Source of the DNA: Salminus brasiliensis
Taxonomy: Eukaryota > Chordata > Actinopteri > Characiformes > Bryconidae
Direction of reading: 5' to 3'
Assembly: GCF_030463535.1 (NCBI RefSeq)
Contig: NC_132899.1
Location: 20,365,990-20,429,989 of the forward strand
Length of the DNA: 64,000 bases
Notes under the pieces: generated by a model
What the model saw: the letters and a program-made list of their open reading frames with translations, nothing else
What the model was told of the DNA's origin: nothing
Database searches by the model: none
Part shown: positions 1 through 64,000 of the stretch, piece after piece
How positions within the stretch are numbered: the first letter of the stretch is position 1
Layout: each line of letters begins with the position of its first letter
Made by a program: the position numbers and the translations under genes

Positions 1-82
1 AACAATCAGAATATGCAGAAACAAAAGCATGCACTCTCTCCCATGTAAAAGATCCCTTTCATGCTAGCTATGAAACTCTGAA
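1..82. repeat. Upstream copy of tRNA 5'-flank duplicated at 720-803
   Basis: This stretch is nearly identical to 720-803, with only a few substitutions. In the second copy it lies about 53 bp beyond the 5' end of a minus-strand tRNA-Leu. This copy therefore probably flanks another tRNA-Leu just left of the window. It marks a tandemly amplified tRNA unit. Confidence 0.8.
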
Positions 83-199
83 ACAGACAATGACCATTCG
101 GTAACACAGGAAAGCGCAAAGCAATGGCAGCTGAAAGACAGCATTAAGCATATTCCAGCATGAGACCAATCTGAGATGGGGTTGTTGCAAAAGCTTGAC

Positions 200-281
200 T
201 GGCAGTGGTGGGATTTGAACCCACGCCTCCACAGAGACTGGAGCCTAAATCTAGCGCCTTAGACCACTCGGCCGCACTACC
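200..281 (-). tRNA. tRNA-Leu (anticodon TAG)
   Basis: Read on the minus strand, this is an 82-nt type II (long variable arm) tRNA. The acceptor stem GGTAGTG pairs with CACTGCC, with one G-U pair. The D arm contains GGCCGAGTGG, and the anticodon loop TTTAGGC gives anticodon TAG. The variable arm pairs CTCTGTGGAG-like bases, and the T arm is GTGGG TTCAAAT CCCAC. A-box and B-box promoter elements are internal; the B box has TTCAA in place of TTCGA. The anticodon stem (CTAGA/TCCAG) has one A-C mismatch. No CCA is encoded, as in eukaryotes. A short TTTT Pol III stop lies at 189-192 (AAAA on +). It is probably functional but slightly diverged. Confidence 0.9.
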
Positions 282-585
282 TTTCACAATAACCGCCTTT
301 GTCTGCTTTGGAAAAATGAAGGCTACATTGTTTTGACAAACAAACAGAAAATTGTGTGCAATTGCAGTGTTCCCAGATTGGTTGTCTGGTTGTAACATAA
401 GCTTCCATGTAAATGTTGTCATGAAAAAACTTTGAGTGAAGTATTTGATCAGAAAATCCACAAACATGCTGAAATATAGTAAAATATGGAGGCATTCCTT
501 AAAAAGAATGTCTCAGACAATAAAATTTTCTGTTGGAAACATTGTTTGTGCATTTTTGTGTCTCTGAGCTAAAAAAAACTGCTTT

Positions 586-667
586 TGGCAGCGGTGGGAT
601 TCGAACCCACGCCCCCGAAAAGACTGGAGCCTTAATCCAGTGCCTTACACCGCTCGGCCAAGCTACC
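586..667 (-). tRNA. tRNA-Leu (anticodon AAG)
   Basis: This is an 82-nt minus-strand tRNA with acceptor GGTAGCT / CGCTGCC; position 7-66 is a T-C mismatch where the family normally has G-C. The D arm contains GGCCGAGCGG. The anticodon stem CTGGA/TCCAG is perfect, and loop TTAAGGC gives anticodon AAG. The T arm GTGGG TTCGAAT CCCAC is canonical, so the B box is intact. A strong Pol III terminator (T8 on the minus strand) lies at 571-578. It shares its fold and most bases with the TAG gene at 200-281. Confidence 0.92.
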
Positions 668-719
668 TTCTGCAGTTGCGGTTGCTATTTCCTTTGTTTT
701 GCAAGGTTTTATCATCTTA

Positions 720-803
720 AAAACAATCAGAATATGCAGAAACAAAAGCATGCAGTCTCTCCCATGAAAAAGATCCCTTTCATGCTAGCTATGAAACTCT
801 GAA
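720..803. repeat. Second copy of tRNA 5'-flank (see 1-82)
   Basis: A near-identical duplicate of 1-82, upstream (on the minus strand) of tRNA-Leu(AAG). It indicates that the tRNA genes were amplified with their flanks. Confidence 0.8.
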
Positions 804-1477
804 CGCTTTTTTTTTTTAACGTTGGCTGAAAGAAAGAAAAGTCAGTGGCATATAGGAACTGGAGTCACTTCGATAAGACCCTTGTTCCTGTCGCCCCACC
901 CGTGTTCTGTAAAGTCCTTTTCCTTCTGCGCTATGATTTGCTAATGACGCTCCACTGCCTGCGCTTAGACCGGATGTTGAAAAAAAACACACACACACCT
1001 CAAAGTATTGAACAGTTGCATGACATCCAAAATACAGTTAATCCATACGAACATAAATCGGAAGTCACTGGAAACAAGTGATATATTTGACATAGATGGA
1101 GACAGAAGACAAACCCACATGTGAATCATATTACTTCTTGGGCTGTGTTTATACTTTTTCAGCTTTGGTTCGATTAAAAAATTAACCCTGGTGCGATTGC
1201 TCTGTTAAGTAAGTAGTGTAAACGCTGCCTTTCAAACTCAAAGGCATCTAAATAGTGATGGGAATTCTAAACACTAAAGAGAGCTGGCTCTTTCATCTCT
1301 CAAATTATGTGTAAAATGAATTATTAATGTAAAAACATACACAACTTTTTCATATATCCAGTTCACATATGCCTTTGCATTGGTTAAATGTTAACTTTGC
1401 ACAGTCTATCACATTAAAAAGTATCCAAACTTTACTACGTTTCTTGTCCCTCATTTCCCTCATCTGTCTAGCGTGTA
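804..1477. other. Intergenic, nothing recognised
   Basis: AT-leaning sequence with a short CA run near 990 and no coding exon, RNA gene or transposon that I can support. Confidence 0.6.
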
Positions 1478-1489
1478 GTCTGTCTGTCA

Positions 1490-1566
<77 letters not shown>
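1478..1566. repeat. Compound (TCTG)n-(CT)n microsatellite
   Basis: TCTG units pass into an uninterrupted CT run of roughly 50 bp. The tract is immediately followed by the first unit of the 3-kb tandem duplication. A shorter CT tract sits at the corresponding boundary near 4515-4537, so this repeat marks the breakpoint of the duplication. Confidence 0.95.
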
Positions 1567-1569
<3 letters not shown>

Positions 1570-1707
1570 CCCCTAGAGAACTTTGCGGGAGGCTCTCCTG
1601 TAGTGTGACACACAGACACCGCCACACATCTTGACCATTAACGTGTGGCTTTAACAAAAAAACAAAAAAGAAAAAAAAAATCGGTTCACAGTCGCGGATC
1701 GGACGCG

Positions 1708-1762
1708 ACTGACCCATCACTACGCCTGAACGAGCCAAACGCAGGACAGGATTTCACAGGAT
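1708..1762. repeat. 55-bp direct repeat, left copy (pairs with 2532-2586)
   Basis: The same 55-bp block beginning ACTGACCCATC recurs at 2532-2586 and again in unit C (4738-4792 and 5562-5616). The two copies bracket a segment of about 770 bp. No function is evident. Confidence 0.85.
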
Positions 1763-2531
1763 TAGCGGCGCTGTGTCCCAAACCACACTACCACACCAGA
1801 AAGTGTTTCAAAACTAGCACCACTACAATTGCATTTATTTATTAGTGTAGGTGCCTCAGTAAACTGAAGACATGCGAGTTGGGATGCAGCCACAGCAACG
1901 TTCATTTTTACAGCTATAATGTACGTCGTCAAAATGTGTCTTAAGTGTTAATTAATACACATCTCAAGCCCATGTGATTTATACAATATGAGATAAGGGT
2001 CTAAGGGTTTATGTTTTTATTTTTATCACACCTCTATCTCCAGCCTTCTGTCATATGTGCGTCATACCATCACCTTTCCCCCTAATTTTTGGTTCCAATG
2101 TATAATTTGCTTGCTTGGTCCAGACCAAGGGAACCGAACTTACAAGTAGTTCACATCACTTACACAACCTTCTCGAGGGCCAGGCAGACTTCACACCCCT
2201 TCTTCTTGATCCACACCTCACAAAACATACAAACCACACTAACGTACGTCGTGGGGAAAAAAAGGAACGAAATAAACACGTGTGCGTTATTAAAAAGTAC
2301 GTAGATTTATTCAATGTGACTGTTAAGGGTCTAAATGGGTTTAAGTTTTTATGTATTCATTCGCGCTTCCATCCGTCCGAGCTCTGATTCTTCCAGGGAA
2401 ACAATATAACCAGTCCGCTCCAACCAACAACCCGCTGTTTGCCCGCGATGCTGCAGCTTAAATCCCGCCCGTTACTGATTGCGTGGATCACGCAGGATCC
2501 GCAGACCTCTATCTACCACCAGCCTTAGGTC
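1763..2531. other. Non-coding segment between the 55-bp repeats
   Basis: I see no supported exon. On the minus strand an AATAAA hexamer (TTTATT at 2306-2311) lies about 285 bp past the stop of the repeat-protein gene and could be its poly(A) signal. An identical segment exists in unit C. Confidence 0.45.
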
Positions 2532-2586
2532 ACTGACCCATCACTACGCCTGAACGAGCCAAACGCAGGACAGGATTTCACAGGAT
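2532..2586. repeat. 55-bp direct repeat, right copy
   Basis: Matches 1708-1762. It lies just beyond the stop codon of the minus-strand repeat-protein frame. See the entry for the left copy. Confidence 0.85.
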
Positions 2587-2594
2587 GGATCCGC

Positions 2595-3701
2595 TTACAC
2601 AGCACTCTGGAGCGCCAGACAGGCTTCACACCTCTTCCACCGGGACCCACGAATCTGTGTTTTTCGACCAGCAGGTGGGGTGGGCTGAGGATAGCTGGCT
2701 TTCTGTGAGCTGGAGGTTTCCATTAAAGCGTCCTCATTAGTATAAGCAGCGCGGACCAGTTCATACGGGTTCTTTCGGACATCAATGAGGAGACTACTGT
2801 GACCTTCTCTGAGTTCCCGCCGCTTGGTTCTTTCCTCAGCCACATTGTACTTGGACAAGGGTTTGTTTCGGCCAATATTGACCCATTCACCCACATAGTC
2901 CACCTTCTGGGATTCAGCAGCACAATCAGAGCTGAGCCTGGTGACCTTCAGGAAGCTCCTTGGCTCCGCCATAGGCAACGTGGGCAACATTAGAGGGGCA
3001 AGTCTGGGTCTTTCTTTCTGGGTTGGAGGCTTGTACAGAGCGGTGGGTTGTTTCTTGTGTATATCTGGTAAAAAAGACCCGCCGCTTCTTCCTCCAGGAA
3101 ACAGGGTCAGAGGTCCTCCACTGGGCCCCTGCCTCAGCGGAGGAAGGGACTTACCTCCAGGACACAGCGTAAGAGGTCCTTCACTGGGCCCCTGCCTCAG
3201 CGATGGAAGGGACTTACCTCCAGGACACAGGGTCAGAGGTCCTCCACTGGGCCCCTGCCTCAGCGGAGGAAGGGACTTACCTCCAGGACACAGGGTCAGA
3301 GGTCCTTCACTGGGCCCCTGCCTCAGCGATGGAAGGGACTTACCTCCAGGACACAGGGTCAGAGGTCCTTCACTGGGCCCCTGCCTCAGCGATGGAAGGG
3401 ACTTACTTCCAGGACACAGGGTCAGAGGTCCTTCACTGGGCCCCTGCCTCAGCGGCTGCAGGGACTTACCTTCAATGCACAGGGTGAGAAGTCCTTCACT
3501 GGGCCCCTGCCTCAGCGGCTGCAGGGACTTACCTTCAATGCACAGGGTGAGAAGTCCTTCACTGGGCACCTGCCTCAGCGGCTGCAGGGACTTACCTTCA
3601 ATGCACAGGGTGAGAAGTCCTTCACTGGGCACCTGCCTCAGACTCAGCGGCTGCAGGAACTGCCGACCCTTCATCGGTTTCGGTCTAGCATTGAACGTCA
3701 T
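2595..3701 (-). CDS. Unrecognised 21-residue-repeat protein, copy A (368 aa)
   Basis: I do not recognise this family. The frame starts at the first ATG (3699-3701, residues MTFNARP), shared by both copies. A short N-terminus rich in basic residues and Pro leads into eight full 21-residue repeats plus one degenerate unit. The core is close to GPSEGPLTLCPGGKS. A non-repetitive C-terminal half of about 165 residues follows, containing DYVGEWVNIGRNKPLSKYN and ELVRAAYTNED, and it looks like ordinary coding sequence. The repeat period is 63 bp, so copy number can change without breaking frame. Evidence for a real gene: an identical frame is kept in copy C, a TATA box and CRE lie directly upstream on this strand, and a homologous relic lies at 8045-8240. 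There is no signal peptide or membrane segment. Each full repeat also carries a GTAAGT donor-like site, so the true mRNA may be spliced. Confidence 0.6.
   Translation of the reverse strand: MTFNARPKPMKGRQFLQPLSLRQVPSEGLLTLCIEGKSLQPLRQVPSEGLLTLCIEGKSLQPLRQGPSEGLLTLCIEGKSLQPLRQGPSEGPLTLCPGSKSLPSLRQGPSEGPLTLCPGGKSLPSLRQGPSEGPLTLCPGGKSLPPLRQGPSGGPLTLCPGGKSLPSLRQGPSEGPLTLCPGGKSLPPLRQGPSGGPLTLFPGGRSGGSFLPDIHKKQPTALYKPPTQKERPRLAPLMLPTLPMAEPRSFLKVTRLSSDCAAESQKVDYVGEWVNIGRNKPLSKYNVAEERTKRRELREGHSSLLIDVRKNPYELVRAAYTNEDALMETSSSQKASYPQPTPPAGRKTQIRGSRWKRCEACLALQSAV
3085..3645. repeat. 63-bp minisatellite array, copy A
   Basis: Eight complete 63-bp units plus one decayed unit. The spacing is seen directly: CTGGGCCCCT begins at 3121 and 3184, and so on. 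Two subtypes occur. Three GLLTLCIEG-type units lie at the 5' (high-coordinate) end, followed by GPLTLCPGG-type units. The array is coding in the minus-strand frame. Confidence 0.95.
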
Positions 3702-3781
3702 GACTACCTCCGCAATGACAGCAGACAACCTTCTCCAATGCAGCGTCGCATCAGAATGAACCCGTCACAGTATTTGGGTAC

Positions 3782-3830
3782 TATTTATAACTTCTGTTGG
3801 GCCCGATTGTGACGTCATCGCAAGGCCAAT
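3782..3830 (-). promoter_or_regulatory. TATA + CRE + CCAAT promoter of repeat-protein copy A
   Basis: On the minus strand, TATAAATA (complement of 3782-3789) lies 81 bp before the ATG. A perfect palindromic CRE TGACGTCA lies at 3810-3817, and a CCAAT-type motif lies at 3825-3830 (on the + strand). A TATA box with a proximal CRE is typical of cAMP/CREM-driven genes such as those of haploid germ cells; that reading of tissue is inference. The same arrangement is kept in copy C. Confidence 0.6.
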
Positions 3831-3959
3831 ATATATATAGACGTTCGGTTTTTTTTTTAGTTTTTTTTTTTATAGCGAGATAAACAATGGCAGAAATAAC
3901 TACACATAACTGTCTCTTTTATGTGTAAAATACATTTAAAATAAATAAAAAAATAATAA

Positions 3960-4107
3960 ATTGTACCACATTTTTTCCAACATGTTTGACGGACCAGACA
4001 AACAGCGATCAGGGCCGTGTCTGCCTACCAGTGCTTTGAGCAGCCGGGCTGGTGAGCCCATGGCCATTGCTGTTACCATGGTTCAGGCTTTGTCAGGGTG
4101 CCCCCTT
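3960..4107. repeat. Distal block of unit A (matches 7060-7190)
   Basis: A block of about 140 bp with the motif GACCAGACAAACAGCGATCAGG is present at the far end of units A and C, differing at only a few bases. In A it is cut off by a short poly(A) run at about 4112-4130. In C it continues into unique sequence. Confidence 0.8.
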
Positions 4108-4109
4108 TA

Positions 4110-4516
4110 ACAAAAAAAAAAAAAAAAAAAAACGGTTCACAGTCGCGGATCGGACGCGACTGACCCATCACTACGCCTGAACGAGCCAAACGCCGCAGCC
4201 GCTTGGTTCTTTTCTCAACCACATTGTACTTGGACAAGGGTTTGTTTCGGCCAATATTGAGCCATTCACCCACGTAGTCCACCTTCGGGGATTCAGCAGC
4301 ACAGCCAGAGCTGAGCCTGGTGACCTTCAGGAAGCTCCTTGGCTCCGCCATAGGCAACGTGGGCAACATTAGAGGGGCAAGTCTGGGTCTTTTTTTTCTG
4401 GGTGGAGGCTTGTACAGAGCGGTGGGTTGTTTCTTGTGTATATCTGGTAAAAAAGACCTGCCGCTTCTTCCTCCAGGAAACAGGGTCAGAGGTCCTCCAC
4501 TGGGCCCCTGCCTCAC
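4110..4516 (-). pseudogene. Internally deleted third copy (B) of the repeat-protein gene
   Basis: The segment starts with the block seen at 1683-1740, then jumps about 1.07 kb to sequence matching 2815 onward. It runs through the C-terminal half of the repeat protein and stops inside the first degenerate repeat, fused to a CT microsatellite at about 4515. The N-terminus, all full repeats and the promoter are absent. The last part of the C-terminus is also missing and replaced by unrelated codons. Several substitutions relative to A and C show that it is older or unconstrained. It is a non-functional fragment. Confidence 0.85.
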
Positions 4517-5624
4517 TCTCTCTCTCTCTCTCTCTCTCGTCCCCCTAGAGAACTTTGCGGGAGGCTCTCCTGTAGTGTGCTCAGTGCGCTGTCACTGCGT
4601 GTCTGTAACCCTGCCCCTCTCCTCCTGCTCAGTGTAGACACACAGACACCGCCACACATCTTGACCATTAACGTGTGGCTTTAACAAAAAAACAAAAAAG
4701 AAAAAAAAAATCGGTTCACAGTCGCGGATCGGACGCGACTGACCCATCACTACGCCTGAACGAGCCAAACGCAGGACAGGATTTCACAGGATTAGCGGCG
4801 CTGTGTCCCAAACCACACTACCACACCAGAAAGTGTTTCAAAACTAGCACCACTACAATTGCATTTATTTATTAGTGTAGGTGCCTCAGTAAACTGAAGA
4901 CATGCGAGTTGGGATGCAGCCACAGCAACGTTCATTTTTACAGCTATAATGTACGTCGTCAAAATGTGTCTTAAGTGTTAATTAATACACATCTCAAGCC
5001 CATGTGATTTATACAATATGAGATAAGGGTCTAAGGGTTTATGTTTTTATTTTTATCACACCTCTATCTCCAGCCTTCTGTCATATGTGCGTCATACCAT
5101 CACCTTTCCCCCTAATTTTTGGTTCCAATGTATAATTTGCTTGCTTGGTCCAGACCAAGGGAACCGAACTTACAAGTAGTTCACATCACTTACACAACCT
5201 TCTCGAGGGCCAGGCAGACTTCACACCCCTTCTTCTTGATCCACACCTCACAAAACATACAAACCACACTAACGTACGTCGTGGGGAAAAAAAGGAACGA
5301 AATAAACACGTGTGCGTTATTAAAAAGTACGTAGATTTATTCAATGTGACTGTTAAGGGTCTAAATGGGTTTAAGTTTTTATGTATTCATTCGCGCTTCC
5401 ATCCGTCCGAGCTCTGATTCTTCCAGGGAAACAATATAACCAGTCCGCTCCAACCAACAACCCGCTGTTTGCCCGCGATGCTGCAGCTTAAATCCCGCCC
5501 GTTACTGATTGCGTGGATCACGCAGGATCCGCAGACCTCTATCTACCACCAGCCTTAGGTCACTGACCCATCACTACGCCTGAACGAGCCAAACGCAGGA
5601 CAGGATTTCACAGGATGGATCCGC

Positions 5625-6794
5625 TTACACAGCACTCTGGAGCGCCAGACAGGCTTCACACCTCTTCCACCGGGACCCACGAATCTGTGCTTTTCGACCA
5701 GCAGGTGGGGTGGGCTGAGGATAGCTGGCTTTCTGTGAGCTGGAGGTTTCCATTAAAGCGTCCTCATTAGTATAAGCAGCGCGGACCAGTTCGTACGGGT
5801 TCTTTCGGACATCAATGAGAAGACTACTGTGACCTTCTCTGAGTTCCCACCGCTTGGTTCTTTCCTCAGCCACATTGTACTTGGACAAGGGTTTGTTTCG
5901 GCCAATATTGACCCATTCACCCACATAGTCCACCTTCTGGGATTCAGCAGCACAATCAGAGCTGAGCCTGGTGACCTTCAGGAAGCTCCTTGGCTCCGCC
6001 ATAGGCAACGTGGGCAACATTAGAGGGGCAAGTTTGGGTCTTTCTTTCTGCGTTGGAGGCTTGTACAGAGCGGTGGGTTGTTTCTTGTGTATATCTGGTA
6101 AAAAAGACCCGCCGCTTCTTCCTCCAGGAAACAGGGTCAGAGGTCCTCCACTGGGCCCCTGCCTCAGCGATGGAAGGGACTTACCTCCAGAACACAGGGT
6201 CAGAGGTCCTCCACTGGGCCCCTGCCTCAGCGATGGAATGGACTTACCTCCAGAACACAGGGTCAGAGGTCCTTCACTGGGCCCCTGCCTCAGCGATGGA
6301 ATGGACTTACCTCCAGAACACAGGGTCAGAGGTCCTTCACTGGGCCCCTGCCTCAGCGATGGAATGGACTTACCTCCAGAACACAGGGTCAGAGGTCCTT
6401 CACTGGGCCCCTGCCTCAGCGATGGAAGGGACTTACTTCCAGAACACAGGGTCAGAGGTCCTTCACTGGGCCCCTGCCTCAGCGATGGAATGGACTTACC
6501 TCCAGAACACAGGGTCAGAGGTCCTTCACTGGGCCCCTGCCTCAGCGATGGAAGGGACTTACTTCCAGGACACAGGGTCAGAGGTCCTTCACTGGGCCCC
6601 TGCCTCAGCGATGGAAGGGACTTACTTCCAGGACACAGGGTCAGAGGTCCTTCACTGGGCCCCTGCCTCAGCGGCTGCAGGGACTTACCTTCAATGCACA
6701 GGGTGAGAAGTCCTTCACTGGGCACCTGCCTCAGACTCAGCGGCTGCAGGAACTGCCGACCCTTCATCGGTTTCGGTCTAGCATTGAACGTCAT
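5625..6794 (-). CDS. Unrecognised 21-residue-repeat protein, copy C (389 aa)
   Basis: This is the paralogue of the frame at 2595-3701, with the same N-terminal MTFNARP start and almost identical C-terminal half. The array differs: nine full 21-residue units plus one degenerate unit. Only one GLLTLCIEG-type unit remains, and many units have CSGGKSIPS in place of CPGGKSLPS. The flanks are nearly identical while the array has changed in number and type, which is what recent duplication plus minisatellite turnover would give. The ATG at 6792-6794 is used because it is the first ATG in frame. The CRE/TATA promoter upstream is intact. Function is unknown. It could also be read as spliced, because each unit has a phase-1 GTAAGT. 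Confidence 0.6.
   Translation of the reverse strand: MTFNARPKPMKGRQFLQPLSLRQVPSEGLLTLCIEGKSLQPLRQGPSEGPLTLCPGSKSLPSLRQGPSEGPLTLCPGSKSLPSLRQGPSEGPLTLCSGGKSIPSLRQGPSEGPLTLCSGSKSLPSLRQGPSEGPLTLCSGGKSIPSLRQGPSEGPLTLCSGGKSIPSLRQGPSEGPLTLCSGGKSIPSLRQGPSGGPLTLCSGGKSLPSLRQGPSGGPLTLFPGGRSGGSFLPDIHKKQPTALYKPPTQKERPKLAPLMLPTLPMAEPRSFLKVTRLSSDCAAESQKVDYVGEWVNIGRNKPLSKYNVAEERTKRWELREGHSSLLIDVRKNPYELVRAAYTNEDALMETSSSQKASYPQPTPPAGRKAQIRGSRWKRCEACLALQSAV
6130..6735. repeat. 63-bp minisatellite array, copy C
   Basis: Nine full 63-bp units plus a decayed one, homologous to the array at 3085-3645 but with different unit variants and number. A + strand reading frame is also open through it, simply because 63 is a multiple of 3. 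Confidence 0.95.
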
Positions 6795-6874
6795 GACTAC
6801 CTCCGCAATGACAGCAGACGACCTTCTCCGATGCAGCGTCGCATCAGAATGAACCCGTCACAGTATTTGGGTAC

Positions 6875-6920
6875 TATTTATAACCTCTGATTGTGACGTC
6901 ATCGCAAGGCCAATATATAT
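6875..6920 (-). promoter_or_regulatory. TATA + CRE promoter of repeat-protein copy C
   Basis: TATAAATA (complement of 6875-6882) lies 81 bp before the ATG, the same distance as in copy A. CRE TGACGTCA lies at 6894-6901, 9 bp closer to the TATA box than in copy A because of a small indel. The element is kept in both copies. Confidence 0.6.
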
Positions 6921-7595
6921 ATATAGACGTTCGGGGTTTTTTTATTTATTTTTTTTATAGCGAGATAAATAATGGCAGAAATAACTACAAATAACTGTCT
7001 CTTTTATGTGTTAAATACATTTAAAATAAATTAAAAAAATAATAAATTGTACCACATTTTTACCAACATGTTTGAAGGACCAGACAAACAGCGATCAGGG
7101 CCGTTTCTGCCTACCAGTGCTTTGAGCAGCCGGGCCGGTGAGCCCATGGCCATTGCTGTTACCATGGTTCAGGCTTTGTCAGGGTGCCCCCTTGTGGAGC
7201 TGGAGAGGCATGCCGGAGGTGGGCAAGTAAAGTCAAGTCAAGAGGCTGTCGTTAAAAATAAGCAACAGATGCTTTTAATAATAACTGGTGATAATAATAT
7301 ATAATATAAGCTGTAGTAGTGTAATAAATAGTAAATCATTGCTGTTTTAGATCTACATATTGGTCTATATTTGGAGGACAGTACATTTAGTTACCCTAAA
7401 ATCCATACTGCTAATTTCTTCCTTTGATAGCCCATCTAGCCAGCACATTCTGAAACCCTTGCATTGATTTAAAAAAAAACATTAAACATTAGAATAAATA
7501 AATTATTGAAACATTAATACATTCATAAAGAAATGAATAAGAGTACACACGGAAAATACCAATTTAAAGGAACACACACACTTTATTACATCAAC

Positions 7596-7860
7596 AGAGC
7601 AGGAAGATAAGATAAGATAAGATAGTCCTTTATTAGTCCCGCAGTGGGGAAATTCACAGTGTGACAGCAGAAAGGGATAGCAAGACACTCAGTTACAAAA
7701 ATTTGGATAAATAATTTACACTATGTACAAAATATAAATAAGAATTAAAAAAGCAATAAACAATATTATTTACAGCAAAAGACTCTTAATTGAACATGGG
7801 GGGGGGGTATTGCACATAGTATTCCCTGAACATGAACATGTGTGTGTAGTTAAGTGTGTG
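7596..7860. mobile_element. Degenerate dispersed retroelement-like repeat, copy 1
   Basis: It starts in GATAAGATAAGATA followed by CCTTTATTAGTCCCGCAGTGG and GGGAAATTCACAGTG. This motif is very common at ends of teleost retroelement-derived repeats. The same order of motifs recurs at 13232-13660, including ATATTATTTACAG and CCTGAACATG(TG)n. There is no coding capacity. The class is inferred from recall, not from a search. Confidence 0.6.
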
Positions 7861-8044
7861 CGTAGGAGATGCTGTTCCTCCTTAAAGCTAGGCTACAGTA
7901 CATTGGACTTTCATTTATACTGGATTTTATTAATGTTTAAATTAAAGTTGTATTTGAGCAAAGCATCTGAGCAAAGATTGGAAAATATATAACATCTCTG
8001 TCAAAAAAGTATCACGTATTAAACTTTTCAGCATAGTTGAGCTC

Positions 8045-8240
8045 AGCAGATGTTCAGATGATGGGCACCATCAAGAGGGCAAACCTACCAGGCGCTCTGG
8101 GTCTTGCATGTTGTTTTTTCTAGAGCTTTGAGGTCTTTCTTACAAATATCTGGTGCAAAGGAAACACTGCTCTTACCTCCAGTGCACAAGTTCAGAGCTC
8201 CTTCACTGGGTCTGCCGTCCCTTTAGCATTGTCCTATATT
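8045..8240 (-). pseudogene. Single-repeat relic of the 21-residue-repeat gene
   Basis: Read on the minus strand, this stretch gives recognisable pieces of the repeat-protein gene in the right order. These are MLKGRQ (compare MKGRQ), one repeat PSEGALNLCTGGKS, then SFAPDICKKDLKALEK (compare SFLPDIHKKQPTALYK), then a stop. A frameshift separates the first piece from the second. Only one repeat unit is present, with no array. Nucleotide similarity to the end of the array in copies A and C is clear across about 70 bp. It is an older paralogue or a remnant of the pre-expansion state. Confidence 0.75.
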
Positions 8241-9177
8241 TAATTTTTTTTGTTGGATTATTAATTTAGCTTTTCTGTACTGTTATTTGTTTGTTTGTGA
8301 GTACCTCTACATTTATGAATTTTTCTACTTCATATTGAAATATTTTTATTTGTTTGCACAATGCTAAAGAACTGATCATACTGATGCTGATACAGTTGAC
8401 ATGTCAATCAATGTTCTGCAGGAAACAGTCTTCACTGACAATGAAACATTTCCAAAATATTTTCCACAACTGTTCATAATGCATACAGTGCACATCTGAA
8501 TAAGAAATTACTTACTAATTCATTTATGCATGGATCTGCAGACTGGTTGCAGAGGATGGAGCTGGAGCAGGTTTCAGGAATCTATTAAATCATACTATAA
8601 AATAAAATGAATTAGCCTAATCTTGGACTATTTTGTGCATATCAGACTGGAATACATTGCAATACGAAGCCAATACATTAAACCCGGGTGTCACGTTGCC
8701 TATGCAGAAACCTCAGGATAGTCAGGGATCCCACCTATCCTGCCCATGGACTATTCAGCCTCCTGCCCTCTGGTTTGCGGTGTATGACATAAATGCACTA
8801 AACGCATTAAAACGCACAAAATGCATAAACAGATATAAAGAAAAATAAATACGTGGCTACATCTCAGGTATAGATACGTTATAATATATTCATCTGATGA
8901 ATTGATCTGGACCCTGTCATCCTTTACCCTGACAGTTCATGGTAAAGCAGGACCCGTTTGGCACACATGAGAACAGTCCACTGACCCGGCTGTTAGTTTT
9001 TTTTCTGCGTATAACCTCACAGTTTCATAAATCTCACACACGGCCCCCTTCACTGCTCAGACAACCACTCTTCAGTGTTTACAGACGGCGTCATCAGCGC
9101 ACAACTGAGACGACAAAGGCTGAAAATAAAACAGGTGAAGGTGCAACTCGGCTCCGCGTGTCCTTATACACAAACTT
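8241..9177. other. Intergenic, nothing recognised
   Basis: AT-rich unique sequence with no exon, RNA gene or clear transposon that I can support. Confidence 0.5.
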
Positions 9178-9275
9178 TAATGTGAATCTGGTAGTTATTC
9201 TTTACATTGTGTCATTTTCCACAATTTCGTGATAATTAGACCAATAGAAATGCTCCAAAATGACTCGGACTGAAA
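9178..9275. mobile_element. Partial copy of the MITE at 31552-31736
   Basis: It shares a GTGAATCTGG...TTCTTTACATTGTGTCA block and a 25-bp identical stretch around AATGCTCCAAAATGACT with 31597-31682. The terminal inverted repeats seen in the other copy are absent or decayed here. Confidence 0.7.
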
Positions 9276-9569
9276 TCTTTTTTTTTTATTTTTTGTTTGA
9301 CCAATGAAGGTTAATTTATTTTTACTTCTCCTGTAAATAATATGTGTTTTAAATGAGAAGAGAGATGAACTTCAGAACAGAAAACCCGAATGAATCAGGA
9401 TTCTGCATCTGAACTAATTCCGAGAGTCCAGTTCTGCTAAATCGCTCCTTAAAACCTAAAAATTAAAGACAACAGCAACATGTAAATGTCTATAATAGAG
9501 CAAAAACATTTTGTTTTGGAAAAAGTAGTGCCAGATGGTGTGTTGGCTGCTCTAAAATGTGCCGAATTC

Positions 9570-11835
9570 TGTGCTGATACTTTAAGATGAATTAATTGGT
9601 GTGCCAGCCGCTTTAAGATGAGCTGGTTGGTGTGCCAGCCGCTTTAAGATGAGCTGGTTGGTGTGCCAGCCGCTTTAAGATGTGCTGGTTGGTGTGCCAG
9701 CTGCTTTAAGATGTGCTGGTTGGTGTGCCAGCCGCTTTAAGATGAGCTGGTTGGTGTGCCAGCCGCTTTAAGATGAGCTGGTTGCTGTGCCAGCCGCTTT
9801 AAGATGAGCTGGTTGCTGTGCCAGCCGCTTTAAGATGAGCTGGTTGCTGTGCCAGCCGCTTTAAGATGAGCTGGTTGGTGTGCCAGCTGCTTTAAGATGA
9901 GCTGGTTGCTGTGCCAGCCGCTTTAAGATGAGCTGGTTGCTGTGCCAGCCGCTTTAAGATGAGCTGGTTGCTGTGCCAGCCGCTTTAAGATGAGCTGGTT
10001 GCTGTGCCAGCTGCTTTAAGATGTGCTGGTTGGTGTGCCAGCCGCTTTAAGATGAGCTGGTTGGTGTGCCAGCCGCTTTAAGATGAGCTGGTTGGTGTGC
10101 CAGCCGCTTTAAGATGAGCTGGTTGGTGTGCCAGCCGCTTTAAGATGAGCTGGTTGCTGTGCCAGCCGCTTTAAGATGAGCTGGTTGCTGTGCCAGCCGC
10201 TTTAAGATGTGCTGGTTGGTGTGTCAGCTGCTTTAAGATGAATTAATTGGTGTGCCAGCCGCTTTAAGATGTGCTGGTTGGTGTGCCAGCTGCTTTAAGA
10301 TGAGCTGGTTGGTGTGCCAGCTGCTTTAAGATGAATTAATTGGTGTGCCAGCTGCTTTAAGATGAGCTGGTTGGTGTGCCAGCTGCTTTAAGATGTGCTG
10401 GTTGGTGTGCCAGCTGCTTTAAGATGAGCTGGTTGGTGTGCCAGCTGCTTTAAGATGAGCTGGTTGGTGTGCCAGCTGCTTTAAGATGAGCTGGTTGGTG
10501 TGCCAGCTGCTTTAAGATGTGCTGGTTGGTGTGCCAGCTGCTTTAAGATGAGCTGGTTGGTGTGCCAGCTGCTTTAAGATGAGCTGGTTGGTGTGCCAGC
10601 TGCTTTAAGATGAGCTGGTTGGTGTGCCAGCCGGTTTAAGATGAGCTGGTTGGTGTGCCAGCCGCTTTAAGATGAGCTGGTTGGTGTGCCAGCTGCTTTA
10701 AGATGAGCTGGTTGGTGTGCCAGCCGCTTTAAGATGTGCTGGTTGGTGTGCCAGCTGCTTTAAGATGAGCTGGTTGGTGTGCCAGCTGCTTTAAGATGAG
10801 CTGGTTGGTGTGCCAGCTGCTTTAAGATGAGCTGGTTGGTGTGCCAGCTGCTTTAAGATGTGCTGGTTGGTGTGCCAGCTGCTTTAAGATGAGCTGGTTG
10901 GTGTGCCAGCTGCTTTAAGATGAGCTGGTTGGTGTGCCAGCTGCTTTAAGATGAGCTGGTTGGTGTGCCAGCCGGTTTAAGATGAGCTGGTTGGTGTGCC
11001 AGCCGCTTTAAGATGAGCTGGTTGGTGTGCCAGCTGCTTTAAGATGAGCTGGTTGGTGTGCCAGCCGCTTTAAGATGTGCTGGTTGGTGTGCCAGCTGCT
11101 TTAAGATGAGCTGGTTGGTGTGCCAGCTGCTTTAAGATGAGCTGGCTGGTGTGCCAGCTGCTTTAAGATGAGCTGGTTGGTGTGCCAGCTGCTTTAAGAT
11201 GTGCTGGTTGGTGTGCCAGCTGCTTTAAGATGTGCTGGTTGGTGTGTCAGCTGCTTTAAGATGAGCTGGTTGGTGTGCCAGCTGCTTTAAGATGAATTAA
11301 TTGGTCTGCCATCCGCTTTAAGATGAGCTGGTTGGTGTGCCAGCCGCTTTAAGATGAGCTGGTTGGTGTGCCAGCCGCTTTAAGATGTGCTGGTTGGTGT
11401 GCCAGCCGCTTTAAGATGTGCTGGTTGGTGTGCCAGCCGGTTTAAGATGAGCTGGTTGGTGTGTCAGCTGCTTTAAGATGAATTAATTGGTGTGCCAGCC
11501 GCTTTAAGATGAGCTGGTTGGTGTGCCAGCCGCTTTAAGATGTGCTGGTTGGTGTGCCAGCCGGTTTAAGATGAGCTGGTTGGTGTGTCAGCTGCTTTAA
11601 GATGAATTAATTGGTGTGCCAGCCGCTTTAAGATGAGCTGGTTGGTGTGCCAGCCGCTTTAAGATGTGCTGGTTGGTGTGCCAGCTGCTTTAAGATGAGC
11701 CGGTTGGTGTGCCAGCTGCTTTAAGATGAGCTGGTTGGTGTGCCAGCTGCTTTAAGATGAGCTGGTTGGTGTGCCAGCCGCTTTAGGATGTGCACATTGT
11801 GTGCTGCTGCTTGAAGATGTACCAGAGGTGTGCCA
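9570..11835. repeat. 31-bp minisatellite, about 70 units
   Basis: The unit is close to GGTGTGCCAGC(C/T)GCTTTAAG followed by ATG(A/T)GCTGGTT, with exact 31-bp spacing along 2.2 kb. Units alternate between CAGCCG and CAGCTG (an E-box palindrome). A minority have AATTAATTGG in place of GCTGGTTGG. Higher-order structure is visible. A rare CCGGTTTAAG variant recurs 341 bp apart (11 units) at 10631 and 10972, and 124 bp apart (4 units) at 11437 and 11561. Edges decay at 9560 and 11800-11835. There is no open reading frame through it. Confidence 0.97.
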
Positions 11836-12129
11836 GCCACATAATTTGCAGTCAACACAACTGACAGCAGAACACAATTACACTCTCGAGCTTTCTGAGC
11901 ATGTTCCCTACAAAAATGGAGATTTTAATTCACAGATATGAGCACAGGTGCTAACATTAGGATCTGTAGACTGGACTTTACTGAGGAGTCAAAGTGATCA
12001 CGCTGGGTTTGCAGACACCTGCATACACAGTAAACGGTCCCTGGTCCTACATTCATTTTGTAGTTTCTCTAGTGTTGCTTTATTGGTTATCATTTTTTTT
12101 TCACCCATGCTTCTGGACATGTGGCTGAA

Positions 12130-12420
12130 ACTATTCAGCTGGCAGGGAGCGACTCCACTCGGTGTGAGCAAGTACTCACGACGCCGGCCTTACGGTGCAT
12201 TGCATCATGGGAAGAGACAAAGCACCCAGCTCCTCCCCACGTGTCTGTCTGTAGGAAGCCCTGGAAGCAGCAACATGGAAGCAGAGCGGAGATCCTGACA
12301 AATTCCCCCAACTCTCCTCAACTCCCAAACTGGGGAAGGTTCATCTGCTTCGACAGGGTAGAGTTCAGTCCGTCTTGTAAATTGCAGGTTAGGTTTTATT
12401 CTCTGACTGTTAGAAATGTC
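12130..12420 (+). promoter_or_regulatory. Possible polr3e promoter / untranslated first exon
   Basis: This is the only CpG-containing, GC-richer patch upstream of polr3e (CGACGCCGGCC near 12178, followed by GCATCATGGGAAG). It could hold a noncoding first exon with a donor-like CAG|GTTAGG near 12387. The coding exon 1 at 14519 is preceded by an acceptor-like TATAG near 14421. The assignment is inference from position and composition. Confidence 0.35.
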
Positions 12421-13231
12421 TTAAATTAGTTCTCAAACCGAGGCCTGGAAACGTGATTGTTGTGTTATGCGTGCTGAGCTACAGCGTTAGCTCGCTAGCT
12501 AAACTTAGGTAGCTAACTGGAAATGTTGAAGACGTTACAGCGTTTCGTGGGTTCATTCACGATATACCTGCACTGTGGTGATAATTAACAGAGATATCCT
12601 GGTTATTCTCGAAGTTTAGTTTGACATTGAGACGTTTCAAATCCCCTCTACCCTTTATTGGTAGCTCCTGTACACGAGTGACAGATGTAGGAGTGAAGGA
12701 GTGCGCGGCTCAACGTGGAGACCAGCGTGAAACCTGCTGGCTGACCATGATGATTAGAAAGTGCTGTTTACTGTGTATCATATGCAGGTGTCTGCAAACC
12801 CAGCATGATCACTGTGACTCCTCAGGAAAATGCAGTCCACAGACCCTAATGTTAGCACTTGTGCTAGTCACGCTATCTGTGAGTTAACCTCTACTCTCCT
12901 GAAGGGAATCAGAAAGCTCAGAGTAGCGGTTTGTTCTCCTGTCAGTTGTGTTGGCTGTCTGCAAGGGATTTGGCAGTGAAACAGCATGGTGCTAGTGGTT
13001 TAGCTCTCTGACTTGCCTTTTGGAAGAGAATCTGCTCTTTGTGAAGTTAGCTGTTGTCTAGAGAACCAGTTTTCTTCAGGTGGCCGATTTTACCTTCGTT
13101 TTGTTAGTCGTTTAGATTAGCCTGATGTAAAATAATGTAAAAATGAGGGATGCACTGATGCCACTTTTCCATTTCTAGTGTAGATACAAGATTTTCAAGT
13201 GTCTACTGATGCAAACTCTGACTTAAATAAG

Positions 13232-13660
13232 ATGAGATTGCGATAAGATAATCCTTTATTAGTCCCACAGTGGGGAAATTCACAGTGACACAGCAGCCAA
13301 AGCAAAACGTAGATAAATTACCAATATATAAATAATAGATGTAAAAAAAACAAACAAAAAAAACCTCAATATTATTTACAGATAATTGAAAATTGACCCT
13401 TAATTGCACATTGTGTTTTTGAATTGAGGGACCTCTATCCCCTGAACATGTGTGTGTGTGTGTGTGTATGCGCTCTGCTGGGAGCAGTGCTGGATAGATG
13501 GCTATAAAGTGTTCCACTTTTTGTAGGTTGTACTTTTTAAAAATCTGATCCCCAATAAGATACATTATGCTTGAAAGAACAGCATTTACTGGTTGAGTAA
13601 CTGCACATCTGAAAAGTTTCAGAGCTATGAAAAAACTGAAATCGCCACAACGCAGAAAGA
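13232..13660. mobile_element. Degenerate dispersed retroelement-like repeat, copy 2
   Basis: The same motif order as 7596-7860, beginning GATAAGATAATCCTTTATTAGT. This copy extends further, through ATCTGATCCCCAATAAGATAC. A (TG)n run lies at 13450-13467. It is noncoding. Confidence 0.6.
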
Positions 13661-14518
13661 CGTGGAAGCAGGGACGCATTATCTTGTCTCTTTAATGGTA
13701 TTAATAACTATTTATGACTGGTGCTTACTGGTTGTTTAAAGGTTTGGTTTCTTAACAAAGTATGCAAGCAAAAATGTTCTATGTAACAAATAAAAAAATT
13801 ATAATAAAAAATAAAGTATGGAGTCAGTAAGCTTCATGATATCGGTGCTTTCTAATTCAAAGTACCATGAATAGTATGTGTAATACTGATACAGTACTGG
13901 TATTGGTGCAATACTAGTAAAAATAATACAATTATTGTTAAGTGGACCTTGCTGCATCAAATTTGTTTACAGATGTTGTTATATGTACCAGATGTTGTGG
14001 TTATTAGATGCATTTACCTCTTAAATTGCAAGAGTATTACATAAAATGGTTATAAATAGGTTGCCTGAAGCCGGAGGTGCTTTACAGTAGTTTTGCAAAG
14101 GTATCAGCCTAATTATTATAATTATTATTATTATAGGGAAAATGGTCCCCAAACACAACTTCCACTCAAATGAATCACTATTTTAGTATTGTGAACATTA
14201 CAAATAAAACTGGGCATTATTAATAGTTATATAGTTAATATAATGGCTACATTTGCAGTGCTGCATTGCTGCTACCTAAAATCTGAATTAAAGCATTTCT
14301 AAATATCAAGCTGGAATAAATGGCTGTTTAAATGTAATTATGTAATTAATCAATTAAAACACTAATGCCACTGACATTTAGTGATCTGAATGTCTTTTTA
14401 TTCCCCTACATTTTGTGTATAGGTTTTGCGTGGTATGCTGTGACCATCTCAGCAGTTCTGTAATCCCTGGTTTGGCGTTCATAAGCCTGAGGCAGAGTTT
14501 TCTCCTCGTCCTTTCACA

Positions 14519-17500
14519 ATGGCCAGCGGAGAGGAGGATGACCCGATTATACAAGAGGTACATGTGTGACCCTCAGTGTTTGTCTTTGTCCAGAGAAAGC
14601 TGGGGGAAAATGCATTGCCATGCTTAAACTGGTTGCGAACACAGAGACCTGATGATTGTATTTCCTTTCTTCTTATATTTTTTTAAAGATTGATGTTTAT
14701 CTTGCCAAAAGCCTTGCAGACAAGCTGTATTTGTTCCAGGTAAGAATGCCACATTACTTCTGAGTCAAACGTTCAGATGATTATTTGGTTTTGAGGCGTG
14801 AGCTTGTTGTAGTTGAGTGAAGAAATATCTCCTCTTACAGTATCCTGTGCGCCCTGCCACTATGAACTACGATGATATCACTCATTTATCTGCCAAAATT
14901 AAACCCAAGCAGCAAAAGGTGAGATTTCTTTTAGTATTGAAGAGATTTTTAAGTGTATTTTAATGTTTCTTGTACACGGTTTATATATTGGATATTAATC
15001 AGATCATGCAATGCTTAGGTTGAACTTGAGGTGGCTATTGAAACCATGAGTCCCAACTATTGCCGCAGTAAAGGCGAGCAGATTGCTCTCAACGTGGACG
15101 GCACATCAATGGAAGAGTCCAATACTTATTCCACGTATGTAAATGATCAGTAATCATTTGTCTTTGCAAATTATGCATATGTCCATGTCTGGGAAGGAGC
15201 TTTGGTTCTAAATGTGGTACATGTTTTTTCTTTTACTTTCTCTCATAGAAAAATGATGGATAAGCAGATGTTCTCCTCCATTCAGGCAACTACAAATACA
15301 GCTCGCTATGCTGCGGCAGTGTTTCGTAAAGGTAATTATCTGCATTCACTCTGTAGAAATTGTAGAGTGCTGAGTTGTGTAAAGCCTGTCTGACTGATTG
15401 ACTAATTTTGCTGGCAGGGGAGCTTCACCTCACACCATTACAGGGCATTCTGCAGATGAGGCCCAGCTTTTCATATCTGGATAAAGCTGACAGTAAACAC
15501 AGAGAGAGGGAAGCAGCCAATGAGGGTAAGTCGGTGGTCTCCTGTGACAATGGCAGTCCGGTGTGGGTGTGGAAGCAGTATACCAGTTTCACAGTACACT
15601 CGTAACCTGTACATTTGCTTAATGCTAGCATTGGGGGGAGGGGAAACAGTGCAGCCGAACTGAGAATACCCCAGAAAAAAATGTGGGGTAGTTGTTGTGG
15701 ACAGGTATTCAGTTCGCAAAGAAACATAAATTATTTATTTATTCGATTTTTTATTTATTTATTTATTTTAAATGTCTGGGCTTCAGACTACATCTGTTTT
15801 CTGGTTCCAGTTGACCTACAGTAAATTGCCACTGTATTGATGATTCTGTAGAACATTTTGTGATTCATTTCTCACTATTTCCTAAAATAGTTCCACTAAA
15901 TTTATCTAATGATGAAATTGTCTAATGCTGAGTAACATAAGTAGCATCTTTGTGTTTGTATAAATAATCCAGTCACACAGTTTAGGTAAGATGAGCTGAT
16001 GATTAATACTGAAGTAACATCCCTTTATTTACACCAACAGTTTCTTTAAGACGTTCTGGACTGATTGATTTAGTTTAATAGAGATTCTTAAAATGCCTTT
16101 TGTAGCATGTTTAATATCTTATAATCCAGTCTGACCAATCAGCTCTCAATTCTTTTTAAAACACTGCAGTCACATCACTCATGTTAGTGTGTAGTGGTAC
16201 ACACTTTTGTTGTTGTTTGTCGACAAATGGTGTGAATTAACTGCTTTACAGTGGGTGAATGTGCTGTGATTTATGTTTCTGAACAGTCCACCCAGTTCTG
16301 AACTGTTTAGTGCTGGTGTAAAACAAAGAATAGCGCACAGTTCTCCCGTTGGTAAAACAGGACGTCTCCGAGTGATTGGTTTTTATGTCCTGCTGTAAAA
16401 TAGTTTCACAATGTAGACTCTCTTACTTACCTTCTGAGAAGGCTCTCCAGTGCTGCTGGGTGAATTGCCGGTAGTGTCCGTTGATTGTGCCTTGAGAAGG
16501 CCAGATGGCGCTCTAAGAACCATGGTTAAGACAAAGAATCGGAACTGAATCCATATTAAGATGACTGATACTCCTATCCATTGAAACCTACCTGGATCTG
16601 CCCCTGTTCTGATTCACTAAACTAAGGATGTACTGGGCGGGAAAAAGGAGAACTTCTCTTTTCATTCTTGTAAGGATTGTTGTAACTGATGATGATAGTT
16701 AGATGCTGTCAAAAATCTAGTATATTTTTTAAATGATTATCATACTATTAAAATCTTAAGTTGACATGATGTGAATAAGTGTGTATGAAGCTCTCTTTGT
16801 TCTGTTTGACATTTGTGTGATGTTTTGCATTTTAAACTTACAAATATGTCCTGTCACAGCCGGGGACTCTTCTCAAGATGAGGCGGAGGAGGACATCAAG
16901 CAGATCACTGTAAGTCTTTAAACCAAATGTAATGTGGTGCAGTCACACAGATCAAACCTCCTAATGAAGTGAAGCCTGAAGTAAATATTTAGTCTTCTGT
17001 AATCTTATTGAAATCACCTCGTGGAAATAGTTTTCTGTAATATGTGATATAATGATCACTGCCTTTTTTGTCCGCCTACTAGGTAAGGTTCGCCAGACCA
17101 GAGTCAGAGCAGGCTCGTCAACGGAGAATCCAGTCTTACGAGTTTCTGCAAAAGAAACAAGCTGAAGAGCCCTGGGTCCATTTACACTACCATGGCTTAA
17201 AAGTAGGTGTAATTTGAACAATGAAAGGCCAGTGCATATTTGATGTATGTAGTTTGCTTCGTTAGTTTAGCGTCATGTCTCATTATGGTTGTCCTGTCTG
17301 TAGGATGGGCGATCTGAACATGAGCGCCAGTATCTTTACTGCCAGGCCATGGATACTACAGAGAACACAGAGTTGATAAAATCCCCGTGGTGAGTACATA
17401 AAGAAATTATGATGTATTAAAATGGTTAGAGATTGGAATTATTTAATTACTGGAAAAATATATAGTTAAGGTAATCAGTGACAAATGATATAAACTAATT

Positions 17501-20500
17501 TACAGGCTGTAGCAACAGGATGTAATGTTAGTTTAAGCTCTTCCACTCGCACACAGCCAATAAAGTAAGCAGAGAAATAGAAAATGGGCAAATGGGAATG
17601 GTGGATAATGTATGGTGCAACGTTATGTTAGCAAGATAAAAGACATAGGGCAATGAAGACCCAGCAATTATGATGCTGTTATGCTGCTGCATTGACAAAT
17701 GTTGTTGTTGAATATTATTTATTTCAAGTAAAATGGTTTTTAAGCTTGATGCATCAATTTTTATTTAATGTAAAAAGGTTTACATTTAGTATATCATTAA
17801 TCATTATATCTGTTTAATTTATGCACAGTATAAACTTCAAATTGCTGCTGCATGGTTTGAACCCTATAGAAATTCTTGGAATTACTTGGAAACAACTCTT
17901 TTTCATTGACGTCTAATTAAGTTAAGGGCATTTTTGCCTTCTGGAAAGTCACTATTTTGGAGATACATGTTTTTCATTAGACAGCGATGAAATATATGGC
18001 CAGTGGGTATCAGACCAACATATTGGATATCGGTCTCATTGTCTTCTGAGATAAGTTAATAGATAATGGCCCAAAAAACACACTCATCAACCCTTGGCTA
18101 CGTAATCAATATTTTATTATTCAAATCTAAATTCATCCAAATTCAGTCCATAAGGTTTTGTAATTTATCATTTATTTTTTTTGTTTTTAGTTCTCTTTGA
18201 ACCATAGTTGTCTGGGATTTATGCTAGATTTCCAGTGAGTTTCTTTCAAAGAGTAAAATTCAGCTTGAGTTCGGGGGAATCTGTAATTTATTTTGTTGAC
18301 TGTAATGCAGTGTTCTCCCTTTCGTTTCTCTAGTGAGTACCTTGCCATGCTCATGCCGCCACTAACAGAAGAAAAGATGTAAGTAGAATGTGTTTTCTTC
18401 TGTCTGCTTTTCTTGAGGATGTTGATATTTGGAGATGAGTCATATCACTATTATAAATGTTCATTATCTGTGTCTTTATTGCCATTTTCAGAGTCAAGCC
18501 AGTGGGCCCCAGCAATGTGTTGTCTATGGCCCAACTACGCACCCTGCCCCTTGGGGATCAAGTCAAGACTTTGATGAAGAATGGTAAATTCACTTAACAC
18601 GCTAACTCATTATAATTAATGTGATCTATATCCAGATATTAATGCACCCCCTCTCCCTTTTTAGTTAAAGTCATGCCATTTGCCAACCTAATGGGACTGC
18701 TTGCATCGGGCACAGACTCCACAGCAGTACTACGCTGCATACAACAGGTGGCGCTGCTTGTCCAGGGGAACTGGGTTGTTAAGAGGTGAGATTAATAAGT
18801 TGTCTCTGGCTCTTCCTGTGTTAATGTTCGGTTATGTAATCAGTAGTATGACAGTACATATGCACACATCCTACAGTGGTTTGGGGTGAATGGATTAATA
18901 AATACATATATATTTTTTTAATTACAGCGATGTTCTGTATCCCAAGTCTACCTGCAGTCCACATAGTGGAGTACCTGCAGAAGTTCTCTGTAGAGGTCGG
19001 GACTTTGTGGTAAGTAGTTAAAGTGAAACCTGTCCTGAGGTCACGCTGTAGGTACATGCGGCACACCTTCATAAACAGCAGAAATGCATAAAATCAGTTC
19101 TGATTTCAGATGCGGTGCTTAAATCTGATTCATATTAAAAGTAGCAGTCTGATCAGGTGAAAACCTTTAAGTCAAATAAAAATGGGTTCTCTGTTTTTAA
19201 TTCAGAATAGTCAATTATCAACCAAATAATAATACCACCTTTTATTTTCTAATGAATTGCCTTCATAATGGACCAACTAACTGATTATTGGGGAAGGGGA
19301 AGATTTCAGCACTACCTTGGATTTGGCCCACTTTTACATGCAGTGTGAATGTAGCCTTTGTTTATGGAAACAAAACTTCTGCATGTGGAAATGGAACCTA
19401 AAAAACTACTGGCCTCTAATTCAGTTGTTTTGCATTTTGTCTTGGTCAATTTAGATGTGGAGATTTACACATGAACGCTCTCTGATGAGAAAAGAAGTTG
19501 CTGCTGTCATAAAGGTAATCACCTGGAGCGGTTTATAACTCTACTGGAACAAGAGTTGGTTCTATTTATACTGTGTAGTCCATATGTTGCTAGGTATCGA
19601 AATTAAGAGTGCTGTTATTCATTCTGTGTAGATTGCATGCATTTGCTTAGAAAGTTTAATGTTTTGTCTTAAATTCTTGATATCTGAAACTAGTAGTGTA
19701 TTACCCAGTAACCTTAAGGAGGGTAATTCTGAACGTGTGTGAGTTTGTATGGGTTGTTCTCAATCAAATGAGGAAAATCTGCATGAATGGGATAGAGAGG
19801 CAGAGAGAGGTTTGTAGATGTGAAGCTCATGAACCTGCTCATTTGGTTGCACACACAATCACTCGCTCAAACCATCACTCACTCACATTTAGCAGGCTGT
19901 ATATTTTTCACAAGGGAGCACTATTTGTGCTCCTATAACTGTTAGTGCTTTGCATCAATGACTGTGTATGACCTTGTTTTCGTAATTATCATGTTAACTT
20001 GACATCACTGTGTTATTCTGTTGATTAAATTCTCCTGTGTGCACACTCAGCTGCCTCCTGAGGATGTGAAGGACTTTTTGGAACAGATGGCCATTCCCAG
20101 AGCGAACAGAGGCTGGGACTTTCTGTTGCCTACTGATCAAGACTTTGTCAAGAAGCACCCTGATGTGGCTCAGAGACAGCACATGCTCTGGATGGGCATC
20201 CAGAACAAGTAAACTGCAAATTTGAATTTCTTTTTCATGAAATGGTGCTTGCTTATTGCAAAGACTGTCTGTTTTTGTTCCTGTAATTAATTGGTTTTAA
20301 TTATTTAACTGCAGGCTAGAGAAAGTTTTCAACTTCTCGAAGGAGGATTTCCTGCAGAAAAAGGACACTCCGCCAGGTATTTCTAATTCTCTAATTATTA
20401 TATAGAGCTTATAAACTAGATTTGCTCTTTAAATGCCAGCTAGATTTAGTTTTTCTTCTTACAAATCAGATATCTTTGTGTTTTCAGAGCCACTGCATAT

Positions 20501-23500
20501 TAGTGGCGAACAGCGTCTCAAGGCGGCTCGAGAGAATGCTCGGGAGCACCATGCGTCTCTGCAGAAGGACTTGGATGCCCGAAGACTAAAAGCGTCCGCT
20601 GTGTCTTCTGACGCAACAGTGCGAATTAAAGAAGAGCCTATGAGCGATTCTGAGGAGTCCATGGACACATCTGGTGCTCTTCAAAATGGTTCGTTAAACG
20701 GTTATCCTTCCACAGACTCTCCTGACACGGACCCCCATAATGACCACGGGGCTGGGCCGGCCTCTACCTCAGAGCTCCAAGACTTTGTACGGAACACTTT
20801 CCGAAAGCACTATGTGCTGTGTCTCAGTGAGGTCAAACGCCTGTTCAACCTGCACCTGGCCAGCCTGCCCACAGGCCACTGTGTGTTTGGCCATGTTACA
20901 GACCGCATGCTTCAGGACACCATCCTCCACAGCCACTGCAAGCAGATCCTTGTGCCTGTAAGTACACAAAGGCCCTTATGTACTGTATACCATAGATGAG
21001 CATTAAGGTTCGGAATGGCGAATTAACCATTTTCAGGACAGCATGCACTGGTTCTAGGATATAGATTTATTTATTTATTTATTTTTGTAATACCAGATTT
21101 TTTCTAATTTGTTTCGATTATTCGTTTCAATGGCTAATAGGTATTTGTTGCAGCCCTACTTGGTCACCTTATTTTAAGGTGCTACTTGCTACATACTGTT
21201 GCAATAAGTGGCATAAACAGCATAATTTGAGAATTTGTATTATTTGGGGAGTGTATTTCACTTGCGCTGCCATAAATACAAATCATCATTTGAGCGTCCC
21301 CTCATGGACAGCTGCCCACATTTCAACAAATGCATGTGAAAGAGCTGTGCCGACTTTTAGACAAACAAACCTGACGCTGGGTTCATGTCTCGTGCAGCTC
21401 CACGAAAGTATGTTCCATAGTACGTTAGCAGCGCTTTGGCCTGGAGTGCCAATAACAGACGCCATTCTCCCCAATGTTATTGTAGCTACAAAATTACCCT
21501 GAAGCTGATATTTTAAGGTAAAATGACTTGTCATTTATTGTTTCTTTGAGAAAATGGGGAATTATACTTAGAGATCATCGTGGCCACATAAACACAAACT
21601 TGCACAAGAAAGGGTATCTAAGACAAAGCTCAGGAACGGGACAATAAAAGAAATCGGTAGGCTAAAACGCACTGTGGGGTAAAAGCCCATTGATGTCTGT
21701 TGATGAAGAGAACAGTTACATTCTATATACAAATACATACATTTACAAGCAAGGGCTAATCTATAGCTCGAACTATATTAACTGTAGCTGCAGTCCTGTT
21801 CAGGTGTTGAACTCTAATGTGTAGTCCAATCCAGTTTTGTTTGGGTTTAAGGCGTAATCCTTAATTCTGGATTTAGGGGATACAGGGCAGGGCAGGTTGA
21901 CTGTGTTATGTAATCGCTATTAATGGAGACAAAGCTCATTATTGTTAAGACGAGCCTAATGCCAGGGAGTGTCCGGGAGACACGTCCAGCAGTGTGTTTT
22001 TAAATACAAGCTGTCTGAGTGTGTTGGGTTTTTTTGTTTGTTTTTTGTTGGGCTTTTTTCTCTCTCCTCTTTGTTTGTGTTGATTTTTGCTTTTATTAAA
22101 TCTTTGATAGTCCTCTTATAAAAGTCTTTCTTTTAAAAAAAAGGTCTTCAGAAACTTAAACTATTTAGATAAAATGTTTGAAATATTTTTGAGAACTGTT
22201 GCTATTATAATATTCAAAACTAGTTAAAGGTGTAAAATTACAGTTTCCCCTGTACTGCCATTAATGATAACTATATTAATGTGCTTTCAGTACTAGTATC
22301 AACTAGATAACAGTTCATCAATCGTGCATCTCCATTAGATATGGCATATTGCTATTGATGGAATCAGTATCCGACTAATAGCAGGATAAAAACTAATCCA
22401 ATCCTGTAACAAAACTGTGTGTGTGAGTGTGTGTGTCCATATGTTTGTCGACAGTGTGACTCTTCCTATGTATTGTAGTGTGTTAGAAGAGTTTGAGCAT
22501 AATGGCTCACTTTTAAATGTTCTTCTATTGAAATGATAATGACAATGATAATGATAATACTGTAAGCGTAAGTTTAAATATTAAATCTAAATTGTTTTTT
22601 GTTTATTATTCTAAAGTATTTCATAATCAGTCAATGCTCAAGTTGTCTACCAGAAAAGGAAAAAGTGCCATTGAGCCATCTCTGACCTCAGTAAATGGTA
22701 GGGATCCCTCACAGTGAAGCTGTGTGTGATGTAACTGACTGACTAATGTTTGTTACTTCCAATATGCAGTTTCCTCCTCAGACCAACGCTACTGCTGATG
22801 AACAGAAAGTCTTTGGCTTGTGGGAGAGTGGTGAAACCTTTGATAAGGTAATGGACTTCATCAAAACAGATGCTCGTAACAGCTTTCTGCCTTCTTTTTT
22901 TTCCTATATATGTATATATATATATATATATAGGAAAAGAAAGCAGAAAGCTGTTACGCGCATCATAAATAGTAGCCATATGGTCATGGAAAATAATCCA
23001 AACCATCAGTATCTTTCTGTAGTTTCACATCAGATAGACAGATGGATAGATGGAAGGATAGATACTTCATCGATCCCGAAGGAAATGTAGCATCCAGCAG
23101 CATAACACAATATAGGAACAGATATAGACAGGACTCTGATACAGAGGCAGGTACACATACTAATGCAATAAATAAATAATAAAATTAAGACTAACTAAAC
23201 AGTGTACATCCAGTTAGCAGAATAAGAAACCAGACCATTATTGTTGCACTCTGTCCATTGATTCCATACTCTGAGAATTGAAGAGCCTAATAGTTAGAGG
23301 GACAAAAGATCTCCTCAGCCTGTCTGTTAAGCAGCTCTGTGACCGTAACCTGCCACTGAACTTACTATTCCTGTCCATAATGATGATGTGTAGAAATTGA
23401 GGTTTTAGAATCAGAAGTATGCGGTTTTAATGTGCGATGCAGGTGAAGGATGAGAATATGGTAGGCGGTTAGGTTAGATGTATAAAATACATAGTGTACA

Positions 23501-24630
23501 GAATGCGTATACATTTCAGTGCTGTGCAATGAGCAGGAGATGTTTCTTTTTTTTTTATAGTTATAAAGAAATATTTATAATTGTAGACTGTACTGGGCTG
23601 TGTATGTGTGCATGTAAGTAGATCAAGATATTGTCTTGGTTAAGGGCCTTAATAGTCTGCAGAAAAAAGCTCCTCCTCATGCTCTTGGTGTTGGCCTTCA
23701 AAGTACTTTCATGGCCCTAGCAGGGAGAAGATGACACAACCTGATTGGCTGCTTACTTGAACTCAGACAGAGGCTTACTTGGTCAGCTGAATGTGGTTAT
23801 TTTCAGAACCACCTTGTGATTCTGGCTTTTAGAAGAGCATGTTAGTTTTATGTGGGACTGACTGAATGTGTTTCTGTAACTGGTCACATTTTTTGAACTA
23901 GCGCTAACTTATCTGAAATCCCTGCTCTTCTTTCCCTTCCCCATCTAGCATCGCCAGATTTTGTTTGAAATCTTCATGAAGAATTACCGGGTACGAAGGA
24001 ACGTCATCCAGACCCGACTCTCGCAGGAGCTCGGTGATGCGGCCACCAAGTCTGATGTGGACAGGCTACTTAAGGTATCAGTTGCTCATTAAACACACCA
24101 TTCAGAAGTAGAGATGCATCAAGCAATTGTCCAGTGATCGGCTATAACTGGTGACCTGCTGGTCAGTCTCATGTAAATGATTTGGTGTCGGTCACATTTA
24201 CACTTCTGCACCACACGAGTGCCAGCGGCGTGCAAATATACCCACACTCCTTCATTGCAATCACTGTGTCCTCCACCTGCACCGTTTAACAGGGCAATCC
24301 CGTCAGCATGCCTCAGAAATCTTCATTGGGCTTCAGCACAGCCAACAGGTGGCTGTTACCATTTCTGAGTGTCCCTCCAACATGGACGAAAGTCTCATTT
24401 GTCTTGGAATCACACAAAATCTAAATCAGCCTGTGATATGTTAAAATAATTCGGCTAAGAAAATCTGTGCATCTCTGTTCAGAAGGTGGGTTTCATAGCA
24501 GAACATGCTTCTGAAGCTGTATTTGGGTTTGTTAGTCATGCCTAAAAGAGTATTTGTTTATTTTCTGTTCTAGGAGTGTTGCATCAGCTTAGGAGGAATG
24601 TGGTACCTGAAAGGCACGCTACAGTCCTGA
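14519..24630 (+). CDS. polr3e: DNA-directed RNA polymerase III subunit RPC5 (polr3e)
   Basis: RPC5 pairs with RPC4 in the TFIIF-like module of nuclear RNA polymerase III, acting in initiation and termination of tRNA, 5S and U6 genes. Coding exons: 14519-14557, 14689-14739, 14841-14918, 15019-15134, 15249-15331, 15418-15525, 16860-16909, 17083-17202, 17304-17389, 18334-18378, 18492-18583, 18665-18785, 18928-19009, 19455-19514, 20051-20208, 20315-20376, 20488-20957, 22770-22847, 23949-24074, 24574-24630. They join in phase to 693 aa (the human protein is about 708). The N-terminus EEDDPIIQEIDVYLAKSLAD, the PESEQARQRRIQSYEFLQKK block and the C-terminal winged-helix part ending GGMWYLKGTLQS are characteristic. 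The linker in exon 17 is acidic with a SUMO-type IKEE (Lys498). All introns are GT-AG. The stop is at 24628-24630. Confidence 0.97.
22875..22958. repeat. Perfect-arm hairpin in polr3e intron 18
   Basis: Arms CGTAACAGCTTTCTGC (22875-22890) and its exact complement (22943-22958) extend with a few mismatches through pyrimidine/purine tracts and TATATAGG-type sequence to a central TA run. It begins 28 bp after the exon 18 donor. This is a fold-back/MITE-like palindrome. Confidence 0.85.
23030..23720. mobile_element. Fragment of non-LTR-type retroelement in polr3e intron 18
   Basis: The segment carries the common teleost retroelement end motif GATACTTCATCGATCCCGAAGG, preceded by AGATAGACAGATGGATAGAT. 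Later blocks such as AGTCTGCAGAAAAAAGCTCC (about 23656) are often found with it. Only decayed sequence remains. Family assignment is by recall and uncertain. Confidence 0.5.
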
Positions 24631-25034
24631 CAGCGGGGGGAAGAATCTTAGAGATCCTGTCAATCAAAAGGAAAAGGAAGAAAAAAAAATGTTCAGTGAG
24701 CGTAAACTCTGCATAGGGAGATGGAGCAGGCTCAAGAATCAATTACTGCTCTCTGCCGTTAAAGACCAGGTTTGGAGGACTGTGAAGTCCATCTGCTGCT
24801 CCAGAACGTTTGCTTTTGTTTACTTTTTCTGGACACTTAGCCGAGTGTAGCCAAAATCAAAGCTTGTGGAAGCTTCCACACAATTCAGAAAAAAGGGCTG
24901 GATATCCACCTCTTCTTATGGACGTGTTCAGTGAAATAATGGAGACAAAAATCAGAGGGAGATGTATATACACAAAAAGAGACAGAAGAGTTTTTTTTTT
25001 TTTTGTTTTTCTTAAGTTAAGTTTAGACATTGCT

Positions 25035-25040
25035 AATAAA
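25035..25040 (+). terminator. Candidate polr3e poly(A) signal
   Basis: AATAAA lies about 405 bp after the polr3e stop codon. Further A/T-rich hexamers follow at about 25165, so the exact cleavage site is uncertain. Confidence 0.55.
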
Positions 25041-25498
25041 GATGAACGGCTGGCAATTTTATCTTGTTTGTGGCCTTTGAGAAAGGTTTATGTCTTTTTT
25101 TTGGCCTTTCTTGGCGCATAATTGACTGAAAGTGATCATTGGTTTGATCCCCCCTTCTTGCTTTATAAATAAATAAATAACAGTTTTTTTTTAATACAGT
25201 CTGAAAATATAAATATACTGTACTGCTCAGAAGGGGGCACAGAACACAAGTTCATGTGTTTATCATTTACTTCTTTGCACATCGTGCTTTCATTTTTACA
25301 TCCACCTGACCTGAAAAACAGATGAACCAAAGCGCTGGCTCTTTGAGAAATGGCCCAAGTACTCAGTGGACTGGACATGGAGGCTATATGCAGATAAAAT
25401 GAGTTTAATAAATAAAGGAGTGCTAAGTAACTCTGTGGTGCCATTATGGAATGTTTTGTTGGTGTATTGCAGAGAAAAGATGGAGAAAGCTGGTAGAG

Positions 25499-25729
25499 AA
25501 AGCATATACTCTGGTTCAAATGGTTCTTTGAGCGATGCCATAGATGAACCTCTTTTATTTCCTCAAAGAACCATGTTTGTAGTAGAGATGTGAGTGTTTA
25601 AATGTACAAACTTTATTTTATTATTTTAAAAAACACTGACATGATTCTTTATTGAACCAAAACTGGTTCCCCTATGGCATCACTCAAAGAACCGTTTGAA
25701 GCACCTGTATTTTTCTAGAGTATATGCTT
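25499..25729. mobile_element. MITE with long interrupted inverted repeats
   Basis: The left arm runs from AAGCATATACTCT (25499) through GGTTCTTTGAGCGATGCCATAG. The right arm is its complement, from CTATGGCATCACTCAAAGAACC to AGAGTATATGCTT (25729), interrupted by a short insertion. The GGTTCTTT/AAAGAACC arms are a widespread teleost non-autonomous DNA transposon type. No open frame. Confidence 0.8.
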
Positions 25730-27440
25730 ACAAAGAAAATGCACCATTCTTATGTGGCCTTTGAGACTGTAGTCCCTTAATGTGTGATGGTTGGGATGCT
25801 GGGTTCTCTAGTGGGTTATATACTGACCAGGGATGCATGCTCACATAGCTAATTAAGTCTCAACTAAGCAAAAGTCAGGACAGCAGTGTTTCTTTCATTT
25901 AGCACCAACTGTGTGTTCTTGCTTTGGGGGTAAAATCAGTTCCCAACACTTTCTATGCCTCTGCTGCTAAAACTGTTAGTTTGGCGAAGTGTTCATGCCC
26001 CGCTGACTGTCATTGTTTGAGTAAATTTAGTTTCTTCCCCCTGTATGTGTGTGTTTGTGTGTGTGTGTGTATGTGTGTGCGCGAGCGTGAGAGTTTGTCA
26101 CTGTCCCATGAAGTAGACCTGAGGCTGTCCTGGCTCACAAAGGTGCTGGATGAATGCTTTGAACAGGCTAGTGTGTGATTGGAATTAGTGGTGAAAGCAA
26201 TATTCTGAGTGACTCTGAAGTGCTTTTTAGAACAAGAGAAAGTGCCTCTAAATTATTCAGGGGAAATATTACCATTACGGAGTTCTTTTTGTTTGTTTTG
26301 ACTGGACTAACTGTAATTTCACATATAGCTCCTCCCTCCCACTCCTGCTTCCTAGGTAAAGACAGCTTATGTTCAAGGTGTCTTGATTCTTGGACCTGGT
26401 TCAGCAATGTAAGCATTCCATATATTCAGAACTTCACCTGACTGTATGTTCGCACTTGAAGGGGATAAGTGGAAGTCTGCAGTTTCCCATTTGAATATCA
26501 TGCTCAATAAACACTGCAACGACAGCATTGCTTCTAGTGTTTTGTTTAAGCTTTCTTTACGGATACTTTTCTGAATTTGACTTGTTGACCGCAGATCTAT
26601 ATAATTACTGAAATAAATATGAAGTACAAATCACTTATTTTGTAGGGCTGGGTGATCTGGTTAAAATGTTATTTTACAATACATAATGCCATACAGACAA
26701 AATTCAGCAGGAGCAGCAGACTTTAAAAGCTGCTATTTAAATACTATCCTATTCTCAGTACAGTCATTTTTACTGTACACTTTTTTTGTTTTTTACAAGT
26801 TCAGTTTAACAGGACTAATTGCACTCCCTAAAATTACATGCTGTTGCTTAGTGTTAAGCACTTTTGCCACGTTGTTCAATTATAACTTGTACAATGTATA
26901 CTTTAAAACTATAAGTCACCTTTTGGCAGTTGATTTATATTACTATTCGGTACAACACTGTTATTATAGCATTTTCAATGCTGTTTTTCATTCATTTGCA
27001 GTATTTTAGTAATATATGAATGTTTGGGTTCTTCTAGTGTAATTATGTTCATGTTCTAATGAGGGAAAAGTAAACAGTAACAGTAAACTGTTATGGCACA
27101 TTTTTAAATGTTACATTTAGCACATAAATAGAAAATGTGTTCTACAATGTACAGAAGTGTTTCCTGTATAGCATGTATTCATTTATCTTCACATCAGCAA
27201 TCAAGACAATGTGCAGTTTGAACACTGACCAAAAAAATGACTTGCATCATTTCTACTCTTTACTAACATGGATCCCATTATTTAATAACAGCATCAGTCT
27301 TGTCAGAGATCACACTAGACCCCTACATTTTCCAAATTTTGGTATTGGTCCAGATCTGTGCTGTTTAACCTCAGACCTCAATCCTACTCCTCAACCTGGA
27401 ACAGCATGTGGACATTTGACTGTGCCTGAAACGTGCACTC
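25730..27440. other. Intergenic; GT microsatellite only
   Basis: A (TG)n tract at about 26043-26081 and a GGGCTGGGTGAT start at 26645 (an end-like fragment of the MITE type seen at 62178) are the only structures. There is no supported exon. Confidence 0.5.
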
Positions 27441-27444
27441 AGTT

Positions 27445-28295
27445 ACAGTGGGGGGAAAAAGTATTTAGTCACCAATTGTGCAAATTCTCCCACTTAAAAA
27501 AATGAGAGAGGCCTGTAATTGACATCATAGGTAGACCTCAACTATGAGAGACAAAATGAGAAAAAAAATTCTGAAAATCACATTGTCTGATTTTTAAAGA
27601 ATTTATTTGCAAATAATAGTGGAAAATAAGTATTTGGTCACGTACAAACAAGCAAGATTTCTGGCTGTCACAGACCTGTAACAACTTCTTTAAGAGGCTT
27701 CTCTGTCTTCTACTCATTACCTGTATTAATGGCACCTGTTTGAACTTGTTAACAGTATAAAAGACACCTGCCCACAACCTCAAACAGTCACACTCCAAAC
27801 TCCACTATGGTGAAGACCAAAGAGCTGTCGAAGGACACCAGAAACAAAATTGTAGACCTGCACCAGGCTGGGAAGACTGAATCTGCAATAGTCAAGCAGC
27901 TTGGTGTGAAGAAATCTACTGTGGGAGCAATAATCAGAAAATGGGAGACATACAAGACCACTGCTAATCTCCCTCGATCAGGGGCTCCACGCAAGATCTC
28001 AGCCCGTGGGGTCAAATGATCACAAGAGCGGTGAGCAAAAATCCCAGAACCACACGGAGGGACCTAGTGAATGACCTGCAGAAAGCTGGGACCAACGTTA
28101 CAAAGGCTACCGTCAGTAACACACTACGCCGCCAGGGACTCAGATCTTGTAGTGCCAGATGTGTTCTCCTGCTTAAGCCAGTACATATCCGGGCGCGTCT
28201 GAAGTTTGCTAGAGAGCATTTGGATGTTCCGGAAGAGTATTGGGAGAATGTCTTAAGGTCAGATGAAACCAAAGTAGAACTATTGGGAAAAAAAA
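27445..28295 (+). mobile_element. 3'-truncated Tc1/mariner transposon
   Basis: The left end is CAGTGGGGGGAAAAAGTATT (after TTA), followed by the usual untranslated leader with AAGTATTTGGTCA as an inner direct repeat. A transposase frame then starts at 27807. The right part of the element, with the rest of the catalytic domain and the right inverted repeat, is missing. Homology stops near 28295 in an A-rich stretch. Confidence 0.92.
27807..28292 (+). pseudogene. Broken Tc1-like transposase
   Basis: The N-terminal helix-turn-helix pair is readable: [20 protein letters not shown] and [19 protein letters not shown]-like PRSGAPRKI linker follows. A one-base frameshift at about 28013-28018 ends the first frame, and the second frame continues with SKNPRTTRRDLVNDLQKAGT through WENVLRSDETKVE. 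The first catalytic aspartate (SDE) is present; the downstream DDE residues are lost with the truncation. It cannot make an active enzyme. Confidence 0.93.
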
Positions 28296-28299
28296 GAAA

Positions 28300-29570
28300 A
28301 GGCTTCTTTTTTTTGTCTGGTGAGTTTGTATATGAAATATGACCTTTTGAAACCGCAGGAAATGAGCACACAAGCCGTTTTTACCTTATTTAGATACATC
28401 TGTATTTCAGGCAGTGACTATAGTGGCAAACAATTAAATCACAAGCCAAAGAAAGTTCTTTTTCTGGAATCATGGAAAAGGAAAGTGAGGAGAAAAACAA
28501 ATCTCTAGGTTAGGTCTATTGTTTGTAACCTTTTTCATATCTTGTCCTTAAATCACACTGTATGATTTGAAGATCATGTGTAGTCATCATACATTTGTTA
28601 AACACACTGTGGTTTTTGTCAACCTCATATACTAGATATATATTTTAGGACATTAGCAATATCGCAGGGATCAACTGCAAAAAAAGTGCCTAAACTACTT
28701 CAACATTTCATTATGAACCATTTCCTCCATCATTGTAGAATATCTCATCCATTAGCTCTGATACTAAACACATGCTTTGGATGGGGGGGGGGGGGCGCTG
28801 ATGAGCTGCATTGAGAATACTGAGGTTGCTCTGTAAATACATCACTTCATTACATTTACACTCTGTCCAAAGATGTATATCTGAAGAGGGAGCAAGACAA
28901 GCCCAAAACATTTCTTGAAATTCTCTCCTGTTTCAAGAGAGTCTGCTTGTCAGATTTTCAGAACAGGATTCTGAAAATATAAACATATAAACCAGAAGCT
29001 TCAGGTGGAATTTAGTGTAGCTGATGCTGAATGAAGACAAAGCTGTGCTGCAACCACTGCCTATAATCCATAACCGTGACTGAAAATGCTGTGTTCAGTC
29101 ACATACTGCATTTTTTTAGCTAATCACGAACTTCTGATTGATATCTGATATGTGGTTAATCAGTACTGGAGCTAAAGTCTGCAGGAGAGTAGATCTCCAG
29201 GAGGTGGTCATTGATCTCAATAAACCGCTTCCTAGGTTCCCATGTTGTTTGCTGCTGTCCACAGATCTCCTATAGATGGTGGATGTTTCTTCTCAACACA
29301 TTCATTTCAACGTCTTCACTGCTCAACCCACATCATTTGATGAATGGTTTGATGAATTGTTTTTTGTTAATTTGATCATCCATTAAATTAAAATAGATAT
29401 CTGAGTGTTTCTTCCTGAGTGCCAGTTTGTAAAGTATGCAATAGTACCCTTTAGACATACATCCCTTTAAGATGTCTGCTGATTCAGATTCAGTCTCTTG
29501 TATCTGAACCCCATACTGGGAGACTTGCCAAGTACTTATTGAGGGCAAGTCTAAGAGGCTTGTAAAGTAC
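28300..29570. other. Intergenic / cdr2 3' region
   Basis: Unique AT-rich sequence containing a G-run at 28782-28795. Part may be cdr2 3' UTR, as AATAAA on the minus strand would appear as TTTATT. I see no other gene. Confidence 0.4.
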
Positions 29571-29575
29571 AGGCA

Positions 29576-36412
<6,837 letters not shown>

Positions 36413-36479
36413 GTCTGTGAGCGTCTCCAGTCTCCAGTGAGGAACGCACGGAAGGCTTACCATGCAGCGCACTGAGGGC

Positions 36480-36720
36480 TGTACATCACTCCCCTGCAGA
36501 TGATCTAGTGCACTCAGCTTGCAGACACAGTTACAGCAGTGACGATCGAGCTCCGGCTGGTCTTCAGGTGGTCTGCCCTAACAGAAGGACGCTGGACTGC
36601 AAGGCGCATCCCTGACTCTTAGCAGGAACACCAACACCATCAACGTGGCGCGCGCTCTCTGCACCCCAGATAACGGAGTGACGCACGCTAATCTATCGGA
36701 ACAGCCCACTGCACTCTCCT
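36480..36720 (-). promoter_or_regulatory. Probable cdr2 promoter / 5' UTR
   Basis: A GC-richer patch with CpGs (for example GTGGCGCGCGCTC near 36646) directly upstream of the first cdr2 coding exon. No TATA box is evident. The assignment is by position and composition. Confidence 0.4.
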
Positions 36721-37435
36721 GTAGAGCTGTTCAGTGAAATCAGCACTCAAGTAGAGGTAAAGGTAAACGCTGACAAGCTCAGAGTAAACAAAACCAAAAA
36801 CAACAGCAAAATAAATAAATAAACAAAATAAAAAAATAACTTAAAAAAACAACCAAACAAATAAATACATAAATAAATACAATTGCAAAATCATTTAATC
36901 TATAAACAGAAATAATAGAAAACTAATAAATAAAACTGTTGCTGAATATACCAGTGCACTTTTTAATTTTTAAGAATTTGGCCACTTCCAACGTTTCTGC
37001 TCCCTCTCTTTTTCCAGCCTAATGATGACCAGCCTAATGGTCACCTCTTTGGATCACATGTTTTATTTAACCATATCTTTTATTTATCAATTAAAAGCCC
37101 AATGGAGAGATTATGTAAAAAAAGCAAGCTGCAAGTCCCAATTCATTTAAATTGGTTTTCTTAACGCTCTTAAATTAAAGCTGAAAGCTTACACATTAAT
37201 CATATCTTCATTATAACATTTCAGATTATTTAAGGTGGTGTAGCCTATTTAGGCAAATATAAAATATAAAAAAATATATATAAATGCAGCATTTAATATT
37301 TTATTACCATCGTAATATCAAAGGCAATAATTACCTATTAATACTGCTGTATGCTGCTGAAATACACTAGAATAATAGGTGATGTTATTAGAATATATAA
37401 TAAAGCACTATTTTACTGTCAACGCACTCAGGCAG
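36721..37435. other. AT-rich intergenic spacer between cdr2 and mettl9
   Basis: A/T-rich sequence with AAATAAATA-type runs. Nothing else is supported. Confidence 0.5.
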
Positions 37436-37510
37436 CTGATTAATCGATTACAGGCCGCAGGAACCGACAGGGTCCGCGCCTGAGCAGTAAACCCCGGGAG
37501 GAGATGTGGC

Positions 37511-37524
37511 GCGCCACCTGCTGG
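37511..37524 (-). promoter_or_regulatory. CTCF-type motif between cdr2 and mettl9
   Basis: On the minus strand CCAGCAGGTGGCGC fits the CTCF core CCASYAGRKGGCRS at every position. It lies in the spacer between two divergent genes, about 390 bp before the mettl9 ATG. Occupancy is unknown. Confidence 0.65.
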
Positions 37525-37680
37525 TGGTCCGAGCTGATCACACACTGGTTAAAATGGTGATGACGAAGGAATTCACATCTAACCCAGGAAGCAATTCATC
37601 TGCACCGGCTCATCTCCTTGCTTTAGCGAACGCTTCACCGAAACAGTCCTTTATTAAGCAGCTGTTTGTTTTAGGGATTA

Positions 37681-37724
37681 CTCTGAGACAAGATGAGGTC
37701 GTCTGAGCTCCACCACACCTACAG
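37681..37724 (+). other. Possible mettl9 untranslated 5' exon with short uORF
   Basis: An ATG at 37693-37695 opens a short frame to a donor-like CTACAG|GTTTGT at 37725. The mettl9 start codon sits directly after an acceptor-like TTCTCCACAG (ends 37898). If these are spliced, the upstream frame would end in a TGA that overlaps the mettl9 ATG (ATGA). This is inference from splice consensus only. Confidence 0.35.
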
Positions 37725-37898
37725 GTTTGTTTGTGTATTGGTTTGGTTTCGGTGGGACTGAGAGTATTTATAGTAGCTAACAACATCTGGAGAGATGTTC
37801 CTCCTGAAGTTCTCGAGAGAGAGAGAGAGAGAGAGAGAATAATGGCTTTTTAAAGTAGCTGCTTGTCTTCTCTGAGTCTCACTATGTGTTCTCCACAG

Positions 37899-39779
<1,881 letters not shown>

Positions 39780-39789
39780 GGTTATTTTT

Positions 39790-40950
39790 TCTCTGTACTG
39801 TAAAGAACTTGAACTCCCTCATGGTTTTGCTGTAATATGTTACATTTCTTAGAATCTTATCATTTTGGGGAGGATGTGGGTTAAGGGTTTAACACGAAGT
39901 ATCTTAAAGGGCTCAATTTAAAGCTGACGTCAATAAGTTTGTATTATGTACTACATCTCAGGATAACTGGAACTAGTCTAGATCAGTGATTAGGTCTCTG
40001 ATTGCATCTCCTTATCTTTTTACTCCAGTATGCTGGACTCAAATAGGTGTATTTCTTTATTATGGTGAGATGATTGGTTTAGACATTTCCATTTACACAT
40101 GATTTAATACACATGACTTTGTGTGCTAGCTTCCCAGATACCATCATTGCACACAGGGGCACCATATAAAGGGGGCAGGTTAGGCCCCCCATTATAAGGG
40201 TCTGTGAGTGACCGTCCTAAATAGTTAATAATAAGTATTAATAAAGTATTAATTGAGTTTTTAGGCATAATTGTTAGAGTTGGGCCCAGTGTAATATCTT
40301 TTAATGGGGCCCAAAATCCCTGGCAACGCCCCTGATTGCACATGGATGTTATTCCTCCAATCGGTATAAGGACAGTCATTGTTAAAGTACTAGTTGCAGA
40401 ATATTTTTGAGCACTGTGGTGCATTTGGAGGATAAACCTTATGGGGGAAAACCCCCTATAACATTTATTTACTGTGTCTATGCATTAGTTACACATTATA
40501 ATTCATGAACCTATATACTGTTAGAGAGGAGGGGGTAAACTGGAACAGCAGTTCGTTTTGTTCATATAGCACAAAAAACCCCTCTCTCCCCCCTTGGCCC
40601 CCTGCATGATGAAAGAAGCACTCCTTAAGAAATCCTGAATGCAATGTCGTTTGATTTTTGTAGGATGTAGAATTTTTTAATCATTTCTAATCTTTGTATT
40701 TTTTGCATTTGAAATACAAAAATTAAGGTATTCATTTAGGCATAAATGAATTTACATCATTATAATATGATATGGCAAATACTATAGAAATATGTTTTTA
40801 TAAAATAGAAAATGTTGGTGGTGTTTACCCTAATGTAGTGTAAGACCTGGGGTCCTACAAACTTCAAAGGTACTGTTTTACATTTTGGCCTGTAGAATAT
40901 AAGGCCATTTCCAGCTAAGGGCAGAGGTGGTGCTGTAACACTCCATGTGA
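39790..40950. other. mettl9 3' flank / intergenic
   Basis: Mostly unique AT-rich sequence. A segment at about 40130-40340 (GGGGCCCAAAATCCCTGGCA with GGGGGCAGGTTAGGCCCCCC) looks like a decayed DNA-transposon fragment, but I cannot place its ends. Confidence 0.4.
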
Positions 40951-40954
40951 ACTA

Positions 40955-42137
40955 CAGTCGGGTCCTTAAGTATTTGGACAGTGACACAGTTTTGCCTCTG
41001 TATACCACCTCGATTGAGCAGTCAAATGTGATTAAAATATAAACTTTCAGCTTTAATCCGATGCGTTAAACAGAAATATTGAATTTTTGCAATTCATACA
41101 TGTAATTTTTTTACATAGGTTCTCCATTAGTCAAGACAAAATAACAGCAGTCATAAATATTAGGATTATTTCTAATAGTTGGATGCAAATCCTTAGCAAG
41201 CAATGGCTGCCTGATGTCTGAAACCCATTGACATCACCAAGTGCTAATTTTTCTCCTTTGAGATGCTTGATCAGGCCTTTACTACAGCTGCCTTCAATGA
41301 TCGTTTGTTTATGGGTCTTAGTGCCTTCAGTTTTGTTGTTCTTTATGAATGTTCCGTTTCTTTGCTTTCACCGTATGTTTGGGGTCATTTATATATCACT
41401 ACTGTTTTTTTGTCACTTGAATAAAACTGAACAGAAAGAAAAGCTCTATACACATCAGAATTCATCCCCCATTATTTTATCAGCAGTCATATCATAGACA
41501 AACACCAGCGACACAGTTCCATTGGCAGTCATACATGTCAAAGCCACAACAGTGCCTCCACCATGTTTGACAGATGATGTGGTATGTTTTGGTCTTTCCA
41601 AAGAATCTTGTTCCAGAACTGGGCTGGCATTTTTTCCTAGATGTAATCTAGCAATCTAATCTGATATTTTTGTTTTCGGAATATGACCAGTGGTTTACTC
41701 TGTAGAGGTAAACCCTTGGTATTTACATTTGTGAAAGCGTATCTTGATTGTAGACTGTGACCTACCTCCTTGAGATATGCTGTTGCCGTAGCTAGATTTT
41801 GTAAAAATGGATTTTATTTACGAGGAAATAGTCCTGGAATTGTCGTGTGTGGTGTTCCAGGCCCTTCCAGTGCACTTTTTTATATTTTTGCTGTCATTAA
41901 ATAATGGGGGAACAGGCGTGGACCTCGCCATGGAAATGCTTGTCAGGCAATTACCCAGTTGCTTTTGCGCATATGGAAAAGAAGGGACTATGTAAAGAAA
42001 TCTCCTGAATTGTTAATGCAGTAGTTTTTGTCAGTCCCCTGAATTTACTACAGCTTTCAAACAAATATCTCGCTTCACCTTTGAGGTGGTGTACAGTGCT
42101 GAAAAATGAGTTGTGTCACAATCCAAATACCCGACTG
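40955..42137 (-). mobile_element. Tc1-like transposon with both ends, decayed transposase
   Basis: The left end is CAGTCGGGTCCTTAAGTATT after a TA at 40953-40954. The right end is the complement, GTGTCACAATCCAAATACCC then GACTG, ending at about 42137. The span of about 1.18 kb is usual for Tc1 elements. On the minus strand the VKHGG-type transposase block is still visible near 41545-41580, but stops and frameshifts break the frame. Confidence 0.85.
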
Positions 42138-43216
42138 TCTATACAACTTTGAAATCCAGTAACTTGACAAACAGTGTGACCACTGGACAGCATGACCAGA
42201 TGCAAGCATGCTATGTTGTAATGTGTTGTTATATGTTAAGCTGTAATAATGAACATTCTGTGGGATTTTTGCTTTTGCTTTTGCTACAAACAAACTTTGC
42301 CAAATATTTCTAGCTGTTATGTTTTTTGACTTGCATTTTACATTGATCCTCATTTATGTCTAAATGTAATCAGAATCAAGATTAGATCTCTGTGTATGTC
42401 TTTGAAAGATGCCATATGTCTGCAATAGGTGAAGGGTTGTTAGAAGTGCCCTGATTTTGGCTGTAAGATTTTTTCTGTACTTTAAACCTGGTGGATATTA
42501 TTCAGCCTCCTATCCCAGTCTTTTCCCAATGCTAGAATGGAACTACTGCAACCGATATCCACAGTTTTGTTTTGTTTTCTAGTAAGGAACCGGTATTGCT
42601 GATACAATGACTGCAGTTGTAATGCAGTTATTAACATTTAAGCTCTTTCAGTGTTCATACATAATAAATGTACAGATCACATTAATATGCACCAAGAGCT
42701 CCAAAACAACACATCTGGAGTAAATAGTAAACACACAACATACACACAATAAAATAGATATGCTATTCATACACTACTGCACTGATCCAAATACATGACA
42801 GAAATATTCAGATAAGGCAGATTGCTGTTCACAAGGGCACTTGACGATATGAATTGTTCAGATGTAAGTGTGATGGAGCTGTTCAGGTAAAGTAAGTGAA
42901 GCGCAGGGTGCAGAGTAAGTATGTATGAGGTGAGGGTGTGGTGGGGTTTGTCCACAGAGATCCATTATGGGATGATTTCCTTTGTTGTAAATTAAGTAAA
43001 CAAATTAAATATAATAATAGTATTATTATAACGTTAGCTAAATAAGCTACGCTACATAAATAATTGGATCTATTGAATATTGTATGAAATAATATGAATA
43101 TCATTTAGTGTGCCTTTTTTTTGCATATTTATGTTTTCAGACTACTTTCAGATTGTAAGATTTGTGTAGTATTATTATATCAAATATTATAATTTTAACT
43201 ACATTAGCTATGATCC

Positions 43217-43261
<45 letters not shown>

Positions 43262-43679
43262 ATATCGTGTGAAGTAATACAATATTTTTGAATATTTGGC
43301 ACTAAATTATTTTAGTATTTTAGTATTTAGTATTTTTATATATATATACATACACACACACTAATTATTATAATCAATAACGAGTATGCATATTATTTTA
43401 TAGTATTATTATTAAGAATATTATTATAATCTTAGCTATATAAGCTATGATACAAAAAAACATATTAAAAAATGTGTGAAGTAATATGAACGTGTTTTGT
43501 ATTTTTGAATATGTGACATACTAATGATAATAATGATTTCAGACTATACCGTAGTTCCAACAACTAATATTTATAATAATCAATAACGAGTATTATTAGT
43601 ATTATTATTACGAGTATTATTATAATGTTAAATAAGTAAACTGGTAAACTGCGCCCTTTTTTCTAAGTTTACTATAAAC
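42138..43679. other. AT-rich intergenic spacer
   Basis: Very AT-rich (many ATTATTATA runs) with a long TA microsatellite at 43217-43258. No gene is supported. Confidence 0.5.
43217..43258. repeat. (TA)n microsatellite
   Basis: An uninterrupted TA dinucleotide run of about 40 bp. Confidence 0.95.
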
Positions 43680-43967
43680 CCGGTCTGTCCCGCCCTTTCC
43701 GGGGGTGTCAGCGCTGTGCTCATCGGCTCCAGCCCCCCTCGCCCGGCTCTATTGGCCGCTCAGCCCGCTGGCCACGTCCCCGGGCCACGTCGCGCTCTCC
43801 TCGCCATCTTTCAACTGGGAGTGGGGCAAACTGCCGTGGACTCGCCTGCCCTTCTCTCACTTCGGTGGAACCGCTCGGTGCTGTTGAAGCGCGGTCCGAC
43901 CTGACTGCTATTCCTCGTTTTCCGTCTGTGTCTGAAGGCCGTGGTCTCTCACCGCGCGGGCAGAAAC
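43680..43967 (+). promoter_or_regulatory. kdelr2 CpG-island promoter
   Basis: An abrupt change from AT-rich to GC/CpG-rich sequence at about 43680 continues past exon 1 to about 44420. An inverted CCAAT box (ATTGG at 43750) lies about 220 bp before the ATG. There is no TATA box, as expected of a housekeeping gene. Confidence 0.75.
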
Positions 43968-46900
43968 ATGAACATCTTCAGACTCACCGGCGACCTCTCG
44001 CACTTAGCGGCTATCATCATCCTGCTGCTCAAAATATGGAAAAGCAGGTCCTGTGCCGGTAAGAGGATCGATTTTATGAGTTCGCCTGCAAAGAGCAGCA
44101 GCTCTGCACAGACAGGCTGCGGCGGTGGGTTTCTGGTCGGGGGAGATTTGGCTGCATGCTGGGGATTTCAGTTAGCCGGAGAGCTAAACTAACTCGGCCG
44201 GCTCAGAGGCTCGGAGGCTCTCAGCGGGGTCGGCCAGGCCGCGACTCCACAGAGCGGACGGAGTAACTTCACTGACAGCCGGCGCTGACCAGCTCAGTCG
44301 GACTGGTTCTCAGGACTTTGCTCATGGTGTTTTCTTATCACTTTTACTGCCGGCGTTATTCGGCCTAGGTGGCGTTTCAACGTCACGCAGACGGTTTGGA
44401 GCAAAGTTAGCTAGACGTTAGCCTGACTTCTCAATTACCACGTCAGATTTTCTTCAAGCTATTAAACTTATTAGGCTCATCAGGCTGTATGATCAGACCC
44501 CAGATCTGGGTGGGATTAGCTCGCGCTAGCTTTGTGGGGTCTTTGCGTCTCCGAGGTGAACGTTAACGTCAACTGCTAAATATAAATAAAAGCATGCAGT
44601 GCCCGCATCCAGCAGTCCTTGTAGTTTGCAGATCATGATCTGAGAGGTTAATTAATGTCAGACTCTAGGGTAGTTCAGTAGTCCACTGTTAAGGCAGGGG
44701 TTCATTCATTCTGTCTGGAGGTTGTGCATGACCTCTGACGTGGCAGGATGTAGCCCGACGTTCCTACAGTGAGCACCAGTCATCACTAAAACTGAGGGCT
44801 GCTGGAGTTCAGCTGCAGCCCAGTGATGTCTGTATGTTTATTAATGTGAAAACACCATTTATCACAACCTCAAGACCTGCCATGATAACTGAGCACACTT
44901 TCTACTAGTGCTTTAGTGAGTCTTACTAAATATGAGAAATCATACTTTCCTTTTTTTTGGCCTGAGTAGCTGATCTGGGCTTTTAGGTAGTAGTAGCCCA
45001 CCTCTCAATGAGTCTTGTCTTGTTTGCAGATCTCCTTCATTACACAACCCCTTCATTTAAATACGTCCCTTGATTCAATTTATTTTAGGGAGTGGATGGT
45101 GGTGTCAGCAAGTTAGTCTCATTCTGTTGACTTAGTTACTGTTGACATTGCGGTGCTCCTGGTGTAGCAGTGGAGGTGATGAACGTGAGATTACAAAACA
45201 AAAGGACTGTATTTGAGTCTTGTAAATCAGAGATGCAGTGCGATCCTATTTCACACCATATGGTCATGGAAGAACCTTCACAACAGTGTGAGTTAAAGCT
45301 GTGTTAAAGAAATCATCTGAATGATGGAAGAGTGCAAGCATTCATCCTAAACTGGAATTATCTCTTCGTATTATGTTCTGTGTTTATGTTGAAATTGTTT
45401 TGGTCCTGCAAACGTCTATAACTGGAAATGACGTGCTGTCTTGAACCAGGTCTTCCTCAAAGGAGAGATTATAATTTCAAGGGACCTCCTGGTTAAATAA
45501 AGGTTAAAAAGTGTAGTGTTTCAGAAGTCCCACAATGTTAGCAGAGCAATGTCTGACCTGTTGTTGCCTCTCTTTTAGGCATATCTGGGAAGAGCCAGAT
45601 TCTGTTTGCCCTGGTTTTCACGACTCGTTACTTGGACCTCCTCACCTCCTTTATCTCTCTGTACAACACCACCATGAAGGTGAGCTGGCGTGGACTGCTG
45701 AACTCTTCCTCCATCAAGTGTTCCCACACTGCGATACTATCTTACAGTGTGTCAGTACGGTATTGAGTTGTTTGGGGGGGGGGGGGGGTGATAAATAAAT
45801 AAATAAATAAATAATAATAAATATAATGCAAATTATGAAATTTCATCCTTGCAGTGTAAACCTATATATATATATTGTATCCGTGGTGATGGGAATCAAG
45901 TGTTGTGATGTCTACAACACAAATATAGTGTTTTCTTACTGATCCAAACAAGAGTTTGCATGTACGTTATATGTAAGCAAACTGTCGGAGGCTGTTTCTC
46001 TGTGCAGTGCACTGAATGTAGCTACTTCTTGCCCACAGTTTTATCTCCAAACTATTGTAAAACAAGGTCCAGCATCAGCGTCAAGTGTTTGTATCCATTT
46101 CATGTATAACTGTGTGAGGCAGTGTTTAGACAGATTCAGTTCTGCATGTGTCTGGTTTTTGTCAGCTACAGTATGAGCAGTTTTGACCGGATAAGCGCCT
46201 GTAGAAGGTAGCAGTTCACACTAAACCACTCTGAATGAGTTTGTTAATCTTAACTATTACATTTAGCCGAAATGAGAAAATCTGGTGGAGTTTTCCTTTA
46301 GGCAGTTCCTCCCCTGTTATGTTATGTTTTCTTAAGTTTCCACGTTTTATTTGGCACAGGTCATATACATCGGATGTGCATACGCCACGGTCTACCTGAT
46401 CTACGTCAAGTTCAAAGCCACCTATGATGGCAACCATGACACTTTCAGGGTAGAGTTCTTGGTCGTTCCTGTGGGTGGCCTTGCTTTCCTCGTCAACCAC
46501 GACTTTTCTCCTTTGGAGGTAAGATCGTAATTTCAACGCTTTCTGTTTCGTACTCATTTCTTTGCTTTTGTGTGTTCATCTTTCAGTGCGAAACGTCCAT
46601 AGACACATACTGAACATTGCTGTTTCCCTGTACAGCACTGAAGTAGTATTAGTTGAAGTGTATGTCTCGCAGTATAGTGTATTTACAATGTTCTGGATAT
46701 ATGGGGGGCGGGAAATAATGTTAAAATCATAAACAACCTTGACTAGTGTATGTATCTTATCTTGGCAGGTCCATTGGTTTTAGCTTTAAAGCATTAAGTA
46801 TTTTGGGAACTTGGTGAATGTGTCCTTTGCTGGTGTATGAAAGCCCTCTTCCTCCTCCTGGTGAATGTTTCTTAATTGAAGCCTTTTTGTTCATGTGTCG

Positions 46901-48115
46901 CTGTAGATCTTGTGGACCTTCTCCATCTACTTGGAGTCCGTGGCCATTCTGCCTCAGCTTTTCATGATTAGCAAGACTGGAGAAGCTGAGACCATCACCA
47001 CCCACTATCTGTTCTTCCTGGGGCTCTACCGGGCCCTTTATCTCATGAACTGGATCTGGCGCTTCTACTTTGAAGGATTCTTCGATATGATTGCCATTGT
47101 GGCAGGCGTTGTCCAGACAATCCTATATTGTGATTTCTTCTATCTCTATGTAACAAAAGGTAAGTGAAGTGTGAGCTTCTTTATGATCAACTTGTTTTTA
47201 TTTTATTCTTGTTTTTACATTAGCTTTACTTTTTATTTCATTAAAAACTAAAGCATAAGGGGTTGTTTTGTCCTCATGGAGTTTGATCTAAACTGCATTG
47301 CACAAATGGAGAGATTGTAGAGACACTGAGCTGATTGATTGGACAGTTACCTCACCATTGACCTTTCCCAAATGCAGATTGAAATGCAGTTCAGTCTGTT
47401 TTCATCTGTGAGTTCTAGTTACTTAAATCCATGATTTACTGCTTTCAGCATGTGCTAAAACACTGGAGCACCTTCATGTTTCTCCTATTGACAATATATA
47501 AGAAATGGACCCAGTCCTCCCACTTTGTACTTCCTTAACCCATCGGTTTGATCCAAGTTTAGCTCCTAGTTTAGCTCCTTAGATCTCCTCTAGAGCTCCT
47601 TCTTTCTGTTCCTCCCATTGACAGTTTATAAGAACTGGACCCAGCCCTCCTGTCTTCAGTGCTTATGGTGCAAATATCCAGAGCTACTCAGCACATATTT
47701 CTGTGACCGTCACAAGTCATTAAACAGACGCCTTCACAACATACTGAATATTCGTTACAGCTTGCTCCATCATCAGCTGTTTGTGTGGCCTATGACACAC
47801 TGTTAAAGGAAAATGTTTATATAATATTTTGTATTAAATGAAATGATTATTACAAAATCCCATTCATTTTTACTTCTTGTGTGTTTTGATATGATTGCTT
47901 AATATTATGATTTTGACTAGGTTATCATTCCATAAAACAATAACACCAATATAAATAATGGTTAAACAGTAAATCTGAGCATAAGAACATCAGAGGCAAC
48001 AGTCAGCCGTATCTCCTAAATATAGGTGGTCAAAAAACTCTTCCTGTGGGTCCTAAAATTGTCCATGTTTCTGTTTATAGTGCTGAAAGGAAAGAAGCTG
48101 AGTTTGCCAGCTTAA
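43968..48115 (+). CDS. kdelr2: ER lumen protein-retaining (KDEL) receptor 2
   Basis: This seven-helix Golgi/ER receptor binds C-terminal KDEL signals at low pH and returns escaped ER proteins through COPI vesicles. Coding exons: 43968-44058, 45579-45679, 46360-46518, 46907-47159, 48081-48115. They give 212 aa, exactly the human length. [13 protein letters not shown] starts the protein. The ligand-binding residues Arg5, Arg47, Asp50, Glu127, Tyr158, Arg159 and Trp166 are all in place, as is the cytosolic tail KGKKLSLPA with the COPI-binding lysines and the phosphorylatable serine. The few changes from human are conservative (for example I for V). Tail and exon structure fit KDELR2 rather than KDELR1 or 3, and daglb lies next to it as in human. 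Fish may have a second paralogue elsewhere. Confidence 0.97.
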
Positions 48116-49398
48116 GTGCCAGCTTGAAGCCAGAGCTTTGGCAGCCGCGCGTGGGAGCATGGGACACCGCTGACACCAAGTTTGAGTAAGATGCCTGAGA
48201 CGGAGTGCAAAAGGGATCCACTTCTGTTTTTCCTAATCCATGACCACGTCAACAGCTCTGGGACGTTTTTTTTTTTTATTCAAACAATGGCAAACCCGCA
48301 CAGCTCCCCCCATTGGATTTCTGTTTTATTCATTTTTGCCTTACTATTTTTATTATAATATACCAAGGAAAAAAAGTGTTTTGTAGATGAACTGTGTATT
48401 CCCTTCAGTTGTTCTCATGGCATCATAAAAAGAGCTGAAATTGCCTAAAATTTGGCGGTGTTTGTAATGGTCAAGGGGACTTATTCTTATGCCGAATATT
48501 GATTTATATTTGTAAGAGTATTTGCAATCTGAATTCATGTACGTTGTTTACTGAACCTCTAGATGAGTGGTGGTTGGCAGAATTGTTTGAGGAACGGTTG
48601 TTCTGACTTTGTCACCCTGTACATTCCTTTTATTAAGGAAGGTTAATCTCAATACAGTGGTTTGCCCCATGCTCTCAGCTCTTTTTGTTTCATTACAATG
48701 AAATGGCACCTTTTCAGTGTTTCCTAAGTTTTTGAGATGAAACATTTCAAATTAATCAAATGTCTAGCAATGTGGAAGCTGACGTTTGGTTTATTGTTGT
48801 TTGTTTGTTTTTTCTTTCTTTCTTTCTATAGCCCCCCCCCCTTCTCTCTTCTTTCCTCGCAGGTTTGCCCATCTAAATTATGGATGCATCAGTTTGTAAT
48901 TTCATTACTATAAATGACCTTTTCAACTACTTGGGCATTTCATTTATTCAAATAATGCTTTATTTTGTGCTTTGGATATTATTATTATTTCCCCCCTATT
49001 GACACACATTGAGCATATGTATAGTGTAATATGAGCCAATGTGCTTTTTAAAATTTTATCTGGTGGTTCTAAAATTCTGGAAAAAAGATGACAATTTCTT
49101 GAGGTAGCATCTAACTTAATAACAGAGGGGTCTGGGTTTTTATGAACGTTTATCTCCTTTGTATTAAAGATCTGACTTTACTCAGAACTACGAGCAGTAG
49201 CATTGCCCACAGAGTTGCAAAGCATGATTTGTATATTGAGCTTTTCTTTACTGCTATGTTTTATTTCTAATCACTGAGGGCTGGGCATTGTTGCAAATTT
49301 GTTGAGCAGAATATTTTTAATTTCTAGATTTTTTTTTTGTGGGGGGGGGGGCTTTTTTCATAGATATTTTTATTTAGCTTTGCATGATGTCCACCTCA

Positions 49399-49404
49399 AA
49401 TAAA
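49399..49404 (+). terminator. Candidate kdelr2 poly(A) signal
   Basis: AATAAA lies about 1.28 kb after the stop. The long intervening sequence would be the 3' UTR, which includes T- and G-runs near 49330-49353. Confidence 0.55.
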
Positions 49405-49529
49405 AAAAATATGGGAAACACGATTTGTTTTACTGTGTTTGTTTTCTGAAATACAACTGTCACATATACAAATATATTAGACATCCCAAGGTTCTCTGCC
49501 TTTAAGTTATGCTACATGAGATGAGGGCA

Positions 49530-49735
49530 GTAAATGTGTAAGACCCTAAATTGTCGACTATGCTGCCACTGTTGGACCCTTGAGTAAGGCCTTTTACCTC
49601 TCTGCTCCAGGGGTGGCATAATGTGGATGGCTGCTCTCTCACCATGATTTTCCAAGCTGGGATATGTGAAGAGGAGAACTTAATTCTACTGTACTGTAAT
49701 TCTAAGTATAAATGACAAATTATTATAATTATTTT
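49530..49735. mobile_element. Teleost SINE-like dispersed repeat
   Basis: The motif order is GACCCTTGAGTAAGGCCTTT, CTCTGCTCCAGGGG, CCAAGCTGGGATATGTGAAG, and a tail ACTGTACTGTAATTC...TGACAAAT. I recall this order as a very common teleost short interspersed repeat. No family name is asserted. Confidence 0.65.
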
Positions 49736-50035
49736 TATTATCATTAGCTCACTTTAATACAATGGAGTGTAACAGGACTGAACTTACATAATATTATTTA
49801 TTATTCACATTATGTGTGGCTTGCTGTATTACTGGAGCTTGAGTTGAGCAGGGCAGCATTAAGGTTATTAAACCTTGTTGTCCAACGAACACTTCCATTT
49901 ATATATAGTGAATGTGTAAATAAGCAAATTGTATTAAGTGATAATTACAATATTATTACTTGTTTTACTGTACTATACAGTATTTACTACTGTAATAGGT
50001 GGCAGTCATAAAAAATACATAATACTATTCATGGT

Positions 50036-50037
<2 letters not shown>

Positions 50038-50072
<35 letters not shown>

Positions 50073-50110
50073 CAAAATTATATATATATATATATATATA
50101 ATTTTGTATG
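50038..50110. repeat. Two (TA)n tracts forming a palindrome
   Basis: The TA runs at about 50038-50066 and 50080-50100 flank ACACATACAAAATTA. The second is followed by ATTTTGTATGTGTATA, giving inverted symmetry. Confidence 0.85.
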
Positions 50111-50339
50111 TGTATATAAACACGTTAAATTATTAAGCAAAATTAAATTACATAATATTTACAGTATCATTACAATTTTAAAAAGTAACAGCCTATTAGC
50201 ATATTACTAATCCTTGTTAACCAAACTGACATTTGCAGTAGCAGCAACAAATGTATGTGTGTATAAATTTCATGGGAACTGCAGAATTATTACTACAGCA
50301 CATGTTATGATTAATATGGCACAGTCACCGCCATGATGA

Positions 50340-50835
50340 TTTTATTACCGCACGTTTCCCGGAACTGTAGAAAGTGTGAGTGTAGAAATCTGACGGAGGA
50401 TTTAGGTGTTACACACCAAAACAGAAAACAACACACAGGCTCGCCGCTCAGGCTGAATCTGCCGCAGTGTTGACCAGACAGCAGCTCGTCCACCACATTA
50501 TACCGCTGGCCGTCTTTTCTTTTAGTGTTAAAGATGTTTGGGTGCGGGGCTGAGGAGCTGTGTGAAGTGTGATGTAACGCTGCTGGGAGCGCTGCTGTTT
50601 CCTGTAGGCGAGGCTGGGTCGTTGTGGTTTGGGCTCTGTGCTCTAATGCGGACTGAAATGCCACCGACGGCGCACGGAGTGGTGGTCAGCTAGCACCGAC
50701 AGGGTCACACTCTGAATAACCTCACCTCGACGTTGTGTGGTTCGGTTCCCGTCTCCTGGTGTGTGCTGCTGGGCGGTGGCGGGGTTCACAGCCCGTGTTT
50801 TGGTCTTCTGACCATAGGCGAGGTCAGCTGTCACG
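50340..50835 (+). promoter_or_regulatory. Probable daglb promoter / 5' UTR
   Basis: A moderately GC/CpG-rich stretch upstream of the daglb start, with no clear TATA box. The precise start of transcription cannot be read. Confidence 0.4.
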
Positions 50836-53800
50836 ATGCCGGGCATGGTCGTGTTTGGGCGGCGGTGGGGGATAGCCAGCGACGATCTTGTCCTGCCGGG
50901 AGGGGTCGAGCTCTTCATCCGCGTCCTGTGGTGAGAAGCGCTGCTTTTGTCGTGTTTCCCCCCCAGATCGATCCCACCAGTGTTCACTTCTCACACCTCG
51001 TTTCTGCTCCGTTTCGATTCCGAGGCTGAGATTCTTCTCGATCCTCCGGGTTTAGTTGTGTCTTCTGTCAGATGTCTTCTCTCCTGAGTCCTGAGCTTTT
51101 ACACAGCTTTGTTTGACTCAGTAAAAAATCAAGGGAGGAAAATAATGTTTAGAGACATAAACTCGAGGGAACGATTTATTAAATTGAAGGAATGATTTAT
51201 TATATTTGATTGAGCAGTTAATCAAATTTAAGAAATTATTCATTAAATTAAAGTAGCATTTTATTAATTGAATGAATTATTTATTATATTTAAGATAATT
51301 ATTTATTAAATTGAAGGAATGATTTATTATATTTGATTGAGCAGTTAATCAAATTTAAGGAATTATTCATTAAATTAAAGTAGCATTTTATTAATTGAAT
51401 GAATTATTTATTATATTTAAGATAATTATTTATTAAATTGAAGGAATGATTATTTTTGATTAAGTGATTTATTAAATTATTTTTTAACTTGAAACAATTT
51501 ATTAAATGGAAACATTTAATTTATTACATTTGAGGGAACTATTTATTAAATGTGAAGGAATTATGTATTAAATTGAGGGAATTATTAATTCAAGTAAAGG
51601 AATGTTCGAGAGAAGAATTCATTAAATTGAGGGAATGATTTATTAAACTGAGGGAGCGGATTGCTAAATTGATAAAACAATTTGTTAAATTGAAGGAACA
51701 ATATATTAAATTGATAGAATGATTTGTTAAAGAGACTGCTTTATTAAATATTGGAGGAACTGATTGTTAAATGGGGGAATGGTTTATTAAATGAGGGAAT
51801 ACTTTATTAAATGTAGGGAATGGATTATTAAATGGAGGGAACAAATTATTAAATGAAGGAAATGTTTCATCAAATCAGGGCAATGTTTTAAGATGATCAG
51901 TATTATTTTTCTAAATTGTTACTTTAGGGTCTCTGTAAGATGAATAAAATGAGGATATTTTAGTGATGTAGTCCAACATCACCTAAACCCATAGTCCCCA
52001 AAGAGTGATCCGGGGGTGGGGGGATAGGCTGTGATGTATAGCCAGGGGGTCTGCCATAGTTTTCTGAGCCAGTATAAGCTTTACCGTGTATGGCAAGTAG
52101 TTTTACTCTAAAATGCCACCAGCAATAAGATGCATTCAATATTTCTCTAATGCAGTTATGAAATGTGTGCTAGTGATAATATCAGATCTGCAGATCTATA
52201 AATACAATCCGACTAGTCATATTGTCAGGACCACACATCATTAATGTAATTTTGAGGTTACCAGTGCTTTACTTGCAATCTGGTAAAAGAAATACCAGTA
52301 GAAATTGAAATTCCAGATAACCACACTGTAATTCTGATTAGTAAAATGTCCATGTATTCCTTAAATAATTTCTGACTGGTGTAAATACTAATTCAGGATA
52401 GTTCTAGTTTAGTTCTCCCTGCTGCAGGTGGTTATGAAGCAGTTATCTGCTGATACTGTTATGATTCTCATATCTTGTTCGTATCTGTTTAGTTTAATGT
52501 AATTTCCTTGTACAAATCTTAAAGCAATATGAACAGAAGAGATGCCCAGTATTAAATATTGACAGTGTTTTTAACAAGGACATGGAAAAAGAGAGTCCCT
52601 CATGAGATGGTGAGAAGTGTCTTGATAATACAGTTTAAAATGTTGTTATGCTGTTTAGATTTTTTTTGATTGATTATTTTTATATTTTTATACTGTTTAT
52701 TTTTATCCCCTTAGTATTCAGAGACTGAGATTTCATTTATTTTATGTTGTGTAAAACATAGGAACATAATTCTGCATGGGATTGTGCGCAGCTTTGAATA
52801 GTTCTGCAATCCAGTAAGTATTCTTTGGGATATGGAGTCTCAAGTTCACACTAGTAATGGTTATATGCTCTGTTTTCTCGCAGGTGGATTGGGATTTTGG
52901 CTCTGTATGCCACCCGCGAAGGAAGATTTGATTGTCCCGGTGGGGCTCTTCTTCACAGCTACCTTGTTGTCCTTCTCGTCCTGCTTGCAGTCATTATCTT
53001 AACCTTATGTGCAGTTGTTTACATCAGTGCTCAGGGTAAGCCTTATCCATTGGCGAACTGTCGCCTATGACCAAGCTATGTACATAATGCACACTTTTAC
53101 ATGTTCATTAAAAATTGAAATGCACCTCTCATCTCTTTATCGAAGGAACCATAATGAATCCAGGTCCACGGCGCTCTATGCCAGCCCTGGTGTACCTTCG
53201 CGCCCTTCTTTACATCCCTGAGTTCGTTTGGGCCTGTCTTGGGGCGGTCTGGGTATCTGATGACAGCGGAGGATGTGAACCGGCTGAAGTTGGGATTGTA
53301 ATAGGTGCTGTGATTGCTAGGTAGGTGAAATACTTGTACAGCTTTTAAAAGTGGAGTGGGAGCTGTAAGACAGCATACTCAATAAACTGGAGAATCCATG
53401 CACTTAGAAAGCCTCCAAATTTATTGAATGTGACAAAACTGTGGATAAGCAGTTCCCTACCTGGATGTTCCTGATTAAAGGAATAGTTTAGTGAAAAACA
53501 TTTAAAATCACTTACCCCAGAAGCAGTCGATTAGCCGATACGTTTTTGATATCTGAGGTTTGTTCCTTTTGTTTAGCATGGGAGATGCTAGGCTAACTTT
53601 GCTAACAAACACTAGACTTCTGGATCTGGAAAATGTCTCAAAACGAATAAGGTATGACCATGACATTTCACTATATTGATTAAAAAAATCTTGTTTATGT
53701 AACTTTTTGTGGCAGATAAATTTGGGTGTGTATTTACCGATATGAGATTGGTGACAGTCTAGGTCCAGTGTTTGTTAGCAACGTTAGCCTAGCACTCATC

Positions 53801-56800
53801 AGAAATAAAATGTACCATGGCTGATTAAGTGTATCTGGGGAAATTAATTTAGAATTAGATTAGAGGAATTGGATTTCTTGCCAGTCTAAGGGTATTTTCT
53901 TGATTTTTGTCTCTGTTATTATATCAAATTTGCTTTAAAATATTAAAGATAATATCCACATGTTTCAAGTTAACTCCGCTCACACTATAATGAGACCCCA
54001 CATGACCTACAGCTTCTTCTTAATATTTCCTCTGAAACCATATCTTTACTTGTGCACAGTTTGTGTTGGTGCTTGAAATGCAGAGTCTTGGGTTCACAAA
54101 AGTAGAGCAATGAGTGAATAAAATAATATATGAACAGTGAGAGGCAGAAGACGAGTTTCTGAGTGACCGTTTTACACAAACCTATGGATGGATGCATGAA
54201 CCAACCAATTACAGATGTGGGGCAGATGACTGATGCATAAATCCCCCAATTGCAGATGAGAGGCAAATGACAGACACATGAACCCATGAAGACAAGTTTC
54301 TGAGTGTACAGTTTCACACAAACCCATAGACGGACGCACAAAAAATGTACAGGGGTACAGCCAGAGCCAGAGGCAGAGACGAGTATCTCGTAACTCCGGG
54401 TGATTCAATAGAAAGGGAGGGCTCTACAGATTCTATTAATTGCTATTAATTGAGACATTAAGAAATATCACATTTAACACTCCGGCACGGTCATAAACTC
54501 TAAAAGGCTTGTGTATTTTGACATCATTATGAAATCTGCAAAAAAGGTAATTCTGGCCTCCTAAAATTGATCCGTAAAATCTATGCGGCCAAAGCCATAC
54601 AGGCAAATTTGGACATGATACATATTTCAAGGCAAAAAGGGTTCTTTGGCTTCTATCAGTGGTGGAACGTCTTTTGGTGATTGCAGTTTATCAAGCAAAG
54701 TAGCCTACTTTAGTAGAACCAGTGCCTTTATTAAAGAACCCTTTTAAGGATGTAGTGAATCACTGTTTAACGTCTTGATGACTGATATTACAGGCCTGCC
54801 ATTTTTTTTGATACCCCTCTCCAGCTGGATCATCTTGCTGTCCATGTTGGTGGGTGTGTTGGTTGTGTTTGACCCGTTGGGCAGCCTGCGGCGGCCAGTG
54901 CTGATCGGGGAGCCTTTAGGTTTGAGGGATCTGGAGAGCAGCGAGTCTTCACAGCTCTTTTATACTGCACGCTCGCTAGCCACACGCGTGTGGGAGAGTC
55001 GACTGCGTCTGCTGTGTTGCTGCCTGCCTCAGGATGACAACCACCGGGCGGCCTTCTCCAGCATTTCCCAGCTTGTCAGCGGCTTCTTCTCTGTGAGTCT
55101 TTTTGGTTCAGTCGATTGACTAACAGAGACATGAGTGTTGGTTTTTATGTGTGCAGCTAATTTACAGCACTACTTTGTCTAGGACACCGACCTGGTGCCC
55201 AGTGACATTGCTGCAGGCCTGGCACTTCTGCATCAGGAGCAGGACAAAATGGAGCGGTGCAAAGACCCTGAAGATGTTATACCACACAGCCCGTCGTCCC
55301 CCATCGTAAGTCTGTTTCTCAGTACTGGGTTGGCTGGCCTGATTAATCTGAATATTGTATTTTTGCTGCATATTTGGAAGTTCTCAACTGCATTATAGCT
55401 TAAACTACAGAATTGATTCAGCAGAAGCGTTTTAAAGGAACTATTTGTTTAGATGGTAAAATTTTATTTTTTATTAAACAAACTGCACCACTTTACAAGA
55501 TGAACAATAAAAAAATGCCAACAAATTGTATGTGTGGGAGCACTTTAAAATGTGCTGTACAAAATATGTAGTAAGAAATTATAGTTGATCTTGGTAGTTA
55601 GATTGACACTGGGGACACACAGGCAATCACTGAGTTAAAGATGTTGTGGTCGAGGGAGCTTTACGTAGGCTGGAGCATTGATGCATTAGCATGAACTCTT
55701 TTAACATGGCTAATAAACAGCCTGTATAGCCAAATAATTAACAACTTTTATTTCAACAGAAGTGTTTTAAAAGTATAATAATAAGAAACACTTTTACCAA
55801 ATTCTTTATTTAATGTTATTATAAGACTAGTAATATAAATATATAAATAAAAGAATTCAGTAGCCTTAAAAATGTACATTCTTCAGTTCCCCTGGTTATT
55901 CATTTAAAGCAAAAGCCATTGTTCAGGCTGTGGTCAAGCGGCTGGAAGCAGTTTGTCCAATATCTGCATGTAGGTGCTACTACATATAGACCAGTTAAGG
56001 GGCAAGAAGCTGGGACCTTTAAATCTCTACGAATTGTAAATGGAAAATGTAGCAGCTGTAGAAACAGCTGCTACATGTGCATAAAACGTACAGGATGGTT
56101 TTGTGCATTTTGTTTAGATCCCAAAAAGCATATTTGGGGAGGGAAAAGAGGACCTATTGGTAGTGATCCTTTTTGAAGTACCACTAGTAGGCTACATGCC
56201 TTACTCATTATGCTAGCTGGTTATTGCCGTCAGACTGAGAAGTTACTTTAAATATTTAACAGCTGATTTTCATTCCTAATCTCTTTAAAGCGGAGGAGCT
56301 CTGGAATTCAGCTATAGATGCTTTTTAATAATGCAATAATTTGCCGTTTCAACAGTTAAAGGGAATAGAATATTACATAGTATTTGAGATTATTTACTGA
56401 GCAGTTCAAACTTAAATTTACATTTACATTTACGGCATTTAGCAGACCCTCTTATCCAGAACGACTTACAAAGTGCTTTGCTATTTACCCAAGAAAAACC
56501 TTAGCTAGTTAGAATAGACCAATAATTCAAAGGATACCTCTAAGCTTAGACATTACTAAACACAAGACAATAAGGTGACCATAGTACTCTAATCGTCCAA
56601 GTACTCAAATTAGCCCTCAGTCTTTTTATTTCTTTCCCAGCATGCCGATTATCACGTCTAAAGTAGTGCCATCATGTTAATTGCCAATCATCATCAATAT
56701 CTGATTACAGCACCCAGGCTTATTACTGATTCTAATTTTTAATGTATTTGTTTTATTTAAATGTAAAGAAATGTTTTTTGGGTGGTTTTGAGAATTGTGA

Positions 56801-59800
56801 AAGGTGTACAGGTTCACTTTGGAAACACCAACAGGTCTATAAAGCCTTTAAAACATGGTTTTGACAACCTTTATAGTAGGTTAAAGTAGAGTTTAAATGA
56901 AACACTTTTAATGGTTTGTGAAAGTCATGAGAACATACCTTTGTTTTCCACGTTTGTGAAATTGTAAAACATGATCTACAGAAAAGAATATTTTCAATTA
57001 CAGCAAAAAAAAGAAAAACTAATTTTAAAAAAATTAAATTCATCTTGACATCACAGCTAAGAAGTTAGAAAGTTAGTTAGTAAGAAGTTTTTAATCTGTG
57101 TAAATGCTGATTCTGAAATGTCTTTTTTCTCTAAATTAACAGTTAAATGCATTATGACTGAACTTCTCTCATGTATATAATCCTGCTGTCGGTGAACAGA
57201 GAGAAGATCTGGAGATAGAGCTTGAGAAAGCTGCACATTGCATGCAGTTTGCTGTAGCTGCTTATGGTTGGCCCTTGTATGTTTACTCCAACCCGTTCAC
57301 TGGACTGTGCAAACTCAGTGGAGACTGGTGAGTCTAATCATATTACCATCCTCTTGATACTTTAATCTGCAAATGCTGACAACCGGCTAGCACGTAGCAA
57401 TGGACATTGATCTGTTCCAGCTGTCGTAACCGTACTGCAGAGTACGACCTGGTTGGAGGAGATAACCTCGGCTGTAACTTCAACTCCATCTTACACGTCA
57501 CAGGACTGCAGTACCGAGACTTTATCCACATCAGCTTCCATAATCAGGTAAGCGATTGTGTTGTTGTGCATAATTCCCACAGTTTGACTTTGGGAGTAGT
57601 GATTGGAGAGTGATTGGCTTGAGCTCTGTTGGTTGCTCTGTAGATCTACGAGATCCCGTTCTTTGTTGCACTGGATCACAAAAGGGAGGCTGTGCTGGTT
57701 GCAGTGAGGGGAACTCTGTCGCTAAAGGTGAGTGAGGGCTGGGTAATTGTTCTGTACGTATGTTCGAGAGATCACGACTGCTGTCCTGTCAAAAAGTGCA
57801 AAATTCATATTTTTGCATAATAGTAATAATATTTCTGTGTGTGTATATGTTTGTATATGTGTGTGTGCGTATGCATGTGTTAACGTGTACAGGACGCGCT
57901 GACTGACCTCTCTGCAGAATGTGAGAACCTGCCTGTTGAAGGTGTGTCGGGAGCCTGCTATGCACACAAGGTGAGGTTTAGTGTTGTGTTTATGTCACAG
58001 CATTCCTTCCAGTATTTTTTTCATCAGAAATGTACATACACAGGTACCATAGAGATGCATTGTAGCCCTTTTTATGATCTAGTGTAATAAGGTAAACAGT
58101 TTATCATGCCTCTGGTCCCAGTTTGTTTTACCTTTATATAAAGTACATGATTTTAGCTCTGATTTTCCTGTCACAGACTGGCAAGAAAACCCCTCAGCTT
58201 TCAGACACTTCAAAATGTTCAAATATGTGTGAAAGATTCGCTGACAGATGTAATGTAGTGCATGCAGTGATGAGCAGCTCAAGGCAAAAGAGTGTGTGGA
58301 ACCAAACCCGCTGGGAGCATGATGTTGGCTACCAAAACAATAACAGTTACCACAAAAAGGTTTTGAAGAGAAGGTGCGTTAATATTACAGCCGAGAGGGC
58401 TAGAAAACACTGTACGCCAGTAGGGGGTGCTGGGTCACCTGAATTTATTATCACAATAAATTCAGTATTTACCTTGATTACGATTAATGATCAATTAATA
58501 AGTAGCTAGAGTTGCTCAGTGTTTGAGTTCTCCTCCATGTTGCTTTCACATCGCAGACTGGACTGGGCGGAGTTCTGTGAATACCCAAGCATTTTACAGG
58601 ATTGTTTCTTTTTTATAAAAAGTTGGGCAAGGATCATGTTAATGGGTTTTGATTAATTGCTCAGCACTAACTCCTGCTTAGCACTCCTTGCATTTATTTC
58701 CGTGAGACCTGGAGAAAAGTAGTGTGGTGGTGTGAACACTTGTGTTGTGTACACTCCGCTATGTTCACATGGCACGTCATAGATGACAGATTTGTTGTGT
58801 AGTGTACATTTGGCATTGGACACCTAGAGTTGTTGTTGTTATATTACTATAATAATATAATATTAAGATAATATTGTGGTTTAATATATTTGATTAATAT
58901 TACATGGTTATGTCTATGTAATAAAAACTATAGAATCCATTACATATGTATATTGCAATACAGATTTAAACCTGCATTTCTGCCTTTTTCCATTTTAATA
59001 TTTGTCAGTTTTATCATGTGACAAAAAGATAAACAATTGCTTCTTTCTATGAAACAAGACTGCAAGCACAATAGTAATGTTTAATTTGATTCAAATCATG
59101 ATAAATTGAAATAAATGACCCTTATATGATCTCTAAGTTTAGGCCACGTTCACATTACAAGCCTCATCGTTCAATTCAGATTTTTTGCTGTGATTGAATT
59201 CTTCTGTCTTGATGGTTCATATTTGTGTGAAAAAGTGAGTTACATGTGTATACATTATATTCATCTACATACTCTTTGGAACAGCCTGCATGTACACTTT
59301 CAATAGCGTAATATGAATAAACCACATGCATTATAAACATCAATCTAAGGCTGAATCCCAAATGCCTCTCTATGTCGAGTCAGTCAACTATGGCCTCCAC
59401 ACCTAAATAGTGCAATAGGTAGGTGCAGTAGGCATCTGTTCACACGGTCTTCAGTAGACATATAATGCAGTGTTTGTGTTTTGAAGCCCCCTTTTTCATG
59501 ACCTTTGTAGTGCACTACTTAGGGCCTGGGGGGCCATTTGAGATTAGTAGCAGCTGAAGATATTTTGCTCCAAACAGCTCTCAGCTTTTTATTATTAGAG
59601 TAAAATGAAGATGTGCTATTCAGATCTGAACACTCATTAAGGTTCACACAGTTGGGTCACAATTTTAAGGGGGACAAAATCGGCACAGGTTTCAGTTGGT
59701 AATGGGAATGAAGCCAAAATGTAATAAGAAGAATTCAAGGCCTACATACCTCAGGTAGAACCTTGAAGAGGTAAAGCAGGTTCTGTTGACTCTGCAGTTG

Positions 59801-62800
59801 ACTTGTTCAGACAGTATGATCTCTTTCTGTTTCACAGGGCATATCTCAAGCAGCCAATTATATCTATAAGAAGCTTGTCAATGATGGCATATTGAGCCAA
59901 GCTTTCAGCATTGCACCTGTAAGTCTCATTTGCCTATATGTACTTTTGTACTTTTCATAGGAGTACTCTCAGCTTGGTGTGAATCTGCATGTTATGTAAA
60001 TGTATGTTTGTGCAGGAGTACAGGCTAGTCATCACAGGCCACAGTCTCGGTGCAGGCACAGCCTCCCTACTGGCGGTGCTGCTGCGTAGTACTTACCCCA
60101 CATTGCAGTGCTATGCCTTCTCGCCACCAGGGGGCCTCATGAGGTATGTTTACACATTCAGAATCCTAGACATATTTATGATCAGTTATTTAGCTATAAC
60201 TGTTGATTGGTAACATGGTGGCATGTCTGGTGGGACAGTCTAGAAGATATTACATCCCCTGAAATGCATTATTATTGTGTCTTCCTTTAGCAAAGCACTT
60301 TCTGAGTACTCCAAACAGTTTGTGATTTCCGTGGTTCTAGGAAAGGATCTGGTCCCCAGGTGAGGATTACATGCATAGACTGCTCTCCACACAGCTCAGT
60401 CTCAGTTCAATGTATTTGTAGGGGTGTTATTGTGGTATAGAAGCATTTTGTAGGCATAACTTTGCTTTTCAGGGCTTATGTTTGTGGAGTTAGTTTGGCT
60501 TCACTTCCCTAAAATTATTCAGTCTTCCAAAGTTTCTCTTTCACTGCCATTTTTTTTTTGAAGGTTAAGTATTCCAAACATGGAAGACCTGAAGAGGAGA
60601 ATATTAAAGATGGTGTCCAATTGCAGCAAACCCAAGGTACTTTTTTTTATTTGGTTGGTTGGTTTTCTTACATCGCAGCTTTTTTTTATGGTGGAAAAGA
60701 TTAACTAGGTTTCCCCCAGTATACACTATATGTGGACATTACACTATATGTGGTTTGTGGACATTCCTTCTTAGCTGTAATTTCATTTGCATTAAAGTGT
60801 ATCTATTACTGACACAAGTGACGAGTGCAGAGCAGTACTTATATTGCACATTTTAAAATTAATTAATTTAATTAAACTCCAAAGTGCTTTTCAACCAAAA
60901 CATAAGATATTAAAATGGGTTTAAAACAACTACAAAACATAGTTAAGATAAATAAAAGATAAATTATTTAAAAATAAAATCGATCTGTAATAAAATGTAG
61001 AAGCAAATGGAGTAGAATAGATCACAGTGTCAGTAATATAAAATAATAGTAATATTTAAAAAATAAAAATAATAGTGAATAGTAAAAATGCGTATAAAAC
61101 ACTATATTAAAGCCAGAATAAATAAGTAGGTTTTTTGGTTGCGTCTGTGCTGGAACTCGATTCCAGTTTTGTAATGAGTGTAATGGCTGAAAGTAGCATC
61201 ACCAAATGTTTTTGTTCTGCTTTGAGGAACAGCTGAAAGAGCAGAAACGGAAGAGTAGGTCATAATGCCTAGTGTCAGCTAGGGGCGTATAAAGCCCCTC
61301 AGCAGTGGGCTGTGAGTGAGGAAGCTCCATCCAATGCCTCTGGATGAGATTGAGTGAAGTTTGCGATCCAGGGCTGATCATGCAGGGTTGCCTACCAGAC
61401 CTCACTAAAGCTCTTTGGCTAATTGCAGTCAAATCCTCACAGCAAGGTTCCACAATCTAGTGGAAGGCTTTGCCTGAAGAGCAGAGACGGTTATATCAGC
61501 ATAGATTTTGGAAGAAACATTGGATAAGCAAGTGTCCATTGTTTTGCTGTATAGTTTTTATGCACTGGTATTATTTAAAGGGGGGATTTGACGGAACACC
61601 CTCCATTTGTTGTGATTTTCCTGCATTTAAGTGGACAGACAGGACAAATTCATCAAAACCAGTTGTTAAACCTCAGTATATTCACTGTAGGTCCTGCCCT
61701 TTTCTACTAATTCTCTCTCTCTCTCTCTCTCTCTCTCGTTCTCTCGTTCTCTCTGTTCGCCAGTACAAGATCCTCTTGCATGGCTGCTGGTACGAAGTGT
61801 TTGGGGGAACTCCAGATGACTTCCCCACAGAAATGGAGAACCGGCGGGAGGAGGAGTTAAACCAGCCGTTGCTTGGCAATGGGAGCTTGTTGGTGCAGGG
61901 CTCCACCTCTTACCAGAGCCTGTCTTCAGATGACTCGCCCACCCACCCCACCCATTTGCCACTCTACCTGCCAGGCCGCATCATATACATCACAGAAGAT
62001 GGACCCTCACGAAGGTTAGAGCACAGTAACCTTTTCCAGCTTGTCACAGCACAGATGAAGTTACTCTGAGGCTGTTTACACCTTGCATTAACATGCGTTT
62101 TTTGGTGATCAATGGTAATCAAGGTTCGGATTTCACTTGACTACATGAAAAGTCAGGTGTACGATCTGATAACTCAAACCTAGGGCTGGGCGATAAGGAA
62201 AAATTATTTCATCAGGATATTTAAAAACATTTTCATGATACACAATATTCATTATAATAGATGTGATCGCTGACAAAATGCATTGGTAGTCACAGATTTT
62301 TAAAAACTACCATCTGAACACGCTCCCATATTTAGTACAGTGATTTTTATGCAAACTCTGCTACACTTCATCCAGTTAAACCAGTCTAATAACTGTTTGT
62401 AATGAAACATGCAGTTCAGTATCCTTAATATGCTAGGAAAGCATATTGTGTATCACGATAAGAACATTTATCACGCTATAATAAAAAATTGTCATATAGC
62501 CCAGCTCTACTCAAGCCACATTTGGAGACGGTGAGAGACTCATCTCTACTGCATTTTGAACAAGCGCCCGAATACAGTTTGAGAAGCCATGTATGCACAT
62601 GTGTAGATGGTAGACAATCAGCCACAGCTGGCAGTATGACTGGATGGATGTACTTATTTACCGGAAATGAAGTACACAGGAACGTAGGCTTCGAATCTCA
62701 TCAGTCGTTTTATCTCATCACTCATTTTAGTGAAAAGTGTAAACAGAATCCGGACAGAAAGTAAATTTAGATGCTATTTGGATATGAAACGCATTTTAAT

Positions 62801-63286
62801 GCAAAGTGTATAGCCCCAAGCAATAGCTGTGGTCAGATCAGTATTTACAAGCCCCCTTTTTAATTGAAGTGGTCATAAAAGTATAAACACTGCGAACATA
62901 ATATTTAGCAGACATTCATTACATTCATGCACCAGTGCATCTTGGTAATCCCCTGTGGAATGTTCCCATTTTAAAAGTGCCCCGCTGGACTTTCTGAAAC
63001 CCACATAACTCCAGATAAAAACGTTGATGTAAAAATATACTTTGAGTGTTTCTGTTCCCCCTAATGTCCTGATGTCTCCGTCTTTCCCAGGCACTGCTTC
63101 TCACAGGTGCGGTACCGTGCCGAGTGGTCTAGCGAGATGGCGTTCCGCAGCGTGCTGATCAGTCCACGGATGATCGCCGACCATATGCCCGATGTGGTCC
63201 TCCGGGCCCTGCGCAGCCTCACCACTGACCGGCCGTTCTCCCTCTGCCCTTCCTCCCTCAGCAACAGTCACCTGAATGTCATCTGA
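50836..63286 (+). CDS. daglb: Diacylglycerol lipase beta (DAGLB)
   Basis: DAGLB is a membrane sn-1-specific serine lipase that makes the endocannabinoid 2-arachidonoylglycerol from diacylglycerol. Coding exons: 50836-50930, 52884-53035, 53146-53320, 54825-55092, 55183-55305, 57200-57327, 57421-57547, 57644-57727, 57893-57970, 59838-59918, 60016-60143, 60291-60359, 60564-60636, 61764-62014, 63091-63286. They join in phase to 675 aa (human about 672). The start is [11 protein letters not shown]. Four membrane segments occupy the first 160 residues or so (for example [20 protein letters not shown]). The lipase-3 domain has nucleophile Ser447 in GHSLG, Asp499 in GKDLVPR and His642 in DHMPD, a complete triad. 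The regulatory loop lies around residues 350-370. The exon 14 donor is GTTAGA, weaker than usual. Several introns hold transposons. Confidence 0.97.
51150..51870. repeat. AT-rich minisatellite in daglb intron 1
   Basis: Degenerate units of about 20-25 bp follow the pattern ATTAAATTGAAGGAATGATTT. Within the array a 127-bp higher-order unit (51181 and 51308) is repeated almost exactly. The reading frame is not maintained. Confidence 0.88.
53505..53850. mobile_element. Long fold-back element in daglb intron 3
   Basis: GAGATGCTAGGCTAACTTTG with CTAACAAACACTAGAC (about 53583-53617) is complementary to 53762-53797. Outer arms CTTACCCCAGAAGCAGTCGA (53511 on) and TGATTAAGTGTATCTGGGG (about 53822-53840) also pair. 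Terminal and inner arms place the element at about 345 bp. Confidence 0.75.
54130..54350. repeat. Imperfect tandem duplication in daglb intron 3
   Basis: The motif GTTTCTGAGTG...GTTT(T/C)ACACAAACC(T/C)ATGG occurs twice, and CCAATT(A/G)CAGATG occurs twice between them. This is a decayed short tandem repeat without coding capacity. Confidence 0.6.
54635..54755. mobile_element. Short MITE with GGGTTCTTT / AAAGAACCC ends
   Basis: AAAAAGGGTTCTTTGGCTTCT at the left is complementary to the right end AAAGAACCCTTTTAAG. It is of the same AAAGAACC end type as the MITE at 25499, but shorter. It ends about 70 bp before the exon 4 acceptor. Confidence 0.6.
56410..56490. mobile_element. Dispersed repeat fragment (ACGGCATTTAGCAGAC type)
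   Basis: TTTACATTTACGGCATTTAG followed by CAGACCCTCTTATCCAGAACG and ACTTACAAAGTG is a block I recall from many teleost genomes. Only this end fragment is clear. Confidence 0.55.
58417..58430 (+). promoter_or_regulatory. Near-consensus CTCF-type motif in daglb intron 9
   Basis: CCAGTAGGGGGTGC differs from the CTCF core CCASYAGRKGGCRS at one position (T for C). Single-motif evidence is weak. Confidence 0.35.
60715..61560. mobile_element. Decayed non-autonomous Tc1-type element in daglb intron 13
   Basis: The left end ACACTATATGTGGACATT (about 60722) and right-end fragments CAAGTGTCCATTG and CTGTATAG (about 61530-61555) resemble the ends of the palindrome at 35394. The body contains CACAGCAAGGTTCCACAATC and TAGTGGAAGGCTTTGCC, blocks I recall from a widespread teleost non-autonomous DNA transposon. 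The boundaries are approximate. Confidence 0.55.
61711..61752. repeat. (CT)n microsatellite forming the daglb exon 14 polypyrimidine tract
   Basis: A CT run with CGTT interruptions ends about 10 bp before the exon 14 acceptor CGCCAG|TAC. It therefore serves as, or overlaps, the splice-acceptor pyrimidine tract. Confidence 0.85.
62178..62510. mobile_element. MITE with AGGGCTGGGCGAT ends in daglb intron 14
   Basis: The left end TAGGGCTGGGCGATAAGG and right end GTCATATAGCCCAGCTCT are inverted repeats. The internal ATCACGATAAG/TATCACG motifs are typical of this teleost repeat type. The length is about 330 bp, with no coding capacity. Confidence 0.75.
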
Positions 63287-63522
63287 GCTCTGGCTGCCTG
63301 CAGCCTGAATCCTGAATTGACTGTGGCAGTGAACGCACAAGGAGGCTGCAGGGAGCTGCATCGTTTAAGACTCCTCAAAGAGCATTTCGGCTCTTTCTGC
63401 TTTTGATTTGTGGTTTTAATCTGCTGTGTTGGAAGCGCCGTACGCTTCGAATGATATTGTACGATACACTGCGTTCTCCCTCTCATCGAGTCGAAGTCTA
63501 TGTGGTGTATGTCGTCCAATGG

Positions 63523-63547
63523 TATTATATATATATATATATATATA
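63523..63547. repeat. (TA)n microsatellite in daglb 3' UTR
   Basis: A TA run about 240 bp after the stop codon, inside the presumed 3' UTR. Confidence 0.9.
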
Positions 63548-63908
63548 GTGCTGTTTGTGAGAATCAAATTTATTTATTTCCGAAAGTCCAGAAGATGTAA
63601 GGGGGAAGAAACATCAGTAATTGTGTAGCCGTGGTGTCTTGTTTGTTTGTGCCGTACGTTCTCAAAACCAGGGTCATTAGTGCCTATGCGTAGCCGACTG
63701 TAGTGCTGGAATCACAAAGCCTGGATGCAGAAGCGAGCAGCGTACGATTCCAGCGCCGCTGTGGGGAACGCAGTTTTGATGCATGGTACTAAAACCATTC
63801 TGTCTGCATGGAAATGTTTGATTCAACTTGCTCCAGTTGCTCCACTACATCAGCTCATCTGACTTATTAAAAGGTTTTCATGACGTTCTCATTTCAGGAT
63901 CATTTCTC

Positions 63909-63914
63909 AATAAA
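63909..63914 (+). terminator. Candidate daglb poly(A) signal
   Basis: AATAAA lies about 620 bp after the daglb stop, followed by a T/G-rich stretch (TGGTCTGGTTGGTTTTG) that fits a downstream element. Confidence 0.7.
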
Positions 63915-64000
63915 TATGTTCATGAGAATCATGCTGGTCTGGTTGGTTTTGAATGCTTATTGAAGGGGAATACCACTGACTTCTTCATTCGCAGTGGTTT

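Follow-up and report, generated by a model that had tools for sequence, protein, structure and literature searches.

The 64-kb window, i.e., the whole stretch of DNA analysed, carries two minus-strand open reading frames, copies A and B (Table 1). The two have in common their start, an array of 63-bp repeats, the C-terminal part, and a CRE/TATA promoter; both had been called in the initial annotation with exact coordinates. A and B are a recent tandem duplication, as was also claimed there: 832 bp of the 3' flank show no differences, the C-terminal coding sequences differ at 6 of 504 positions, and the promoters with upstream DNA at 14 of 406, plus 13 gap positions. The C-terminal coding differences are 3 synonymous and 3 nonsynonymous, with dN/dS of about 0.3, which is indistinguishable from 1 (P = 0.15). 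Of 5000 mononucleotide shuffles, 0.26% have a frame that stays open for 160 or more of the 167 C-terminal codons, so that the openness of the C-terminal frame by chance is moderately unlikely (P ~ 0.003).

Table 1. Features of the duplicated locus; positions are those of the window.
Feature	Position	Strand	Description
Copy A	2595..3701	-	Continuous ORF, 368 aa if unspliced
Copy B	5625..6794	-	Continuous ORF, 389 aa if unspliced
Repeat array of A	3091..3641	-	8.7 copies of a 63-bp unit; GTAAGT in 8 of 9 units
Repeat array of B	6121..6734	-	9.7 copies of a 63-bp unit; GTAAGT in 9 of 10 units
Core promoter A	3782..3817	-	TGACGTCA 3810-3817, TATAAATA 3782-3789, spacing 20
Core promoter B	6875..6901	-	TGACGTCA 6894-6901, TATAAATA 6875-6882, spacing 11
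Proposed intron of A, first donor used	3065..3595	-	531 nt; predicted
Proposed intron of B, first donor used	6095..6688	-	594 nt; predicted
Copy C, broken fragment	4199..4516	-	Last repeat unit and part of the C-terminal region
Relic 1	8088..8213	-	Decayed older copy, single repeat unit
Possible relic 2	2163..2201	-	Resembles the C-terminal end; identical repeat at 5193-5231
3' flank	1763..2531	.	Mosaic of dispersed-repeat pieces; identical in the other copy, 4793-5561

The repeat unit equals 21 codons, and the difference in copy number between A and B preserves the frame. On the opposite strand, all three frames of the consensus unit are free of stops, and opposite-strand frames are open over all or much of each array; hence, the openness of the array says little, and by itself was rejected as a sign of coding. 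Among the 17 units with GTAAGT, 7 of 18 distinct changes are synonymous, against 29% expected (P = 0.25), and there is no sign of protein constraint on the array. The frame is real; however, that it encodes 21-residue repeats, as the initial annotation has it, is only one of two readings, as 17 of the 19 units contain a 5' splice site, with a matching acceptor.

All array donors are in phase 1, with the first intron base at 3595, 3532, 3469, 3406, 3343, 3280, 3217, and 3154 in A, and at 6688, 6625, 6562, 6499, 6436, 6373, 6310, 6247, and 6184 in B. Scored with matrices built from textbook frequencies, and not trained on Salminus brasiliensis, 13 of the 17 fall within the best 22 of 7411 GT sites of the window: the four AAG/GTAAGT donors are tied at rank 9 and the nine GAG/GTAAGT donors at rank 22, while the weaker GAA/GTAAGT (four of 17) rank 144. 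GTAAGT is absent from the divergent last unit of both arrays, where a donor would leave an intron of only 27 nt. The acceptor, TTTTTTACCAG/ATA, follows the last unit, with the first exon base at 3064 (A) or 6094 (B), also in phase 1; by the same matrices, it ranks 253 of 8348 AG sites (about the top 3%), i.e., is good, not exceptional. All 17 donor choices yield an open product, of 191–338 aa in A and 191–359 aa in B, in steps of 21 aa, the shortest predicted intron being 90 nt. Since the in-phase donors and the acceptor give an open product for any donor, the sequence read as 21-residue repeats might lie in an intron, or might supply alternative donors in a ladder, in the manner of human IFI6.

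The frequency of such an arrangement by chance was estimated by counting same-phase donor/acceptor pairs at least as strong as that observed, with thresholds set just under the observed pair. Synonymous reshuffling produces such a pair in 157 and 126 of 10000 for copy B reduced to its first and last units, and in 253 and 33 of 10000 for relic 1; random stretches of the window contain it in 65 and 10 of 10000. As synonymous reshuffling yields such a pair in 0.3–2.5% of trials, splicing is likely rather than certain.

A perfect palindromic CRE stands just upstream of the TATA box in both copies, in agreement with the CRE/TATA architecture proposed initially. Three TGACGTCA sites are found in the window, at the two promoters and at 39925-39932, vs. 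0.52 expected, and at least three occur in 2 of 100 shuffles. TGACGTCA followed by TATAAATA within 5–30 bases is seen at these two promoters only, and in none of 100 shuffles. The CRE is close to the transcription start, as placed from the TATA box. The CRE-to-TATA spacing differs by 9 bp between the copies. Retention of CRE and TATA in both copies was considered as evidence of selection and rejected, because A and B are recently duplicated, and the motifs are kept by shared ancestry.

Copy C has neither the gene start nor the promoter. The contrast with it comprises 1 synonymous and 11 nonsynonymous codons (P = 0.083 with every codon counted; P = 0.24–0.27 after removal of breakpoint, indel, and B-only codons). 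Relic 1, with 56% amino acid identity over 32 codons, has a donor (8176, rank 43) and an acceptor (8149, rank 270) at matching places and in the same phase, and the same frame is open over 45 codons across both. Only 27 nt separate the two sites, less than a vertebrate intron needs, so that this pair cannot work as it stands.

Relic 2 is possibly a copy of the gene end (KGCEVCLALEKVV-stop vs. KRCEACLALQSAV-stop): 36 of 44 nt are identical (E = 3e-8, local DNA comparison), and the peptide match alone is not significant. In the comparison with 13 loci of the 3'-flank dispersed repeat (L013–L025), relic 2 weakly matches L013 at the DNA level (E = 0.009 over 47 bp). For the gene's end, there is a peptide-level match to L019 (E = 0.028), but no DNA-level match below E = 0.2 to any of the 13 loci, and a KCExCL-like stretch is seen also in L022 and L013; relic 2 and the C-terminal end may thus be connected with this repeat. 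At either end of the flank mosaic lies a copy of a 55-bp direct repeat (1708-1762 and 2532-2586), and positions 1762-1929 match at least 37 other places.

The Pfam profile search with ORFs A, B, and C gives no family at E ≤ 1, and with the 192-aa spliced-form query (one residue too long) a single match at E = 0.2, with 11.8 bits vs. the cut-off of 27. PDB sequence searches, whether with the ORFs, their C-terminal part, or the spliced form, yield chance-level matches and no convincing relative; hence, in Pfam and PDB the earlier statement that the family cannot be placed holds. The IMG/VR search gives no matches, as expected for a vertebrate gene. Genome-wide, the C-terminal part occurs only at A, B, and fragment C, with the decayed relic 1 in addition, and neither the C-terminal nor the relic query finds anything beyond this local cluster. 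The family may be lineage-restricted.

The reading that we tentatively prefer, at slightly less than an even chance, is a tandem-duplicated, CRE/TATA-driven vertebrate gene of unknown family, in which a donor-bearing minisatellite at the end of exon 1 is spliced to a single acceptor. Here, the 63-bp minisatellite would have arisen by multiplication of the last part of exon 1, 5' splice site included; transcription would begin at the CRE/TATA promoter; and one of eight (A) or nine (B) equivalent in-phase donors would be joined to the acceptor just past the array, the winning donor and any protein function being putative. Use of the first donor would remove nearly the whole array and give a 191-aa protein, and each later donor would add 21 residues. 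The strong phase-1 donors and the acceptor, the last unit lacking GTAAGT, and the same-phase pair of relic 1 argue for splicing, as do the rarity of such pairs after reshuffling, the open product for every donor, and the array's lack of protein constraint. Against it, no stop interrupts the array frame in A or B; an intron has no need of this, and a hand estimate puts its chance at roughly 4% (a unit and a remainder each divisible by 3, and no stop). The 27-nt distance in relic 1, the generic splice matrices, the four weaker donors, and the unexceptional acceptor also count against it; moreover, given the equal numbers of synonymous and nonsynonymous C-terminal differences, a working gene is not evident. 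It is rather unlikely, although conceivable, that protein length is set by competition among the eight or nine near-identical donors, with an isoform ladder in whole 21-residue steps that varies with the repeat number between the tandem copies and, presumably, alleles.

The uninterrupted frame is accommodated directly if the gene has a single exon and the minisatellite is coding; the protein would then carry a Pro/Gly/Ser/Leu-rich repeat of 21 residues, in 9 to 10 copies, ahead of a C-terminal region of some 157 aa. We consider this possible, if doubtful: the 21-codon unit, with its in-frame change in copy number, and the frame of relic 1, open through donor and acceptor, are consistent with it, as is the share of single-exon genes among zebrafish orphan genes, nearly 28% as stated in PMC3599513; however, the strength and common phase of the donors and acceptor, in relic 1 as in the genes, are left unexplained, and no protein-level constraint is visible in the array. 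That there is no working gene, and that a decaying open-frame family in a repeat-rich, rearranging stretch beside a tRNA array has A and B open only because they are recent, seems unlikely to us. Decayed or broken relatives close by (copy C and relic 1, perhaps also relic 2), dispersed-repeat DNA within the 3' flank, an A/B divergence too small to reveal selection, the lack of a known domain, and the low significance of the copy C contrast all agree with decay, whereas the promoter motifs, in the correct order and at the correct distance from the ATG, and the open C-terminal frame do not.

Like CREM/CREB target promoters, the gene has a perfect palindromic CRE close upstream of a TATA box. That it is a CREM/spermatid target is a guess, because few CREM-bound promoters carry a full CRE, and CREs also serve CREB-family factors in tissues other than testis. 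The CREM ChIP-seq data in question are reportedly from mouse. In these data, as analysed in PMC3285179, only 11.2% of CREM-bound promoters have a full CRE. Teleost orphan genes, by the zebrafish set as outlined in PMC3599513, likewise have no recognisable domain, unknown function, and few exons (here, one or two); their mean length is 131 aa, in contrast to the ORFs of 368 and 389 aa found here, if unspliced.

If the array is spliced, the ORF call of a 21-residue repeat protein would be wrong for this gene, and perhaps also for other seemingly coding minisatellites that have GGTAAG in a unit with a length divisible by three. In that case the locus, with its nearly identical copies of eight and nine donors within one genome, would also be a natural test of spliceosomal choice among numerous donors of near-equal strength and even spacing.

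The IFI6 repeat unit is 12 bp, compared to 63 bp here, where each donor would add 21 residues; no relation of this protein to IFI6 is seen, and splicing is predicted. As in the IFI6 kind of system, a consensus 5' splice site is present in 8 of 9 (A) and 9 of 10 (B) units, and a phase-compatible acceptor lies downstream. The 1995 work on this system is cited in PMC4526556 and PMC2572611. The likeness would consist in an exon that ends in a tandem repeat, the units of which serve as alternative 5' splice sites (here, putative ones); in IFI6, two downstream repeat units act as donors, giving three mRNA species (PMC4526556).

The locus is a real open frame, recently duplicated, with a CRE/TATA promoter and a family that is unrecognisable; its repeat is best viewed, on sequence grounds, as a splice-donor minisatellite. 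The two frames, A and B (368 and 389 aa), lie where the initial annotation had placed them and contain a tandem array of 63-bp units (8.7 copies in A, 9.7 in B) and a common C-terminal part. The CRE/TATA arrangement that it described is seen 5' of both ATGs as TGACGTCA followed by TATAAATA; within the window this ordered pair occurs only at these promoters (0 of 100 shuffles), and TGACGTCA by itself has a third occurrence at 39925. On the minus strand, AATAAA signals lie 283, 573, 751, and 755 nt 3' of the stop, in A and B alike, in a flank that consists partly of dispersed-repeat pieces.

Features of the window, with positions on the forward strand
Feature	Position	Remark
Frame A	2595-3701	minus strand; predicted first exon base after acceptor 3064
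Frame B	5625-6794	minus strand; predicted first exon base after acceptor 6094
Promoter motifs of A	3810-3817, 3782-3789
Promoter motifs of B	6894-6901, 6875-6882
Broken fragment C	4199-4516	between A and B
Relic 1	8088-8213	single repeat unit; aa identity 56% over 32 codons
Possible relic 2	2163-2201, 5193-5231	similar to the gene's last 13 codons and stop; within dispersed-repeat flank
Perfect 55-bp direct repeat	1708-1762 and 2532-2586; 4738-4792 and 5562-5616	flanks dispersed-repeat mosaic of 3' flank
31-bp minisatellite	9580-11819	72 copies, 93% matches; between A/B and RPC5 exon
Second 31-bp array	31867-32069	6.5 copies
RNA polymerase III subunit RPC5 (POLR3E), C-terminal exon	20433-20996	Pfam RPC5_C; PDB
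ORF, presumably CDR2-like	29576-30442
DREV methyltransferase (METTL9-like)	38524-39528	Pfam
KDEL receptor	46907-47164	Pfam
ORF, presumably DAGL-like	61461-62066

On the minus-strand reading, every unit but the last holds GTAAGT (8 of 9 in A, 9 of 10 in B), preceded by GAG in 9 units, AAG in 4, and GAA in 4; the terminal unit of both arrays has GGAGGAAG instead. Under a simple donor matrix applied to the 7411 GT sites of the window, the repeat units themselves included in the ranking, the AAG donors are tied at rank 9, GAG at 22, and GAA at 144. The acceptor, GGCGGGTCTTTTTTACCAG/ATA (slash at the junction), lies 27 nt beyond GGAGGAAG and ranks 253 of 8348. Phase 1 is shared by the 17 donors and the two acceptors, and the predicted products are open from every donor (191, 212 ... 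338 aa in A; 191 ... 359 aa in B), with predicted introns of 90 to 531 nt (A) or 594 nt (B). Relic 1 has a donor, GAG/GTAAGA (rank 43), and an acceptor, TTTCCTTTGCACCAG/ATA (rank 270), in the same phase; its identity with B is 27/34 before the donor–acceptor interval, 17/27 inside, and 19/30 after. The 27-nt spacing here cannot be a working intron, which speaks against a simple reading of this relic.

The main rival is a coding repeat, the 21-residue repeats of the initial annotation. Counting against the splice model, the array frame is open from end to end, with a chance of roughly 4% for a non-coding array (hand estimate). Variation in the array gives no sign of protein constraint: of the 18 distinct changes across the 17 GTAAGT units (two terminal units excluded), 7 are synonymous, with 29% expected (P = 0.25). 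We also reshuffled synonymous codons with the protein kept, scoring same-phase pairs within 200 nt at thresholds just below the observed strength. For B cut to its first and last units, an equally strong pair appears in 157/10000 cases with codons permuted and 126/10000 with codons drawn evenly; for relic 1, in 253/10000 and 33/10000, respectively; in random window stretches, in 65/10000 and 10/10000. The improbability of such a splice-site pair arising by chance and that of an open non-coding array are of similar order, and the splice model is somewhat favoured.

A and B form a recent tandem duplication (~3 kb); that they are recently duplicated had been proposed. Counted region by region in a global alignment, they have no differences over 832 bp of 3' flank and the N-terminal 60 bp, 6/504 in the C-terminal CDS, 14/406 plus 13 gap positions in the promoter region and upstream, and 39/543 plus one unit in the array. 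The divergence is graded along the copies, which may reflect recombination or conversion within the 3' half. Since relic 1 is an older, decayed copy, the family predates the duplication. Possible relic 2 matches the gene end at 36/44 nucleotides in local comparison (E = 3e-8); its peptide match to that end, taken alone, has no significance, and it weakly matches a dispersed-repeat locus (E = 0.009). A KCExCL-like stretch lies on the opposite strand near three dispersed-repeat copies (L013, L019, L022). Beside fragment C, 35 of the 55 bp of the direct repeat (4159-4193) continue into outer flank sequence, the mosaic being absent.

Searches of the whole genome (1.07 Gb, 103 contigs; window on contig C26) with the 157-aa C-terminal query give three places at E ≤ 1, namely A, B, and C (6/6 first-look candidates scored); the relic-1 query gives four at E ≤ 10, each within the A/B/C/relic cluster (4/4 scored). 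The family, which the initial annotation could not place, matches none known in Pfam or PDB either: A, B, and C have no Pfam match at E ≤ 1, and the sole PDB match is a CRISPR-associated protein at chance level (E = 0.64 and 0.24). The spliced form, as a query with one extra residue, yields this protein again (E = 0.29) and a single sub-threshold Pfam match (E = 0.2).

Between the C-terminal parts of A and B, 3 synonymous and 3 nonsynonymous changes are seen (dN/dS about 0.3, P = 0.15); C vs B has 1 synonymous and 11 nonsynonymous codons (Fisher P = 0.083 for the contrast, dropping to P = 0.24–0.27 after excluding the breakpoint codon, codons hit by a compensating indel pair, and one codon with a B-only change). 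In shuffled sequence, an open C-terminal part arises in 0.26% of cases. Taken together, dN/dS, the contrast with C, this openness, and the AATAAA signals leave A/B a plausible but unproven gene.

Window positions 1-803 and 90 kb leftward (L004-L006, L026-L031) hold a large minus-strand tRNA-Leu tandem array with about 721-bp spacing and two genes per unit. The left flank, where 62,959 of 89,990 bases are N, and the window give 69 tRNA predictions: 48 Leu(TAG), 18 Leu(AAG), 1 Leu(GAG), and 2 called Tyr(ATA). The ORFs that we take to be CDR2-like and DAGL-like have no Pfam match; a Sleeping Beauty-type transposase domain is also found.

The possible CREM/spermatid link of A/B, raised in the initial annotation, is drawn from the promoter motif. 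Among the CREM-bound promoters in the data that PMC3285179 analysed, only 11.2% had a full CRE, so the motif is neither required nor diagnostic. The precise parallel to the array, where splicing is predicted from sequence, is the human IFI6 repeat; the searches run here show no sequence relation between A/B and IFI6. The original IFI6 paper is reportedly that of Turri et al. from 1995. According to PMC4526556, more than one splice donor lies in the IFI6 repeat, which thereby gives rise to several mRNAs. If splicing in A/B is confirmed, the array works as the IFI6 repeat does.
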